The notes under the pieces: model-generated
Database searches by the model: none
Told to the model about the DNA's origin: nothing
What the model saw: only the letters and a program-made list of their open reading frames with translations
Program-made: the position numbers and the translations under genes
Source of the DNA: Allonocardiopsis opalescens
GTDB taxonomy: Bacteria; Actinomycetota; Actinomycetes; Streptosporangiales; Streptosporangiaceae
DNA length: 64,000 bases
Assembly: GCF_003002095.1 (NCBI RefSeq)
Contig: NZ_PVZC01000001.1
Span: 806,001-870,000, forward strand
Direction: 5' to 3'
Shown here: positions 1 through 64,000 of the stretch, piece after piece
Layout of the letters: each line of letters opens with the position of its first letter
Position numbering within the stretch: the stretch's first letter is position 1

Positions 1-1
1 G

Positions 2-715
2 GTGACCGTCCGCGACGAGCTGCGGGCGCAGGCGCCGATCGGGGTCGCGGTCGCCACCTCAGGGGTGCTGCTGGCACTGTCGGCCAGCGTGATGGGGCTG
101 ATCGCGCTGGTGGTGTTCAGCGCCCCGCTGCTCGTCACCCACGTCGCCTTCCGCCGCTACGCCGAGATCCGGCTCACCTACGCGCAGACCGTGCGCGCGC
201 TGTCCCGGGTCACCGAGGTGGGCGGCTACGTGGAGAACGGCCACTCCCGCCGGGTCAGCCAGCTGGCGGTGATGGTCGGCCGCGACCTCGGCCTGCGCGA
301 GGCGGAGCTGCTGGACCTGGAGTACGCCGCGCTGATGCACGACATCGGGCAGCTGTCGCTGCCGCGGCCGATCCCGGGCGGCGCCACCGTGCTGGCCGCG
401 CGGGAGGAGCAGGTGCGCATCGCCGAGCTCGGGGCGAGCGTGATCCAGCAGACCGGGGTGCTGGACCGGGTCGCCGAGATGGTGCGCCGGCAGAGCGACC
501 CGGCGGCCGGCCGTGCCGAGGACGGCCCGCCGCCGCTGGGCAGCAGGATCATCAAGGCCGCCAACGCCTTCGACGACCTGGTCGGCGGCTCGCGGGACCG
601 CGACCGGGCGGCCGCCGTGATCGAGCGGCTGCGCCTGGACTCGCGCTGCGAGTACGATCCGCGGGTCATCGAGGCGCTGGAGCGGGTGCACGACCGCCCG
701 CCGCGCCGGGTCTGA
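2..715 (+). CDS. HD-domain (HD-GYP-like) membrane protein, 5' truncated by window edge
   Basis: The reading frame is open from the first base of the window, so the GTG at position 2 may be internal; relatives usually carry more N-terminal membrane segments. Visible are a hydrophobic segment (about residues 14-48), a short linker, then an HD phosphohydrolase domain with His81, the HD pair at 113-114 in MHDIGQ, and the helix GSRIIKAANAFDDL typical of HD-GYP proteins. The GYP region itself is replaced by a short Pro/Asp-rich loop, so c-di-GMP hydrolysis cannot be assumed. Likely a membrane-bound metal-dependent phosphohydrolase or a degenerate sensor of that fold. Substrate unknown. Confidence 0.75.
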   Translation: MTVRDELRAQAPIGVAVATSGVLLALSASVMGLIALVVFSAPLLVTHVAFRRYAEIRLTYAQTVRALSRVTEVGGYVENGHSRRVSQLAVMVGRDLGLREAELLDLEYAALMHDIGQLSLPRPIPGGATVLAAREEQVRIAELGASVIQQTGVLDRVAEMVRRQSDPAAGRAEDGPPPLGSRIIKAANAFDDLVGGSRDRDRAAAVIERLRLDSRCEYDPRVIEALERVHDRPPRRV

Positions 716-741
716 ACCGGCCGGCGGGTCCCAGGCCGGGC

Positions 742-2400
742 TCAGATGCCGTGGGTGGAGCGCGGGTAGGCGGCGTCGGGGTCGGTGGCGATGTTCACCA
801 GGTAGGGCACCTGCGCCGCGAAGGCGCGGCGCAGGGCCGGGGCGATGTCGCCGGGGCGGGTGACCAGCTCGCCGCCGCCGCCCAGGGCCCGCACCACCTC
901 GTCGTAGCGGGTCTGCGGCGCCAGGTCGGCGGCCACGTCGTAGCCGTACAGGAAGCGCATCGGGTTCTTCTCCAGCCCCCAGATGCCGTTGTTGCCGACG
1001 ACCATGACCATGGGCAGCCGGTGCCGGACCGCCGTGTCGACGTCCATCAGCGAGAAGCCGGCCGCGCCGTCGCCCAGCAGCAGCACCACCTGGGCGGACG
1101 GGCGGGCGATCCTGGCGGCCAGGGCGTAGCCCAGGCCGGTGCCCAGGCAGCCGTAGGGGCCGGGGTCCATCCAGGTGCCGGGGCGGTGCTGCTCGACGTA
1201 CTTGCCCGCGAAGGAGACGAAGTCGCCGCCGTCGCCGATGACCACGGCGTCGTCGTCGAGCTGCCGGTTCAGCTCGTGGTAGATCCGCGCGGGATGGACG
1301 GGATCGGCATCGCTGAGCAGGATCCCGGCGTCCTTGGCGGCGGCCTCGCGCACCGCCTCGGCCAGCCGCTCGCACCAGGACGCCCGCGCGCCGGGCCCGC
1401 CCGCACCCTTCGCGTCGGCCAGCGCGGCCAGGATCAGGCCCAGGTCGCCCGCCGCCACCGCGGCGGTGGCGGCGTGGGACGACAGCTGGCCGGGGCTGTC
1501 GGCGATGTGCACCACGGGGGCGGGCGCGGCGCCGTCGCGGCCGCCGAAGACGCCGAAGCCGAGCCGGAAGTCCAGCGGCGCGCCGACCACCACCACCAGG
1601 TCGGCCTCGCCGAAGGCGGCGCCGCGGGCGCGGGTGGCGAGCAGTTCGTGGCCGTGCGGCAGGATGCCGCGGCCCTGGCCGTTGGCGACCACCGGCACCC
1701 GCAGCGCCTCGGCCGCGGCCCGCGCCTGCTCCTCGGCGCCGCACAGCCAGATGTCGGAGCCGAAGACGAACACCGGCCGCTCGGCCGCGGCCAGCAGCGC
1801 GGCGACGGCCGCGACCTGGTCGGGGTCGGGCGCGAGCCGATCCACCGGGGCGGGCGGCGGCAGCTCGGTCTCGGCCTGGCCGTAGAGGTCGTCCATCGGC
1901 ACGTCGAGGAAGACGGGGCCCTGGTGCGGGCTCAGCGCGGTGCGGAAGGCGTCGTCGCTGGCCGCCGCGACCTGGTCGGCGCCGTAGACGGTGCCGGCGT
2001 GCTTGGTGACCTCGCGCACCAGCGGCGGGTGGTCCAGCTCCTGGAGCAGCCCGGAGCCCCAGCGGTACTTGGGCGCGCGGCCGCCGTAGACCACCAGCGG
2101 GGTGCCGTTGAAGTAGGAGGTGGCGATGCCGCTGACCGCGTTGGTGACGCCCGGGCCCGCGGTCACCACGGCCAGCCCCGGCGTGCGGGTCAGCTTGGCG
2201 GTGCCCTCGGCGCCGAACACGGCGGTCTGCTCGTGCCGCACGTCCAGCAGCCGCAGCGGCGGCTCGGACTTCACCGCGCCGTCGTAGAGCGGGAAGACGT
2301 GCGCCCCCGACAGGGTCCACATCGTCTCGACGCCGTACCCGCGGGCGACCTCCACGGCGTGCAGCCCGGCGTGGCCGGAGATACGTCGAGTCTCGCCCAT
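742..2400 (-). CDS. Thiamine-diphosphate-dependent enzyme, acetolactate-synthase-like
   Basis: This 552-residue protein has the three-domain layout of the ThDP superfamily. The N-terminal PYR domain carries the cofactor-activating Glu in DVRHEQTAVFGAEG (about residue 56). The C-terminal PP domain has the metal/diphosphate motif LLLGDGAAGFS followed about 25 residues later by GNN. It resembles the stand-alone acetolactate-synthase-like or oxalyl-CoA-decarboxylase-like proteins of actinobacteria rather than IlvB: no ilvN or ilvC lies beside it. The ATG is preceded by GAGGT at good spacing. It is transcribed in the same direction as the biotin genes upstream, 120 bp away. The substrate cannot be read from sequence. 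Confidence 0.8.
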   Translation of the reverse strand: MGETRRISGHAGLHAVEVARGYGVETMWTLSGAHVFPLYDGAVKSEPPLRLLDVRHEQTAVFGAEGTAKLTRTPGLAVVTAGPGVTNAVSGIATSYFNGTPLVVYGGRAPKYRWGSGLLQELDHPPLVREVTKHAGTVYGADQVAAASDDAFRTALSPHQGPVFLDVPMDDLYGQAETELPPPAPVDRLAPDPDQVAAVAALLAAAERPVFVFGSDIWLCGAEEQARAAAEALRVPVVANGQGRGILPHGHELLATRARGAAFGEADLVVVVGAPLDFRLGFGVFGGRDGAAPAPVVHIADSPGQLSSHAATAAVAAGDLGLILAALADAKGAGGPGARASWCERLAEAVREAAAKDAGILLSDADPVHPARIYHELNRQLDDDAVVIGDGGDFVSFAGKYVEQHRPGTWMDPGPYGCLGTGLGYALAARIARPSAQVVLLLGDGAAGFSLMDVDTAVRHRLPMVMVVGNNGIWGLEKNPMRFLYGYDVAADLAPQTRYDEVVRALGGGGELVTRPGDIAPALRRAFAAQVPYLVNIATDPDAAYPRSTHGI

Positions 2401-2520
2401 GCTTACCTCACCCGTCCCTCGTGCGGCACCCGGCGGCGCGTCAGGACCGAAGGTTACCAGTGGGTAGGTCGCCGGTGGGCGGCGGCCGGGGCGCGGTTCG
2501 GCGGCCGCCGCCGCGCCGGC

Positions 2521-3243
2521 TCAGCCCTGCGGGCCCGCGGCGGCCCGGAAGTGCGCGGGAGCGAAGACCCCGCCCAGGTGGGGCGCCAGGCCCGCGTGCG
2601 CCGCGACCAGGAAGGCGTCGGGCGAAACGGTGCCCAGGCCGGCGGGCAGCGCCCCGGCCAGCGGGCGGGCGGAGATCGTCTCCAGGTCCACCAGGTTGCT
2701 GCGGGCGGCCAGGTCGGGCTCGCGCGGCCAGGAGCCGATCACGACGCCCGCCAGTTCCAGGCCCCGGTGCGCGATCGCCTCGCAGGTCAGCGCGGTGTGG
2801 TTCAGCGTGCCCAGCCCGGCGGCGGTCACCACCAGCACCTGGGCGCGCAGCCGGACCGCCAGGTCGGCGAGGGTGGCGCCGTCGGGGTCGAAGCGGACCA
2901 GCAGCCCGCCCGCCCCCTCGACCAGCACCAGCCGGCGGTCGGCGGCCAGGTCCCGCACGGAGCGGGCCGCCGCGGCCAGGTCCGGCGGCGGCAGGCCGTC
3001 GGCCCGGGCGGCGGCCGCCGGGGAGAGCGGGGAGGGGAAGCGGGCGTACTCGTGCACGTCGGTGACGCCGGACAGCCGGGTGACCTCGGCCAGGTCGCCG
3101 TCCTCGCCGGGTCCGACGCCGGTCTGCGCGGGCTTGACCACGGCGACGGGCCAGCCGCGCGCGTGCGCCAGCGCGGCCACCGCGGCCGTGACGACCGTCT
3201 TGCCCACCCCGGTGCCGGTACCGGTGACGACCAGCACGCTCAC
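2521..3243 (-). CDS. bioD: Dethiobiotin synthetase BioD
   Basis: BioD closes the ureido ring of dethiobiotin from 7,8-diaminopelargonate, CO2 and ATP, the penultimate step of biotin synthesis in the cytosol. The start is taken as the GTG at 3243, whose GTGA overlaps the stop of the GntR gene; it gives 240 residues, normal for BioD, and puts the P-loop GTGTGVGKT at residues 8-16. Further family signs are KPAQTG, the [10 protein letters not shown] motif and the NHTALT segment. A longer reading to 3324 would overlap the upstream gene by 85 bases and is unlikely. It is the last gene of a translationally coupled trio with bioF and the regulator. No bioA or bioB is in the window. Confidence 0.93.
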
Positions 3244-4016
3244 GGTCCCTGCTGCTCCTCCCGGGGCGGGTGCAGCCGGGTGACGAACTTGTAGCGGTCG
3301 CCCCGGTACAGCGAGCGCACCCACTCCACCGGGTGGCCCGACGCGTCGAAGCTGTGCTGGCAGAGCAGCACCAGCGGCAGCCCCACGTCGACGCCGAGGG
3401 ACTGGGCGTCGTTGGGGGTGGCCAGCACGGTCTCGATGGACGCCTCGGCCTCGACCAGGCGCACGTCGTAGACGGTGGCCAGCGCCTCGTACAGCGAGGC
3501 GTAGCGGTCGAGCTGGCGGCGCAGGCCGGGGAAGCGGCGGGCGGCGAGGTGCGCGGTCTCGATGGCCATCGGCTCGCCGTCGGCCATCCGCAGCCGCTCG
3601 ATCCGCAGCACCCGGCCGCCGGAGCGGATCGCCAGCCGCTCGGCCAGCCGCTCGTCGGCGTTGATGTAGCTGACCTCCAGGATGCGGGTGGCGGGGTGCA
3701 GCCCCTGCGCGCGCATGTCCTGGGTGTAGCTGGTGAGCTGGAGCACCTGCGCGACCTTGGGCTTGGCCACGAAGGTGCCCTTGCCCTGGATGCGCAGCAG
3801 CCGCCCCTCCACCACCAGTTCGGTGAGCGCCTGGCGCACGGTCGTGCGCGAGGTGGTGAACTCCGACGCGAGCGTGCGCTCGGGCGGCACCGGGCTGCCG
3901 GCCGGCAGCGACTCGATGAGCGAGAGCAGCTGGCGCTTCACCCAGTAGTACTTGGGAACTCTCGGACTGGCATCGCCGTCGTGCGTGTCGAGCACCCTTG
4001 GCTCCCCTATCGTCAC
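3240..4016 (-). CDS. dasR: DasR-like GntR/HutC-family regulator in the biotin operon
   Basis: This protein has an N-terminal winged helix (about residues 20-85, with PERTLASEF and SRTTVRQAL) and a C-terminal UTRA ligand domain. It matches what I recall of Streptomyces DasR across its length: the RVPKYY start, the [11 protein letters not shown] hinge, [23 protein letters not shown] and [16 protein letters not shown]. DasR is the global GlcN6P/GlcNAc6P-responsive regulator of chitin and GlcNAc genes. Its GTG overlaps the bioF stop by four bases and its stop overlaps the bioD start, so it sits inside a coupled biotin operon. A second in-frame GTG at 3995 has a better SD (GGGGAG six bases away) and may be the true start. 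Whether it still senses amino sugars here is not known. Confidence 0.85.
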
Positions 4017-5212
4017 CGCGCCGTCCCTGGGCTCGCGCCCGCCGCCCGCACCGCCCCGGCGACCGCGGACAGGGCGTGGGCCACCCGGTCCAGGTCGGCG
4101 GCCGACAGGTCGGCGCGCGCCGTCAGCCGCAGGCAGGAGCCGCCGTCGGGGACGGAGGGCGGCCGGAAGCAGCCGACGTGGACGTCGCGGTCCAGGCAGA
4201 GCCGCGCCGCCGCGGTGGCGGTGTGCGGTGAGCCCAGGACGACGGACACGACTGCGGCGTCCGGCGCGCCGGCCCGCAGATCCAGTCCGGCGGCGATTTC
4301 CGCTACTTTACGCGCATGCGCACGTGCGCGGAGCGGGAGGCCCGGTTCGGCGAGCACCACCCCGAGCGCCGCGAGGGCGGCTCCGGCGGCGGCCGGGGCG
4401 AGCGCGGTGTCGAAGATGAACCCGCGCCCGGTGTCCACCAGGGTCTCCACCACCTCGGGCGCCGCGACGACCGCGCCGCCCTGCGCGCCCAGCGACTTCG
4501 ACAGGGTGGCGGTGCGGACCAGGTCGGGGGCGGGCGCGCCGGGCCCGGCGATGCCGGCCGCGACGGCGGCGCCGCGCCCCTGCGGCCCCACCACGCCCAG
4601 GGCGTGCGCCTCGTCGACCACCAGCAGCGCGCCGTGCCGCCGCGCGATCCGGTGCAGCTCGGCCAGCGGCGCCTGCCGCCCGGAGACCGAGAAGACGCCC
4701 TCGGTGACGACGAGGGCGGCCGGCTCGGTGCGGGCCGCCAGCGCCGCCTCGACCGCGCCGGTGTCCAGATGCGGGGTGACGAGCGTGCGCCCTCTGGCCA
4801 GCCGGCAGGCGTCGATGAGGGAGGCGTGGTTGGCCTGGTCGGACACGATCAGGGTGCCGGCCGGGGCGAGCGCGGTGATCGCGGCGAGGTTGGCGAGGTA
4901 GCCGGAGGAGAAGACCAGCGCCCGCCCGCCGTACATCGCCTCGGCCAGCCGCGACTCCAACCGGGCGTGGAGTTCGGTGCTGCCGGTGACCAGCCGCGAG
5001 CCGGTGGAGCCCGCGCCCCAGCACCGGGCGGCGGCGGCCGCCGCCTCGACCACCCGGGGGTCGCGGGCCAGGCCGAGGTAGTCGTTGGAGGCCAGGTCCA
5101 GCACGCCCGCGCCGTCGGGGGTGCGCACCCGCGGGGTGCGGCGCAGCCCGCGCCGCTCGCGTTCGGCCGTGTCGGCGCGCAGCCTGCGCAGCGGGTCGGG
5201 CAGCTGGCTCAT
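4013..5212 (-). CDS. bioF: 8-amino-7-oxononanoate synthase BioF
   Basis: BioF is the PLP enzyme that condenses pimeloyl-ACP or -CoA with alanine, the first committed ring-forming step of biotin synthesis. The 399-residue protein shows the alpha-oxoamine synthase signatures: LASNDYLGL near the N-terminus, [23 protein letters not shown], the PLP-contacting DEAHALG, and the Schiff-base lysine region [12 protein letters not shown] chose the ATG at 5212 because [11 protein letters not shown] is where BioF alignments begin; an upstream GTG at 5251 would overrun the promoter and operator region. It heads the bioF-dasR-bioD unit, divergent from pdtaS, with a perfect palindrome covering its start. Confidence 0.93.
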
Positions 5213-5230
5213 CCTGGCATACTGCCAGGA
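5212..5230. promoter_or_regulatory. Perfect palindrome overlapping the bioF start
   Basis: The sequence TCCTGGCA-TAC-TGCCAGGA is an inverted repeat with 8-bp arms and a 3-bp centre, touching the bioF ATG and lying 24 bp before the divergent pdtaS start. Its CTGG/CCAG half-sites recall DasR dre sites but the spacing is one base longer and the TCTAGA core is absent. Candidate operator for the GntR protein in the operon or for another biotin regulator. Confidence 0.55.
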
Positions 5231-5253
5231 CACGGAGATGTAATCATGCAAGG

Positions 5254-6744
5254 GTGCCGCATCTCACCGATCTGGTCCGCCAGCAGACCGCCCTCGGCTC
5301 GGCCGACGTCGAATGGCTGCATTCCCTCGTCTCCGACTGGCAGCTCCTCGCCGACCTCTCCTTCGCCGACCTCATCCTGTGGACCCGGCTGCGCGACGGC
5401 TCCGGCTGGGTGGCGGTGGCGCAGATGCGCCCCACCACCGGCCCGACCGCCTACCACGACGACCTCGTCGGCTCCGTCGTGCTGCGCGGGCGGCGGCCGC
5501 TGATCGACCGCGCCTGGTCGGAGGGGCGGATCTGCCGCGAAGGGGAGCCCGACTGGTCGGGCGGGGTCCCGGTGCGGGAGGAGACCATCCCGGTGCGCCG
5601 CAACGGCGAGATCCTGGGGGTGATCCAGCGCAGCACCAACCTCAGCTCGGCGCGCACCCCCAGCCGCCTGGAGCTCACCTACCTGCAGAGCGCCAGCGAC
5701 CTCGCCCAGATGGTGGCCGACGGCGGCTTCCCCTTCGAGGAGCAGGCGCCGCTGCTGCGCTCGCCCCGGGTCGGCGACGGCCTGCTCCGGCTCGACCAGG
5801 AGGGCCGCGTCGTCTACGCCAGCCCGAACGCGCTGTCCGCCTACCGCAGACTCGGGCTCAGCGCCGACCTGGTCGGCACCCAGCTGGGGCGCACCACCGT
5901 CGAGCTGTCGCAGTCGGGGGAGGCGGTGGACGAGTCGCTGACCTGGGTGGCGAGCGGGCGGGCACCGCAGTCGGCCGAGGTGGAGGCCAACGGGGTGGTG
6001 GTGCAGCTGCGGTCCATCCCGCTCACCGTCGGCCAGGTCCGCGTCGGCGCGCTGGTGATGGTGCGCGACGTCACCGAGCTGCGCCGCCGCGAGCGCGAGC
6101 TGATGACCAAGGACGCCACGATCCGGGAGATCCACCACCGGGTCAAGAACAACCTCCAGACGGTCGCCGCGCTGCTGCGCCTGCAGGCGCGGCGGCTGCA
6201 GATCCCCGAGGGGCGGGCCGCGCTGGAGGAGGCGGTGCGGCGGGTGGGCTCGATCGCGATCGTGCACGAGACCCTGTCGCACACGCCCGACGAGATCGTG
6301 GACTTCGACGACATCGCCGACCGGGTCATGGACATGGCGGGGGAGGTGGTGGCCGCCGACACCGGCATCCGGCCGAGCCGCACCGGGGAGTTCGGCCTGC
6401 TGCCCGCGCTCGTCGCCACCCCGCTGGCGATGGTGCTCGCCGAGCTGCTGCAGAACGCCGTCGAGCACGGCCTGCACTACGGCACGGGCCGTCTGGAGGT
6501 GCTGGTCCGGCGTGCGGAGAAGCGCCTCATTCTCGAAGTGGTCGACGACGGCCGGGGATTTCCCGACGATTTCGATATAGAGAAGACGTCCAGTCTCGGA
6601 CTGCAGATCGTGCGAACTCTGGTGCTGAGCGAATTGCACGGCAAACTGGAGATCGGCACGCGTGAGGGCGGTGGGGCGCGCGTTACCGTGGACCTGCCGC
6701 TGGACGGCGGCGACATCGCGCGCGACGACAATTCCCGTTTCTGA
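5254..6744 (+). CDS. pdtaS: PdtaS-type sensor histidine kinase
   Basis: This cytosolic 496-residue kinase has the PdtaS layout: an N-terminal GAF-like domain (about 1-150), a PAS domain (about 165-275), and a HisKA_2/HATPase module. The phosphoacceptor region IREIHHRVKNNLQ puts the histidine at 294 or 295. The N box is ELLQNAVEH and the G box DDGRGFP. PdtaS phosphorylates PdtaR, an ANTAR RNA-binding response regulator, which is not in this window. No membrane segment is visible. The GTG start fits the family N-terminus. It is convergent with whiB1, an arrangement also found in mycobacteria (Rv3220c/Rv3219), which supports orthology. Confidence 0.9.
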   Translation: MPHLTDLVRQQTALGSADVEWLHSLVSDWQLLADLSFADLILWTRLRDGSGWVAVAQMRPTTGPTAYHDDLVGSVVLRGRRPLIDRAWSEGRICREGEPDWSGGVPVREETIPVRRNGEILGVIQRSTNLSSARTPSRLELTYLQSASDLAQMVADGGFPFEEQAPLLRSPRVGDGLLRLDQEGRVVYASPNALSAYRRLGLSADLVGTQLGRTTVELSQSGEAVDESLTWVASGRAPQSAEVEANGVVVQLRSIPLTVGQVRVGALVMVRDVTELRRRERELMTKDATIREIHHRVKNNLQTVAALLRLQARRLQIPEGRAALEEAVRRVGSIAIVHETLSHTPDEIVDFDDIADRVMDMAGEVVAADTGIRPSRTGEFGLLPALVATPLAMVLAELLQNAVEHGLHYGTGRLEVLVRRAEKRLILEVVDDGRGFPDDFDIEKTSSLGLQIVRTLVLSELHGKLEIGTREGGGARVTVDLPLDGGDIARDDNSRF

Positions 6745-6786
6745 CGGCGGCCTTGGGAGCCGTCCGCCGCGGGGCTGCGCCGCGCC

Positions 6787-6805
6787 GGGCCCGGCGACCG
6801 GGCCC
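6787..6805. terminator. Hairpin between convergent pdtaS and whiB1
   Basis: GGGCCCGG-CGA-CCGGGCCC forms an 8-bp stem with a 3-base loop; a second palindrome CCCGGTACCGGG follows at 6821-6832. The position between two convergent genes suggests a bidirectional terminator, although there is no U tract, as is usual in high-GC actinobacteria. Confidence 0.55.
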
Positions 6806-6837
6806 CTGGTGCGCGGGCGGCCCGGTACCGGGTGGTG

Positions 6838-7089
6838 CTACACGGCGGTGGCGGTGCGCAGCCGGCCGCCGCGCTTGAGCAGCCGCCGCTCGTCCTCGCT
6901 CATGCCGCCCCACACACCGGCGTCCTGGCCGGCCTCCAGGGCCCACTTCAGGCAGGAACTCATCACCGAGCAGCTGCGGCACACCTGCTTGGCCTCTTCG
7001 ATCTGCAGCAGCGCAGGGCCCGAGTTCCCGATGGGGAAGAAGATCTCGGGGTCCACGTCACGGCAGGCAGCGCGATGGCGCCAGTCCAT
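6838..7089 (-). CDS. whiB1: WhiB1-type iron-sulfur transcription factor
   Basis: WhiB-like proteins hold a [4Fe-4S] cluster, bind the principal sigma factor and respond to NO. This 83-residue protein has the four ligands Cys9, Cys37, Cys40 and Cys46 (CRSCSVMSSC) and the beta-turn GVWGGMSEDERR, and begins MDWRHRAACRD like mycobacterial WhiB1. The ATG at 7089 is chosen over a GTG at 7098 because it matches the family start and is preceded by GAGGAG. Essential in mycobacteria. A CRP-like site lies 46 bp upstream of the start, as expected if cAMP control of whiB1 is conserved. Confidence 0.95.
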   Translation of the reverse strand: MDWRHRAACRDVDPEIFFPIGNSGPALLQIEEAKQVCRSCSVMSSCLKWALEAGQDAGVWGGMSEDERRLLKRGGRLRTATAV

Positions 7090-7134
7090 GCGGTCCACTC
7101 CTCACGAGGTCGGTGGCCGGGGTGACCGGCCCTT

Positions 7135-7150
7135 TGTGAACCAATTCACT
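7135..7150. promoter_or_regulatory. CRP-like binding site upstream of whiB1
   Basis: TGTGA-ACCAAT-TCACT matches the CRP-family consensus TGTGA-N6-TCACA at nine of ten conserved positions. whiB1 of M. tuberculosis is controlled by the CRP homologue Rv3676, so position and gene agree. No other convincing site is visible in the 308 bp between whiB1 and the next gene. Confidence 0.65.
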
Positions 7151-7397
7151 AACTTGCGGCTAGGGGCCCGCTGGGTCCCCTCGCGGTGTTCGGTGCGTTG
7201 TGCGTGCTGCCCGGCGCTCGCGTGCCGGCGTCCATGGAACAGGCGCTGACCTGGAATTTCACTCGGCTGATTCCCTGCCAGCCCCGCTTCGTTTCGAGCC
7301 TGACACGCGCGCGTAACAAGTTCAAGGGTCTTACCCGCGCACGGGATGCACTGAGCCTGTCAGATGCGTCACAGGAGCCGTTTAGCCGGAACCATTC

Positions 7398-8369
7398 TCA
7401 CAACACGATACGAATCGACTCCGGTGCGGATCGAAAGTGCACCTCGCTGCGTTCGCCGATGTACTCGCCGTCGATCTGCAAGGCGGTGGGCCGGGAGGCG
7501 CGAATGCGGAAATCGGCCATGTCGTGCCGGGTGATGTAGCCGTCGCCGACCGGGGGCAGCCCGTCGGGCGCCAGCATCTGGGTGAGGATGCCCAGCACCG
7601 ACAGCGGCTCCAGCTGGGTCAGCGCGAAGAGGTCGAGGCCGGTGTCCAGGCCGGCCAGCGGGGTGGGCCGGACCGGCTTGTCGCCCGCGTAGGTCCACGG
7701 CGAGGTGTTGGTGACCACGGCGTAGAACAGGCGGCCGGGGTCGGGCTCCCCGGGCACGAGCAGTTCGATGGCGGGGTCGGAGCGGTCGACCTCCAGCAGG
7801 AAGTGGCGCAGCGCGGTGAGCATGTAGCGGGTGGCCGTCGCCTTGTGGCCCTCGGTGCGCTGCTCGTCGACGGCGTGCACCACCTCGGCGTCCAGGCCGA
7901 GCCCGGCGCAGAAGGTGAAGTAGCGGTCGTCGGCCAGGCCGAGGCCGATGGTGCGCCAGGACTCCTTGGCGACAGCGGCGAGCAGCGCCTCGGCCGCCTC
8001 CTCGGGGTCGGCCGGCTGGCCCAGGCTGCGGATGAAGACATTGGCGCTGCCGCCGGGCAGCGCGGCCAGCAGCGGCAGCTCCTCGGCGGGCGGCCGCGAC
8101 TCCGGCGCGGGGTCGCCCGGCGCGTCGCCCGGCCGGTCCGGGGTGAGCAGGCCGTTCACCACCTCGTTGATGGTGCCGTCGCCGCCCAGGGTGATGATCA
8201 GCTCGGTACCGTCGCGCGCCGCCTCGCGGGCGATCTCCACGGCGTGCCGCCGGTACTCGGTGTGGGCGACCCGCAGGTCGAGATCGCGGCGGAGCGCGGC
8301 CGCGATGCCGTCGCGCGTCTCGGCGGTGGTGGAGGTGGCATGGGGGTTCACCACGAACAGGGCTCGCAC
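7398..8369 (-). CDS. Diacylglycerol/lipid kinase family protein (DagK-like)
   Basis: This 323-residue cytosolic protein has the DAGK catalytic domain at its N-terminus, with NPHAT for nucleotide binding (residues 8-12) and the signature LGGDGTINEVVNGLL (GGDGT at 62-66), followed by the YegS-type C-terminal beta-sandwich. Relatives phosphorylate diacylglycerol, undecaprenol or sphingoid lipids; the substrate here cannot be told. The GTG start is preceded by a -10-like TAGGCT six bases away, which predicts a leaderless mRNA. It is divergent from a small membrane protein only 79 bp away, so the two promoters nearly abut. Confidence 0.88.
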   Translation of the reverse strand: MRALFVVNPHATSTTAETRDGIAAALRRDLDLRVAHTEYRRHAVEIAREAARDGTELIITLGGDGTINEVVNGLLTPDRPGDAPGDPAPESRPPAEELPLLAALPGGSANVFIRSLGQPADPEEAAEALLAAVAKESWRTIGLGLADDRYFTFCAGLGLDAEVVHAVDEQRTEGHKATATRYMLTALRHFLLEVDRSDPAIELLVPGEPDPGRLFYAVVTNTSPWTYAGDKPVRPTPLAGLDTGLDLFALTQLEPLSVLGILTQMLAPDGLPPVGDGYITRHDMADFRIRASRPTALQIDGEYIGERSEVHFRSAPESIRIVL

Positions 8370-8375
8370 GCTGTC

Positions 8376-8442
8376 AGCCTATGGTGTGGCGCGGCGGGCC
8401 GCGCCGACTCGGTCGGGTCCGGCGGGAACGGGCCGGTATCGT
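8376..8442. promoter_or_regulatory. Back-to-back leaderless promoters
   Basis: TAGGCT at 8376-8381 (minus strand) lies six bases before the lipid-kinase GTG, and TATCGT at 8437-8442 (plus strand) lies six bases before the GTG at 8449. Both fit TANNNT -10 elements whose transcripts would start at the start codon. Confidence 0.6.
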
Positions 8443-8448
8443 GCGGGT

Positions 8449-8859
8449 GTGCCCACATCGCGCCCGACCCCGCCGCTCACCCTCGTCGCCGCCGCCGGCC
8501 TGCAGGCCGTGGAGGCGCTGGCGCTGCTCGGCACCGCCGGCTACCTGGCCGTCGAGATGCTCTCCGGGCGCTCCGCGGGGATCGGCTTCTCGCTGCCGCT
8601 GCTCGTTCTCGCGGTGGTCGCCGGCGCGGTGCTGGCGCGGGTGAGCTGGGGGCTGCTGCGGCTGAACACCTGGGCGCGCACCCCGGTGGTTCTGTGCCAG
8701 CTGCTGGCGCTGCCGGTGGGCTTCACCCTGGTGCAGGGCGGGCAGGTGGCGGCCGGTGCGGTGCTGCTCGTGGTGGCGGTGGCGGCACTGGCGATGGTCT
8801 TCGCGCCGCCCACCACCTCGGCGCTCTTCGGCGGCGAGGACTCCGGCGCCGCGCGGTGA
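8449..8859 (+). CDS. Small four-helix membrane protein of unknown function
   Basis: The 136-residue protein is almost entirely hydrophobic, with about four membrane helices (LTLVAAAGLQAVEALALLGT, then GFSLPLLVLAVVAGAVL, VVLCQLLALPVGFTLV and AGAVLLVVAVAALAMVF) separated by short basic or polar loops. It is related in style to small integral membrane proteins found beside sigma-factor or lipid-kinase genes in actinobacteria, but I cannot name a function. The GTG start is supported by the TATCGT -10 six bases upstream; the reading frame is open further upstream only because it runs antisense through the kinase gene. Confidence 0.75.
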   Translation: MPTSRPTPPLTLVAAAGLQAVEALALLGTAGYLAVEMLSGRSAGIGFSLPLLVLAVVAGAVLARVSWGLLRLNTWARTPVVLCQLLALPVGFTLVQGGQVAAGAVLLVVAVAALAMVFAPPTTSALFGGEDSGAAR

Positions 8860-8956
8860 CGGCGGGCCCCTGGGGACGGCAGGGGCGCCTGGCGGAGCTT
8901 CGGCGGCGGGGGCCGCGGGGAGACCGACGGGAGCCGGGGGCGTCCCGCCGGTGCCG

Positions 8957-9760
8957 TCAGTCCTCGGTGGTCAGCGCCTGGCGGAGCTGGGCGAGGGTGC
9001 GGGCCAGTAGCCGGGAGACGTGCATCTGCGAGATGCCCAGCTCGGCCGCGATCTGCGACTGGGTCATATTGCCGAAGAAGCGCAGCAGCAGGATCTTCTT
9101 CTCCCGCGCCGGAAGCTGCTCCAGCAGCGGCTTGAGGGATTCGCGGTACTCGACGCCCTCCAGCGCCTCGTCCACCATGCCGAGCGAGTCGGCCACCGCC
9201 GGGGCGTCCTCGTCACCGCTGTCGGGGGCGTCCAGCGAGACGGTGGAGTAGGCGTTGGCGGACTCCAGGCCCTCCAGCACCTCCTCCTCGGACATGCCGA
9301 GGTGCTCGGCCAGCTCGTGGACGGTGGGCGCCCGGCCCTGGCGCTGGGCCAGGTCGCTGATCGCCTTCGTCAGGGAGAGCTTGAGCTCCTGCAGCCGGCG
9401 CGGCACCCGCACCGCCCAGCCCTTGTCGCGGAAGTGCCGCTTGATCTCGCCGACGATGGTGGGGGTGGCGTAGGTGGAGAACTCCACGCCCCGCTCCAGG
9501 TCGAAGCGGTCGATCGACTTGATCAGCCCGATGGTGGCGACCTGGGTGAGGTCGTCGAGCCACTCGCCGCGGTTGCGGAAGCGGCGGGCGAGGTACTCCA
9601 CCAGCGGAAGGTGCAGCTCGACCAGCTGGTCGCGCACCCGCTGGCGCTCGGGATCGTCCAGGGTCAGGTGGGTCAGGCGCTCGAACAGCTGCCGGGCGCG
9701 AGCGCGGTCGGGGACCGCGTGGTCTGTGTTCGCCGTCAGAGCCGACCCCTTCCCGCTCAC
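8957..9760 (-). CDS. SigB/SigF/SigG-family RNA polymerase sigma factor
   Basis: This 267-residue group 3 sigma factor has region 2 (HLPLVEYLARRF to FSTYATPTIVGEIKRHFRD), region 3 (QGRAPTVHELAEHLGMSEEEV) and a region 4 helix-turn-helix (MTQSQIAAELGISQMHVSRLL). It belongs to the stress and sporulation sigma class common in Streptomyces and relatives. It starts with GTG overlapping the stop of the upstream anti-sigma gene by four bases, the classic rsbW-sigB arrangement, so the two are made in a fixed ratio and the sigma is held inactive by partner binding until an anti-anti-sigma releases it. No anti-anti-sigma gene is in the window. Confidence 0.93.
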   Translation of the reverse strand: MSGKGSALTANTDHAVPDRARARQLFERLTHLTLDDPERQRVRDQLVELHLPLVEYLARRFRNRGEWLDDLTQVATIGLIKSIDRFDLERGVEFSTYATPTIVGEIKRHFRDKGWAVRVPRRLQELKLSLTKAISDLAQRQGRAPTVHELAEHLGMSEEEVLEGLESANAYSTVSLDAPDSGDEDAPAVADSLGMVDEALEGVEYRESLKPLLEQLPAREKKILLLRFFGNMTQSQIAAELGISQMHVSRLLARTLAQLRQALTTED

Positions 9761-10182
9761 ACCGACCCCGGCATGGCGCGGTGCTTGTGCAGCACGATGG
9801 TGACGCGGTCGTCGGCGTCGGCGAAGGCGTCGACGTCTCCGGCCAGGGCGCTGAGCACGGTCCAGGCGAAGGTGTCGCGCTCGGGCAGCCGGCCGTCGGC
9901 GCTGAGGACGGAGACCGAGATCCGCATGCCGGTGTCGGTCAGCTCGAACTCGGCGGTGAGGTCGGTTCCCGGCAGCGCCTGGGCGAGCAGCATCGCGCAG
10001 GCCTCGTCGACGCCGATGCGCAGGTCCTCGATGTCGTCGAGGGTGAAGTCGAGGCGCGCCGCCAGCCCCGCCGTCGCCGTGCGGAGCACGGAAAGGTAGG
10101 CGCTGGCCGCGGGCATCCGCACGGTCACCGCGTCGCGCACGGCGGCGAACCCGGCCGGTGGTGCGGCGGTATCTTCGGTCAC
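9757..10182 (-). CDS. RsbW-like anti-sigma factor (HATPase_c serine kinase)
   Basis: The 141-residue protein has the GHKL/HATPase fold of RsbW and SpoIIAB: an N box in DLRIGVDEACAMLLAQA and a C-terminal beta segment DDRVTIVLHKHR. The usual G1 box DxGxG is poorly conserved, so kinase activity is uncertain, which is common in actinobacterial RsbW homologues. It should bind the sigma factor encoded immediately downstream. Its GTG is preceded by GGGGAGGG. A TAGGTT element about 40 bp upstream is a possible -10; I saw no clear SigB-type GTTT/GGGTAT promoter. Confidence 0.88.
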   Translation of the reverse strand: MTEDTAAPPAGFAAVRDAVTVRMPAASAYLSVLRTATAGLAARLDFTLDDIEDLRIGVDEACAMLLAQALPGTDLTAEFELTDTGMRISVSVLSADGRLPERDTFAWTVLSALAGDVDAFADADDRVTIVLHKHRAMPGSV

Positions 10183-10289
10183 GTCCCTCCCCTAGCGAGT
10201 GCGTCCTGCATGCAACCTACCGTGTCCGCGGGACGTCCTGGTGCAGAGAACCCGCCGCGCTGCGGGCCTTCCGGCCGCCCGCGCGGGGG

Positions 10290-10763
10290 TCACCCGGCGA
10301 GTCGACGGAGTTCGTCGCCGTCGACCCGTTGAACCGTCCACTCGTCCATCGGCCGCGCGCCGATCGAGCGGTAGAAGGCGATGGCCGGCGCGTTCCAGTC
10401 CAGGACCGACCACTCCATCCGGGCGTAGCCGCGCTCGACGCAGACGCCGGCCAGCTCGGCCATCAGAGCGCGCCCGTGGCCCCGGCCGCGCGCCTCGGGG
10501 CGCACGTAGAGGTCCTCCAGGTACAGGCCGTGGCGGCCGGTCCAGGTGGAGTAGGTGACGTACCACAGCGCGAAGCCGACGACCCCGGCCCCGTCGCCGT
10601 CGTCGGCGACGTGGGCGAAGACGGCGGGGGACGGGCCGAACAGCGACCGGTGGAGGTCGTCGGCGGTGGCCCGCACTTCGTGCAGTGCCTTCTCGTACTC
10701 GGCGAGGTCGCGGACCAGCCGCAGGATGACGGGGACGTCGCCGGGCTCGCATGGACGGATCAC
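10290..10763 (-). CDS. GNAT-family N-acetyltransferase
   Basis: The 157-residue protein is a single GNAT domain. The acetyl-CoA-binding motif A is LYVRPEARGRGHGRALM, preceded by the beta4 strand LYLEDLYV and followed by WNAPAIAFYRSIGA. The pattern (EYEKALHEV near residue 23, WYVTYSTWTGRHGLYLEDL) is that of the diamine/spermidine-acetyltransferase-like subgroup, but no substrate is asserted. The GTG start follows a TAGCGT -10 by six bases, so it is probably leaderless. It is a single gene 107 bp upstream of the anti-sigma gene on the same strand. Confidence 0.88.
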   Translation of the reverse strand: MIRPCEPGDVPVILRLVRDLAEYEKALHEVRATADDLHRSLFGPSPAVFAHVADDGDGAGVVGFALWYVTYSTWTGRHGLYLEDLYVRPEARGRGHGRALMAELAGVCVERGYARMEWSVLDWNAPAIAFYRSIGARPMDEWTVQRVDGDELRRLAG

Positions 10764-10769
10764 CCGTCC

Positions 10770-10775
10770 ACGCTA
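10770..10775 (-). promoter_or_regulatory. Leaderless -10 element of the GNAT gene
   Basis: TAGCGT on the minus strand, six bases before the GTG at 10763. Confidence 0.55.
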
Positions 10776-10950
10776 GTGGACCTGCGGCGCCGCTCGGACC
10801 GGCCGGGCGGTCCGGCCGCCGGGGGAAGGCCGCCGGAACGGCCGCACCCGGACCGGGCGGGCCGCGCTCTCGCGGTCCCCCGGTCCGGGTGCGGGCCCGC
10901 CGGGCGCCGGATCGCGGCGGACGGCGGGCGGAGCCTGATGGAGCCGCGGG

Positions 10951-11364
10951 TCAGGCGGCCGCCTTCTTGGTCTCCCAGAAGATCTGGTCGATCTCGGCGA
11001 TGGCGTCGAGGAGCTTCTGGCCATCGGCGGGGTCGACCGAGCCCTTGCCGCCGGCGGCGCCGGCGAGCTTCGTCGCCTTGTTGAACAGCTCGTGCAGCTG
11101 CGGGTACTTCTCGAAGTGCGGCGGCTTGAAGTAGTCGGTCCACAGGACCCAGAGGTGGTGCTTGACCAGGTCGGCGCGCTGCTCCTTGATCTGGATGGCG
11201 CGGGCGCGGAAGACGGGGTCGTCGTTGCTCTGGTACTTCTCCTGGATCGCCTTGACCGATTCTGCCTCGATCCGGGCCTGTGCCGGGTCGTACACGCCGC
11301 ACGGCAGGTCGCAGTGCGCGTGCACGGTGGTCTTCGGCTCGAGGAGACGTGCGATCAGCCTCAT
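10951..11364 (-). CDS. sodN: Nickel superoxide dismutase SodN
   Basis: NiSOD dismutates superoxide in the cytosol with a nickel ion held by the N-terminal hook of the mature protein. Here the precursor is 137 residues; removal of 16 residues exposes His17, giving [10 protein letters not shown] with His1, Cys2 and Cys6 as ligands. The rest ([47 protein letters not shown]) follows streptomycete SodN closely. The ATG at 11364 is supported by GGGAAGGG upstream and by the known precursor length. It is divergent from the dedicated maturation protease. In Streptomyces the gene is nickel-induced through Nur; I did not identify a Nur box with confidence. Confidence 0.97.
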
Positions 11365-11460
11365 CGATTCCCTTCCCTCGTGTCGGATCATGGTCCCAAG
11401 CCACGAGGTTACTCCTGTGGCGGAGGAACGGCGGGAACGAGGGTGAGGGGGAGGGGCGGC

Positions 11461-11784
11461 GTGGCAGGCATCGCGGGGCTGTGGACGGTGAAGGTCGCGG
11501 GGGCGTCGATGGCGCCCACGCTGCGGCCGGGCGACTGGCTGCTGGCGCGGCGCGGGGCGGCCGTGCGGCCGGGCGACGTGGTGGTGGCCCGCCGCCCGGA
11601 CCGGCGCGAGCTGCTGGTGGTCAAGCGGGCCGTGCACCGCGACGGCGAGGGCTGGTGGCTGGAGGGCGACAACCCGAGTGCGGCGGCCAACTCCGACAGC
11701 TGGGTGTTCGGCGCGGTGCCGGCCGGGCTGGTGGAGGCGCGGGTGCTGGGGCGCTGGTGGCCGTGGCCGCCGCGGCGGCTGTGA
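11461..11784 (+). CDS. sodX: SodX, nickel-SOD maturation protease (S26 family)
   Basis: SodX is the small signal-peptidase-like protease that trims the SodN propeptide so nickel can bind. The 107-residue protein has the S26 catalytic serine in [13 protein letters not shown] (about residue 15), the general-base lysine in LLVVKRAVH, and the [16 protein letters not shown] segment typical of box D/E. Unlike type I signal peptidases it has no membrane anchor, fitting a cytosolic substrate. The GTG at 11461 is preceded by GGGGGAGGGG. It is divergent from sodN with 96 bp between, a conserved pairing. Confidence 0.92.
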
Positions 11785-11816
11785 GCGCCCCAGGGCGCGA
11801 GCGCCCGCCGTGCCGG

Positions 11817-11848
11817 CGCCGGGCCGCTCGGTGCCGAGCGGCCCGGCG
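11817..11848. terminator. Strong hairpin between sodX and the ABC operon
   Basis: A perfect inverted repeat with 15-bp arms (CGCCGGGCCGCTCGG and its complement) and a 2-base centre lies between two convergent genes. No U tract. Likely bidirectional terminator. Confidence 0.75.
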
Positions 11849-11866
11849 CGGGACGCGGCCTGCGCC

Positions 11867-12634
11867 TCAGAGGACCTTGGACAGGAAGGCCTTGGTCCGC
11901 TCGTGCCGCGGCCCGGCGAGCACCTCGCGGGGCGGTCCGGTCTCGACCACCACGCCGTCGTCCATGAACACCAGGCTGTCGCCGACCTCGCGGGCGAAGC
12001 CCATCTCGTGGGTGACCACGATCATGGTCATGCCGTCCTCGGCCAGCGCCTTCATCGCGTCCAGCACCTCGCCGACCAGTTCGGGGTCGAGCGCGCTGGT
12101 GGGCTCGTCGAAGAGCATCAGCTTCGGGCGCATGGCCAGCGCGCGGGCGATGGCCACCCGCTGCTGCTGGCCGCCCGACAGCTGGCCGGGGTAGTGGCCG
12201 GTCTTGTCGGCCAGGCCGACCCGTTCGAGCAGGGCGAGGGCGCGCTCGCGCGCCTCGGCCCTGTTCTCCCGCCTGACCTGCACCGGCGCCTCGATGACGT
12301 TCTCCAGCGCCGTCATGTGCGGGAAGAGGTTGAAGCGCTGGAAGACCATGCCGATCTCGCGGCGCTGCGCGGCCACCTCCTTCTCGCGCAGCTCGTACAG
12401 CTTGTCGCCGCGCTGGCGGTAGCCGACCAGCTCGCCGTCGACCCAGAGCCGGCCGGCGTTGATCTTCTCCAGGTGGTTGACGCAGCGCAGGAAGGTGGAC
12501 TTGCCCGAGCCCGACGGGCCGACCACGCAGCAGACCTCGCCGGGGGCGACCGTGATGTCGATGCCCTTCAGCACCTCGGTCCGGCCGAAGCTCTTGTGCA
12601 CCGCTTCGGCCCGCACCATGGGTTCGCCGCTCAT
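11867..12634 (-). CDS. Polar amino-acid ABC transporter, ATP-binding protein
   Basis: This 255-residue ATPase of the GlnQ/HisP class powers the importer encoded just upstream. Visible motifs are Walker [10 protein letters not shown] (about residues 39-47), the Q loop [12 protein letters not shown], the signature [15 protein letters not shown], Walker [13 protein letters not shown] and the H loop VVTHEMG. The ATG overlaps the stop of the permease gene by four bases (ATGA), so the two are translationally coupled. It is the last gene of a binding protein-permease-ATPase unit. The family takes up polar amino acids; the exact ligand is not readable here. Confidence 0.93.
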
Positions 12635-13590
12635 CCGCCGCCTCCGTCTCCGCTGCCACCGCCACCGCCGCCTCCGCCGGTCTGCTCGCGTCCGCTGGAC
12701 AGCAGAGCGGCGGGGCGCGCCGGCCGGGCGGCGCCGCGCTCGCTGCGGCCGAAGTGGCGTTCCAGGAAGTGCTGCCCGACCATCAGGATCGACGACAGCA
12801 GGAGGTACCACAGGCAGACCATGATCAGCATCGGGATGACCTGGTAGGTGCGGCCGTAGATGTTCTGCGCCTGGAAGGTCAGCTCGGCGAAGGGCACCGC
12901 CGCCACCAGGGAGGTGTTCTTCAGCGTCGCGATGGTCTCGTTGCCGGTGGGCGGGATGATGACCCGCATGGCCTGCGGCAGCACGATCCGGCGCATCGTC
13001 TTCGCCCGGCTCATGCCGAGCGCTCCGGCCGCCTCCCGCTGGCCCTCGTCCACCGAGAGGATGCCGGCCCGGACGATCTCGGCCATGTAGGCCGCCTCGT
13101 TGAGGACGAGGCCGAGGGCGGCCGCGGCGGCGGCCGACAGCAGGGTGTTGGTCTCCCAGCTGACGAAGACGGGGCCGAAGGGGATGCCGAGCCCGATCTC
13201 CGGGAAGAGCGCTCCGAGCGAGCCCCAGATCAGCAGCTGGGTGTACAGCGGAGTGGCCCGGAAGACCCACAGGTAGAACCAGGAGATGGCGCGCAGGATG
13301 GGGTTGTCCGAGAGCCGCATCAGCGCCAGCAGCACGCCGCCGACCACGCCGCCGACCATCGCGACGATGGTGAGCCAGACGGTGTTGTACAGCGCGTTCA
13401 TGATCTGCGGCGCGAAGATGTACTCGAACTGCTCCGGCCAGTTGAAGCGCTCGTTGGTGACGAGGGTGTTGACCGCCATCGCGACCAGCACCAGCATCAC
13501 GGCGGCGGCGACCCAGCGGAGGGGGTGCCGGACGGGCACGGCGCGGATCTCCTCCGGCCGTGCCCGGTGCGGGGATTCGTCGACTGTCAT
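12631..13590 (-). CDS. Polar amino-acid ABC transporter, permease
   Basis: The 319-residue protein has an N-terminal basic cytosolic stretch, a first membrane helix (about residues 27-45) and a HisM/GlnP-type permease domain with about five further helices. The EAA-type coupling loop is [26 protein letters not shown] long C-terminal cytosolic tail ends in an unusual glycine-rich run of about 20 residues with a few serines and aspartates, likely disordered. As only one permease gene is present, the channel is probably a homodimer. The start is GTG or ATG near 13590, nine bases after the binding-protein stop. Confidence 0.92.
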
Positions 13591-13599
13591 ACTGACGGG

Positions 13600-14514
13600 T
13601 CAGCCTACCGTCGGGTTGATCTCGGCGGTCTCGATGGCGCCGTCCTGCACGCCCCACTCCTCCAGGATCGCGGTGTAGGTGCCGTCGTCCATCAGCGACT
13701 GCACCGCGCCCTGGACCGCCTCGTCCAGGCCCTCGGAGTCCTGGCCGACGACCACGCCGTAGGGGGCGGCGTCGTAGGTCTCGCCGATCAGCTCCACCTG
13801 GTTGTTCGTCTGCACCACGGCGTAGCCGACGATGGGGGAGTCGGCCAGCATCGCGACGATGTTCCCGGCCACCAGGTCGGTGTTCACCTCGGTCTGCGCG
13901 CCGCGCACCCGGATGTCGATGGCGGGCTGCCCGGCGTCGGTGCACTCCTGGGAGCGCGCCTCCAGGTCCTCGACCTGCACGGTGCCCTGCTGCACGCCGA
14001 CGGCCAGGCCGCAGGCGTTCTCGGGGTCGACGCCCTCGGGGTTGCCCGCGGCCGCGGCCCAGGAGGTGCCCGCGGTGTAGTAGCTGACGAAGTCGACGAC
14101 CTCCATGCGCTCCTCGTTGATGGTGAACGAGGAGATGCCGATCTCGTACTCGCCGGACTGCACCGAGGGGATGATCGTGTCGAAGCCGGCGTTGCGGATG
14201 TCGGCCTCCAGGCCGAGTCTGCCCGCCACCGCCTGGGCGAAGGCGACGGCCCAGCCGTCGGGGGTGGAGCCGTCCTCGCCGACGAACTCGTTCGGCGGGT
14301 ACTCCAGGTTCATTCCGATGGTGAGCGCGCCGTCCTCGGCGACGCCCTCGGGCAGCAGCTCCTGGAGGGCCGGATCGGCTTCCACCGCCGGCGCGCTCGG
14401 GCTCGCCTCGGCCTCCCCGCCGCCTTCGGTGCCGCCGCCGCACGCCGCCAGGGTGAGCCCGGCCGACAGGATGACCGCGCCGGCCGCGAGCCGGTGGTGG
14501 GTGGAAGAGATCAT
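13600..14514 (-). CDS. Polar amino-acid ABC transporter, substrate-binding lipoprotein
   Basis: The 304-residue lipoprotein begins with a signal peptide ending in the lipobox LAACGGG (Cys about 24), then a Glu/Ala/Pro linker and an SBP family 3 domain ([57 protein letters not shown]). It would deliver a polar amino acid to the adjacent permease at the outer face of the membrane. The ATG at 14514 is chosen because GGAGGA stands eight bases before it and the signal peptide then has normal length. First gene of the three-gene unit, divergent from malic enzyme. Confidence 0.93.
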
Positions 14515-14833
14515 GTGGTGGTCCTCCGCCTCGGTGCCCCTGGGGGCGTGGATGGTGGCCACAGAGTCCGAAAGGACATCATGTGGGCTGACATGAGCAT
14601 GGCCATGGACATTTTGGTGTAGCGAGGCAACGAAACCCATCACCGATGTGTCAGAATCCAGTAACGGGTCACCCCCGATTCAACCTGGCGGCGCGGGCCC
14701 CGGCCGTATCGGACCGCGGCCTCCGCGCACCGCCCGTCACCCTCTTCCACCGGCGCCGCCAGGACGATCACGCTCCTCGGCGGCCCTCCGGGCGCGGCCG
14801 CCACGACACACGACAGACGACAAAGGGGTCTCT
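14515..14833. other. Intergenic region between the amino-acid transporter and malic enzyme
   Basis: 319 bp of divergent promoter region. It holds the SD sequences of both genes and a block (about 14575-14620) with repeated CATG tetramers, whose role is unclear. No confident -35/-10 pair or gene was found. Confidence 0.5.
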
Positions 14834-16021
14834 GTGGCTTCTGAGCCAGCAACTCCAGCAAGCGGCCGCGACGCCGATCCGGCGTTCGCCCTGCACCGCG
14901 GCGGCAAACTCGCGGTGCGGGCCACCGTCGAGGTGAACGACGCCGACGGCCTGTCCCTGGCCTACACCCCCGGGGTGGCGCGGGTGTGCAGCGCCATCGC
15001 GGACGAGCCCGAACTGGTGCACACCTACACCTGGAAGAGCTCCGTGGTCGCGGTCGTCACCGACGGCTCGGCGGTGCTGGGCCTGGGCGACATCGGCCCC
15101 GAGGCGTCGCTGCCGGTGATGGAGGGCAAGTCGCTGCTGTTCAAGCAGTTCGGCGGGGTGGAGTCGGTGCCGCTGGCGCTGGCGTGCACCGAGGTCGACG
15201 ACATCGTCGAGACGGTGGTCCGGCTGGCGCCGTCCTTCGGCGGCATCAACCTGGAGGACATCGCCGCGCCGCGCTGCTTCGAGATCGAGCGGCGGCTGCG
15301 CGAGCGCCTCGACATCCCGGTCTTCCACGACGACCAGCACGGCACCGCGATCGTGGTGCTGGCGGCGCTGAAGAACGCGGCCCGGCTGACCGGGCGCGGC
15401 CTCGGCGAGCTGCGCGTGGTGGTCTCCGGGGCCGGCGCCTCGGCGATCGCCGTCACCAAGATCCTGCTCACCGCCGGCATCGGCGACATCGCCGTGGGCG
15501 ACAGCAAGGGCATCATCCACGCCGGGCGCGACGGCCTGAACCCGGCGAAGGCCGAGATCGCCGAGCTGACCAACAAGGGCGGCCGCAGCGGCTCGATCGA
15601 GTCCGCGCTGGCCGGCGCCGACGTGTTCATCGGGCTGTCGGCCGGGCAGGTGCCCGAGCCGGCGGTCGCCTCGATGGCCCCCGACGCCATCGTCTTCGCG
15701 ATGGCCAACCCCACCCCGGAGATCCACCCGGACGTGGCGCACAAGTACGCGCGGGTGGTGGCCACCGGCCGCAGCGACTTCCCCAACCAAATCAACAACG
15801 TGCTGGCCTTCCCCGGCGTGTTCCGGGGCGCCCTGGATGTGCGGGCCTCCGACATCACCGAGAACATGAAGCTGGCCGCCGCCGAGGCGCTGGCCGGGCT
15901 GGTCGGCGACGACCTGGCCGAGGGGTACATCATCCCCGGCCCGTTCGACGAGCGCGTCGCCCCGGCGATCGCCTCGGCCGTCGCCGAGCAGGCAGGGCGC
16001 GACGGGGTCGCGCGGGTCTGA
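14834..16021 (+). CDS. NAD(P)-dependent malic enzyme
   Basis: Malic enzyme oxidatively decarboxylates malate to pyruvate, feeding gluconeogenic or NAD(P)H needs. The 395-residue protein is the short bacterial form without a phosphotransacetylase domain. It has the tyrosine motif [11 protein letters not shown], the lysine region [22 protein letters not shown] (read in two parts), the metal-binding [10 protein letters not shown], and the Rossmann fingerprint [11 protein letters not shown]. The GTG at 14834 is preceded by AAAGGGG five bases away; longer readings begin in non-conserved sequence. A strong terminator follows, so it is monocistronic. Confidence 0.93.
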
Positions 16022-16041
16022 GGCGGGTTCCGCACGAAGCG

Positions 16042-16080
16042 GCGCAGGCCCCGACCGGTGCGTCCGGTCGGGGCCTGCGC
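16042..16080 (+). terminator. Terminator hairpin after malic enzyme
   Basis: GCGCAGGCCCCGACCGG and its perfect complement form a 17-bp stem around the 5-base loop TGCGT, 21 bases after the stop codon. Confidence 0.85.
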
Positions 16081-16175
16081 GTGTGCGCCGGGTGGACCGA
16101 GGCGCCCGCGCCTGGCGCGGGACCGCCGTCGCGCGGCCCGTGCGGGGCGGCTGGGAGCGCGGGGGCGCGCACTCG

Positions 16176-16181
16176 TAGGGT
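16176..16181 (+). promoter_or_regulatory. Leaderless -10 element of the gene at 16189
   Basis: TAGGGT lies seven bases before the ATG, predicting transcription from the start codon. Confidence 0.55.
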
Positions 16182-16188
16182 GGGCCCC

Positions 16189-17157
16189 ATGTTCGCTGTG
16201 AGCGCGGTACGCGCCGACAAGGACGACCCGCTGGCCGCTCTGGAGTTGGGGGAGCGGCCCGAACCCGAGACGCCCGAGAGCTGGACCACGGTCCAGGTGC
16301 GGGCGGCCTCGCTGAACCACCACGACCTGTGGAGCCTGCGCGGTGTGGGGCTGAGCGCCGACCGGCTGCCGATGATCCTGGGCTGCGACGCCGCCGGGGT
16401 GGCCGAGGACGGCAGCGAGGTGATCGTGCACGGCGTCGTCGGCGACCCCGAGGCGGGCGGCGGCGACGAGACGCTCGACCCGCGCCGCTCGCTGCTGTCG
16501 GAGCGCTGGCCGGGCACCTTCGCCGAACGGGTCCGGGTGCCGCGCCGCAACCTGGTGCCCAAGCCCGCGGCGCTCACCTTCGAGCAGGCCGCCTGCCTGC
16601 CGACGGCCTGGCTCACCGCCTACCGCGTGCTCTTCGACCGGGCCGGGCTGCGGCCGGGCCAGACCGTGCTGGTGCAGGGCGCGGGCGGCGGCGTGGCCAC
16701 CGCGGCGATCGCGCTCGGCCGGGCGGCCGGGGTGCGAGTGTGGGTGACCAGCCGCAGCGAGGCCAAGCGGGCCGCCGCCCTCGAACTCGGCGCCGACCAG
16801 GCCTTCGAGTCAGGGCAGCGGCTGCCCGAGCGGGTGGACGCGGTGCTGGAGAGCGTCGGCCAGGCCACCTGGGCGCACTCCCTGCGCGCCCTGCGCCCCG
16901 GCGGCACGATCGTCGTCGTCGGCGCCACCAGCGGCGAGGCTCCCTCCGCCGAGCTGAACCGCGTCTTCTTCCTCCAGCTGTCGGTGGTCGGCTCCACCAT
17001 GGGCAGCCGCGAGCAGCTGGCCGCCCTGGCCCGCTTCACCGAGGTCTCCGGCGTCCGCCCCGTCATCGACCGCGTCCTGCCGCTGTCGCGCGCCCGCGAG
17101 GGCTTCGCCGCGATGGCGGCCGACGAGCTGTTCGGCAAGGTGGTGTTCACGCCGTAG
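16189..17157 (+). CDS. MDR-family NAD(P)H:quinone-oxidoreductase-like enzyme
   Basis: The 322-residue protein is a zinc-free medium-chain dehydrogenase/reductase. It has the GroES-like N-domain with [12 protein letters not shown] and [12 protein letters not shown], then the nucleotide-binding signature [22 protein letters not shown] and [18 protein letters not shown]. No zinc-binding cysteine set is present, which points to an enoyl- or quinone-reductase-type reaction with NADPH rather than alcohol oxidation. The substrate is unknown. The ATG follows a TAGGGT -10 by seven bases, so the mRNA is probably leaderless. Its last codons overlap a minus-strand antitoxin-like remnant. Confidence 0.87.
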
Positions 17158-17292
17158 CGAGGGCGACATCCAGGGTGAGGAAAAGCTCCTGCGGCGGTCC
17201 GAACTCCTCGATCAAGGCGGCCAGGGCCTCTCTCAGATCGGCCACGGCCGCATCCGGGTCGGAACCCTCGCCGTGTGCGCCGACCGAGTCGA
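17147..17292 (-). pseudogene. HicB-antitoxin-like C-terminal remnant
   Basis: Reading leftward from about 17292, the frame encodes about 48 residues including GSDPDAAVADLREALAALIEE and ends [12 protein letters not shown] at a TGA at 17147. This looks like the C-terminal half of HicB-type proteins, where the (D/E)EALADLREAL helix follows the small beta domain. No ATG, GTG or TTG is in frame before the PadR gene stops at 17298, and no HicA-like partner is adjacent. I infer a decayed antitoxin or DUF relative; the assignment rests on motif resemblance only. Confidence 0.4.
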
Positions 17293-17297
17293 CCGCC

Positions 17298-18221
17298 TCA
17301 CTCCCGCGGCGGCAGATCGCGGCGGAGGCGGGCGAGGGCGTCGTCCAGGACGGTGCGCAGCCGCGCGGTGGCCGCGTCGGCGGGGCCGGCGGCCTCGCGT
17401 GCGGTCTGGCGGGCCTGGGTGACGAACTCGCGGAGGGCGCGTTCGGCCTCGCGGCGGGCGGGGTCGGTGGCGGCGGCGCCGTGGGCCCACAGTTCGCCCC
17501 AGGCGGCCATCTCGCCGGCCCAGCCCTCCCAGTCGCGCTGCCACCAGGAGTGGGCGGACCGGCGGTCGCGGCGGCGCCGGCCGCCCGTCCCGGCGGCGGG
17601 TTCGTCCTCGGTCGCGCCGCCGGTCCGGTCGTGTTCGGAGCTGCCCGGACCGTCTTCGGCGCCCGGACGGCTCGGACCTCCTAGACCTTCTCCACTGGCC
17701 GGGCCTGCCGCCCCACCCGGGGCCGACGCCGGGTCGCCGCCCTCCGCCGCCGGGCCGTGCCCCCGTGCGGACGGCTCGGCGGCGGAGGGGGCGGACTCGC
17801 CCGCGCCGTGGTCGCGGGTCTGGCGGCGGATGTCGCCGGCGGCCTGCTTGAGTTCGTCGCGCAGGGTGCGGACCATGTCGCGGACGTCGGACTGGACGGT
17901 GCGGGCGGCCTTGTGCACGGAGTCGGTGATCTCGTCCTCCAGTTCGGCGAGTTCGTCCAGGCGGGCGTTGAGTTCGGCGCGGCCGGCGTCGGTGAGGCGG
18001 TAGACCTTGCGGCCGCCCACGTCGTCGTGGGCGACCAGGCCCTCGCGCTCCATCCGGGCCAGCCGCGGGTAGATGGTGCCGGCCGAGGGGGCGTAGATGC
18101 CCATGAAGCGGTCCTCCAGCAGCCGGATGACCTCGTAGCCGTGCCGGGGGCTCTCGTCGAGCAGCTTGAGGAGGTACAGGCGGAGCCGTCCGTGTCCGAA
18201 GATCGTGGCCATCGCGATCAC
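17298..18221 (-). CDS. PadR-family regulator with long disordered linker and C-terminal helices
   Basis: The first 100 residues form a PadR winged helix (LRLYLLKLLDESPRHGYEVI, GTIYPRLARMEREGLV, GRKVYRLTDAGRAEL) followed by the dimer helix. Then come about 100 residues rich in Gly, Ala, Pro and Glu, likely disordered, and a C-terminal helical segment with WWQRDWEGWAGEMAAWGELWAHG. The tryptophan-rich tail is unusual for PadR, whose members are often 110-190 residues; this one is 307. GTG start overlaps the stop of the DUF4097 gene by four bases. Streptomycetes carry similar PadR/DUF4097 pairs. Probably represses its own operon. Confidence 0.88.
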   Translation of the reverse strand: MIAMATIFGHGRLRLYLLKLLDESPRHGYEVIRLLEDRFMGIYAPSAGTIYPRLARMEREGLVAHDDVGGRKVYRLTDAGRAELNARLDELAELEDEITDSVHKAARTVQSDVRDMVRTLRDELKQAAGDIRRQTRDHGAGESAPSAAEPSARGHGPAAEGGDPASAPGGAAGPASGEGLGGPSRPGAEDGPGSSEHDRTGGATEDEPAAGTGGRRRRDRRSAHSWWQRDWEGWAGEMAAWGELWAHGAAATDPARREAERALREFVTQARQTAREAAGPADAATARLRTVLDDALARLRRDLPPRE

Positions 18222-19075
18222 CTGATCCGCTTCGGGGTGAGCGGCGGTTCGCCCGCCGCGCGGCGCAGCAGGGCTATGTCGCCGGAGACGGTGGTCAGGC
18301 CGATCGCGGCGGCGGCGTCGGTGCCGCCGATGGTGCCGGTGGACTGGGCCTGGCCGGGGAGGCGGCGCTCGTCCAGGCCGTCGAAGGCGGCGTCGATGCG
18401 GCCGGAGGTGGACCTCAGGTCGACGGCGGCGGCCATGCCGTCGGGCACCCGCAGCGCGATGTCGCCGGAGACGGAGGCGAACTTCACCGAGGCGTCGGCG
18501 GACGGCTCCACATCGGCGGTGATCCGCCCGGAGGCGGTGCGGGCGGTGAGCTTGTGCACCTCGCCGCCGGCCACCGAGATCTCACCGCTGAGGGTGTGGA
18601 AGGAGACGCCGCCCGCCAGGCCCTGGGCGTCGATGTCGCCCGACAGGGAGTTGGCCTTGAGCGGGCCGTGCACGCCGTCCAAGGTGACGCTGCCGGACGC
18701 GGTGGTGACCGAGGTCTTGGCCTGGATGCCGGCCACCACCACCGAGGCGCTGGCCACCGTGATGTCGACCGGGCAGTCGGCGGGGACGGCGACGCTCACG
18801 GTGGCGCTGCGCCGCTTGAGGCCGAGGAAACCGGCCAGCTGCGGCTGCCTGACCCGTTCGAGCAGGCCGTCCCTGGTGAGGTCGTCGTAGGTGATGGTCA
18901 GCATGCCGGCCTGCTGGCTGACCAGCAGCGGCTCACCCGACAGGCGGCTGACCTCCAGGGTGCCGCCGCCCTTGGTGGTGAGCACGTCGACATGGCCGCC
19001 GACCAGGCGGATGGTGAGTGTGACGATCCCGTCGAAGTCGAGCGTCTGCGGCTGCTCGATGGTCCAGCGCGGCAT
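18218..19075 (-). CDS. DUF4097-family beta-helix protein
   Basis: The 285-residue protein is built of repeated short strands with the DUF4097 cadence: TASGSVTLDGVHG, SLSGDIDAQGLAGG, TLSGEISVAGGEVHK, TASGRITADVEP, SVSGDIALRVPDG, STSGRIDAAFDG, TVSGDIALLRRA. These form a right-handed beta-solenoid in which each turn carries an S-G-(D/R/E)-I core. No signal peptide or membrane helix is visible, so it is cytosolic. DUF4097 proteins commonly sit beside PadR regulators in envelope-stress or drug-response loci, but their molecular role is undefined. It heads a two-gene operon with PadR. Confidence 0.9.
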   Translation of the reverse strand: MPRWTIEQPQTLDFDGIVTLTIRLVGGHVDVLTTKGGGTLEVSRLSGEPLLVSQQAGMLTITYDDLTRDGLLERVRQPQLAGFLGLKRRSATVSVAVPADCPVDITVASASVVVAGIQAKTSVTTASGSVTLDGVHGPLKANSLSGDIDAQGLAGGVSFHTLSGEISVAGGEVHKLTARTASGRITADVEPSADASVKFASVSGDIALRVPDGMAAAVDLRSTSGRIDAAFDGLDERRLPGQAQSTGTIGGTDAAAAIGLTTVSGDIALLRRAAGEPPLTPKRIR

Positions 19076-19108
19076 GGGAACCCCCGGTCGTGAAGCAGTG
19101 CCGCTTTC

Positions 19109-19147
19109 ACGATATGTCGCGTTTCCCGGAAGTCAAGATGTATCGCG
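19109..19147 (-). promoter_or_regulatory. DUF4097-PadR promoter with paired operator repeats
   Basis: On the minus strand TTGACT (19136-19131) and TATCGT (19114-19109), 16 bp apart, make a good -35/-10. Two direct repeats, CGCGATACATC (19147-19137) and CGCGACATATC (19121-19111), abut these elements. Probable PadR autorepression sites. Confidence 0.65.
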
Positions 19148-19164
19148 TCAGACCCGCCGGAGGC

Positions 19165-19353
19165 TCAATCCTCGGAGTCGTCGTCCTCGTCGTCCAGCCG
19201 GGCCAGCCAGGTGGCCAGCCGGTCGACGGCGGTCTCGAACTCAGGGTTCAGATCGGTGAAGGTCTGCAGCCGGCCTGCCAGCCAGGACAGGGACACCTGC
19301 TCGTCCCCGCGCCGCTGCTCCAGCTCCTCGATGCCACGGTCGGTGTAGTACAC
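19165..19353 (-). CDS. DUF6104-type small acidic protein
   Basis: The 62-residue protein begins YYTDRGIEELEQRRGDEQVSL after the GTG and ends in an acidic tail DDEDDDSED. The central part has two amphipathic helices (SLSWLAGRLQTFTDLNP and ETAVDRLATWLARLDDE). It matches the small cytosolic DUF6104 family of actinobacteria as I recall it; function unknown. The GTG at 19353 is chosen because relatives begin M-Y-(F/Y)-T-D-R-G; a CACAAT six bases upstream may be a weak leaderless -10. It lies directly downstream of kgd on the same strand, beyond a hairpin. Confidence 0.75.
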   Translation of the reverse strand: MYYTDRGIEELEQRRGDEQVSLSWLAGRLQTFTDLNPEFETAVDRLATWLARLDDEDDDSED

Positions 19354-19412
19354 GTGCCCATTGTGGCCGACCCCGGTCCCGCCTGGGCACACGCCCCGGC
19401 CCCGCACGCGCG

Positions 19413-19446
19413 TGCGCCCGCGCCCCGAAGGCGGGGCACGGGCGCA
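19413..19446 (-). terminator. Hairpin after kgd
   Basis: TGCGCCCG-C-GCCCC, a 6-base loop, then GGGGC-A-CGGGCGCA: 13 paired bases with one bulged pair, 20 bases beyond the kgd stop. Confidence 0.7.
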
Positions 19447-19465
19447 CGTGCGCGCGGTCGGCGGC

Positions 19466-22400
19466 TCAGCCGCGGGGGAACAGCTCCGCGACCAGCTCGT
19501 CCTGCTCGGCGTCGTGCCGCTTCTTGGAGCCCACGGCCGGCGAGGAGCTGGCCGGACGGGAGACGCGGGTGATGCTGCGGCCCAGCTGCTCGGGCAGCGC
19601 CAGCGCCACCAGCGGCCACGGCCCCATGTTCGCCGGCTCCTCCTGCACCCAGACCAGCTCGGTGGCCTCGGGGTAGGCCGCCAGCTCCCGGCGGATCTCC
19701 TCGACCGGCAGCGGGTACAGCCGCTCCACCCGCAGGATCGCGGTGTCGCCCGAGCCGCGCTCCTCGCGGCCCGCGACGAGGTCGTAGTAGATCTTGCCGG
19801 AGGTGAGCACCACCCGGCGGACCGCGCCGCGGTCGTGCTCGGCCGTCTCGGGGATGAGCGGCCTGAAGTGGCCGTCGGTGAACGCGGCGGTCGGCGAGGC
19901 CGCGGTCTTGGCCCGCAGCAGGGACTTCGGCGTGAAGACCACCAGCGGCCGCCGCCACTGCGAGTTCACCTGCCAGCGCAGCAGGTGGAAGTAGTTCGCG
20001 GCGGTGGTCGGCATCGCGACCGTCATGTTGTTCTGCGCGCACAGCTGGAGGTAGCGCTCGATCCGGGCCGAGGAGTGGTCCGGGCCCTGCCCCTCGAAGC
20101 CGTGCGGCAGCAGCAGCACGACGCTGGAGCGCTGGCCCCACTTCTGCTCGCCCGAGCTGATGAACTCGTCCAGGATCGACTGGGCGCCGTTGGCGAAGTC
20201 GCCGAACTGCGCCTCCCACGCCACCAGGGCGTCGGGCCGCACCACGGAGTAGCCGTACTCGAAGCCCATCGCCGCGAACTCGCTGAGCAGGGAGTCGTGC
20301 ACGTAGAACTTGGAGTTGCCCTGGTCGAACTGCTTCAGCGGGGTGAACTCCTGGCCGGTCTTGCGGTCGACCAGCACCGAGTGCCGCTGGCCGAAGGTGC
20401 CGCGCCGGGTGTCCTGGCCGACCAGCCGGACGGGGTGGCCGTCGATCAGCAGCGAGCCGAGGGCGAGGGTCTCGCCCATCGCCCAGTCGACGGTGTCCTC
20501 CTCGACCATCTGCGCCCGCCGCTGGAGCTGCGGCGCCAGCCTCGGGTGCACCGTGAAGCCCTCGGGGAGGTTCAGCTGGCTGTCGACCACCCGCTTGACC
20601 ACCTCGGTGGAGATGGCGGTCTCGACGGCCTCGTGGTCGATCTGCTCGACCGCCCCGGCCGCCGGCGCCACCAGCGAACCGGGCTGCACCGGCTGCCTGG
20701 CCGCCTCGCGGGTCTCGGTGAAGGCCCGCTCCAGCTGCTCCTGGTAGTCGCGCAGCGCCTGCTCGGCCTCCTCGACGGTGATGTCGCCCCGGCCGATCAG
20801 CGCCTCGGTGTACAGCTTCCGGGTGGAGCGCTTGGCGTCGATGATGTCGTACATCAGCGGCTGGGTGAACGAGGGGTTCTCGGCCTCGTTGTGGCCCCGG
20901 CGCCGGTAGCACACCAGGTCGATGACGACGTCCTTCTTGAAGCGCTGCCGGTACTCGAAGGCCAGCCGGCCCACGCGCACCACCGCCTCGGGGTCGTCGC
21001 CGTTGACGTGGAAGATCGGCGCCTCGATCATCCGCGCGACGTCGGTGGAGTAGAAGCTCGACCGGCTGTGCAGCGGCGAGGTGGTGAAGCCGACCTGGTT
21101 GTTCACCACGACGTGCACGGTGCCGCCGGTGCGGTAGCCGCGCAGCTGGGAGAGGTTCAGCGTCTCGGCCACCACGCCCTGGCCCGCGAAGGCGGCGTCG
21201 CCGTGGACCAGGATCGGCAGCACGGTGAAGCCCGGCTCGCCCTTGTCCAGCAGGTCCTGCTTGGCGCGGACGATGCCCTCGGCGACCGGGTTCACCGCCT
21301 CCAGGTGGCTGGGGTTGGCGGCCAGGGTGGTCTTGATCTCCCGCCCGCTGGGCGCGGTGTACACGCCCTCGGTGCCCAGGTGGTACTTGACGTCTCCCGA
21401 GCCGTGCGCGCTGCGGGGGTCGATGTTGCCCTCGAACTCGCCGAAGATCTGCGCGTAGGACTTGCCGCAGATGTTGGCCAGCACGTTCAGCCGGCCGCGG
21501 TGGGCCATGCCGATGACGGCCTCGTCGAGCTCGGCGTCGGCGGCGGAGGCGATGACGCTGTCCAGCAGCGGGATCAGCGACTCGCCGCCCTCCAGCGAGA
21601 AGCGCTTCTGGCCGACGTACTTGGTCTGCAGGAAGGTCTCGAAGGCCTCGGCGGTGTTCAGCTTGCGCAGGATGTGCAGCTGCTCGTCGCGGCCGGGCTT
21701 GTCGTGCGGCGTCTCGATGTGCTTCTGCAGCCAGGCGCGCTCCTGCGGGCTCTGGATGTGCATGTACTCCACGCCGATGGTGCGGCAGTAGGAGTTGCGC
21801 AGCAGGCCGAGGATGTCGCGCAGCTTCATGACGGACTTGCCGCCGAAGCCGCCGGTGGGGAACTCGCGTTCGAGGTCCCACAGGGTCAGGCCGTGCTCCA
21901 GCACGTCGAGGTCGGGGTGGCGGCGCTGCTTGTACTCCAGCGGGTCGGTGTCGGCCATCAGGTGGCCGCGGACCCGGTAGGCGTGGATCAGCTCGTGCAC
22001 CCGCGAGCCCTTGTCGACCTCGTCGTGGTGGTCGACGACGGTGATGTCCTGCACCCAGCGCACCGGCTCGTAGGGGATGCGCAGCGACTCGAAGATCTCG
22101 TCGTAGAAGCCGTCCTCGCCCAGCAGCAGCTGGTGCACCCGGCGCAGGAAGTCGCCGGACTGGGCGCCCTGGATGATGCGGTGGTCGTAGGTGGAGGTGA
22201 GCGTCATGATCTTGCTCACCGCCAGCCGGGACAGGGTCTCCTCGGAGGCGCCCTGGAACTCGGCCGGGTACTCCATCGCGCCGACGCCCACGATCGTGCC
22301 CTGGCCCTGCATCAGCCGCGGCACGGAGTGGACGGTGCCGATGGTGCCGGGGTTGGTCAGGCTGATCGTGGTGCCGGAGAAGTCGTCCACGCCCAGGGAG

Positions 22401-23188
22401 CCGGCGCGCGCCTTGCGCACGACCTCCTCGTAGGCGGTCCAGAACTGGCGGAAGTCGAGGGTGTCGGCCTTCTTGATGTTGGGCACCAGCAGCTGGCGCT
22501 GGTCGCCCTTCTTGACGTCGATGGCCAGGCCGAGGTTGACGTGCCTGGGCTGGATCAGGACCGGCTTGCCGTCCTGCTCGCCGAAGGCGTGGTTCATCTC
22601 GGGGAGGTCGCGCAGCGCCCGCACCACGGCGAAGCCGATGAGGTGGGTGAAGGAGATCTTGCCGCCGCGCCCCCGGCGCAGGTGGTTGTTGATCACGATC
22701 CGGTTGTCGACCAGCAGCTTGGCCGGCACCGCGCGCACGCTGGTGGCGGTCGGCACCTCCAGGCTGGCCGCCATGTTCACGGCGGTGCGGGCGGCGGCGC
22801 CGCGCAGCCGCACCACCTCGGGGCCCTCGTCGGCCTCCGGCCGCTTGTCGGCGGCGGGCTTCGCGGCCGGGCGGGGGGCCGGCTTCGGCTCGGCCTTGGG
22901 GGGAGCCGGCGCCTTGGCCTGCTCCGCCGCCGCGGGCGCCGTGCGCTCCGGGGCTGTCGGAGGAGCGGCCGCCGCCGTCTCGGCCTTCTGCGCGGCGGCG
23001 GCCTCCGGGGCCGTGCCGTTCGCGGTACCCGCCGCACCGGACGAGGCGTCCGGCTTGTAGTCGGCGAAGAAGTTCCACCACGCCTTGTCGACCGAGTTGG
23101 GGTCGTCAAGGTACTTCTGGTAGAGCTCGTCCACCAGCCACTCGTTCGGGCCGAAATCTGTCAGGGGTTGAGACGCCTCAGACGACAC
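19466..23188 (-). CDS. kgd: Multifunctional 2-oxoglutarate dehydrogenase E1/E2 (Kgd)
   Basis: Kgd is the actinobacterial fusion that replaces separate SucA and SucB in the TCA cycle. In order: an N-terminal segment [16 protein letters not shown]; an Ala/Pro/Glu-rich linker (about residues 45-120); an E2 acyltransferase domain with [16 protein letters not shown]; and the ThDP-binding E1 domain with [31 protein letters not shown] and [19 protein letters not shown]. There is no lipoyl domain, as in mycobacterial Kgd. I take the GTG at 23188 (1240 residues), which matches the usual length; an upstream GTG at 23272 would add 28 residues. In relatives activity is inhibited by the FHA protein GarA/OdhI, not present here. 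Confidence 0.95.
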
Positions 23189-23576
23189 GGCGGAGATCGC
23201 CCTCTTCCGCAGCTCGCTACCAATTCTCCATGTGGAGAACAAGGCTACTCGTTCCGCTGTTCCGTCCGACACGTCAGTGCCGCTCCTGGCCGGTCCGGGC
23301 CGCCGGGCGCGCCGCCGCCGGGGCCGCCCGGCGGGCCCGCCGGGACGATCCGGGAGAGTCGCGAAGATTTCGGGGAACCTCGGGAACGCATCCGCGCGGT
23401 CCTACGTCGTAAGTGGCGAGACCGGAGCGACCGATGTGGTGAAGCTACAGGGGATTCGCCACGTCAGACGGTCGGAGTGCGGTCGGCGGCATTGAACAGG
23501 GGTGCTCAGCCGCCGCTCCGCCGCCGGTCTCGCGGGGGAAAGGTGAAGGGCGGCATTTAGGGACGGGTGCCGCCCT
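23189..23576. other. Upstream region of kgd
   Basis: 388 bp without a gene. It contains the palindrome at 23224-23239, a Gly/Pro-codon-like GC-rich block (23290-23345) with no coding frame, and the terminator of the next gene at its right end. A TAGCCT on the minus strand near 23250 is a possible -10. Confidence 0.5.
23224..23239. promoter_or_regulatory. Perfect palindrome upstream of kgd
   Basis: TTCTCCA-TG-TGGAGAA, 7-bp arms, 36 bp before the kgd GTG. Position and symmetry suggest an operator for a TCA-cycle regulator; no known consensus was recognised. Confidence 0.5.
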
Positions 23577-23580
23577 TCAC
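23543..23580 (-). terminator. Terminator overlapping the end of the glutathionyl-hydroquinone-reductase-like gene
   Basis: GTGAAGGGCGGCA, a 12-base loop, then TGCCGCCCTTCAC: 13-bp perfect stem that includes the stop codon of the gene at 23577. Confidence 0.75.
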
Positions 23581-24527
23581 GCACGCTCGGGCAGGTGCGA
23601 GCGGTCGGCCGGCTCGGTCCAGTCGATGTAGGGGCCCTTGGGCACCAGCCGGTTCGGGTTGATCTGGTCGTGGGTCTGGAAGTAGTGCCGCTTGATGTGC
23701 ACGAAGTCGGTGGTGTCGCCGAAGCCGGGCCGCTGGTACAGGTCGCGAGCGTAGGCCCACAGGTTCGGGTAGTCGATCAGCCGCCGCAGGTTGCACTTGA
23801 AGTGGGTGTAGTAGACCGCGTCGAAGCGCACCAGGGTGGTGAACAGCCGCACGTCGGCCTCTGTCAGCCGGTCGCCGATCAGGAAGCGCCGCCGGGCCAG
23901 GCGGTCCTCCAGGGCGTCGAAGGTGGTGAACAGGGCGTCGAAGGCGTCCTCGTAGGCGGCCTGCGAGGTGGCGAAGCCGGCCTTGTACACCCCGTTGTTG
24001 ACGGTGTGGTAGACGAGCGCGTTGATGGCGTCGATGTCGCCGCGCAGCTCGGCCGGGTAGAGGTCGGGCGCTCCGGGGCGGTGGTAGCGCCGGAACTCCG
24101 TCTCGAACATGATCGTGATGGCCGGGAAGTCGTTGGTGACCACCCGCCCCGAGGAGCGGTCCCAGATCATCGGCACGGTGTAGCGGCCCTGGTACTCGGG
24201 GTCGGAGTCGCGGTACAGCTCGCCGAGGAACTGCGCGCCCGACACGGGGTCGCGGCCCTCCGGGTTGAGGGTGAACCGCCAGCCGCGGTCGTCGCGGATG
24301 GGGTCGACCACGGTTACCCCGACGACCGCCTCCAGGCCGAGCAGCCTGCGCACGATCAGCGAGCGGTGCGCCCACGGGCAGGCCAGCGAGACGTAGAGCT
24401 GGTAGCGGCCGGGCTCGACCGGGTAGCCGCTGGAGCCGTCGGCGGTGATGACGGAGGTGAACCGGTTCGCCTGACGGTGGAACCGGCCCTGCGCGTTCTC
24501 GGCCGAGAACTGAGGTGTGCCAGACAT
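23577..24527 (-). CDS. Glutathionyl-hydroquinone-reductase-type GST (ECM4/YqjG family)
   Basis: Xi-class GSTs reduce glutathionylated or mycothiolated quinols; actinobacteria use mycothiol instead of glutathione. The 316-residue protein has the catalytic cysteine in LACPWAHRSLIVRRLLGL, the thioredoxin-fold N-domain ending RVVTNDFPAITIMFE, and the helical C-domain LIGDRLTEADVRLFTTLVRFDAVYYTHFKCN (quoted in part: LTEADVRLFTTLVRFD). The ATG at 24527 is chosen because AGGAGGG lies directly upstream and MSGTPQFSAE is where family members begin. Monocistronic, closed by a hairpin over the stop codon. Confidence 0.9.
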   Translation of the reverse strand: MSGTPQFSAENAQGRFHRQANRFTSVITADGSSGYPVEPGRYQLYVSLACPWAHRSLIVRRLLGLEAVVGVTVVDPIRDDRGWRFTLNPEGRDPVSGAQFLGELYRDSDPEYQGRYTVPMIWDRSSGRVVTNDFPAITIMFETEFRRYHRPGAPDLYPAELRGDIDAINALVYHTVNNGVYKAGFATSQAAYEDAFDALFTTFDALEDRLARRRFLIGDRLTEADVRLFTTLVRFDAVYYTHFKCNLRRLIDYPNLWAYARDLYQRPGFGDTTDFVHIKRHYFQTHDQINPNRLVPKGPYIDWTEPADRSHLPERA

Positions 24528-24687
24528 CACCCTCCTGCCGGCCCGCCCGCGCCCTCTCCGGCCCGGTGGAGGGGGGCGTCCGGGGCTCGTTATATCTGTA
24601 CTCCACAACGGCCTGTTCCAACAGGGGGTGATCAGCGGCGCGCGGTACGTGGGCGGTGCGCCGGCCCGCCGGGGAGCGGCCGCCGGC

Positions 24688-25734
24688 TCAGCCGACCCGG
24701 ATCGTGCCGGTGCCGCCGGTGAGCGGCAGGTCGAGGAAGGTGCGGATGCCGGCCGGGGCGGCGACCAGGGCCGGGATGGCGTTCACGGCGTGCGCGGCCG
24801 CGGCCAGCATGCCGTAGTCCAGCTCCTCGACCTTGGCCATGAACGAGGGGCGCCCCTCGACGCGCACGGTGAAGCCCGGGGTGCCCCAGCGCGACAGCCG
24901 GCCGGCGTCGGCCTTGTACACGCACTCCATGCTGATCAGCGGACGGCCGTGCACGATGCCGGTGAACTGCCAGCGCGAGCCGCAGACCGTGCCCTTGGGG
25001 ATGGGGCCGGCCGCCACGGTGTAGTCCTGGGCCGCCTCCACGACCTCGTCGTCCTCCTCCACGTCGTGCAGCTCGACGCCGAGCGCGCGGGCCAGCAGGT
25101 CCAGCGACTCGGTGTAGAGCTGGCGGTGGAAGGCGCGGAACGGGCGGACCGCGGCGGCGTAGGCCTCGGCGTCGCGCGAGAAGCCCATGAGGTCGACCAC
25201 GATCTGGCGGGAGGGGTGGCCGGCGTAGTCGGAGCAGTCGCGCAGGTAGATGTGGTCGATGCGCATCGACATGGTGCTGAGCGCGAACGGCAGCAGCTGG
25301 GTGAGGAAGCCGGGGCTGATCCCGGTGCCGTGCAGCGAGGAGTCGCCGACCCGGCAGGCGTTCTCCAGCCGCGAGACCAGTTCGGGGCCGTAGCTGTAGG
25401 GGTGGGTGAAGCCGGTGGTGGTGACGACGTTCTTGCCCGAGGCCAGCAGCCGGCAGATGGTCTTGGTGTCGTGGTCGGGGTCGTCGCCGAAGTAGGCGGC
25501 CGGCAGCGGCATGTGGGCGACGCAGTCGGCGGGCAGCGCCAGGATCTCCTCGATGTCGCCGGTGGCGCGGACCCCGACCGGCGCCATGCCCGCGAGTTCG
25601 CCCGCGTCGCGGCCGGCCTTGTCCGGCTGGTGGGCGTAGACGCCCACCACCTCGAAGCCGGGGCGGGCCAGCAGGGCCCGCAGAGCGGCGCGGCCGACGG
25701 TGCCCGTGGCCCACTGGACGACCCGGATCGTCAC
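24688..25734 (-). CDS. NAD(P)H-dependent amine-dehydrogenase-like (DapB-fold) oxidoreductase
   Basis: The 348-residue protein starts with a Rossmann motif VVQWATGTVGRAALRALL and continues with GVYAHQPDKAGRDAGE, LPLPAAYFGDDPDHDTKTIC, GKNVVTTTGFTHP and HGTGISPGFLTQLLP. This is the dihydrodipicolinate-reductase-like family that includes 2,4-diaminopentanoate dehydrogenase; in actinobacteria many members sit beside steroid or short-chain-dehydrogenase genes. The substrate is unknown. The GTG at 25734 overlaps the stop of a short SD-led reading frame, so translation may be coupled. It is divergent from an SDR gene 520 bp away. Confidence 0.85.
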   Translation of the reverse strand: MTIRVVQWATGTVGRAALRALLARPGFEVVGVYAHQPDKAGRDAGELAGMAPVGVRATGDIEEILALPADCVAHMPLPAAYFGDDPDHDTKTICRLLASGKNVVTTTGFTHPYSYGPELVSRLENACRVGDSSLHGTGISPGFLTQLLPFALSTMSMRIDHIYLRDCSDYAGHPSRQIVVDLMGFSRDAEAYAAAVRPFRAFHRQLYTESLDLLARALGVELHDVEEDDEVVEAAQDYTVAAGPIPKGTVCGSRWQFTGIVHGRPLISMECVYKADAGRLSRWGTPGFTVRVEGRPSFMAKVEELDYGMLAAAAHAVNAIPALVAAPAGIRTFLDLPLTGGTGTIRVG

Positions 25735-25820
25735 CGGACCGCCCCGGCGCCGGGGATCGCGGGCGGCGGGGCCGGGCGGCGCGGAATGGGCCGCAGCGCT
25801 TGGGGGGTGCTCCCAGGCAT
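25731..25820 (-). CDS. Proline-rich 29-residue leader ORF coupled to the downstream dehydrogenase
   Basis: An ATG at 25820 with GGAGGA nine bases upstream opens a 29-codon frame, starting MPGSTPQALRPIPRRP, rich in Pro, Ala and Arg. Its TGA overlaps the GTG start of the dehydrogenase (GTGA). The dehydrogenase start itself has no clear SD, so the leader may deliver ribosomes by reinitiation, or its proline runs may pause them. It has no recognised domain. Confidence 0.5.
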   Translation of the reverse strand: MPGSTPQALRPIPRRPAPPPAIPGAGAVR

Positions 25821-26253
25821 ATCGAAATTCCTCCGGTCCCGGAGCGGATTGCGCGGACGGGACATGGCCGGCCGGGCGGCAGTGGTCTGCGTCGGGGTCA
25901 CGGCGAGGCGCAATGTCGCGGCACGATAGGGCGACTATATCAAGGATTTCTGTTGGGTGAATTCTTTCTACAGTACGCCCCGCGTCATCGGTTTGTTGCG
26001 CCGCAATGGGGGCCATTATTCGCTTGTGGCGGCGCCCGGTCCCGATGATCAAGTAATCGTCCGGTGCGCTCGCCGCCGCGGCCGCTCCCGTCCGCGCCGG
26101 CCCCCGCGTCCGCATCCGGGCGCCGGGGCGGCGGGCGCCGGCCGCGTCCGGTTGCTAGGGTGCGCTGGCCGCGACGGGGCGCGCGGGCCGCATGGGCCGC
26201 GGTGCCGTCCGGGCGGCGAGGAGCGAGCAGCGACGGCGAGGAGGAGTCGAGTC
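25821..26253. other. Divergent intergenic region with an AT-rich core
   Basis: 433 bp between the dehydrogenase leader and the SDR gene. The segment 25930-26010 is clearly lower in G+C than its surroundings (it includes TATATCAAGGATTTC and AATTCTTTCTACAG) and is the likely promoter core. No gene or clear operator was found. Confidence 0.5.
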
Positions 26254-27150
26254 ATGGCGGACCTGCACTTCGACGGGCGGGTGGCGGTCGTCACCGGAGC
26301 CGGTCAGGGCCTCGGGCGGTCCCACGCACTGGAGTTGGCGGCCCGCGGGGCCAAGGTCGTCGTGAACGACCTCGGCGGCGCGGTGGACGGCACCGGGTCG
26401 TCGGACACCCCCGCGCGGCGGGTGGTCGAGGAGATCGCCGCGGCCGGCGGGCAGGCCGTCGTGGACGGCGGCGACGTCTCGACCGAGGAGGGCGCCGAGG
26501 GAGTGGTGCGCACGGCGCTGGAGGCGTACGGGCGCGTGGACGTGGTGGTCAACAATGCGGGGATCCTGCGCGACCGGTCCGTCAAGAACATCACCGCGGC
26601 CGAGTGGGACGCGGTGCTCGCGGTGCACCTGCGCGGCTCGTTCCTGGTGGCCAGGGCGGCGTTCCCGCACATGCGCGAGAACGGCTACGGGCGCGTCCTC
26701 AACACCTCCTCGCCGTCGGGGCTGTTCGGCAACTTCGGGCAGGTCAACTACGCCTCGGCCAAGATGGGACTGATCGGGCTGACCCGCACCCTGGCGATCG
26801 AGGGCGCCAAGTACGACATCACCGCCAACGCCATCGCGCCCGTCGCCTACACCCGGATGACCGAGGACCTGTTCCCGCCGGAGATGGCCGGGCGGCTGGG
26901 GCCCGAGCGCGTCACCCCGCTCGTCGTCTACCTGGTGCACGAGTCCTGCGCGGCCACCGGCGAGGTGTACACGGTCGGCGGCGGCCGGGTGGCGCGGGTG
27001 TTCGTGGCCGAGGGGCCCGGCTACGTCCAGGAGGACGCCACCGCCGAGGACATCAGGGACAACTGGCCGCAGATCAGCGCCGAGCGGCCGTACACGGTGC
27101 CGCGCGACATCGGCGAGCAGACCACCGGGCACTTCCAGGCCCTGGACTGA
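26254..27150 (+). CDS. SDR-family 3-hydroxyacyl-CoA-dehydrogenase-like oxidoreductase
   Basis: The 298-residue classical short-chain dehydrogenase has the cofactor motif TGAGQGLGRSHALELAARG, the structural NNAG (VVVNNAGILRD), and the catalytic Ser in NTSSPSG with YASAK. The inserted LGGAVDGTGSSDTPARRVVEE and FVHESC-like C-terminal part place it near the (3R)-hydroxyacyl-CoA dehydrogenase domain of type 2 multifunctional enzymes, which act in fatty acid or sterol side-chain oxidation. The ATG follows GAGGAGTCGAGTC. It is monocistronic and ends in a strong hairpin. Substrate inferred from family only. Confidence 0.88.
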   Translation: MADLHFDGRVAVVTGAGQGLGRSHALELAARGAKVVVNDLGGAVDGTGSSDTPARRVVEEIAAAGGQAVVDGGDVSTEEGAEGVVRTALEAYGRVDVVVNNAGILRDRSVKNITAAEWDAVLAVHLRGSFLVARAAFPHMRENGYGRVLNTSSPSGLFGNFGQVNYASAKMGLIGLTRTLAIEGAKYDITANAIAPVAYTRMTEDLFPPEMAGRLGPERVTPLVVYLVHESCAATGEVYTVGGGRVARVFVAEGPGYVQEDATAEDIRDNWPQISAERPYTVPRDIGEQTTGHFQALD

Positions 27151-27153
27151 GCC

Positions 27154-27184
27154 GTGCCGGACCGGTCCGGGACCGGTCCGGCAC
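27154..27184 (+). terminator. Terminator hairpin after the SDR gene
   Basis: GTGCCGGACCGGTCC and its complement, 15-bp arms around one base, directly after the stop codon. Confidence 0.8.
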
Positions 27185-27465
27185 GCGCCGTCCGGCCGGG
27201 TCGGGCCGGGTTTCGGCGAATTCCGCCGCTCTTTCGGCGACATTTGGCCGTTATGCCCTTTTCGGCAGGGTTCTCCGGCCTGGCGCGCCCGCTTATCCGG
27301 GCTTCTCGGTCGGAATCGTTCCTGCTAATTCGTCGGCCCCACTCCGGGTCGAGGTGCCGATCTTCATGATCATCCGGCACGGAAATGAAAATGTGTCCGG
27401 TTGCATCCGAAACCCGGCATCTCGGCTGTCTCTTATCTACGATGTCGCTACGGAGGTGGGGGAGG
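27185..27465. other. Upstream region of the BlaI-type regulator
   Basis: About 280 bp, AT-richer from 27215 to 27440, as promoter regions here tend to be. The imperfect dyad TACGATGTCGCTA at 27438-27450, just before the SD, may be a BlaI operator. No gene seen. Confidence 0.45.
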
Positions 27466-27840
27466 GTGAAAGAATTCGGAGAACTGGAAACCGCCATCAT
27501 GGACGCGCTCTGGGCGGCCGAGCGGCCGCTCGTGGTGCGGGAGGTGCGCGAGCGGATGACCTACAGCCGCGAGGTCGCGTACACCACCGTGATGACGGTG
27601 ACCAACATCTTGCACCGCAAGGGACTGCTCCGCAGGGAGAAGGCCGGCCGCGCCTGGCGCTACTGGCCGCGGGAGTCCCGCGAGGAGCACACGGCGCGGG
27701 TCATGGGGGAGGTGCTGCTGCGCAGCGATGACCCCGGCGCCGCCATGGTGCGCTTCGTCGAGCGGTTCAGTGAGGAGGAGATGGCGCGCCTGCACGAGGT
27801 GCTGCAGGAGGTGAGGGCCCGTCGGGGCGTGGCGTCCTGA
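27466..27840 (+). CDS. BlaI/MecI/CopY-family transcriptional repressor
   Basis: The 124-residue protein is a complete BlaI winged helix: ELETAIMDALWAAERPLVV, then VAYTTVMTVTNILHRKGLLRREKAGRAWRYWP, followed by a dimerisation helix FVERFSEEEMARLHEVL. BlaI proteins repress beta-lactamase or copper genes and are cleaved by a membrane BlaR protease. No blaR, beta-lactamase or copper gene is adjacent, so its targets are probably distal. The GTG is preceded by GGAGGTGGGGGAGG. A hairpin closes the gene. Confidence 0.9.
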   Translation: MKEFGELETAIMDALWAAERPLVVREVRERMTYSREVAYTTVMTVTNILHRKGLLRREKAGRAWRYWPRESREEHTARVMGEVLLRSDDPGAAMVRFVERFSEEEMARLHEVLQEVRARRGVAS

Positions 27841-27857
27841 CGGTGCCGGAGCGACGA

Positions 27858-27883
27858 GTCCGGCGGACCCCGGTCCGCCGGAC
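27858..27883 (+). terminator. Terminator hairpin after the BlaI gene
   Basis: GTCCGGCGGACC-CC-GGTCCGCCGGAC, perfect 12-bp arms, 18 bases after the stop codon. Confidence 0.75.
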
Positions 27884-27898
27884 CCGCGCGGCGCGGGG

Positions 27899-28237
27899 GT
27901 GGCGCGCCGCGGCGAGATTGGGGCGGGACGCTTGGCGGGTACGGAGCGTTCGCAGTGGCGGACGGACTGGTCGTGGGACGCCTATCGCAAGCTGCGCGAA
28001 CGGCGCGACCACAGAGGCAGGTTGATCGATCCGGCGCGGCCGCCCTCGATGGTCGCGCAGCCGGCGCCCACCGCGGGCCGGCATCCGGCGGCGCCGCAGC
28101 GGCGGCCGCCGGAGCGGGCGGAGGGGCCGGCCGCGCCGCTCTGGCCCTGGCTGGCCGCGGCCCGCGGCCACTGCGCCGCCGCGGCGCGCTGGCGGGTGGC
28201 CGGAGCGCCGCTGCGCTCGGAGCGCGCGCAGGAGTGA
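27899..28237 (+). CDS. Hypothetical basic, proline-rich protein
   Basis: The frame encodes up to 112 residues. Near the N-terminus is a conserved-looking segment RSQWRTDWSWDAYRKLRERR, followed by a Pro/Ala/Arg-rich stretch and a helical end WPWLAAARGHCAAAARWRVAG. Third codon positions are nearly all G or C, which supports coding, but no family was recognised. The start is uncertain: GTG at 27899 has no SD, and a TTG at 27932 would shorten it by 11 residues. It could be a small actinobacterial orphan or a false frame. Confidence 0.45.
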   Translation: MARRGEIGAGRLAGTERSQWRTDWSWDAYRKLRERRDHRGRLIDPARPPSMVAQPAPTAGRHPAAPQRRPPERAEGPAAPLWPWLAAARGHCAAAARWRVAGAPLRSERAQE

Positions 28238-28292
28238 GCCGGCGCGGACTCCGCCGCGACCCGGCCGGCCGCCGCGGCGCGCGGCCGGAGCA

Positions 28293-28763
28293 CTAGCAGT
28301 TCTTCACCGCCTCGACACAGGTCGGCGGGGGGCAGCCGCTCGCCTGCTGGAGCAGGGCGTGCAGCGTGGCGCGCTGCTCGCCGTCGAGCCCGGCGAGCAC
28401 CTCGTCCTCGACCGCGGCGAGCGCGGACTCGGCCTCCGCGAGCCTCGCCCGGCCCGCGTCGGTGAGTTCCACGACGTGCCGGCGGCGGTCCGTGGCCGAG
28501 CGGCGCCGTGCGACCAGGTCGTCGGCCTCCAGTTCGTTGAGCAGGCCGACGATGTTCGTGCCGTCCATCTCCAGCGTCTTGGCCAGCGCCTGCTGGCTGC
28601 TACCGCCCAGCTCGCGCAGCAGGGTCAGTGCGAGGAGGTGGCGCGGCCGCATGCCCAGAGGGGCCAGCACGGACTCCGACCGCGAGCGGATCCGCCGCGA
28701 CAAGTGGTCGAGCAGCGCACCGGAGCGGTGCGCGGGCTCGTCGGCGACCGGCGGGGAGACCAT
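28293..28763 (-). CDS. MarR-family regulator with a C-terminal cysteine cluster
   Basis: The 156-residue protein has the MarR winged helix: RHLLALTLLREL, SSQQALAKTLEMDGTNIVGLLNELEADDLV, RRSATDRRRHVVELTDAGRARL, and the dimer helix at both ends. The tail carries Cys144, Cys149 and Cys156 (GCPPPTCVEAVKNC), absent from most MarR proteins and suggestive of thiol-based sensing like that of YodB, QsrR or OhrR. I start at the ATG 28763 because TAGACT lies six bases upstream (leaderless); a GTG six bases earlier would place the start inside the -10. Divergent from an azoreductase gene, its likely target. Confidence 0.88.
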   Translation of the reverse strand: MVSPPVADEPAHRSGALLDHLSRRIRSRSESVLAPLGMRPRHLLALTLLRELGGSSQQALAKTLEMDGTNIVGLLNELEADDLVARRRSATDRRRHVVELTDAGRARLAEAESALAAVEDEVLAGLDGEQRATLHALLQQASGCPPPTCVEAVKNC

Positions 28764-28769
28764 GCCCAC

Positions 28770-28775
28770 AGTCTA
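28770..28775 (-). promoter_or_regulatory. Leaderless -10 element of the MarR gene
   Basis: TAGACT on the minus strand, six bases before the ATG at 28763. Confidence 0.55.
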
Positions 28776-28798
28776 CGTACGGAGCAGTCATCTGTGTG

Positions 28799-28822
28799 CT
28801 ATCAATGATTTGTCCTTCATAG
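28799..28822. promoter_or_regulatory. Candidate MarR operator between marR and azoreductase
   Basis: CTATCAATGA-TTTG-TCCTTCATAG, an imperfect inverted repeat (7 of 10 pairs), in the divergent spacer 24-47 bp before the azoreductase ATG. Confidence 0.45.
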
Positions 28823-28845
28823 ACGATCTGCGAATGGTCAAAGAG

Positions 28846-29484
28846 ATGCCCCATCTTCTGCACATCGACTCCAGCATCCAGGGCGAGCGCTCGGTGACCC
28901 GCCGGCTCACCGCCCGGGCGGCCGCGGCCTGGCGGGCCGCCCACCCCGGCGGCACCGTCACCTACCGGGACCTCGCGGCCGAGCCGCTGCCGCACCTGGA
29001 CGCGGCGGGCGGCCTGGCGCGGCTGGTGCCGCCCGACGAGCACACGCCCGAGCAGGCCGAGTCCTTCGAGCTCAGCCAGGTGCTGATCGGCGAGGTGAAG
29101 CGGGCCGACACCGTCCTGCTCGGCCTGCCGCTGTACAACTACGGCGCGCCGAGCATCGTCAAGTCCTGGGTCGACCACCTGATCGGGCCCGGCGCCATCG
29201 ACCCCGGGACCGGGGAGGGCCTGCTCGGCGGCCGCGAGTTCCTGGTCCTCGCGGCGCGCGGCGGCGGCTACGGCGAGGGCGCGCCGCGCGAGGGCTGGGA
29301 CCACGCCGAACCGTGGCTGCCGCACGGGCTGTCGGCGACGGGACTGGAGCCGCGGTTCATCACGGCCGAGCTGACCCTCGCCAGGTCCACCCCCGCCATG
29401 GCGGAGCTGATCCCGCTGGCCGAGGAGAGCCTGGCCGCGGCGGAGCGCGGCATCGACGCGCTCTGGGTGCCGGCGCCCGTCTGA
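28846..29484 (+). CDS. FMN-dependent NADH-azoreductase / quinone reductase (AzoR-like)
   Basis: AzoR enzymes are flavodoxin-fold dimers that reduce quinones and azo bonds with NADH, protecting against thiol-reactive electrophiles. The 212-residue protein has the FMN phosphate loop HIDSSIQGERSVTRRL, the MYN-like LPLYNYGAPSIVKSWVDHL and the second flavin loop AARGGGYGEG. The ATG at 28846 begins MPHLLHIDSS as in the family; an ATG at 28834 would add four residues. It faces a MarR gene with a cysteine-rich tail, the usual layout for electrophile-sensing pairs. Confidence 0.88.
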   Translation: MPHLLHIDSSIQGERSVTRRLTARAAAAWRAAHPGGTVTYRDLAAEPLPHLDAAGGLARLVPPDEHTPEQAESFELSQVLIGEVKRADTVLLGLPLYNYGAPSIVKSWVDHLIGPGAIDPGTGEGLLGGREFLVLAARGGGYGEGAPREGWDHAEPWLPHGLSATGLEPRFITAELTLARSTPAMAELIPLAEESLAAAERGIDALWVPAPV

Positions 29485-29563
29485 ACCCGCGGCGGCAGGG
29501 GCCTGCGGCCGGGCGGTGCGGCCCCCAGCCGCCGTCGGCGGAGCACCCGCCCGGCCCGCCGGC

Positions 29564-30598
29564 TCAGCCCGTGACCAGGGACTTCCTGATCAGGCTCTCC
29601 GCGGCGGCCAGCACGGCCTCCTCGGAGGTGCGCGGCCGCCACCCCAGCACCCGGCGGGCCCGGTCGCTGGAGACCTTCCTGGCGTAGCCGAGTTCGGCCG
29701 CGACGGGCCGGTACTCCGCGGAGAACACGGCGGCGGTCCGCACCACCGCGCTGGGGATGGACCGGGTCGGCACCCGCTTCGCGGCGGCGCCGAGACGGGT
29801 CCTCAGGATGGCGCCGATCTCCTTCAGCGCGATCGCGGGACCGCTGGACACCAGGAAGCGCCGCCCGGCGGCGCCGTCGGCGGTCATGGCCGCGACGTGC
29901 GCGCCCGCCACGTCGCGCACGTCGACGATGGGCAGGTACAGGTCCGGGTAGCCCGGCATCCGCCCGGCGAGGAGCCGCTGGACGATGTGGTTCGGGCCGG
30001 AGACCCGCTCGCCCAGCACCGGCCCCATCACCGCCACCGGCAGGACGGTGGCGAGTTCCATCGGACCGCCCTCGGCGGCGGCGAAGTCCCAGGCGGCGCG
30101 CTCGGCGAGCGTCTTGCTCCTGCCGTAGGCGTCCGTACCGGGTCCGTCGAGGACGGTCCAGTCGTCCTCGGTGAAGGTGCGGCCGGTCCGGGGGTGGCCC
30201 CAGCCGACGGCGTGGAACGCGGAGGTCAGCACCACCCGCCTGACGCCGGCGTCGCGGGCGGCGCGCAGCACGCGCAGCGCCCCGTCGCGGGCGGGCGCGA
30301 TGATCTCGTCCTCGTTGCGGACGTGCCCGGGGCGCACGGGCGAGGCGACGTGCAGCACGTAGTCGCAGCCGCTGACGGCCTCGTCCCAGCCCTCCTCGCC
30401 GGTGAGGTCGGCCGCGGCGAAGCTCAGGGCGTCGCCGCGGACCATGCCGGCGTCGGCGAGCACCGCCCGCACCGCGCCCTCGCGCTCCGGCGAGCGCACG
30501 GTCGTGCGGACGAGGCAGCCCTGGTCGAGCAGGCGGAGGACGCAGTGCCCGGCGATGAAGCCGGACCCGCCGGTGACGAGAACACGTGTCTGGGCCAT
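29564..30598 (-). CDS. NAD-dependent epimerase/dihydroflavonol-reductase-like aldehyde reductase
   Basis: The 344-residue extended SDR has the N-terminal cofactor motif VLVTGGSGFIAGHCVLRLLD, a VLHVASPV segment, and the catalytic YGRSK (about residue 159) with the preceding VVLTSAFHAV. It resembles the dihydroflavonol-4-reductase/aldehyde-reductase subgroup, NADPH-dependent ketone or aldehyde reductases with broad substrates. The ATG has GGAAGG nine bases upstream. It is divergent from an XRE regulator that probably controls it, a frequent pairing in actinobacteria. Confidence 0.88.
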   Translation of the reverse strand: MAQTRVLVTGGSGFIAGHCVLRLLDQGCLVRTTVRSPEREGAVRAVLADAGMVRGDALSFAAADLTGEEGWDEAVSGCDYVLHVASPVRPGHVRNEDEIIAPARDGALRVLRAARDAGVRRVVLTSAFHAVGWGHPRTGRTFTEDDWTVLDGPGTDAYGRSKTLAERAAWDFAAAEGGPMELATVLPVAVMGPVLGERVSGPNHIVQRLLAGRMPGYPDLYLPIVDVRDVAGAHVAAMTADGAAGRRFLVSSGPAIALKEIGAILRTRLGAAAKRVPTRSIPSAVVRTAAVFSAEYRPVAAELGYARKVSSDRARRVLGWRPRTSEEAVLAAAESLIRKSLVTG

Positions 30599-30748
30599 GG
30601 TCGTTGCCTTCCTCGTTCGGAACCTGGCGGCCGGCGGTCACGGGGACCGGCCGCGGCCGCTGACGATGCTCGAGCCGCCCGCGCGCCGGGCCCAGAGCCC
30701 CCGCGACACTGGTAGTGGCAGGGACAGCCGCCGCGCCCGGCCGCCGCC

Positions 30749-30754
30749 TACGGT
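30749..30754 (+). promoter_or_regulatory. Leaderless -10 element of the XRE-regulator gene
   Basis: TACGGT, seven bases before the ATG at 30762. Confidence 0.5.
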
Positions 30755-30761
30755 TGGGGGC

Positions 30762-31631
30762 ATGACCGACGAGCCGAACCTGCTGGGCGAGTACCTCCGC
30801 GCGCGCCGCGAGCTGGTGACGCCCGAGCAGGCGGGCGTCCCGGTGGCGGGGCGGCGGCGGGTGCCGGGCCTGCGGCGCGAGGAGGTCGCGATGCTGGCCG
30901 GCATCAGCGCCGAGTACTACCTGCGCCTGGAGCAGGGCCGCGACCGCAACCCGTCCGCGCAGGTCCTCCGCGCCATCGCCCGCGTCCTGCGCCTCGACGA
31001 CGAGGACTACCTGCTCGGCCTCGTCGCGGACCGGCCCCGCCGCGCCCGGCGGCGGCCCCGGAAGGAGACCGTCCCGCCGAGCACCGCGAGGCTGGTGGCG
31101 ACGCTCGCGCTCCCCGCCTTCGTCGAGGGCCGCTATCTGGACGTCCTCGCCGCCAACCCGCTCGCGACGGCGCTCTCGCCGCGGCTGGCCCCGGGGGCGA
31201 ACCGGTTGAGGGACCTCTTCCTCGACCCCGGCGAGCGGGCCTTCTTCCCGGACTGGGAGCGGGCCACCGAGGGGCTGGTCGCCTCGTTCCGGCGGTCCGT
31301 GGGCACCGACACCGACGATCCGCGCTTCATCGAACTCGTCGGTGAACTCTCCCTGGCCAGTCCGCGCTTCCGCCGGCTGTGGGCCCGCCATGACGTCGCG
31401 ACGCGGCCCAGCGCCCCCATGGCCTTCGACCACCCGCAGCTGGGCCGGATCCGGCTGGACCGCGAGAAGCTGCTGATCAACGGGACGGACGGCATCATGC
31501 TCGTCATCTACCACCCCGAGCCAGGCAGCGACAGCGCCGACAAGCTGGCCCTTCTCGCCTCGGACCTGCTCACGCCCGCGCCCGCCCGCACCCCGGCCGC
31601 AGAGGCGCTGGAACGGCGCGCCGAGCGCTGA
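30762..31631 (+). CDS. XRE-family regulator with MmyB-like ligand-binding domain
   Basis: The 289-residue protein has an N-terminal HTH (LGEYLRARRELVTPEQ, then RRVPGLRREEVAMLAGIS and YYLRLEQGRDRNPSAQVL, residues 8-75) and a C-terminal MmyB-like ligand domain beginning VPPSTARLV and containing GRYLDVLAANPLATALSP. In this family the C-domain is a PAS-like pocket thought to bind small hydrophobic ligands. Such regulators lie divergently next to the oxidoreductase they control, as here with the aldehyde-reductase gene. The ATG follows a TACGGT -10 by seven bases, so it is probably leaderless. Confidence 0.9.
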   Translation: MTDEPNLLGEYLRARRELVTPEQAGVPVAGRRRVPGLRREEVAMLAGISAEYYLRLEQGRDRNPSAQVLRAIARVLRLDDEDYLLGLVADRPRRARRRPRKETVPPSTARLVATLALPAFVEGRYLDVLAANPLATALSPRLAPGANRLRDLFLDPGERAFFPDWERATEGLVASFRRSVGTDTDDPRFIELVGELSLASPRFRRLWARHDVATRPSAPMAFDHPQLGRIRLDREKLLINGTDGIMLVIYHPEPGSDSADKLALLASDLLTPAPARTPAAEALERRAER

Positions 31632-31736
31632 ACCCCCGCGACGGGGGCGGGCCCGGGCGGAGCGCGCGGACCCGCCCGCCGCGGCCCGGCGGTGCGGCGA
31701 CGGCGGCGCGCGCCTGGACGCGGGCCGGGCGACCGG

Positions 31737-31742
31737 TAGGGT
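31737..31742 (+). promoter_or_regulatory. Leaderless -10 element of the aminotransferase gene
   Basis: TAGGGT, seven bases before the GTG at 31750; this favours 31750 over the GTG at 31741. Confidence 0.55.
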
Positions 31743-31749
31743 GGCGGCC

Positions 31750-32925
31750 GTGACGCAGCGGTTGGTGAGCCGGATGCGCGGGTTCGGCACCACGATCTTC
31801 GCCGAGATGTCGGCACTGGCCGAGCGGACCGGCGCGATCAACCTCGGCCAGGGCTTCCCCGACACCGACGGCCCGCCCGCCCTGCTGGCGCGGGCGGCCG
31901 AGGGCATCACCGGCGGCGTGAACCAGTACCCGCCCGGCCCGGGAACGCCCGAACTGCGCCGGGCCGTCGCCGCGGCGCGGCGCGAGCGGTACGGGCTCGA
32001 CTACGACCCGGCGAGCGAGGTCTACGTCACCGTCGGCGCCACCGCGGGCATCGCCGCCGCGATCCTGGCCATCACCGAGCCGGGCGACGAGATCGTGCTG
32101 TTCGAGCCGATGTACGACTCCTACGCCGCCGCCATCGCCATGGCGGGCGGCGTGCGCCGCCCCGTCACGCTGCGGCCGCGCGGCGGCGAGGGCGGGCGCT
32201 TCGCCTTCGACCCCGAGGAGCTGCGCGCGGCGGTGGGGCCGCGCACCCGCGCCGTGCTGGTGAACTCCCCGCACAACCCCACCGGCACCGTGCTCACCGC
32301 CGCGGAACTGGCGGTGATCGCGCAGCTGTGCCGCGAGCACGACCTGGTCGCGGTCACCGACGAGGTGTACGAGTACCTGACCTACGACGGCGCCGAGCAC
32401 GTACCGCTGGCGACGCTGCCCGGGATGCGTGAGCGCACCCTGGCGATCTCCTCCACCGGCAAGACCTTCTCGGTGACCGGCTGGAAGACCGGCTGGGTGA
32501 TGGGCCCGCCCGAGCTGGTCGACGCCGTGCGCACCGTCAACCAGTTCCTCACCTACACCGCCAACCCGGCCCTGCAGTTGGCGGTGGCGGAGGCGCTGGA
32601 GACCCAGGAGGACTGGATCGCCCGGCTCGCCACCGGCCTGGCCGCCAAGCGCGACCGCCTCAGCGCCGGCCTGCGCGAGGCCGGGTTCCGCGTCTTCGGC
32701 ACCCAGGGCACCTACTTCGTGCTCACCGACATCCGGCCGCTCGGCTTCGACGACGGCCTCGCCCTGGCCCACCGGCTCCCCGAGCTGTGCGGGGTGGTCG
32801 GCGTGCCCGCGCAGGTCTTCTACGACGATGCCGAGGAGGGGCGCCCGTACCTGCGCTTCGCCTTCTGCAAGCGCGACGAGGTCATCGACGACGCCGTGGC
32901 CCGGCTGGCGCGCTTGCGGAGCTGA
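31750..32925 (+). CDS. PLP-dependent fold-type I aminotransferase
   Basis: The 391-residue protein belongs to aminotransferase class I/II. It shows INLGQGFPDTDGP, QYPPGPGTPELRRAVA, the cofactor-contacting NSPHNPTG, TDEVYEYLTYDG, and the Schiff-base lysine in STGKTFSVTGWKTGW (about residue 237). The pattern is that of kynurenine/methionine/glutamine transaminases and of N-succinyldiaminopimelate aminotransferase (DapC), which are hard to separate by sequence; Streptomyces annotations often use the DapC or generic label. Start at the GTG 31750 by the leaderless rule. Single gene. Confidence 0.88.
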   Translation: MTQRLVSRMRGFGTTIFAEMSALAERTGAINLGQGFPDTDGPPALLARAAEGITGGVNQYPPGPGTPELRRAVAAARRERYGLDYDPASEVYVTVGATAGIAAAILAITEPGDEIVLFEPMYDSYAAAIAMAGGVRRPVTLRPRGGEGGRFAFDPEELRAAVGPRTRAVLVNSPHNPTGTVLTAAELAVIAQLCREHDLVAVTDEVYEYLTYDGAEHVPLATLPGMRERTLAISSTGKTFSVTGWKTGWVMGPPELVDAVRTVNQFLTYTANPALQLAVAEALETQEDWIARLATGLAAKRDRLSAGLREAGFRVFGTQGTYFVLTDIRPLGFDDGLALAHRLPELCGVVGVPAQVFYDDAEEGRPYLRFAFCKRDEVIDDAVARLARLRS

Positions 32926-32945
32926 CGGCGCTTCCGGCTCCCGCG

Positions 32946-33164
32946 TTAGCGCCGCGGGGTGCGGAGGTGGATGCGTTCGCCCTGCCGGCCGAAGAGGCTG
33001 AGCACCTCGACGCCGCCGCGACCGGCGGCGCCGGACCAGTGCGGGGTCCGGCAGTCGAACTCGGCCGCCTCGCCGGCCCCCATCACGAAGTCCTGGTCGC
33101 CCAGCCGCACCCGGAGCCGGCCGCGCAGCACGTACAGCCACTCGTGGCCGGGGTGGGTCCGCAA
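32946..33164 (-). pseudogene. Cupin-domain fragment, likely remnant of an XRE-cupin regulator
   Basis: The 72-residue frame encodes HPGHEWLYVLRGRLRVRLG, GAGEAAEFDCRTPHWSGAAG and VEVLSLFG, the cupin barrel found at the C-terminus of XRE-cupin regulators in actinobacteria. Coding similarity continues a few residues upstream (STTFVADSGTLRTHPGH) with no ATG or GTG and no HTH domain; only a TTG is available. I infer a truncated regulator, although a small TTG-started cupin cannot be excluded. Confidence 0.5.
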
Positions 33165-33294
33165 CGTCCCGGAATCGGCAACGAAGGTTGTGGAAATCGA
33201 CCGAAGTCGGCGGGTCCGCGTTCTCGCGGCCGCCCCGCACGAGCGGGCGCGGGCTCCTGCCGCCGGCGGGCTCCCCGGCCCGACCCGGCCGGGC

Positions 33295-34266
33295 TCAGCC
33301 CTCCGCTACGACCGTGATCACGACGTTGCCGGTCTTGGTGCCGGTCTCGACGTAGCGGTAGGCGTCGGGGATCCGGTCCAGCGGGTAGCGGCGGTCGATG
33401 AGCGGCTTGAAGGCGCCTGATCCGAGCAGGTCCGCGAAGTGCCGCACCATCTCCTGGTCCTGCCTCGGGACGGGGAACCTCACCGTGCGGCCGCGCAACA
33501 GCGGGGTGACGAGCGACAGCAGCAGGTTCTGCGCCCCTGGGCCCGGCTCCGAGGACAGGTAGGCGCCGCCGGGCTTGAGGAGGCGCTTGCAGCGGGCGAA
33601 GGTGCTCTTGCCGACGGCGTCGAAGACCGCGTCGTAGCGCCGCTCGTCCGCGGTGAAGTCCTGGGCCGTGTAGTCGACGACGCGGTCCGCGCCGAGGCCC
33701 TTCACCAGGTCGAGGTGGGCGGTGGCGCAGACGGCGGTGACCGCCGCTCCGCGGTGCTTGAGCAGCTGCACCGCCGCCGAGCCGATGGCGCCGGTGGCGC
33801 CGTGGACCAGGACGTCCTGGCCGGCCCGGACGCCGGCCGTCCGGATGAAGGCGAGTGCGTAGTGCGCGCCCTCGGTCGCGCACGCGGCCGCCTCGAAGGA
33901 CGCGTCCGGCGGCATCGGCGCGATGGCGCCGTCCTGCGGCACCGCCAGGTACTCGGCGTGGGCTCCGAAGGCGCCCTCGTTGTAGCCGAACACGCGGTCG
34001 CCGACCGCGAAGGCGGTGACGCCGCCGCCGACCGCCGCGACCACGCCCGCGTACTCGGTGCCGAGCACGGGGCGCCGCGGCCGGAGCAGGCCGGTGAGCG
34101 CGCGCATGAAGAAGGGCTTGGCCGCGCGGTAGGCGCAGTCGGTGCGGTTGACGGTCGTCGCGTGCACCCGCACGAGGACGTCGTGGTCGCCGGCCGAGGG
34201 CGTCTCCACCTCGGCGAGCCGGACCACCGACGGCGACCCGTACCGGTCGTGCACCGCTGCCTTCAT
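33295..34266 (-). CDS. NAD(P)-dependent alcohol-dehydrogenase-like MDR protein
   Basis: The 323-residue medium-chain dehydrogenase has an N-terminal GroES fold (TTVNRTDCAYRAAKPFFMR, LGTEYAGVVAAVGGGV) and the nucleotide motif VLVHGATGAIGSAAVQLLKHRG with DRVVDYTAQDF. It lacks the catalytic and structural zinc cysteines, so it belongs to the quinone-oxidoreductase/NADPH-reductase branch. Substrate unknown. The ATG is preceded by TAGTCT six bases away, a leaderless arrangement. It lies between the cupin fragment and the MerR gene, on the same strand as both. Confidence 0.88.
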   Translation of the reverse strand: MKAAVHDRYGSPSVVRLAEVETPSAGDHDVLVRVHATTVNRTDCAYRAAKPFFMRALTGLLRPRRPVLGTEYAGVVAAVGGGVTAFAVGDRVFGYNEGAFGAHAEYLAVPQDGAIAPMPPDASFEAAACATEGAHYALAFIRTAGVRAGQDVLVHGATGAIGSAAVQLLKHRGAAVTAVCATAHLDLVKGLGADRVVDYTAQDFTADERRYDAVFDAVGKSTFARCKRLLKPGGAYLSSEPGPGAQNLLLSLVTPLLRGRTVRFPVPRQDQEMVRHFADLLGSGAFKPLIDRRYPLDRIPDAYRYVETGTKTGNVVITVVAEG

Positions 34267-34272
34267 GGCCGA

Positions 34273-34278
34273 AGACTA
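34273..34278 (-). promoter_or_regulatory. Leaderless -10 element of the MDR gene
   Basis: TAGTCT on the minus strand, six bases before the ATG at 34266. Confidence 0.55.
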
Positions 34279-34365
34279 TGGGCGGCGGCCGCCGCGCCGC
34301 CCGGATCGTCCCGAATCGTGACACGGTTCGGCGTCCTCGCGGGGCGGCCGGACGGCGGCCGCGGC

Positions 34366-35097
34366 TCAGCCGCGCGCGCGGAGGTAGGCGTCCAGTTCGG
34401 CGGCCCCGGCCAGCATCGCGCGTGCGCGGGCCGACAGCCGGCCGTGCCAGTCGCGCAGGGTGCCTTCCAGCGGCGCCAGTCCGCCGGCCGCCCGCACCCG
34501 GTCGATCAGCGGGGCGATCTGCTCCAGCAGGTAGCCGCCCCGCCTGAGCTGGTGGACCAGCCGGGCGTCCCGCACACCGGCCTCGTCGTAGACGCGGTAG
34601 CCGGTCCGCGGGTCGCGGCCCGGGCGCAGCAGTCCTGCGCGCTCCCATTTGCGCAGCGTGGCCGGCCGGATGCCGAGCCTGGCCGCCAGCGGCCCGATGA
34701 AGGCGCCGCCGGGGCCGGCCGCCGCGGCCGGTCCGGAGTCCGCGCCGGCCTCCAGGTCGCGCAGGGCGCCTTCCACCGCCTGGAGGGTGCGGCGGTCGTC
34801 CAGGAGTTGGGCGTGGCCGCCGTCGATGAGGCGGAAGGCCTCTTCGAGCGCGCCCCGGTTCACGGCCCGCATGATCGCGGCCGCCGTCTGATGGCCGTGG
34901 CCGGGCACCAGGGCGAGGAAGGCGCTCAGCGCCCGCGCGTGCAGCGGGGTGTAGGCGCGGTAGCCGTGGGGGGTGCGGTCGGCGGCCGGGAGGATGCCGG
35001 CCGCCTCGTAGTTCCTGACCGCCTGCGCGGACAGGCCGTGCCCACGGGCCAGGTCGACCGGCCTGAGCCGACCGATGCTTTTAAGCTTCTGCGCCAT
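34366..35097 (-). CDS. MerR-family regulator with two DNA-binding domains (TioE-like)
   Basis: The 243-residue protein has two MerR-type helix-turn-helix units: residues about 14-55 (VDLARGHGLSAQAVRNYEAA, HGYRAYTPL) and about 128-170 (RLGIRPATLRKWERAGLLRP, TGYRVYDEAG). This duplicated layout is that of the TioE-like group first named from the thiocoraline cluster. The linker between them (EEAFRLIDGGHAQLLDDRRT) may bind ligand. It is divergent from an erythromycin-esterase-like gene across a perfect palindrome that sits in the promoter. ATG at 35097 with a weak SD (CAGGAT). Confidence 0.88.
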   Translation of the reverse strand: MAQKLKSIGRLRPVDLARGHGLSAQAVRNYEAAGILPAADRTPHGYRAYTPLHARALSAFLALVPGHGHQTAAAIMRAVNRGALEEAFRLIDGGHAQLLDDRRTLQAVEGALRDLEAGADSGPAAAAGPGGAFIGPLAARLGIRPATLRKWERAGLLRPGRDPRTGYRVYDEAGVRDARLVHQLRRGGYLLEQIAPLIDRVRAAGGLAPLEGTLRDWHGRLSARARAMLAGAAELDAYLRARG

Positions 35098-35134
35098 GAT
35101 CCTGCCGGTATCGCGGAAAGGATTCAACCGTAGG

Positions 35135-35152
35135 TTCAACGATACCGTTGAA
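35135..35152. promoter_or_regulatory. Perfect palindrome between the MerR gene and the esterase
   Basis: TTCAACG-ATAC-CGTTGAA, 7-bp arms, ending four bases before the esterase ATG; a related half-site ATTCAACC lies at 35121-35129. Likely operator of the two-HTH MerR protein. Confidence 0.65.
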
Positions 35153-35155
35153 GGC

Positions 35156-37125
<1,970 letters not shown>

Positions 37126-37206
37126 GCCGGGCGCGCCCCTCCGGCACCGCCGCCGCGCGGAGCCCGGTCCGGACCTTGGCGACAAGCAGAACGGGAACCG
37201 TCCGGG

Positions 37207-37221
37207 CGTGTCATTGACACG
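37207..37221. promoter_or_regulatory. Palindrome with -35-like TTGACA upstream of the PBP gene
   Basis: CGTGTCA-T-TGACACG, perfect 7-bp arms, containing TTGACA. It lies in the 292-bp spacer before the PBP gene; a TAGGGT at 37286-37291 is a possible -10 of a second promoter. Confidence 0.4.
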
Positions 37222-37417
37222 ATTTTGGGACGAACCACGCCGCTCGACGGGCTGGAATCCGGACGGGAAAGGCGGTGCGGACAGGTAGGGTCATCTAACG
37301 CGGGCCTTGACGCGTCCAACTGGTGAAGATGGTGTCACCTCATGCAGAAGCGCGGTCCGCGCAGGCATCCGCGTCCGTCAGCCGACGCAGGACAGCTCCG
37401 CCGGGGGAATCCGAGTC

Positions 37418-40400
37418 TTGAGTGCGAACGAGAACAGTGCCGGTCCCGACCCGCGTGACGGCGCCGCGGGGCGTGGCGAACCGAGTGCCGACGGCAGCGG
37501 GCGCGACCTCGGCTGGTTCAGCAGGCCGGCCAAGAGCGACGGCGGCGCCCCCGACGCCGGCGGCCTGACGCCCGAGCCCGAGCCTGCCGCAGGCCGGGAA
37601 CCCGACGACGCGGACGAGCGAGGCCCCGCGACGCCCTTCGGCGCACCGGGCGCTGCCGGCGGGCCCGCCGACCGCGGCTCCGCCGAGGACGGCGCCGAGG
37701 GCGCCCCGCCGCGCTGGGACCCCTCCGCCGGGTCCGGCGACGGCTGGAGCGCGTCCACTCCGTTCGGCGGATCCGGCGCTCCGGCCGATGGCGGCGCGGA
37801 CCCGGATCCGCGGGCCTCCGGCTCCGACGACGCGGCCGCGGACTCCGGCGGGACGCCCGCCGCCCCCGAGGAGGACGGCGGCGAGGCCGGCCTGGCCCTC
37901 GGCGACTTCGACGCCCGCGCCGACGGCGCCGCGGGCAACGGCGCGGGCCCGGCGCCCGGCACCGCCAACGGCTCCCACGGGCACGGGCCGGACGCCGGCG
38001 AGCCCGCCGCCGATCCGAGCGCCGGCTGGTCGGTCCCGGCGGACGATGACGACGCCGACCTGGTGGCCGAGCACTTCGATCCCCGCTCCGACGCGGAGCC
38101 GCTGGACGACGGCGCCGACTGGAGCGGCTCCGGGACGCCCTGGGGCGGCGCCGATCAGGCCGACGACTCCGGCGCCCGCTCCGACGCCGGTCCGTTCGAG
38201 CACGGCGAGGACCCGGGCGCGGACCGCTCCGGCGCCGACCCGTCGCCGATTCCGCTTGAGGTGTCCGACGGTGATGACGCGGCCGCCCGCCCGGACGCCG
38301 CCTGGGACGCGCCGGCCCCGCCCGCCGCCTCGGACGGCCTCGCGGACGCCGGTGCGGACCCGGTCGTCGGCACCGGTTCGGTGTGGGCGTCGCCGGCTCC
38401 GCTGGAGGCGTCCGACGACGACGGCGCGGAGGCGCGTCCGAGCCCGGCCTGGGAGGCGCCGGCTCCGAGCGCCGCGGCCACGGCCGCCGAGAACGCCGAC
38501 GCCGACACCACCGACGCCGAGCGCCCCGGTTCGGCGTGGGCGTCGTCCGCGCCGATGGACGGCTCCGACGATGGCGACGCGGACATCCGGCCGGGCTCCG
38601 CCTGGGACGCGTCCGCGCCGTCCAACGCCGGGGAGCCGGCCGGGTACGGCGCCTTCGGCGGCCCTGAGGCGGACGAGCCCGCCGCGGAGTGGGGCGCGTC
38701 GAAGCCCTTCCGGATCCCGGGCGACCTCGAGCCCGAGCCCGACGACGCCGACGAGCCCGGCGCCGCGGCCGCGGGCCAGGGCTACGGCGCCTTCGGCAGC
38801 GGGGCGGACGAGCCCGACGCCGACGACTTCGGCACCCGCACCCGGGCGCGGACGCCCTTCGGCCCGGCGGGCGTCGAGGGCTACACGGCCGGAGCCGTCG
38901 ACGACGGCGACCGCACCGCCGGAACCCCGGACGGCGACACCTCTGGCACCGACGCCGGCGACCGCGCCGAGACCCCCGTGGCGGCCGCGGCCGCCGCGGC
39001 GGCCGGCGGCGAGCCGCCGGTCACCCCGCGCTCGCCCGACGACCCTCGGCTCTCCGACACCGGCCCCAACCGGCCGATGCGCCCCGGCGGCGGCCCGCCG
39101 GAGCCGCCCGGCGACGACGCGGACGCCGCCTCGGGCGGCGGTGGCGACCGTCCCCGGCGGCCCAGGCGGCACCGGCCGCTGGCCGCCAGGATCGGCATCT
39201 GGGCCGCCAGCCTGGTGGGGGCGGTGATGGTGGCGGGCCTGGCAGCCTTCGGCGTCGCCTACGCCGCCATCGACGTGCCCGACGCCGTGCAGCCCTCCGC
39301 CGAGTACGAGGGCTCCGTCTTCTACTACCGCGACGGCGAGACCGTGCTGGCCCGCCAGGGCATCGACCGCCGCCCGGTGAGCCTGGACGAGGTGCCCGAG
39401 CACGTCCGCAACGCCGTGCTGTCCGCCGAGAACCGCGACTTCTACAGCGAGCCGGGCGTGTCCGTCACCGGCACGATGCGGGCACTGTGGTCCACCGTCA
39501 CCGGCGAGCAGGTGCAGGGCGGCTCCACCATCACCCAGCAGATGGTGCGCAACTACTACGAGGGCCTGAGCCAGGAGCAGACGGTCCAGCGCAAGCTGGC
39601 CGAGATCGTCATCGCGATCAAGGTCGACCAGGAGCGCACCAAGGACTGGATCCTGGAGCGCTACCTCAACACGATCTACTTCGGCCGGGGCGCCTACGGC
39701 ATCGAGGCGGCGGCGCACGCCTACTTCGGCAAGGGCGTCGGTGAGCTGACCCCCGACGAGTCGGCCTTCCTGGCCGCCGCCATCCAGCAGCCCACCGCCT
39801 TCGGCGAGGCCGACGAGAGTCACCTGCCGGCCGAGGAGGCCCGCTGGCGCTATGTGGTCGACGGCCTGGTCACCATGGGCTCGGTCACCCAGGCGGAGGC
39901 GGCGGCGATGGAGTTCCCGCTGCCCCAGGAGCAGGAGCCGCTGGTCGACCTGGGCGGGCAGACCGGGTACATGTGGCAGCAGGCCCTCAGCGAGCTGGAG
40001 CAGCGCGGCTACACCGAGGACGACATCAACCGCGGCGGCTACGAGATCGTCACCACCTTCGACCAGGACATGATGGCCTCCGCCGAGGAGGCGGTGCGGG
40101 AGGTGCTGCCCGAGGGCACCTCCGAGGAGGTCCTGGTGGGCGTCGCCTCGGTGGAGCCGGGCACCGGCGAGGTCTGGGCCTTCTACGGCGGCCGCGACTA
40201 CGAGCAGGACCAGTTCGACACCGCCTTCCGCGGCAGCGCCCAGGTCGGCTCCAGCTTCAAGCCCTACGTGCTGGCCGAGGCGCTGGAGCAGGGCTTCAGC
40301 CTGAACAGCTTCATGAACGCCAGCTCGCCCCAGGTCTTCAACGGCAGCCCGGTGGAGAACTACGGCGGCACCAGCTACGGCAACGTCTCCCTGCTCCAGG

Positions 40401-41266
40401 GCACGGTGAACTCGGTGAACACCGGCTACATCCAGCTGGCGGTCGAGGCCGGGCTGGCCGACGTCGTGGAGATGGCCGAGCGCGCGGGCATCCCGGCGCA
40501 GCGGCTGGAGCCGCACGCCGAGGCGCCCACCCTGGCGCTGGGGGTGGCGTCGATGACCCCGGTCGAGCAGGCCGGCGGCTTCGCCACCTTCGCCTCCGGC
40601 GGTGTGCAGTACGACCCCCACGTCATCCGCTCGATCACCGACCGCTCCGGGCAGACCGAGGAAATCAGGGTCGAGGGCGAGCGGGCGATGGACGAGGGCG
40701 TGGCCGCCGACACCACCTACGCGCTCACCCAGGTGGTGCAGCGCGGCACCGGCACCGGCGCGGCGCTGCCCGACGGGCGCCCGGTGGCCGGCAAGACCGG
40801 CACCACCGACAGCAGCGCGGCGGTCTGGTTCGTCGGCTACACCCCGCAGCTGTCCACCGCCGTCGCGATCTACCAGCGCGACAACCAGGAGATCACCGGC
40901 ATCCCCGGCTACTACAGCCTCACCGGCGGCACCCTGCCCGCCGACGTCTTCCGCACCTACATGACCGCCGCCATGGACGGCCAGGAGGTGGAGAGCTTCC
41001 CCGAACCGGTCTGGGGCGGCGGCGACCGCTCGCTGGCGCCGGCGCCCGCGCCGACCACCCAGGCGCCCGCGCCGGACGACGGCACCGTGCCCGAGCCGGA
41101 CCCCGGCACCACCGACCCCGGCCCGGTGGAGCCCGAGCCCGAGCCCAGCATCCCGACCGAGCCCGACCCCGGGTCCCCGACCACGGAGCCGGGTCCCGAC
41201 CCGGAGCCGACCGGCGAGCCGCCCATCTGGCCGCCCGACGACGGCGCCCGCCGGGAGGACCAGTAG
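37418..41266 (+). CDS. Bifunctional class A penicillin-binding protein with a 590-residue disordered N-terminus
   Basis: This enzyme polymerises and cross-links peptidoglycan. From a TTG start (SD GGGGGA nine bases away; MSANENSAGPDPRDG) it is 1282 residues, against 700-900 for typical actinobacterial class A PBPs. Residues 1-590 are cytosolic, acidic and low-complexity, with about 50-residue repeats. A membrane helix spans about 592-616. The GT51 domain has Glu671 (SAENRDFY) and GGSTITQQMVRNYY. The transpeptidase has SSFK (Ser945), SVN (999-1001) and KTGT (1126-1129). A Pro/Glu/Thr tail ends the protein. Other starts upstream cannot be excluded. Confidence 0.9.
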   Translation: MSANENSAGPDPRDGAAGRGEPSADGSGRDLGWFSRPAKSDGGAPDAGGLTPEPEPAAGREPDDADERGPATPFGAPGAAGGPADRGSAEDGAEGAPPRWDPSAGSGDGWSASTPFGGSGAPADGGADPDPRASGSDDAAADSGGTPAAPEEDGGEAGLALGDFDARADGAAGNGAGPAPGTANGSHGHGPDAGEPAADPSAGWSVPADDDDADLVAEHFDPRSDAEPLDDGADWSGSGTPWGGADQADDSGARSDAGPFEHGEDPGADRSGADPSPIPLEVSDGDDAAARPDAAWDAPAPPAASDGLADAGADPVVGTGSVWASPAPLEASDDDGAEARPSPAWEAPAPSAAATAAENADADTTDAERPGSAWASSAPMDGSDDGDADIRPGSAWDASAPSNAGEPAGYGAFGGPEADEPAAEWGASKPFRIPGDLEPEPDDADEPGAAAAGQGYGAFGSGADEPDADDFGTRTRARTPFGPAGVEGYTAGAVDDGDRTAGTPDGDTSGTDAGDRAETPVAAAAAAAAGGEPPVTPRSPDDPRLSDTGPNRPMRPGGGPPEPPGDDADAASGGGGDRPRRPRRHRPLAARIGIWAASLVGAVMVAGLAAFGVAYAAIDVPDAVQPSAEYEGSVFYYRDGETVLARQGIDRRPVSLDEVPEHVRNAVLSAENRDFYSEPGVSVTGTMRALWSTVTGEQVQGGSTITQQMVRNYYEGLSQEQTVQRKLAEIVIAIKVDQERTKDWILERYLNTIYFGRGAYGIEAAAHAYFGKGVGELTPDESAFLAAAIQQPTAFGEADESHLPAEEARWRYVVDGLVTMGSVTQAEAAAMEFPLPQEQEPLVDLGGQTGYMWQQALSELEQRGYTEDDINRGGYEIVTTFDQDMMASAEEAVREVLPEGTSEEVLVGVASVEPGTGEVWAFYGGRDYEQDQFDTAFRGSAQVGSSFKPYVLAEALEQGFSLNSFMNASSPQVFNGSPVENYGGTSYGNVSLLQGTVNSVNTGYIQLAVEAGLADVVEMAERAGIPAQRLEPHAEAPTLALGVASMTPVEQAGGFATFASGGVQYDPHVIRSITDRSGQTEEIRVEGERAMDEGVAADTTYALTQVVQRGTGTGAALPDGRPVAGKTGTTDSSAAVWFVGYTPQLSTAVAIYQRDNQEITGIPGYYSLTGGTLPADVFRTYMTAAMDGQEVESFPEPVWGGGDRSLAPAPAPTTQAPAPDDGTVPEPDPGTTDPGPVEPEPEPSIPTEPDPGSPTTEPGPDPEPTGEPPIWPPDDGARREDQ
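38252..38640 (+). repeat. In-frame degenerate tandem repeats in the PBP gene
   Basis: Three units of about 147-153 bp begin at 38252, 38399 and 38552. Each encodes P-(L/M)-(E/D)-x-SD-acidic-x-RP-xx-AW-(D/E)-A-x-AP, followed by an Ala/Asp-rich spacer. They lie in the cytosolic region and are divergent in sequence, so probably old. Confidence 0.7.
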
Positions 41267-41279
41267 CGGCCCGGCGCCC

Positions 41280-42374
41280 TCAGGCCACCCGCACCCCGCA
41301 GCCGCAGGCCGCGGGGTCGGGGGCGGCCGGCCGCTCCAGCGGGCGGTCGGTGGGCGCGCGGAACAGCGCCGAGCCCGGGGTGGCGCCGCTGAGCGCGTCG
41401 GCGGCCAGGATGACCGCGGCCGAGGTCCAGGTGGTGCGCTCCACCGGCCAGCGCACGTCATTGGCGAACTGGTAGCCGGTCCAGTAGGCGCCGGTCTCGT
41501 CGCGCAGGTGCTGGATGTCGCGGAAGAGCCGCAGCGCCGGTCCGCGCAGGCCGGCGGCGTCCAGGGCCAGCACCAGCTCCGAGCTCTCGGCGGCCGTCAC
41601 CCACGGCTGGTCGCTGACGCAGCGGGCGCCGAGCCCGCGTACCACGAACTCCGACCAGCGCCGGTGGAAGCGCTCGCGTGCCGCCGCCCCGCGCACCGCG
41701 CCGCCCAGCACCGGGTAGTACCAGTCCATCGAGTAGCGGGAGCGGTCGGCGAAGACGTCCTCGTGCTCGGCGACGAGGTGGCCGAGCCGGTCGGCGGCCA
41801 GCTCCCAGCCCGGCTGCGGATCGTCCAGGCGCTCGCCCAGCGCGACGCCGCAGCGCAGCGCGTGGTACACGCTGGAGCAGCCGGTGAGCAGCGCGAACGG
41901 GGCGGGGGAGCCGTCGGGTCCGCGCGCCCAGCGCACCTCGCCGCGCGGCGCCTGGAGGGCCAGCACGAACTCCAGCGCGCGCCGCACCGCCGGCCACAGC
42001 CGGGTCGCCGCGCCGGTGTCGCCGGTGACCAGCAGGTGGTGCCAGACGCCGGTGGCCAGGTACGCGGTCTGGTTGGCCTCGCGGGTGGGGTCGGAGACGC
42101 GGTCGGAGCCGCCGCGCCGGTAGGCGGCGGGCCAGGAGCCGTCGGGCCGCTGCATCGCGGCCAGCCACTCATAGGCGCGCACCGCCTCGGCCCGGTGGCC
42201 GGCGACGGTGAGCGCCATCGCGCACTCCACGTGGTCCCACGGGTCCAGCCGCCCCCCGGGGAACCACGGGATCGCGCCGGAGGGCTCCTGGACCGCGAGC
42301 AGGTAGCGGGCCGTGGTGAGCAGCTGCCCGGCGCTGAGGGCGCCGGGTACCTCGGGGACCTCAGGCAGCGGCAT
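41280..42374 (-). CDS. Terpenoid-cyclase/prenyltransferase-fold (alpha/alpha toroid) protein
   Basis: The 364-residue protein is made of repeated helical pairs with the QW-like cadence of prenyltransferase/squalene-cyclase folds: YLLAVQEPSGAIPWFPGG, AYEWLAAMQRPDGSWPAAY, ALEFVLALQAPRGEVRWARG, and DETGAYWTGYQFANDVRWP. No DxDD cyclase motif is visible, so it is probably not a squalene-hopene cyclase. It is the last gene of a minus-strand run and overlaps the methyltransferase gene by 14 bases. Such proteins occur with methyltransferase and glycosyltransferase genes in actinobacteria; the reaction is unknown. It converges on the PBP gene with only 13 bp between stops. Confidence 0.75.
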   Translation of the reverse strand: MPLPEVPEVPGALSAGQLLTTARYLLAVQEPSGAIPWFPGGRLDPWDHVECAMALTVAGHRAEAVRAYEWLAAMQRPDGSWPAAYRRGGSDRVSDPTREANQTAYLATGVWHHLLVTGDTGAATRLWPAVRRALEFVLALQAPRGEVRWARGPDGSPAPFALLTGCSSVYHALRCGVALGERLDDPQPGWELAADRLGHLVAEHEDVFADRSRYSMDWYYPVLGGAVRGAAARERFHRRWSEFVVRGLGARCVSDQPWVTAAESSELVLALDAAGLRGPALRLFRDIQHLRDETGAYWTGYQFANDVRWPVERTTWTSAAVILAADALSGATPGSALFRAPTDRPLERPAAPDPAACGCGVRVA

Positions 42375-43137
42375 GGGCCAGGCCCGCGCCCTCGGCCGCC
42401 TTGTCCGCGCCCCGCCGCGGCGGGGCGGGCGGCCGGCGCAGGTAGACGACGACGCTCTTGCCGATCAGCGGGTTGAGCAGCCGCTCCGCCGAGCGGGTCA
42501 GCCAGGGGCGCTTCATGATGTCCCACACCAGCAGCCGGTGGTAGAGCCGGGCGGCGGGATGCTCGTCGGCGTCGACGCCCACCGCGCACTTGATCCACCA
42601 GTACGGGGCGTGCAGGGCGTGGGCGTGGTGGTGCGGCCCGATCCGGAAGCCGGCCGCCTTGAGCTTGGCCTCCAGCTCGGCGCGGGTGTAGATGCGGATG
42701 TGGCCGCCCTCGACGGTGTGGTACTCCTCCGACAGCGCCCAGCAGACCCGTTCGGGCAGCCACGAGGGCACGGTGACGGCCGCGATCCCGCCCGGCCGCA
42801 GCACCCGGAACAGCTCGGCCATCGCGCGGGTGTCGTCGGGGATGTGCTCCAGGATCTCGGCGGCCACCACCCGGTCGAAGGAGCCGTCGGGGAAGGGCAG
42901 CGCCAGGGCGTCGCCCGCGACCGCTTCGGCCCGGGCGCCCTCGGGGGCCTCGCCCTCGGCGCGCATCGCGGCGAACATGCCGGCGACGCCGGCCAGTTCG
43001 GCCTCGTCGCGGTCGAAGGCGACGACGGCGGCGCCGCGCCGGTAGAGCTCGAAGGCGTGCCGGCCGCCGCCGCAGCCCAGGTCAAGCACGCGGTCGCCGG
43101 GCCGTACCGGGAACCGGTTGAAATCGACGGTGAGCAC
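42361..43137 (-). CDS. Class I SAM-dependent methyltransferase
   Basis: The 258-residue protein has motif I VLDLGCGGGRHAFELYRRGA (residues 20-39), the acidic VVAFDRDEAEL, a LPFPDGSFDRVVAAEILEHI segment and LRPGGIAAVTVPSW. The latter are the Methyltransf_11 hallmarks. The C-terminal half (GPHHHAHALHAPYWWIKCAV) is rich in aromatic residues and may form a lid or substrate site. The start ATG is at 43137 in weak SD context. It overlaps the cyclase-fold gene downstream and follows the glycosyltransferase by 56 bp, so the three are probably one transcript. Confidence 0.87.
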   Translation of the reverse strand: MLTVDFNRFPVRPGDRVLDLGCGGGRHAFELYRRGAAVVAFDRDEAELAGVAGMFAAMRAEGEAPEGARAEAVAGDALALPFPDGSFDRVVAAEILEHIPDDTRAMAELFRVLRPGGIAAVTVPSWLPERVCWALSEEYHTVEGGHIRIYTRAELEAKLKAAGFRIGPHHHAHALHAPYWWIKCAVGVDADEHPAARLYHRLLVWDIMKRPWLTRSAERLLNPLIGKSVVVYLRRPPAPPRRGADKAAEGAGLAHAAA

Positions 43138-43193
43138 GCCGCTCCTCTCTCACGGGTCCTGCCGCAACTGGGGGTGGTGCCGGCCGGGTCCGC

Positions 43194-44456
43194 TCAGCCC
43201 GCGGGCGCGGGCCGGCGGCGGGCGGCCGGGCGCCGGTCGGCCGCCTCGCGGTAGCGCTCGGCGGTCGCCTCGGCGACCGCACGCCAGGTGTAGCGGCGCT
43301 GGACGCGCTCCCAGGCGGCGCGGCCGAGCCTGCGGCGCGCCTCGGGATCGTCCAGCAGGGCGCCGACGGCCGCCGCGAGCTCGGCGTCGTCGCCGGGGGC
43401 GACCAGCACGGCGGCCTCGCCCACCACCTCGGGCAGCGCCCCGGCCCTGCTGGCCACCAGCGGGGTGGCGCAGGCCATCGCCTCCACGGCGGGCAGCGAG
43501 AAGCCCTCGTAGAGGGAGGGCACCACCGCCACCTGCGCGCTGGCCAGCAGCCTGGCCAGGGCGTCGTCGTCGATGCCCTGCACGAACTCGACCCGGCCGC
43601 GCAGCGACAGGGCGTCCACCAGCCGGTCGGTGGCGCCGCCCTCGTTGGGGCGGCCGACCACGATCAGGGAGACCTCGCGCTCGGTGGCGAGCTTGGCGAG
43701 CGCGCGCAGCAGGGTGGCGACGCCCTTGAGCGGGCTGTCGGCGCTGGCCACCGTGACGATGCGGCCGGGCACCCGCTCCACCTCGGGCCGCTCGCGGAAG
43801 GAGCGGGTGTCCACGCCCATCGGCACCACGCTGAGGCGCTCGGGCGCGACCCCGAACTCGCGGGAGACGTCGTCGGCGGAGGAGCGGGAGGGCACCAGGA
43901 TCGGGCCGACGCGGCGGGCCACCCGGCCCTGCATCCGGACGAAGCCGTACCAGCGGCGCTTGCCGAGCCGCTGCCAGCCGGTCGCCGACTCAAGCTCGAT
44001 GCGGCGGTCGACCGTGATGGGGTGGTGGATGGTGGTGACCAGCGGGAAGCCGAGCCGGACCAGCCCGAGCATGCCGTAGCCGAGGGTCTGGTTGTCGTGG
44101 ACCACGTCGAGGTCGGCGCGGTGGCGCAGCGCGCGCAGGGCGCGCAGCGAGAAGGTGAGCGGTTCGGGGAAGCCGGCCGTCCACATGGTGGCGACCTCGA
44201 CGGCGTCGATGCCGTCGCGCCAGTGGCTCAGCGGCGGGGTGCGGAAGGGGTCGTCGTCCCGGTAGAGGTCGAGGCTGGGCACCCGGTTCAGCAGGGGGCC
44301 GGGGTCGAGCTCCGGGTAGGGCTGGCCGGAGAAGACCTCGACGCGGTGGCCGAGCGCGGCGAGTTCGCGGGAGAGGTGGCGGACGTAGACGCCCTGTCCG
44401 CCGCTGTGCGGCTTGCTGCGGTACGACAGCAGCGCGATGCGCAGGGGGTGGGTCAT
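43194..44456 (-). CDS. GT4-family glycosyltransferase
   Basis: The 420-residue GT-B enzyme has the GT4 N-terminal loop LLSYRSKPHSGGQGVYVRHL and the C-terminal nucleotide-sugar motif YEGFSLPAVEAMACATPLVAS with the E-x7-E pair. DLDVVHDNQTLGYG and TTIHHPITVDRRIELE mark the acceptor side. GT4 includes the phosphatidylinositol mannosyltransferases and many glycolipid or glycan enzymes; sugar and acceptor cannot be read here. It is the first gene of the minus-strand run. TAGAAT on that strand at 44677-44672 is a possible -10, giving a long leader. A KstR-type box lies further upstream. Confidence 0.88.
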   Translation of the reverse strand: MTHPLRIALLSYRSKPHSGGQGVYVRHLSRELAALGHRVEVFSGQPYPELDPGPLLNRVPSLDLYRDDDPFRTPPLSHWRDGIDAVEVATMWTAGFPEPLTFSLRALRALRHRADLDVVHDNQTLGYGMLGLVRLGFPLVTTIHHPITVDRRIELESATGWQRLGKRRWYGFVRMQGRVARRVGPILVPSRSSADDVSREFGVAPERLSVVPMGVDTRSFRERPEVERVPGRIVTVASADSPLKGVATLLRALAKLATEREVSLIVVGRPNEGGATDRLVDALSLRGRVEFVQGIDDDALARLLASAQVAVVPSLYEGFSLPAVEAMACATPLVASRAGALPEVVGEAAVLVAPGDDAELAAAVGALLDDPEARRRLGRAAWERVQRRYTWRAVAEATAERYREAADRRPAARRRPAPAG

Positions 44457-44954
44457 CGCCGCCTCACCCGGCCAGATCCGGTCCGGCCGACAGGTTCCCG
44501 CGCACGAACCACCCCTCTTCGCCCCATGGCGCGCGCTCGGCCGGACGGTGCGGACATTCCGGTTGCCGCGCTGATGAAGACTGACCTTAGCCGACCTGTG
44601 CGCCGCCGATCCGATCCGCTCGCCGCCGCGGGCGGCGCCGGCCGGGCCGGCGCGCGAGCGGGCCGAACAAGATTCTAGTTTTCGGCGCCCCCGGCGCGGA
44701 CGCCCGGGGCCGCCCGCGCCGCGCACCGGCGGCCGCGTGCGGCTCGAACTAGAACATGTTCCACTGGGCTCGGTGTGCCGAATATGGTGCTTTCTCTACG
44801 TAAGAGTCACCTCGGCGCAGGCGTTCGAGAACGCGTGCCAGGATAAGCTGGCCCTGACGCGGACGGGGCCGCGCCTGGTGCACGACCTGTTTTGCCGCCC
44901 GGGCCGGTCCGAAGGACGCGATCGGCGCCAGTGGAGACCCGAGGGGGCACGACG
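44457..44954. other. Divergent control region between the glycosyltransferase run and the TetR gene
   Basis: 498 bp. It holds the KstR-type box at 44750-44763, a partial box GAGAACGCGTGCCA at 44827-44840, and an imperfect dyad (GCCGAA at 44662-44667 and TTCGGC at 44681-44686) around a minus-strand TAGAAT. No gene was accepted here. Confidence 0.55.
44750..44763. promoter_or_regulatory. KstR-type operator
   Basis: TAGAACATGTTCCA fits the mycobacterial KstR consensus TNNAACNNGTTNNA at every fixed base, 192 bp upstream of a KstR-like TetR gene. Confidence 0.7.
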
Positions 44955-45545
44955 GTGAGCGGTCCTGCGGTGGAGTTGCGGCCTCGCGACACCCGGGGCC
45001 AGCACGAGCGCAGGCGGCGCATCGTGCAGGCCGCGGCCGCCCTCGCCTCGCGCGGCGGCGTGGAGAACATGCAGATGCGCACCGTCGCCAAGCGCGCCGC
45101 CGTCGCGATCGGCACCCTCTACCGGTACTTCCCCTCCAAGATGCACCTGCTGGCGGCGGTCGCCTCCGAGGAGCTGGCGCTGCTCGAGGAGGGCATCCGG
45201 CGCCGCCCGCCCCAGGCGGGCGACCCCGCCGGGCAGGTGGTCGAGGTGCTGATGCGGGCGGCGCGCGGGCTGATGCGCGAACCCGAACTGGCCGACGCGG
45301 TGGTGCGCTCGCTGCTGGCCGCCGGGCCGGAGACCGACATCGGCGCCGGGGTGAGCCGGCTGGTGCTGCGCGTCTCGGCCGGGCCCGGCGGCGGGCCGGC
45401 CGAGCCCGACCACGCCGAGCTCGTGCTGGCCGACTCCCTGGCCGGGGTGTGGGTGATGGAGCTGGCCGAGGTGCTCAGGGGCCGGCGCACGCTCGACCAG
45501 GCGCAGCTCCGCCTGGAGATCACCGCGCGCCGCCTGCTCGGCTGA
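44955..45545 (+). CDS. KstR-like TetR-family regulator
   Basis: The 196-residue protein has an N-terminal TetR HTH: HERRRRIVQAAAALASRGG, VENMQMRTVAKRAAVAIGTLYRYFPSK (cited in two parts) and HLLAAVASEELALLEEG. VQMR-like MQMRTVA and GTLYRYFPSK(M/V)HLL are close to mycobacterial KstR, the 3-oxo-cholestenoyl-CoA-responsive repressor of sterol catabolism. The ligand domain ends in AQLRLEITARRLLG. The GTG has GAGGGGG about 12 bases upstream. The matching box in its own upstream region supports autoregulation and control of the divergent glycosyltransferase run; ligand unknown. Confidence 0.87.
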   Translation: MSGPAVELRPRDTRGQHERRRRIVQAAAALASRGGVENMQMRTVAKRAAVAIGTLYRYFPSKMHLLAAVASEELALLEEGIRRRPPQAGDPAGQVVEVLMRAARGLMREPELADAVVRSLLAAGPETDIGAGVSRLVLRVSAGPGGGPAEPDHAELVLADSLAGVWVMELAEVLRGRRTLDQAQLRLEITARRLLG

Positions 45546-45553
45546 GCCGCGCC

Positions 45554-46948
45554 CTAGGGCTCGGAGCGGTCGCCCATCAGGCCGCCGAGCAGGCCGTCCA
45601 GGATGTCCTCGAAGACGCCGCCGCCGTCGTCATCGGGCTCGGAGCTGCCCGAGGGGTCGGGTTCCGGGCTGGTGGAGCCGGAGTCCTCGGCCGAGGGCTC
45701 CGACGGCGTCTGCGGCTCCTCGGCCGCGGTGGTCCGCACCTCCGCGACCGGCGCCTCCTCGCCCGCGCCGCCCTCGCCCGCGCCGGGGTCGCCGAGCGGC
45801 TGCGGCTGCTCGGGGCCTGGCGGCGCGGAGGCCGGTTCGGAGGAGGGGGCGGAGGTGGCCGACACGCGGTCGGGCCCCTCGCCGATGTCCTCGGCCACCG
45901 CGCTGCTCGGTGAGTCGTCGCTGAACAGCGCGCTGGCGCCCCAGATGCCCAGGGCCGCGACCACGGTGAGCAGCCCGGCGGCCGCCGGAGCCGTCCAGCG
46001 GCCGCGGCGCGGGGGCGGGGCGGCGTAGCGGTCGTCGTCGGGGTCGCCGCCGAGGTCGGGCGGCTCGGCGCCCTCGGCGGCGAGCCAGGGGTCGGCATCG
46101 AGGTCGCCGGGCGCCGGGACCACCGGCACGGCGGGGAGGTCGCCGGTGTCGGCGGCCTCCTCCGGCAGCGGCGGCTCGGTGCGGTCCAGGTGCAGCGGGA
46201 AGCCGTCGGGGCCCAGCGGGCGCACCCGCTCGGCCGCGGCGGCGCGCTCGGCGGCGTGCCCGGCGTCGTTGCTGGCCAGCAGCACCAGCGAGCGCAGCGC
46301 CCGGGGCGGCCGCGGCGGCGGCAGCAGGTCGAGCAGGCCGACGATGTCGTCCAGGCGGTCGGGGTCGGGCTCGCTGAGGAGGTCGGCCTCGGCCAGCCCG
46401 GGGAAGCCGCCGGCCTTCAGCTCGCGCGAGACGCGCCGCAGCGCGGCCGCGGCGAGGCGGTCGGCGGTCTCGGCGGGCAGCCCGAGCACCTTGCCGAGCT
46501 GCTCGCCGGCCAGGCGGTGGCGGGCGGAGAGCTCGAGCACGTCGCGGTCGCTGGGGGAGAGCACCGACAGCGCCCGCACCAGCGGGCGCTCGGCCGCGAT
46601 CGTGGCCAGCCCGGCGTAGGGCGAGCGCTCGGCGAAGCCGCGGCGCAGGCAGGCGGTGCGGGCCAGCGCGAACAGCCACGGCCGCAGCATGGTCTGGTCG
46701 CCGAGCCGGCCGATATGGCCGACGGCGGCCAGGAAGGTCTCGCGCAGCGCCGAGGAGGCGCCGTCGAGCTGGTCGCCGTCGATGGCGGCGAAGTGGCTGG
46801 GGCCGAGCATGGCCCAGCAGTACCGGTAGATCTGGGACCCGAACTTGTCGTACAGGTCCTCGTGGCCGTGGTCGTCGCGCAGGTGCTCCACCAGCCACGC
46901 GCCGGTGGTCGCCGCGGCGCCGTCCCCGTTCTCGTCGTTCGTGGACAC
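45554..46948 (-). CDS. Sigma-70-family protein with C-terminal membrane anchor and extracytoplasmic tail
   Basis: Residues about 30-175 resemble an ECF sigma factor: DLYDKFGSQIYRYCWAMLG and RPWLFALARTACLRR for region 2, and LSPSDRDVLELSARHRLAGEQLGKVLGL with AAALRRVSRELK for region 4. Then follow about 130 residues of linker, a single hydrophobic helix WTAPAAAGLLTVVAALGIWG (about 318-337), and a Ser/Pro/Glu-rich tail ending in a leucine/glycine helix. Anti-sigma domains usually carry such anchors; a sigma domain fused to one is rare. It might be a sequestered sigma released by proteolysis, or a non-sigma regulator of the same fold. Start by ATG at 46948 without a strong SD. Confidence 0.75.
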   Translation of the reverse strand: MSTNDENGDGAAATTGAWLVEHLRDDHGHEDLYDKFGSQIYRYCWAMLGPSHFAAIDGDQLDGASSALRETFLAAVGHIGRLGDQTMLRPWLFALARTACLRRGFAERSPYAGLATIAAERPLVRALSVLSPSDRDVLELSARHRLAGEQLGKVLGLPAETADRLAAAALRRVSRELKAGGFPGLAEADLLSEPDPDRLDDIVGLLDLLPPPRPPRALRSLVLLASNDAGHAAERAAAAERVRPLGPDGFPLHLDRTEPPLPEEAADTGDLPAVPVVPAPGDLDADPWLAAEGAEPPDLGGDPDDDRYAAPPPRRGRWTAPAAAGLLTVVAALGIWGASALFSDDSPSSAVAEDIGEGPDRVSATSAPSSEPASAPPGPEQPQPLGDPGAGEGGAGEEAPVAEVRTTAAEEPQTPSEPSAEDSGSTSPEPDPSGSSEPDDDGGGVFEDILDGLLGGLMGDRSEP

Positions 46949-47239
46949 CTCTGGCCCTTCCCGCGTGCCCCCGTGGCCCCTGGCGGCCGCGTTTCCACGC
47001 CCGGGCCGCGATGAGCCGGAAACACGGGAATCATCCGTGACGCTGGTGGCGGACCGGGGTTCGGGGGCCGTTTGTGTGCAATCTGACCTCGGGGTCGGTG
47101 CGATCTTACGGGATCCTTTGCCGCTATGACGGTCGTTTCGTGACCAAAGCGCGCAAGCGGCGCCGAATGCGCTTTCCCCTGGCCTTTCTCTGTTTCTCCG
47201 GCCGCATCCGGCCGTTTCCGCCCTCCGGCGGCCGGAGGG

Positions 47240-48292
<1,053 letters not shown>

Positions 48293-48392
48293 GGCCGGCC
48301 TCCGCGGGCTGTGCTCGTCCGGCCGCCGGGCGGAGGCGGGCGGGGGCGCCCGGATTTCTCCTGCCGTTCGACGGCCGTTCCTCGTCTCAGAT

Positions 48393-48415
48393 GTTTTCGA
48401 CTTCTGGTCGAAAAC
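48393..48415. promoter_or_regulatory. NrtR-type operator between nadA and nrtR
   Basis: GTTTTCGAC-TTCTG-GTCGAAAAC is a perfect inverted repeat with 9-bp arms in the nadA/nrtR spacer. It overlaps the expected -35 region of nrtR and lies 101 bp before nadA. Its position beside nrtR and nadA makes it the probable NrtR box. Confidence 0.8.
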
Positions 48416-48426
48416 CCAGCGTACCC

Positions 48427-48432
48427 TAACAT
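48427..48432 (+). promoter_or_regulatory. Leaderless -10 element of nrtR
   Basis: TAACAT, six bases before the GTG at 48439. Confidence 0.55.
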
Positions 48433-48438
48433 ACGGGT

Positions 48439-49137
48439 GTGCTGGTGGAGGGGATGGGCCACGAGGTGCTGGCCGTCGTGCTGCAGGTGCGTGACCACGT
48501 CCTGTCGGTGCTGCTGTGGCAGAGAGCACGGCCGCCGTACGAGGGCGGCTGGGCGCTGCCCGGCGGCGCGCTGGGCGTCGCCGAGGGGCTGGGGCCGTCC
48601 ATCAGGCGCCAGCTCAAGCAGAAGGTGGACGTGCGCGAGCTCACCCACCTGGAGCAGCTGGAGACGCGCGGCGCCCCCGACCGCCACCCGCTCACCCGGG
48701 TGCTGGCCACCGCCTACCTGGGCCTGATCCCGGCCGGCGTCGACCCGCTGACCCCCGAGGACACCCGCTGGCACCCGGCCGACCGGCTGCCCGACATGGC
48801 CTTCGACCATGCCGAGCTGGTCGACTCCGGCCGCCGGCGGCTGCGCTCCAAGCTCTCCTACACCAATATCGGCTTCGCGCTCGCCCCGCCCGTCTTCACC
48901 CTGTCGGAGCTGACCGACTACTACCGCGCCGCGCTGGGCTACGAGGTCTCGGCCACCAACCTGCAGCGGGTGCTGCTGCGCCGCGGCCAGATCCAACCCA
49001 CCGGCGCCTCGGCGCCGCCGGGGCGCTATGGTGGCCGACCGGCCGCGCTCTACCGCTTCCGGGTGCGCGAGCTGGAGGTCACCGACGCGTTCGCGGTGCT
49101 GCGCCCGCCCGGGCGGATCGCGCCGCAGGTGGGCTGA
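48439..49137 (+). CDS. nrtR: NrtR, Nudix-type regulator of NAD synthesis
   Basis: NrtR proteins join a Nudix-fold sensor of ADP-ribose to a winged helix and repress NAD genes. The 232-residue protein has an N-terminal Nudix domain with [18 protein letters not shown]; the canonical REUXEEXGU part reads [10 protein letters not shown], so the metal-binding glutamates are gone and hydrolysis is unlikely. The C-terminal half ([47 protein letters not shown]) is the NrtR winged helix. It is divergent from nadA over a perfect palindrome. The GTG at 48439 follows TAACAT by six bases. Confidence 0.92.
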
Positions 49138-49172
49138 GCCGGGACCGGCCCGGCCGGGGGAGGGGGCAGGTC

Positions 49173-49862
49173 ATGGGCGGTGCGCCGATCGGCTGCGTGG
49201 CGCTGGACGTCGGCGAGACGATCATCGACGAGTCCAGGATCGCGGCCCGGTGGGCCCGGCGGCTCGGGGTGCCGCCGCTGACCCTGTTCGCGCTGATGGG
49301 CGGGATGGTGGCCACCGGCCGCTCCACCTTCGAGGCGTTCACCATCCTGCGGCCCGACTTCGACATGGCGGCCGAGCTGGAGCGGTGGCGGACCGCCGAG
49401 CCCGAGGGGATGCGCACCGGATTCGACGCCGACGACCTCTACCCCGACACCCGGCCCGCGCTGGCCGAGCTGCGCGCGGTCGGGCTGAGGGTCGTCATCG
49501 CCGGCAACCAGCCGGTGCAGGCCGGGCCCGCGCTGGTGGCGATGGACCTGCCCGCCGACGCGATCCACACCTCCGAGGAGTGGGGGGTGGCAAAACCCGA
49601 CCCCGCCTTCTTCGCGAAGGTCGCCGAGGCGGCGGGTCGCCCGCCCGGCCAGATCCTCTACGTCGGCGACCGCGTCGACAACGACGTGGTCGCCGCCGCC
49701 GACGCCGGTATGCGCACGGCGCTGCTGCGGCGCGGCCCCTTCGGCTACCTGCACGCGGAACGGCCCGAGGCGGCCCGCGCCGACGCGGTGATCGACGGGC
49801 TCGGCGAACTGCCGGGACTGGTCGCCCGCCTGAACGCCGAGACCGGTCCCGGCGAGGGCTGA
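49173..49862 (+). CDS. HAD-superfamily hydrolase
   Basis: The 229-residue protein has HAD motif I at VALDVGETIIDESR (about residues 10-22; the second Asp is replaced by Glu-Thr, so DVGET stands for DxDGT), motif II VVIAGNQP, motif III lysine GVAKPDPAFF and motif IV YVGDRVDNDVVAAADAGM. The cap is the small C1 helical type. The nucleophile Asp is present but the usual general-acid Asp two residues on is Gly, which weakens a phosphatase assignment. SD GGGGGAGGGGG precedes the ATG. It follows nrtR by 35 bp and may be cotranscribed. Confidence 0.85.
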   Translation: MGGAPIGCVALDVGETIIDESRIAARWARRLGVPPLTLFALMGGMVATGRSTFEAFTILRPDFDMAAELERWRTAEPEGMRTGFDADDLYPDTRPALAELRAVGLRVVIAGNQPVQAGPALVAMDLPADAIHTSEEWGVAKPDPAFFAKVAEAAGRPPGQILYVGDRVDNDVVAAADAGMRTALLRRGPFGYLHAERPEAARADAVIDGLGELPGLVARLNAETGPGEG

Positions 49863-50213
49863 GGGGCGCGTCAGGGCCGGTCAGCCCATGTGCGGCCCGG
49901 TGCGGCGGCCTCCGGCATACGTGCGGCCGATCAGGGTAGGCACGTGCCGTGCGGCGGACGGGAGCCGCCGGGTCGAGGAGGCGGCCGGCAATGATGACGG
50001 TTCGATAACAGGGCCGGATACGGCGGCCCGCAATGCCCTCTTTGTCGGTCGGCTCAGTTAGCTTCTTTCTCGCGGACGCGCGTTTCACTGCTCGGGGGCG
50101 ATCAGGGGGACCGCGCAGCGGGCGAGCCGCGTCCCGGCGGACCGGCCCGATGGGCCCGGCCGCGCGGACACCGGCCGCCGAAGGCGTCCAGCCGGAGAGG
50201 ACCCACACACCCA
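49863..50213. other. Upstream region of the osmoprotectant transporter operon
   Basis: 351 bp without a gene. AT-richer patches at about 49990-50015 and 50040-50075 are the likely promoter core (TAGCTT at 50059-50064 is a possible -10), giving a leader of about 140 bases with GC-rich folds. The SD GGAGAGGACC lies before the first GTG. Confidence 0.45.
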
Positions 50214-51395
50214 GTGATCACTTTCGAAGGCGTGACCAAGCGCTATCCCGGGGGGACGGTCGCGGTCGACCGGCTCAGCCTGCGCATCCCGAGCGGGCGG
50301 ACGACCGTCTTCGTCGGCCCGTCGGGCTGCGGCAAGACCACCTCGCTGCGGATGATCAACCGGATGATCGACCACACCGAGGGCACCCTGGCCATCGACG
50401 GCACCGACGTGCGCGAGGTCGACCCGGTGCTGCTGCGCCGCGGCATCGGCTACGTGATCCAGCAGGCCGGGCTCTTCCCGCACCGCACCATCCTGGACAA
50501 CATCGCCACCGTGCCCTTCCTGCTCGGCTGGAAGCGAGGCCGGGCCCGCGGGCGGGCGCGGGAGCTGATGGAGCTGGTCGGACTGACGCCCGAGCTGGCC
50601 AAGCGGTACCCGTACCAGCTGTCCGGCGGCCAGCAGCAGCGCGTGGGGGTGGCGCGCGCCCTGGCCGCCGACCCGCCGGTGCTGCTGATGGACGAGCCGT
50701 TCAGCGCGGTGGACCCGGTGGTGCGGGCCAGCCTCCAGGACGAGCTGATCCGGCTGCAAAGCGAGCTGCACAAGACCATCGTGTTCGTCACCCACGACAT
50801 CGACGAGGCCGTCAAGGTCGGCGACACCATCGCGGTGCTGCGCCCGGGCGGCCGGCTGGCCCAGTTCGACACGCCCGAGAAGCTGCTCGCCGAACCGGCC
50901 GACGATTTCGTGGAGACCTTCCTCGGCTACGACCGCGGCGTGCGGCGGCTCTCCTTCTTCCCCGCCCGCCAGCTGCGGCTGCGCACCCACGCCCTGGTCC
51001 CGCAGACGGCGACCGCCGCCGAGGCCGGCGCCACCGCCGCCCGCACCGAGGAGCCGTGGCTGCTGGTGCTCGACGGCGAGCGCCGGCCGCGCGGCTGGCT
51101 GGCCGCCGCCCGGCTCGATCCGTCGCAGGACCATGCCCCGGTCGACCCGGCCACTCCCGTCGGGGAGCTGCCGCTGACCAGCTACGGGCACGTCTTCCAG
51201 GTCGGCCAGGACTCCCTGCGCGCGGCGCTGGACGCCGCCGTGCTCTCGCCGGCCGGCCGGGCCGTCGGCGTGCACGAGGACGGCACCGTGGCCGGGGTGG
51301 TGGCCCAGACCGACCTCGGCGAGGCCATCTGGGCCGTCGGCAACGAGGACGACGGCACCGGCCCGGCCGAGGGGGCGCCCGATGCCGCCCGATGA
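50214..51395 (+). CDS. Osmoprotectant (betaine/choline/proline-type) ABC transporter, ATP-binding protein
   Basis: The 393-residue ATPase of the OpuA/OpuC/ProV class has Walker [18 protein letters not shown] (about residues 37-50), a Q loop [12 protein letters not shown], signature [15 protein letters not shown], Walker [12 protein letters not shown] and H loop VTHDIDEA. After about residue 240 a regulatory C-domain resembles degenerate tandem CBS modules ([35 protein letters not shown]), which in relatives sense ionic strength or nucleotides. GTG start with SD GGAGAGG. First gene of a five-gene set; its end overlaps the next permease by 14 bases. Confidence 0.92.
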
Positions 51396-52050
51396 ACCGC
51401 TGGTCCGGTGGGACTGGGTGCTCAGCCACCTCGACGACCCCATCGGCACCCAGCTGGCCGAGCACCTGCGGCTGTCGCTGATACCGGTGCTGCTCGGCCT
51501 GCTGATCGCGCTGCCGCTCGGGGTGGCCTGCGCCCGGTGGCGCCGGCTCTACCCGCCGGTCTTCACCGGCATCAACGTGCTGTACGCGATCCCGTCCATC
51601 GCGCTGTTCTTCCTGCTGCTGCCCTACACCAGTTTCACCGACTGGACCGCGATCATCCCGCTCACCGTCTACACCCTGTCGGTGCTGGTGCCCAATGTGG
51701 TGGGCGGCCTCGACCAGGTGCCCGCGCACGTGCGCGAGGCGGCCACGGCCGTCGGTTTCGCGCCGGTGGCGCGGCTGCTGCGGGTGGAGTTGCCGGTGGC
51801 GGTGCCGGTCATCGTGGCCGGGCTGCGGGTCGCCGCGGTGGCCAGCGTCAGCATGGTGAGCGTGGCCGCGCTGGTGGGCCTGGGCGGCCTCGGCCAGCTG
51901 ATCCTGACCGACGGCTTCCAGCGCCAGTTCCCCACCCCGATCGTGGTCGGCATCGTGCTGTCGGTGGCGCTGGCCTTCGCCATCGACGGCGCGCTCGTGC
52001 TGCTCCAGCGGGCGCTGACCCCGTGGGCGCGCGGGAGGGCCGAGCGGTGA
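51382..52050 (+). CDS. Osmoprotectant ABC transporter, permease 1
   Basis: The 222-residue permease has about five to six membrane helices and the EAA loop VREAATAVGFAPVARLLRVELP. The start ATGCCGCCC lies inside the ATPase gene, so translation is coupled. The N-terminus SHLDDPIGTQLAEHLRLSLI resembles OpuBB/OpuCB. It pairs with permease 2 to make a heterodimeric channel. Stop overlaps the next start (GTGA). Confidence 0.92.
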   Translation: MPPDEPLVRWDWVLSHLDDPIGTQLAEHLRLSLIPVLLGLLIALPLGVACARWRRLYPPVFTGINVLYAIPSIALFFLLLPYTSFTDWTAIIPLTVYTLSVLVPNVVGGLDQVPAHVREAATAVGFAPVARLLRVELPVAVPVIVAGLRVAAVASVSMVSVAALVGLGGLGQLILTDGFQRQFPTPIVVGIVLSVALAFAIDGALVLLQRALTPWARGRAER

Positions 52051-52727
52051 ACCTCTTCGCGGAGTTCTGGGCCTGGATCGGCCGGCCCGAGCAGTGGGAG
52101 GGCCCCGCGGGCATCCCCGTGCGCTTCGCCGAGCACGTCGGCTACTCGGCGCTGGCGCTGGGCATCTCGGCGCTGATCGGCGTCTCCCTCGGCCTGCTCA
52201 CCGGCCACACCGGCCGGGGCGGCTTCCTGGCGGCCAGCCTGGCCAATGTGGCCCGCGCGCTGCCCACCATCGGCGTGCTCTTCCTGGTGGTGCTCTTCAC
52301 CGGGATCGGGATCGTGCCCGTACTGGCCGCGCTGGTCGCGCTGGCCGTCCCGCCGATCCTGGTCAACACCTACGAGGGCGTGCGCGGCGTGGACGCCGAC
52401 CTCAAGGACGCGGCCAGGGGCATGGGCATGCGCGGCTGGACGGTGCTGTGGCGGCTGGAGGTGCCGGTCGCGCTGCCGCTGATCCTGCTCGGGCTGCGCA
52501 CCGCCGCCATCCAGGTGGTGGCCACCGCCACCATCGCCGCCTACGTGGGCATCGGCGGCCTGGGCCGCTACATCGTCGACGGGCAGGCCCGCCGCGAGTA
52601 CGACATGGTGGTCGGCGGATCGGTGCTGGTCGTCCTGCTCGCGCTCGCCGTCGCCGTGCTGTTCCTGCTGCTGCGCAGGTACGGGGTGTCGGCGGGGCTG
52701 CGCCGCCGCGGCAGCGGGGTCGCCTGA
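52047..52727 (+). CDS. Osmoprotectant ABC transporter, permease 2
   Basis: The 226-residue permease begins with an amphipathic segment (FAEFWAWIGRPEQWEG), then about six membrane helices and the EAA loop LKDAARGMGMRGWTVLWRLEVP, matching OpuBD/OpuCD. GTG start overlaps the stop of permease 1. Highly similar in plan but not in sequence to permease 1, as is normal for heterodimeric osmoprotectant channels. Confidence 0.92.
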   Translation: MNLFAEFWAWIGRPEQWEGPAGIPVRFAEHVGYSALALGISALIGVSLGLLTGHTGRGGFLAASLANVARALPTIGVLFLVVLFTGIGIVPVLAALVALAVPPILVNTYEGVRGVDADLKDAARGMGMRGWTVLWRLEVPVALPLILLGLRTAAIQVVATATIAAYVGIGGLGRYIVDGQARREYDMVVGGSVLVVLLALAVAVLFLLLRRYGVSAGLRRRGSGVA

Positions 52728-52820
52728 GGCGGCGCGCGGCCGGACACGGGGCGGCGCCGACCGGGCGCCGCCGCCCACCCGTCGAAGACGCAGGGAATCC
52801 ATCACCGAAGGGTTGGTCAG

Positions 52821-53744
52821 ATGTCCAGAATCACACGTACGGTCGCGCTCGGAGCCGCGGCGGCGCTGGCGCTGAGCGCCTGCGGTGGCGGCGGCGACCC
52901 GTTCACCGGCGGCTCGGCCTCGCCGGGCGCGGGCGGTGGCGGCGACGGCGGCGGCATCGTCGTCGGCTCGGCCAACTTCCCCGAGAGCGCGCTGCTGGCC
53001 GAGATCTACGCCGGTGCGCTCGCCGGGGCCGGCTACCAGGTCAGCACCCAGCTCAACATCGGCAGCCGCGAGGTCTACTTCGAGCAGGTCGAGAACGGCG
53101 AGCTGGCCGTCTTCCCCGAGTACAACGGCGGCATCCTGTTCTACCTCGACCCCGAGGCGACCGCCTCGACCACCGAGGAGACCAACGCCGCCATCGCCGA
53201 GGTGCTGCCCGACTCGCTGGAGATCCTGGATTCCTCGGCGGCCGAGAACAAGGACTCGCTCACCGTCACCGCCGAGACGGCCGAGGCCGAGGACCTCACC
53301 ACCATCGAGGACTTGGAGGGCGTCGCCCAGGACCTCACCCTGGGCGCGCCGGCCGAGTTCGAGACCCGCCCGCAGGGCGTGCCCGGGCTGGAGTCCACCT
53401 ACGGCCTCACCTTCGCCGGCTTCACCGCGCTCGACCCCTCGCTGATCGCCCCGGCGCTCGCCGACGGCGACATCGGCGTGGCGAACCTCTTCACCACCGA
53501 CCCGGCCATCCCGGCCAACGGCTTCGTGGTGCTGGAGGACACCGAGAACCTGTTCGGTGCGCAGAACGTCACCCCGCTGATCCACTCCGAGAGCGTGGAC
53601 GAGGGCGCGCGCGAGGCGCTGAACGCGGTCTCCGCCCAGCTCGACACCGAGACGCTGGTCTCCCTCGTCGGCCGGGTCGTCACCGACCGCGAGGACACCG
53701 CCGAGGTCGCCGAGGACTGGCTCACCTCGGCCGGCCTGGCCTGA
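52821..53744 (+). CDS. Osmoprotectant-binding lipoprotein 1 (OpuAC/ProX type)
   Basis: The 307-residue lipoprotein has a signal peptide with lipobox LALSACGGG (Cys about 21), a Gly/Ser linker, and an OpuAC domain: IVVGSANFPESALLAEIYAG, LNIGSREVYFEQVENGELAVFPEYNGG (read in two parts), QGVPGLESTYGLTF and LFTTDPAIPANGFVVLEDTENL. It presents betaine, choline or a related compatible solute to the permeases encoded upstream. A terminator follows, and a paralogue lies 278 bp downstream. Confidence 0.92.
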   Translation: MSRITRTVALGAAAALALSACGGGGDPFTGGSASPGAGGGGDGGGIVVGSANFPESALLAEIYAGALAGAGYQVSTQLNIGSREVYFEQVENGELAVFPEYNGGILFYLDPEATASTTEETNAAIAEVLPDSLEILDSSAAENKDSLTVTAETAEAEDLTTIEDLEGVAQDLTLGAPAEFETRPQGVPGLESTYGLTFAGFTALDPSLIAPALADGDIGVANLFTTDPAIPANGFVVLEDTENLFGAQNVTPLIHSESVDEGAREALNAVSAQLDTETLVSLVGRVVTDREDTAEVAEDWLTSAGLA

Positions 53745-53750
53745 CAGCGG

Positions 53751-53784
53751 CGGGCGGCCGGCGCCTCGGTGCGCCGGCCGCCCG
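53751..53784 (+). terminator. Terminator between the two binding-protein genes
   Basis: CGGGCGGCCGGCGC, loop CTCGGT, then the perfect complement: 14-bp stem six bases after the first binding-protein stop codon. Confidence 0.85.
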
Positions 53785-54022
53785 TCCGGGCCCGCCGCGG
53801 GCAGGCGCCATCGGACAGGTCCGGTTCGGAGGGCGGGGGAGGACGGTTCCGCCGTGCGCGCGTGCGCCGGGCCCTGTCCAGCGGGGCCGGGTGGACAGGT
53901 CCCGCCGTGCGCACGTGCCGCAGGTCACGGTTGATCTGCACCGGACGGGTACACCCAAGTGGCGATTCATGCGCGTCCGCCCTGTCTCGCCCGTCCCACC
54001 CCCGACGTCCGGAAGGCCCTCC

Positions 54023-54940
54023 ATGCACGCATTCCCCCGGTCGGCCGCGGCCGTCCCCGCGGTCCTGTCGCTGCTGGCGCTCACCGCCTGCGGCGGCGGC
54101 ACCGACCCGCTGGCAGACCCGTCGGACACCGGCGGTTCGGCCGGCGCGGTGGTCGTCGGCTCGGCCAACTTCCCGGAGAACATCCTGCTCGGCGAGGTCT
54201 ACGCGCAGGCGCTGGAGGCCGAGGGAGTACCGGTGGAGCGCCAGTTCAACATCGGCAGCCGCGAGGTCTACTACGAGCAGATCGAGAGCGGCGCGCTGTC
54301 GGTCATGCCTGAGTACAACGGCGCGCTGCTGGCCCTGGTCGACCCCGACGCGCACGCCGACGAGACCGACGAGGTGAACGCCGCCCTGGCCGACGCCCTC
54401 CCCGAGCAACTGGAACTGCTCGACTCCGCCGAGGCCGAGAACAAGGACGCCCTCGTCGTCCCCGCCGACATCGCCGAGCGCCACGGCCTCGCCGCCATCG
54501 GCGACCTCGAAGCCGTCATGGACGAGATCACCGTGGCCGGCCCGCCCGAGTTCGAGACCCGCCACCACGGCCTGGCCGGCCTGGAGGAGGTCTACGGCCT
54601 CAGCTTCGCCGGCTTCACCTCGGTCCAGATCGAACTCGTCCCCCAGGCCCTCACCGGCGGCCAGGCCCAGGCCGGCAACATGTTCACCACGGACCCGCTG
54701 ATCGAGGCCAACGGCTTCGTCATCCTGGAGGACACCGAGAACCTCTTCGGCGCCCAGAACGTCACCCCGCTCGTCCACTCCGAGAGCGTCGACGCCACGG
54801 CGCGCGAAGCCCTGAACGCCGTCTCCGCCGCCCTCGACACCCCCACCCTCACCACCCTGGTGGCCCAGGTCGTCACCGACCGCCAGGACCCCGCCGACGT
54901 GGCGGAGACGTGGCTCACCGAGACGGGCCTGGCGGGCTGA
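54023..54940 (+). CDS. Osmoprotectant-binding lipoprotein 2, tandem paralogue
   Basis: The 305-residue protein repeats the plan of its neighbour: lipobox LLALTACGGG, linker, VVVGSANFPENILLGEVYAQ, FNIGSREVYYEQIESGALSVMPEYNG (quoted in parts), HHGLAGLEEVYGLSF, and FTTDPLIEANGFVILEDTENLFGAQNV. Much of the mature domain is near-identical in pattern to paralogue 1, but ligand-pocket loops differ (HGLAAIGDLEAVMDEITVAGPPEF against LTTIEDLEGVAQDLTLGAPAEF), which suggests different solutes. The ATG has GGAAGG upstream. It lies beyond a terminator and so likely has its own promoter. Confidence 0.9.
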   Translation: MHAFPRSAAAVPAVLSLLALTACGGGTDPLADPSDTGGSAGAVVVGSANFPENILLGEVYAQALEAEGVPVERQFNIGSREVYYEQIESGALSVMPEYNGALLALVDPDAHADETDEVNAALADALPEQLELLDSAEAENKDALVVPADIAERHGLAAIGDLEAVMDEITVAGPPEFETRHHGLAGLEEVYGLSFAGFTSVQIELVPQALTGGQAQAGNMFTTDPLIEANGFVILEDTENLFGAQNVTPLVHSESVDATAREALNAVSAALDTPTLTTLVAQVVTDRQDPADVAETWLTETGLAG

Positions 54941-55008
54941 GGGGTCGGCGGATCGTCCACACCTCGTCATCGCACAGGTCACCCGGGTGATGTCATGCCC
55001 ACGTCCTG

Positions 55009-55486
55009 TCAATGACGAGAGGCTGAGTGCGGAATGGTCCACAAACCGCATACGAATCGCTGACCGTCGAGAGCCCTGATCAGCCCCGTCAGATCGAGAT
55101 CCGATACTTCCGTCAGACCGAGTGCCTCGGCGACCCTTCGAATCGTCACGAAGTGAATTCCACGTTCGGAAGCGTCCGCCTCGAACGCCTTGAGCTCCCG
55201 GATCAGGCGGCCCGCATTCCTGTTGACGGTAGATCGCTCTTCGAGCCGGAGCGCCTTCTCGTTCGAAGTCGATCTCGGACGTCCCGGTGACCCTGCGCAC
55301 CTGGGCCTCCGCCTCGTCGAGGGTCCTTGTGTCGGCGAGGGCAGTGGCGCATGAACTCTGGGCCGATACCGCTGCGAAGTCGGTCCACCAGGCGACGTTG
55401 CTGTGCTCGGTCAGGCGTACCGGGAGGCCGTCACCCCTGATCTCGACGGTTCCGCGCAAGCCGTTCGCCGCTGCGAAGGCCAGCAC
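55009..55486 (-). pseudogene. Frameshifted remnant of an unrecognised gene, lower G+C
   Basis: From a GTG at 55486 one frame encodes about 75 residues (LAFAAANGLRGTVEI, LTEHSNVAWWTDFAAVSA, TRTLDEAEAQVRRVTGTSEI) up to about 55262. Coding sense then continues in the next frame (NEKALRLEERSTVNRNAGRL, RELKAFEADASERGIHFVTI, ALGLTEVSDLDLTGLIRALD) to a TGA at 55009. A single base change in GACTTCGAACGAG would restore one protein of about 160 residues. The first frame also stays open upstream into the flavin-reductase gene, so the 5' end may be lost. G+C is clearly lower than in neighbours. No family recognised. Confidence 0.6.
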
Positions 55487-55535
55487 GCACGCGGCCGGCG
55501 CGTCCCCGCCACCAAGAAGACCTCCGACCGCGATC

Positions 55536-56024
55536 TCAGCGCAGATAACCGCCGCGGTGGCGGATCAGGGGCGCGGTGTCCGCCTGGACGGTGGCGGCGT
55601 CCACCTCGGCCAGGAACAGGGTGTGGTCGGCGGCTTCGATGCGGCGGGTGACGCGGCACTCCAGGGCGGCGGGGGCGGCGTCGGGGACGAGGGCGCCGGT
55701 GTGCGGGCCGCGGTGGTGGGGGACGGCGGCGAGGAGGAGGCGGGCGCTGGGGCGGCCCTCGGCGGCGAAGCGGCCGGCGAGGGGGCGCTGGGCGGCGGCG
55801 AGGACGCTGACGGCGAAGAGGCCGGCGCGGTCGACGGCCTCGGCCAGGTAGCCCGCGCTGAGCAGGCTGATCAGGACGGTCGGCGGGTCGTCGGACACCG
55901 AGGTGAAGGCGGTGACGGTGCTGCCGATGTCGTCGCGGCCGTCGCGCACCGTGACCAGGGTGACCCCGGTGGCGAAGCGGCCGACGGCGTCGGTGTACTC
56001 GGCGGCCGCGAGGGGGCCGCTCAC
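55536..56024 (-). CDS. Flavin reductase domain protein (FMN-binding)
   Basis: The 162-residue protein is a single flavin-reductase-like split-barrel domain: YTDAVGRFATGVTLVTVRDG, the FMN-binding VTAFTSVSDDPPTVLISL, and the C-terminal HTLFLAEVDAATVQADTAPLIRHRGGYLR (cited in part: HTLFLAEVDA). Relatives supply FMNH2 to monooxygenases or reduce flavin with NAD(P)H. The GTG at 56024 is preceded by GGGGAGC and lies 18 bp after the sppA stop on the same strand, so it may be cotranscribed with sppA. No partner oxygenase is adjacent. Confidence 0.88.
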   Translation of the reverse strand: MSGPLAAAEYTDAVGRFATGVTLVTVRDGRDDIGSTVTAFTSVSDDPPTVLISLLSAGYLAEAVDRAGLFAVSVLAAAQRPLAGRFAAEGRPSARLLLAAVPHHRGPHTGALVPDAAPAALECRVTRRIEAADHTLFLAEVDAATVQADTAPLIRHRGGYLR

Positions 56025-56041
56025 CGCTGCTCCCCGCGCAC

Positions 56042-57745
56042 CTAGCGGACGGTCCAGTCGCCCGGCAGCATCAGCGGGCCGTGGGCGGGCAGGCCGAGGC
56101 GGGCGGCGAGGGTGGACAGCGGGCCCCAGGCGTCCAGGCGCAGCGAGCCGATCGCGGCGGAGCGGTCCTCGCTGGACTCCGCGGGGCGCAGCCGCTCCAG
56201 CATGCCCAGCTGCGGGTAGGCGCGCACCGGCGCGTCGGCGGGCAGGCCGCCCTTCTCGCGGGCGATCGCCACCGCGCGGCGCAGCCCGCCCAGCTCGTCC
56301 ACCAGGCCGTTGGCCGCGGCGTCCGCGCCGGTCCACACCCGGCCCTTGGCCAGCTCGCGCAGCCGCTCCACCGGCATGCCGCGGCCCTCGGCCGCCTTGG
56401 CGGTGAAGTCGTCGTAGACGCGGTCGAGCCAGGAGTTGATCTTGTCCCACTCCTCGCGGGAGAAGGCGCGGGTGACCGACAGGGTGCGCGCGTTCTCGCT
56501 GCTGGCCACCGCGTCGGTGGTGATGCCGAGCCGCTGCAGCAGCTCGGACATGACGGGCTTGCCGGCGAAGACGCCGATGGAGCCGGTGAGGGTGCCCGGC
56601 TGCGCCACGATGGTGTCGGCGGCCATCGCGACGAAGTAGCCGCCGGAGGCGGCGAAGTCGCCCATGGAGACGACCACGGGCTTGCCCGCCTTGCGCGCCA
56701 GCACCACCTCGCGCCAGATCGCGTCGGAGGCGATGTAGGAGCCGCCGGGGGAGTCGACCCGGAAGACGATGGCGCGCACGCGGTCGTCGGTGCGGGCGGC
56801 GCGCAGCGCGGCGGTGATGCTGTCGGAGCCCATCATCGGGCCGGTGCCGGGTCCGCGCCGGGTGCGGCCCAGCATGATCGGGCCGGCGCCGTGCACCAGC
56901 GCCACCCCGGCCGCCTGCGGCTGGGGCAGCGAGGGCGGCAGCGCCTGGGAGCGGACGTAGCGCGAGACGTACTGCACCCGGGGCTCGCCGCCGTCGACGG
57001 TGGCGAACTGCTTGCGCAGGTCGGCGTAGATCTCGTCGCGGTAGGCGAGGTCGTCGACCAGCCCGGCCTCGACGGCCTCCTCGCCGGAGTGCGGGCCGGA
57101 CGCGATCAGCTCGCGCACCCGGGCGGGCTCCAGCCCGCGGGCGGCCGCGATGTCGTCGACCAGCCGCTCGGTCATCGAGGAGATGATCCGCTCGGTCGCC
57201 TCGCGGTGCGGCTCGGTGTACGCCTCCTCCATGTAGACGTTCGGGGCGTTCTTGTACTCGTGGCGCTTGCCGAACTCGAAGGCGATGCCGAGCTTGTCCA
57301 GGCCGCCGCGCAGGAAGTGGGTCTCGATGGACAGCCCGGACAGGGCGAGGTCGCCCGAGGGCTGGAGCCTGATCCGCTCGAAGGCGCTGGCCAGGTAGTA
57401 GGGCACCGTGCCCCCGGCCAGCTCGCCGAAGGACTCCGTCCACGCGACGGTGTACTTGCCCGCCGCGCGGAACTCCGCGATGGCGGCGCGCAGCTCCTGC
57501 ACCTTGGCGATCCCGATCGGCCGGCCGCCGACCCGGGCCACCAGCGCCTGCACGCGGTGGTCGCGCGCGGCCCTGCGCAGGCCGTCGACCACGTCGGCGA
57601 GCCGCGTGCGGCGCAGGGCCAGCAGCTGCCCGACGGGGTCGGTGGGCGGGTTGTCGAACACCCCCTCCGTCAGGTCCAGCTCCAGCACCAGGGGCTGGGT
57701 GCGGCGCAGGCGGGACAGCGGTTCGAAGATCTTCGACGGATCCAT
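56042..57745 (-). CDS. sppA: Signal peptide peptidase SppA (67-kDa type)
   Basis: SppA degrades cleaved signal peptides. The 567-residue protein has the two tandem peptidase-fold halves of E. coli SppA. The general-base lysine is Lys165 in GKRHEYKNAPN (equivalent to K209 of E. coli) and the nucleophile Ser367 in GDFAASGGYFVAMAADTIV. VFRVDSPGGSYIASDAI forms the oxyanion region. The start MDPSKIFEPLSRLRR has no membrane helix, whereas E. coli SppA is anchored. I use ATG 57745 because TATGCT lies seven bases upstream (leaderless); an ATG 12 bases earlier would place the start inside that element. Confidence 0.93.
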   Translation of the reverse strand: MDPSKIFEPLSRLRRTQPLVLELDLTEGVFDNPPTDPVGQLLALRRTRLADVVDGLRRAARDHRVQALVARVGGRPIGIAKVQELRAAIAEFRAAGKYTVAWTESFGELAGGTVPYYLASAFERIRLQPSGDLALSGLSIETHFLRGGLDKLGIAFEFGKRHEYKNAPNVYMEEAYTEPHREATERIISSMTERLVDDIAAARGLEPARVRELIASGPHSGEEAVEAGLVDDLAYRDEIYADLRKQFATVDGGEPRVQYVSRYVRSQALPPSLPQPQAAGVALVHGAGPIMLGRTRRGPGTGPMMGSDSITAALRAARTDDRVRAIVFRVDSPGGSYIASDAIWREVVLARKAGKPVVVSMGDFAASGGYFVAMAADTIVAQPGTLTGSIGVFAGKPVMSELLQRLGITTDAVASSENARTLSVTRAFSREEWDKINSWLDRVYDDFTAKAAEGRGMPVERLRELAKGRVWTGADAAANGLVDELGGLRRAVAIAREKGGLPADAPVRAYPQLGMLERLRPAESSEDRSAAIGSLRLDAWGPLSTLAARLGLPAHGPLMLPGDWTVR

Positions 57746-57752
57746 AGCCGTG

Positions 57753-57758
57753 AGCATA
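57753..57758 (-). promoter_or_regulatory. Leaderless -10 element of sppA
   Basis: TATGCT on the minus strand, seven bases before the ATG at 57745. Confidence 0.55.
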
Positions 57759-57843
57759 TTCGCCGCCGTACCCGCACGCGCGGCACCCGGCCGACTATGG
57801 CCGGACGGGAACTCCGGCGGCCCGCCCGGCCGTCTCGCCCCCG

Positions 57844-59886
57844 CTACGGCAGGGCCGGATCCCCCGGTGAGGGCTCCGGCTCCCCGGGCCGGGGCGCCGC
57901 CGAGGGAGACGCCGTCGGCGCGGCGGACGGCGCGGGCGTCGGCCCCGACGGCCCAGACGCCGGCGGCTCCGGTGCGGGCACCGCCGGCGCGGCGGACGGA
58001 GCGGACGCGGACGGAGACGGGGACGGTGACGGGGACGCGGACGGCGATGGCGAGGCCGAGGCGGCCGCGTCCTCGGTGAGCACGTCGGTGAAGGCCCGCA
58101 CCAGCGAGCCGGCCTCGTCGTCCTCGTCCAGGGACCAGAAGCCGATGCCGCCGAGCCCCATCCCGAGCACGTACCTGGACTTGATCCGCACGGTGACCGG
58201 GTCGTCGTAGGACCACCACTCGTCGCCGTCGTAGAGCCAGTGCGCGCCGTTGAGGAAGTCGTGGAAGCGGCGGCCCGGCCGCTCGCGCAGCTCGCGGTAG
58301 TCGGCGGAGCCCGCGACCCAGGTGCCGGGGGCCGGCCCCTCGCCGGGCTGGTACAGGCCGCTGCGGGACCAGCCGCCGTGCAGCGCGCCGGTGACCGCGC
58401 TGATCAGCGAGGCCGGGTCCAGCGGGTAGACCTCGGGCGGGCCCGGGTCGCGCGCCGCGCCCCCGCGGCCGGTCCGGTAGCCGGGTCCGAAGCCGGGCGC
58501 GACGGCCGAGCCGTCCGCCTGGCCGGGGTCCTCGGCCGCGGCGTCCGGCGGCGGGGTGGGCGCGTCGAAGCGGGCGGACACCGGGTGCACCACGCCCATG
58601 GCGGGCCCGGCCGGATCCGGCGGCTCCGCCGGCTCGGGCGCCGCGGAGCCGTCCGGCTCCGGGCTCGCCCCGGGACCGCCGCCGACCGCCGGCGGTCCCG
58701 GCTCGACGCCGCGCCAGCCCCGGCCGAAGCCCGGGATGTTCACCAGCAGCTGCTCGGGGCGGGCGCCGAGCGCCAGGTAGGCCATGATGCCCGAGTGCAC
58801 GCTCACGGCCTGGTCGGCGGGGTCTCCCGGCGGGCTGAACAGCTGGGCGGCGTGGTTGGTGCGCCGCTCCCACTCCGCGCCGTGGAAGTCGAAGCCCTGC
58901 ACGACGGCGTAGTCGAGGTGCTCGAAGACCCCGGGCTCGACCCCGGCCCTGATCCGGTGCTCCTCGGCGGGCAGGAAGGCGCTGGTGCTGATGCGCCGGC
59001 CCAGCTCGGGCTCGATCGCGTCGAGCTGGCGGCGGGTCTCGGCCAGCAGCAGGGTGAAGTTCTCCCGGTCGTCCGGCCGCACCACGTTGTGGGCGTGGCC
59101 GTCGGAGCCGGGCCACTCCCAGTCGAACTCGATGCCGTCGAAGATCCCGGCCGCCACCCCCTCGCCGCCCTGCGGCTCGCCGGGCAGCACCGGCAGGTTC
59201 CCGCGGATGAACAGGTCGATGCAGGAGCGGGCGAACTCCGCCCGCGACTGCGGGGTGCGGGCGGCGTCGGACAGGTACCGGGACCCGTTCCAGCCGCCGA
59301 TGGTCACCGCCACACTCAGCTCGGGGTACATCTCGCGCAGCTTGCGCAGCTGGTTGAAGTTGCCGGCCAGCGGCTGGTCGTAGCGGTCGCCGACCCCGTC
59401 GACGCTCTCCTGCGCGGTGAACCGGCGCTGGTAGTCGGCCCAGGCGTCGCCGCCCGCCCCGTTGGACATCGTGCAGCGCCCGTCCGCGCCGACCTCGGCG
59501 AAGGCGTAGGTGAGCCGGGTGAGCCGCGCCGCCGCCCCGCTGGTGTGCACGTCGCGCACGAAGTAGCCGCGGTCGTACACCGCCCACTGCGGGAAGTAGC
59601 CGATCCGGTGGACGGTGCGGGCGCGGGGCCCCGGGCTCGGGTCGGCGTCGATCGGCTGCTCCTCGGAGACGGGTTCGGGCGGCGCCATCGGGCGCGCACC
59701 GGAGACCGGGCCGGGTCCGCCGGCCAGCAGCACCGCCGTCGCCACCGACACCGAGGCGAGCGCGACGCCCGACGCGGCGCGCCGCCGCCTGCGGTGCCGC
59801 CCGAAGTAGCGGACGCCGGGTCCACGGCGCCCGCGTAGGCTATTGTTACCGCCGGATTGTTCAGATCCAGGCGCTCTCGTACCCAT
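57844..59886 (-). CDS. Secreted or membrane-anchored GH18 chitinase-like protein
   Basis: The 680-residue protein has an N-terminal basic region and signal/anchor helix (SGVALASVSVATAVLLAGG, about 39-57), then a GH18 TIM barrel. The active-site motif is FDGIEFDWEWPG with catalytic Glu257; the first of the usual DxxDxDxE aspartates' partners is Glu253. VAVTIGGWNGSRYL and WWSYDDPVTVRIKSRYVLGM, LGGIGFWSLDEDD are typical barrel segments. A Pro/Gly/Ala-rich insertion of about 100 residues splits the barrel, and a Ser/Pro repeat tail of about 85 residues ends it. No chitin-binding domain seen. Substrate could be chitin or a GlcNAc glycan. Confidence 0.88.
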   Translation of the reverse strand: MGTRAPGSEQSGGNNSLRGRRGPGVRYFGRHRRRRRAASGVALASVSVATAVLLAGGPGPVSGARPMAPPEPVSEEQPIDADPSPGPRARTVHRIGYFPQWAVYDRGYFVRDVHTSGAAARLTRLTYAFAEVGADGRCTMSNGAGGDAWADYQRRFTAQESVDGVGDRYDQPLAGNFNQLRKLREMYPELSVAVTIGGWNGSRYLSDAARTPQSRAEFARSCIDLFIRGNLPVLPGEPQGGEGVAAGIFDGIEFDWEWPGSDGHAHNVVRPDDRENFTLLLAETRRQLDAIEPELGRRISTSAFLPAEEHRIRAGVEPGVFEHLDYAVVQGFDFHGAEWERRTNHAAQLFSPPGDPADQAVSVHSGIMAYLALGARPEQLLVNIPGFGRGWRGVEPGPPAVGGGPGASPEPDGSAAPEPAEPPDPAGPAMGVVHPVSARFDAPTPPPDAAAEDPGQADGSAVAPGFGPGYRTGRGGAARDPGPPEVYPLDPASLISAVTGALHGGWSRSGLYQPGEGPAPGTWVAGSADYRELRERPGRRFHDFLNGAHWLYDGDEWWSYDDPVTVRIKSRYVLGMGLGGIGFWSLDEDDEAGSLVRAFTDVLTEDAAASASPSPSASPSPSPSPSASAPSAAPAVPAPEPPASGPSGPTPAPSAAPTASPSAAPRPGEPEPSPGDPALP

Positions 59887-60001
59887 ACGACGCCCCCCGA
59901 CGTGCGTACTCCAGTTCCGATTGTGATCGGCGCAGGCCGGGCGCGGGCCGGAGGCACGCGGCGGATCAGGTAATGACTGGGCAAGGCGGAAGGAAATGCG
60001 T

Positions 60002-60724
60002 ATGTCGACCGCGCCCTTCGTGTCGGCGGCCGGCTCCTCGGCCCCAGCGGCCCGGCGCCTTCGCGGGGCCGGGCGGGCGGCGCTGCCCGGCCTGCTCTGC
60101 GCCGTCGCCCTGCTCGCCGCGGGCTGCCAGGCGGGCGGCGGCGAGGCGCCGCCGCAGGCCGGCGGCTCGGCCGCGCCGGCGGCGGCCCCCAGCCCCGACG
60201 CCAGCTTCACCGGGCGGATGCCCGCCGCCTCGGTGCCGCCGCCCAGCGGCTACCGCGAGCAGCAGTTCCAGGGCATCCGGGTGGCGGTGCCCGAAGGCTG
60301 GGCGGCCGAGGAGTCCGGCGGCAACCTCTGCCTGGCCCCCGAGGGGCGCTCGGGCTGCGGCTTCGGCGCGCTGGCGATCATGCCCTCGGTGGCCGAGCGC
60401 GCCGACGGCTGGCCGGCCGAGGGCCTGGACGAGGCCGACGGCTTCGCCCGCGACAACGAGCGCTGCCTGGCCGAGAACGCGGGCGACCGCGAGGTCGACG
60501 ACAGCGAGATCAGCGCCCGCGGCTTCACCGCGATGGCCGACGGCCGCACCGCGAACTTCCGCGAGTGGACGGCCGCCTGCGAGGACGACGGCGAGTTCGT
60601 GTCGCGGCTGTGGTACCTGCCCGTCAGCGATGTCGCCTTCTACCTGGCGGCGGCCGACCCCGCCCACACCGACACCTACCTGACGGTGGTGGAGTCGGCC
60701 GACCTCACCTCATACCAGCCCTGA
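60002..60724 (+). CDS. Hypothetical secreted lipoprotein
   Basis: The 240-residue protein has a signal peptide ending in the lipobox LLAAGCQAGG (Cys about 40), then a Gly/Ala/Pro linker and a domain of about 150 residues with four cysteines (NLCLAPEGRSGCGFGAL, NERCLAENAG, WTAACEDDGEF), which may form two disulfides. No family recognised. I take the ATG at 60002 because GGAAGG lies eight bases upstream; an ATG at 59996 would be too close. It is divergent from the GH18 gene and convergent with glgB across a hairpin. Confidence 0.8.
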   Translation: MSTAPFVSAAGSSAPAARRLRGAGRAALPGLLCAVALLAAGCQAGGGEAPPQAGGSAAPAAAPSPDASFTGRMPAASVPPPSGYREQQFQGIRVAVPEGWAAEESGGNLCLAPEGRSGCGFGALAIMPSVAERADGWPAEGLDEADGFARDNERCLAENAGDREVDDSEISARGFTAMADGRTANFREWTAACEDDGEFVSRLWYLPVSDVAFYLAAADPAHTDTYLTVVESADLTSYQP

Positions 60725-60732
60725 GCGGCCCT

Positions 60733-60755
60733 GGCCGCGCCGCGCGGGCGCGGCC
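60733..60755. terminator. Bidirectional terminator hairpin
   Basis: GGCCGCGCC-GCGCG-GGCGCGGCC, 9-bp arms, between the convergent lipoprotein and glgB genes. Confidence 0.7.
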
Positions 60756-60767
60756 GGGCGGCCCGGC

Positions 60768-62696
60768 TCAGACCTGGGCCAGCCAGAGCACCCCGTAGGG
60801 CGGCAGGGTGACCCGGGCCGAGGCGGGCTGGCCGTGCCAGGGGCTGGGCTCGGCGGTGACGATCCCGTCCGGATTGCCCACCCCGCTGCCGCCGTAGACG
60901 GCGGCGTCGGTGTTGATCACCTCGCGCCAGCGGCCGGTGGCGGGCATGCCCACGTGGAAGTCGTGGTGCGGGTGGCCGGCGAAGTTCACCAGGCAGACCA
61001 GCCGCTCGCCGCTGGAGGCGGTGCGGAAGAAGGACAGGGTGTTGCCCGCGGCGTCGCCGCCGTCGATCCAGGTGTAGCCGGCCGGTTCGGCGTCGCGGGT
61101 CCACAGCGCGGGGGTGTCGGCGTACACCCGGTTGAGGTCGCGCACCAGCCGCTGCACGCCCTGGTGGCGCGGGTAGTCCAGCACCCACCAGTCCAGGCCC
61201 CGGTCCTGCGACCACTCGTCGCCCTGGCCGAACTCCCCGCCCATGAACAGCAGCTGCTTGCCGGGGTGCGCCCACATGTAGCCGAGCAGCGAGCGCAGCC
61301 CCGCCGTCTGCTGCCACTCGTCGCCGGGCATCTTGTGCAGCAGCGAGCGCTTGCCGTGCACCACCTCATCGTGGGAGAGCGGCAGTACGTAGTTCTCGCT
61401 GAAGGCGTAGATCAGCGAGAAGGTGATCTCGTTGTGGTGGTACTGGCGGTGGACGGGATCCTTGGTCAGGTACTCCAGGGTGTCGTGCATCCAGCCCATG
61501 TTCCACTTGAAGCCGAAGCCGAGACCGCCGTGCTCGGTGGGGGCGGTGACCCCCGGCCAGGCGGTGGACTCCTCGGCCGCGGTGAAGACGCCCGGCACCC
61601 GCCGGTAGCAGGTGGCGTTCATCTCCTGCAGGAAGCGCACCGCGTCCAGGTTCTCCCGGCCGCCGTACTCGTTGGGCAGCCAGTCGCCGTCCTCGCGGGA
61701 GTAGTCGAGGTAGAGCATGGAGGCGACGGCGTCCACCCGCAGGGCGTCGACGTGCATCTCCTCCAGCCAGTACAGCGCGTTGGCCACCAGGAAGTTGCGT
61801 ACCTCGTGGCGGCCGTAGTTGAACACCAGCGTGCCCCAGTCGGGGTGCTCGCCCCGGCGCCGGTCGGCGTGCTCGTACAGGTGGGTGCCGTCGAAGCGGG
61901 CCAGCGCCCACTCGTCCTTGGGGAAGTGCGCGGGCACCCAGTCGATGATCACGCCGATGCCGGCCTGGTGCAGCCGGTCGACCAGGGCGCGGAAGTCGTC
62001 GGGGGTGCCCAGCCGGGAGTCGACGGCGTAGTAGGAGGTGATCTGGTAGCCCCAGGAGCCGCCGAAGGGGTGCTGCGCCACCGGCATGAACTCGACATGG
62101 GTGAAGCCGAGGTCGGTGACGTAGTCGACCAGCTGGTCGGCCAGCTCGCGGAAGCCCAGGCCCGGCCGCCACGACGCCAGGTGCACCTCGTAGACGCTCA
62201 TCGGCTCGCGCACCCAGTCGCGCTTGGCGCGGGTCTCCAGCCAGTCGCCGTCGGTCCAGACGTGGCGCGAGGTGTACACCCGGGAGGCGGTCCTGGGCGG
62301 CTCCTCGGCCGCGAAGGCGAGGGGGTCGGCCTTGTCCTTCCACTCGCCGTCGGCGCCGTGCACCCGGTACTTGTACAGCGATCCGTCGCCGATGCCGGGC
62401 ACGAACAGCTCCCAGACGCCACCGCCGCGGTGGCTCATGGCGTGGCGGTCGCCGTTCCAGTAGTTGAAGTCGCCGATGACCTGAACCGCGCGGGCGTTGG
62501 GCGCCCACACCGCGAAGGAGGTGCCGACGGGCGCGCCCGCGGAGTCGGTGCGCACGTGCGCGCCCAGGACGCGCCACAGCTGCTCGTGGCGGCCCTCGCC
62601 GAGCAGGTGGAGGTCGAGGTCGCCCAGCAGCGAGGGGGGCGGCCCAGGCTCGCCCCCCGGCTCGCCGGGCCATCCGTCCGCGACGATCCGGCCCAT
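60768..62696 (-). CDS. glgB: 1,4-alpha-glucan branching enzyme GlgB
   Basis: GlgB forms alpha-1,6 branches in glycogen. The 642-residue protein has an N-terminal CBM48 domain ([20 protein letters not shown]), a GH13 barrel and an all-beta C-domain. The catalytic Asp is Asp322 in [15 protein letters not shown], the acid Glu375 in [10 protein letters not shown], and the transition-state pair HD in [12 protein letters not shown]. It lacks the extra N1 module that many longer GlgB proteins have. I start at ATG 62696, five bases after GGAGG; a GTG at 62720 would add eight residues. No other glycogen gene is in the window. Confidence 0.94.
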
Positions 62697-63112
62697 CGTG
62701 TCCTCCGCATCTCGAAGCACCTGTACGTCTCCGCCTTCCCACCGGGGCGCCCGCCCGTGACGAACAACCTACGGGAGAGCGGGGCGCCTGGAGGGGCGGA
62801 CCACGCGGGACGTCCGCAGTGCGTTCGGTCCGCGGCGCCCGGGGGTCGCGGGCGCCGCCGACAGGCGGTGGGGGAGGGAGACCCTCTCGGCTACGCCCTG
62901 CCCGATCGGGCGCGGAACATGTCCGGCCGCGGCGGTACGAGTGGTGCGGAGCGGGCCGGGAAAATGCGGATACGGTGATGTCTGGTCCGGCTGATCACAT
63001 CAGTGCTTTCCGGTGCCCTTCGTCCGGGTCGGCGGCCGGCCGCCACCGGGACGGACGGCGCGCCGCCGACCCCGAGGGGCCGGACGACCAGCGAGACGAA
63101 AGGCACGCGTGG
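62697..63112. other. Divergent region between glgB and the tyrosine phosphatase
   Basis: 416 bp. A TACGGT at 62971-62976 is a possible -10 for the phosphatase gene, giving a leader of about 130 bases. The inverted pair TGATGT (62978-62983) and ACATCA (62997-63002) lies just downstream. No gene accepted. Confidence 0.45.
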
Positions 63113-63877
63113 ATGACCGTCACGGAAGAACTCGACAGCCGACGCCACCTACCGCTGGCCGGTACCTACAACGTGCGCGACGTCGGCGGCTACCCTGTCC
63201 TCGGCGGCGGCCGGACCAGGTGGCGGACGCTGCTGCGCTCCGACGCGCTGCACCGGCTGGACGGCGCGGGCCGGGCCGCCCTCGCCGACATCGGCGTGCG
63301 CACCGTGCTGGACCTGCGTGAGGCGGTGGAGCGCGACCACGCCCCCGACGCCCTCGACGGCCTCGGCGCGCGCGAGCTGCACGTGCCGATCTTCAACGAC
63401 CCCCCGGGGCGGCCGGCCGCCTTCACCCCCGAACTGGCCCACCTGTACCGGCTGCTCGTCGACGACTGCGCGCCGCGCCTGGCCGCCGCCGTGGCCGCCC
63501 TGGCCGACGCCGACGCCTTCCCCGCCGTCGTGCACTGCACGGCGGGCAAGGACCGCACCGGCCTGGTGGTCGCCTTCGCCCTGTCCGTCGCCGGGGTGCC
63601 CGACGACATCGTGGCCGCCGACTACCAGCTCACCGAGCAGTTCCTCGGCGAGCCCTTCTTCGCCGAGTCCCGCTCCCGGCTGCTGCGCTACGGGGTGGGC
63701 GAGGACGAGATGGAGACCCTGCGCTCCATCCACCTCGACGCCCCCGCCCAGCTGCTGCTGGAGGTGCTGACCCGGATGCGCGCCGAGCACGGCGACGTGG
63801 CCGGGTACCTGCGCGGCAACGGCGTCACCGACGCGCAGATCGAGGTGCTGCGCACCGCCCTGGTCGAGCCCGCCTGA
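63113..63877 (+). CDS. Tyrosine-protein phosphatase (lipid/protein PTP, Y_phosphatase3 type)
   Basis: The 254-residue protein has the N-terminal NVRDVGGYPVLGG segment and the P-loop HCTAGKDRTGLVVAFAL with nucleophile Cys142 and Arg148. This is the Y_phosphatase3 family, which includes mycobacterial PtpB; members act on phosphotyrosine and on phosphoinositides. VLDLREAVERDHAPDAL holds the conserved DLR motif before the P-loop, which is typical. SD GAAAGG lies nine bases before the ATG. Followed by a strong hairpin. Confidence 0.9.
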   Translation: MTVTEELDSRRHLPLAGTYNVRDVGGYPVLGGGRTRWRTLLRSDALHRLDGAGRAALADIGVRTVLDLREAVERDHAPDALDGLGARELHVPIFNDPPGRPAAFTPELAHLYRLLVDDCAPRLAAAVAALADADAFPAVVHCTAGKDRTGLVVAFALSVAGVPDDIVAADYQLTEQFLGEPFFAESRSRLLRYGVGEDEMETLRSIHLDAPAQLLLEVLTRMRAEHGDVAGYLRGNGVTDAQIEVLRTALVEPA

Positions 63878-63883
63878 GCGCAC

Positions 63884-63924
63884 GCGGCGGCGGGCCGGGG
63901 CTTCGCGCCCCGGTCCGCCGCCGC
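63884..63924. terminator. Strong bidirectional terminator
   Basis: GCGGCGGCGGGCCGGGGC, loop TTCGC, then GCCCCGGTCCGCCGCCGC: an 18-bp stem with one G-T wobble between convergent genes. Confidence 0.85.
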
Positions 63925-63931
63925 GCCGGCG

Positions 63932-64000
63932 TCAGCGCACCGTGTAGGCGTCGGTGACGGTCTGCTCGACGGTGTTGCCCTCGCCGTCGGCCGCGGCGGC
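63932..64000 (-). CDS. C-terminal end of an unidentified protein, cut by window edge
   Basis: Reading leftward from the window end, 22 codons end ADGEGNTVEQTVTDAYTVR before a TGA at 63932. The cadence DxxGNTV..TVTDAYTV recalls the last strand of secreted Ig-like or bacterial surface domains, but the fragment is too short to name. Confidence 0.5.
   Translation of the reverse strand, partial: AAAADGEGNTVEQTVTDAYTVR

Follow-up and report, generated by a model that had tools for sequence, protein, structure and literature searches.

A membrane-anchored protein with a predicted sigma-factor fold, an apparently lost zinc-finger segment and largely eroded polymerase contacts next to nadA of Allonocardiopsis opalescens

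The window, i.e. the whole stretch of 64,000 nucleotides that was analyzed (Allonocardiopsis opalescens, contig NZ_PVZC01000001.1, positions 806,001 to 870,000), harbors an open reading frame between nadA and a convergent gene for a TetR-type regulator. An initial annotation had described its product as a sigma-like protein tethered to the membrane by its own C-terminal helix. The features of the locus are listed in Table 1.

Table 1. The sigma-like gene, its parts and its neighbors; positions refer to the window.
Feature	Residues	Position	Strand	Basis
Whole gene, GTG start	464 aa	45554..46948	-	ORF, synteny, dN/dS
nadA (quinolinate synthase), conserved upstream neighbor		47240..48451	-	Pfam, synteny
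TetR-type regulator, conserved convergent neighbor		44892..45545	+	Pfam; present in 15 of 17 nadA loci
Sigma2-like domain	9-103	46640..46924	-	AlphaFold helices, fold matches; TIGR02937 30-176
Sigma4-like domain, recognition helix without the usual basic residues	110-179	46412..46621	-	AlphaFold, fold matches, alignment; sub-threshold Pfam Sigma70_r4 126-173
Site of the zinc-finger segment of relatives (four ligands), absent here	181-195	46364..46408	-	Alignment
Retained helical module ending G249-F250-P251	196-253	46190..46363	-	Block pLDDT 91-98 for 201-250; conserved family-wide
Variable linker	254-319	45992..46189	-	Low pLDDT, low identity
Membrane helix	324-342	45923..45979	-	AlphaFold and sequence
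Pro/Ser/Gly/Glu-rich outer tail	343-445	45614..45922	-	Composition
C-terminal helix, low-confidence prediction	446-457	45578..45613	-	AlphaFold

When the window protein alone served as query, a scan found no relative. The scan of species genomes with an alignment was evaluated for the best 80 of 162 matches, corresponding to 78 distinct named loci. At 17 of these 78 loci the arrangement is that of the window, with nadA followed by the sigma-like gene in the same orientation; these loci belong to Marinitenerispora, Marinactinospora, Actinorugispora, Thermobifida, Allosalinactinospora, Murinocardiopsis, Streptomonospora, Nocardiopsis and two unclassified relatives. At the remaining 61 loci nadA was absent from the flanking DNA examined. 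Inspection of flanks revealed the nadA linkage in two more genomes (L122 and L123; L121 and L046 are one and the same contig). The Nocardiopsaceae branch considered below comprises 22 rows; nadA synteny was checked in 20 of them (the window, the 17 named loci, and L020 and L021 via L123 and L122), and L017 and L023 were assigned from the tree and the alignment alone.

Compared with the window, NadA of the 17 loci shows 73-85% identity and the sigma-like protein 34-45% over its matched part; identity to 13 relatives is 32-39%, and a match was found in 42 of 80 related genomes. Within the branch, mean pairwise identity is 0.57 for sigma2, 0.56 for sigma4, 0.51 for the module (residues 204-253), 0.41 for the membrane helix and 0.32 for the tail; the head is therefore the most conserved part of the protein. 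For four close branch pairs, dN/dS was 0.27-0.37 for head and module and 0.44-0.79 for the tail. Synteny with nadA and purifying selection rule out a chance frame: ORF 45554-46948 is real and lies where the initial annotation had placed it.

Upstream regions of the orthologues were searched with three loose patterns for an ECF-type promoter; one pattern matched 3 of 18 regions, the other two none. Apparently, these regions contain no convincing ECF-type motif. The best shared block pair occurs in 8 of 18 regions as compared to 3-5 in shuffled sequences; four Nocardiopsis regions are near-copies of each other, hence this comparison is no test. By eye, a CGCTA(G/A)CGT block and, after it, an inverted repeat of the type CCGGA-CAAC-TCC(G) are repeatedly seen 40-110 bases before the start, e.g. 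in the orthologues L041, L045, L050, L051 and L053, and in degenerate form in the window; the arrangement looks like a housekeeping -10 element with an operator. A gene for a partner anti-sigma factor was found nowhere among the scanned neighbors. Furthermore, nadA lies back to back with a gene for a NUDIX / NrtR-type winged-helix regulator (47240-49137), probably the NAD-synthesis regulator NrtR.

Sequence models recognize the head poorly. The Pfam Sigma70_r4 match reaches 20.4 bits, below the cut-off of 24.1; Sigma70_r2 gave no match in the window protein at E up to 10, and TIGR02937, the general ECF model of NCBIfam, scored 26.2 bits against a cut-off of 42.9. A Sigma70_r2 search of the whole genome found 36 places, the window gene not among them. 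A profile made from 14 branch members matched solved structures of BldN (E 1.4e-06) and SigL (E 9.3e-05), and also one PhyR sigma-like domain (E 0.0027). AlphaFold, run on 54 aligned family sequences and no templates, predicted the sigma2 and sigma4 helices at a block pLDDT of 92-98, except for residues 1-20 and the loop 51-60. The predicted model has the sigma2 and sigma4 fold of an ECF sigma factor, in agreement with the ECF-derived head proposed initially; its best Foldseek E-value was 0.0028, with no match at E 0.001 or better. Thus, the likeness to sigma factors is weak by sequence and clear by predicted fold.

In the predicted structure the two sigma domains adopt a closed pose. The best matches by VIA were SigW with RsiW (Z 13.6, rmsd 2.8 Å, 149 residues, both sigma domains) and CnrH with CnrY (Z 13.4, rmsd 2.5); over both domains the fit to SigW/RsiW, CnrH/CnrY and RpoE/NepR had an rmsd of 2.5-2.9 Å. 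SigG1, which carries a C-terminal domain instead of an anti-sigma factor, was fitted with Z 11.4 and an rmsd of 4.2. Polymerase-bound ECF chains aligned over both domains only at an rmsd of about 27 Å, SigK/RskA superposed at 9.1 Å, and for RpoE/RseA and AlgU/MucA the alignment covered sigma2 alone. The model thus resembles some anti-sigma complexes and not all. Such a closed pose is compatible with the sequestration that the initial annotation had read from the overall design. PhyR sigma-like domains were also among the fold matches (Z 9.9). PhyR uses a sigma fold to bind an anti-sigma factor; it also has a receiver domain and is not known to be membrane-bound. Unlike PhyR, the window protein gave no receiver domain among its Pfam matches at E up to 10.

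The region following sigma4 distinguishes the branch from its relatives. In an alignment of 54 rows, four ligand columns after sigma4 read C, H, C, C in all 30 zinc-bearing rows; zinc ligands are found at these columns in none of the 22 branch rows, nor in L059 and L102. Cys44 and Cys100 are the only cysteines of the window protein. Among the named loci from the best 80 of 162 relatives, the motif Hx3Cx2C occurs in the segment from sigma4 to the membrane helix at 58 of the 61 loci not linked to nadA and at 0 of the 17 nadA loci; in L089, one of the three exceptions, it is present with one extra residue. The zinc-binding Hx3Cx2C bundle typical of a class I anti-sigma domain is thus present in the zinc-bearing relatives and missing in the window branch. 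Pfam zf-HC2 at E up to 1 matched 10 of 15 zinc-bearing relatives as compared to 0 of 14 branch members. The median distance between H144 and P215 is 65 in the branch (range 49-101, with other insertions in the longest rows) as compared to 101 in the 32 remaining rows (range 60-106, the finger being absent from the shortest), i.e. the segment after sigma4 is about 36 residues shorter in the branch. L059 (Acrocarpospora) sits within the zinc-bearing clade, a separate loss of the segment. VIA on a zinc-bearing paralogue gave a listing filled by beta-sandwich matches, which says nothing on its finger. As judged from the alignments, the Nocardiopsaceae branch has lost the zinc-finger segment and kept the module that follows it.

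This module (residues 196-253), on which the initial annotation was silent, is predicted to be folded and to be positioned as helix 4 of a class I anti-sigma factor would be; G249 and P251 are invariant and F250 is conserved to at least 90% in the 54 aligned rows. From its order and position we infer that it is the end of a fused anti-sigma domain including helix 4. According to the available excerpts of PMC7406223, the binding site of helix 4 of class I anti-sigma domains is formed by regions 2.1/2.2, which serve mainly for clamp binding, and a zinc motif is lacking in some of these domains.

A single hydrophobic helix at about residues 320-342 and a tail composed of 16% P, 15% S, 15% G and 13% E bear out the membrane tether and the Ser/Pro/Glu-rich tail of the initial annotation. 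The net charge of the 15 residues before the helix is +3 and that of the 15 residues after it -5, which fits an N-inside topology and suggests that the head of the window protein faces the cytoplasm. In 20 branch proteins (L045 left out), the side before the helix is more positive in 14, less in 4 and equal in 2. The membrane helix was found in 20 of 21 branch proteins. The Allosalinactinospora orthologue (L045, 5989-7488) has no membrane helix, and its basic end reads like another frame, which points to a frameshift or a sequencing error. At the C-terminus, likewise passed over initially (residues 446-457), 18 of 21 branch tails show an amphipathic pattern as compared to 0.1 expected from shuffled tails, the pattern having been written post hoc; the tails of the window protein, L045 and L047 do not show it in its strict form.

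The residues at columns 66, 69 and 168, which we take to be key polymerase and -35 contacts, and which are backed here by conservation, were compared with those of 30 further ECF-type proteins encoded in this genome. Of the 36 Sigma70_r2 matches, 30 make up this set; four sigma factors of groups 1-3 (L001-L004), L124 and the family paralogue on C5 were dropped, and L148, later shown to be a family member, was kept. The window protein has S66, R69 and A168, and the comparison proteins D/E in 30 of 30, Q in 23 of 30 and R in 27 of 30. Hence, the core-binding signature of region 2.2 (acidic residue 66, Q69) is lacking, as is a basic -35 recognition helix with R168. None of the 30 comparison proteins lacks all three residues (D/E66, Q69, R168), as compared to 11 of the 22 rows of the branch and 65 of the 72 other rows of the family; all three are kept in 21 of the 30 comparison proteins and in 2 of the 72 other family rows. 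The other 11 branch rows retain the acidic residue 66 only. Position 69 alone is no test, since Q69 is missing in 7 of the 30 comparison proteins, too. Furthermore, the mean charge of the recognition helix is +3.5 in the comparison proteins, +0.6 in the branch and about 0 in the other family rows, the window protein having +1. The polymerase and -35 signature residues are therefore largely gone in the window protein and in most of the family, a loss the initial annotation had not recorded. It had, however, named missing residues for core binding or -10 melting as evidence against its sigma-like reading; this was largely found (S66, R69, A168 and the helix charge), but not wholly, as E70 and W91 are kept (W91 in 22 of 22 branch rows), and the region 2.4 helix is still basic, with +4 in the window protein as compared to a mean of +2.5 in the comparison proteins.

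A tree of 103 rows (141 columns, quick search; 30 rows, mostly near-copies from zinc-bearing clades, and 8 others were left out) places the window family on one side of a branch with a support of 99. An earlier tree placing the zinc-bearing clades rests on window residues 25-180, the window row being shortened. The family splits into groups of 15 rows (support 86) and 71 rows (support 94). The 15-row sister group mostly keeps the signature (D in 14 rows, Q in 8, R168 in 11); Q69 occurs in no row of the 71-row group. Two Streptomyces proteins with a sigma head, a zinc motif and a Pro-rich stretch (L196 and L198) were taken as SCO4117-type; they group, with a support of 99, with L134, an ECF of the window's own genome, and the window family lies across a branch of support 99. 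L134 (G000:C5:575746) is located in an open frame of 821 codons. The tree thus does not support an assignment of the window protein as an ECF52 orthologue. The Streptomyces noursei protein L114 was dropped as a candidate SCO4117 orthologue, its neighbors reading by eye like radA and disA, as do genes adjoining the Streptomyces family members. The TetR gene of the window was also rejected as a mark of the SCO4117/atrA locus, since the Streptomyces proteins most similar to its product (41-44% identity) are encoded away from the zinc-finger candidates.

Three more clear members are encoded in the genome of the window, one at C5:223669 and two in tandem at C8:421464 and C8:423019. The C5 member has an outer beta sandwich in its model and a weak BACON_2 match. 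In the tandem pair (G000:C8:421464-423480; L194, 5417-8195) the second copy is without Hx3Cx2C and gave no Pfam match at E 0.001. The genome to which the Thermobifida fusca locus L048 belongs contains another copy of the family (G040:C37:106331-107647), interrupted by four in-frame stops. At E up to 1e-8, with a mostly zinc-bearing alignment as query, 169 of 197 class-level genomes gave a match; since many of these are short frames of the kind usual for ordinary ECF factors, the number is no census.

The initial annotation had regarded tethering as normally belonging to anti-sigma factors. Self-tethering is an already known design, not new in kind: according to the accessible parts of PMC8999054, ECF48, ECF52 and ECF53 are fusions of a sigma factor, a zinc anti-sigma domain and a membrane part, expected to be freed by proteolysis, and IutY, the sole experimentally characterized fusion named there, is activated by proteolysis. 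SCO4117 (ECF52) has been studied genetically by knock-out and truncation; the truncated protein had effects, and attempts at overproduction failed (PMC5826349, in extract). The functions of ECF52 and ECF53 await experiments according to the portion of PMC10766802 at hand. Among open-licence papers, a search by title found none on membrane-tethered or pseudo-sigma factors of this kind.

Each of these systems resembles the window protein in part. ECF52 proteins such as SCO4117 consist of a sigma2-sigma4 head, a membrane helix and an outer part rich in Pro on a single polypeptide, but SCO4117-type proteins have a zinc finger and an outer carbohydrate-binding module (PMC5826349, in extract); the window protein has no zinc finger after sigma4, and the Streptomyces proteins taken as SCO4117-type fall outside its family. 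ECF48 and ECF53, compared by description, share a C-terminal zinc anti-sigma domain with membrane helices (PMC8999054, in extract), and the missing zinc ligands set the window branch apart from this description. IutY of Pseudomonas putida (ECF243) likewise joins a sigma and a membrane anti-sigma factor in one chain (same extract), but serves iron-uptake signaling with an outer-membrane receptor and is probably not close in sequence. The CnrH/CnrY and SigW/RsiW complexes, which the predicted closed pose matches best, each consist of two polypeptides, one sigma and one anti-sigma factor. The novel aspects are that the whole branch lacks the zinc segment but has kept the module, the post hoc C-terminal amphipathic pattern and the eroded sigma contacts in most family rows examined.

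With a probability that we put slightly short of even, the window protein is a self-inhibited, membrane-held sigma-fold protein that is probably no ordinary promoter-selecting sigma factor any more. An ECF sigma factor would have been fused to its own zinc-type, membrane-anchored anti-sigma factor, and the Nocardiopsaceae branch would then have lost the zinc-finger segment and kept the following module. The protein's own chain may keep the sigma-fold head closed and tied to the membrane, and an envelope signal may expose or release the head; a Pro/Ser-rich stalk and a short terminal helix would lie outside. As the polymerase and -35 signature residues are mostly gone, the head would most likely be a sigma-shaped binding module acting on another protein, e.g. 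an anti-sigma factor. Self-inhibition, envelope sensing and partner binding are the parts of this proposal that we infer. The missing ligands, the kept folded module, the closed pose, the lost signature, the lower helix charge and the PhyR matches speak for it; the acidic residue 66 in 11 of 22 branch rows, the retained E70, W91 and basic region 2.4, the misfit of SigK/RskA, RpoE/RseA and AlgU/MucA, the fit of SigG1 and the failure to find a partner anti-sigma gene among the scanned neighbors speak against it.

More tentatively, the protein may belong to a large actinobacterial family of membrane-anchored pseudo-sigma factors, which would have retained the sigma fold together with an outer sensor and a fused inhibitor, zinc-bearing or not, would have lost polymerase and promoter contacts, and would now act as membrane switches capturing or freeing regulators.

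A close rival, which we also consider a realistic possibility though a somewhat less likely one than the self-inhibited protein, is a divergent but working ECF sigma factor, held off by the remnant and the membrane, set free by proteolysis on an envelope signal and equipped with altered polymerase and promoter contacts. The design is that of ECF48, ECF52 and ECF53 and of the proven case IutY (PMC8999054, in extract), and truncated SCO4117 had effects (PMC5826349, in extract). Purifying selection on the head, the retained E70, W91 and basic region 2.4 helix, and a 15-row sister group that mostly retains the signature point in the same direction; the loss of signature residues and of recognition-helix charge, and upstream regions with no convincing ECF-type motif, point the other way.

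A structural or scaffold protein of the envelope whose sigma fold plays no part in regulation would account for the long low-complexity tail and the conserved membrane helix, but it is improbable given that conservation is highest in the sigma head (0.57 and 0.56 as compared to 0.32 in the tail). Still more improbable is a gene in decay: the fast divergence (32-39% identity to 13 relatives), L045 with its missing membrane helix and an end reading like another frame, and the G040 copy with its four stops would fit, but dN/dS of the head is 0.27-0.37, the membrane helix is present in 20 of 21 branch proteins, and the gene has been kept beside nadA across many genera. Chance resemblance of helical domains, suggested by Pfam scores below cut-off and the Foldseek result, is negligible in view of the SigW match across both domains (Z 13.6), the profile matches to BldN (E 1.4e-06) and SigL (E 9.3e-05) and the joining of the family to clear sigma-factor sequences.

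The loss of the zinc segment in the branch and of the signature in most family rows examined makes it directly testable whether such fusions have remained functional sigma factors. Should this not be the case, the term sigma factor would be a misnomer for a family that occurs in Streptomyces, Streptosporangiaceae and Nocardiopsaceae, and a role as membrane switch would add to the uses of the sigma fold.

Additionally, a bifunctional penicillin-binding protein is encoded at 37307-41266 of the window, with about 600 residues of acidic low-complexity sequence ahead of its catalytic domains.
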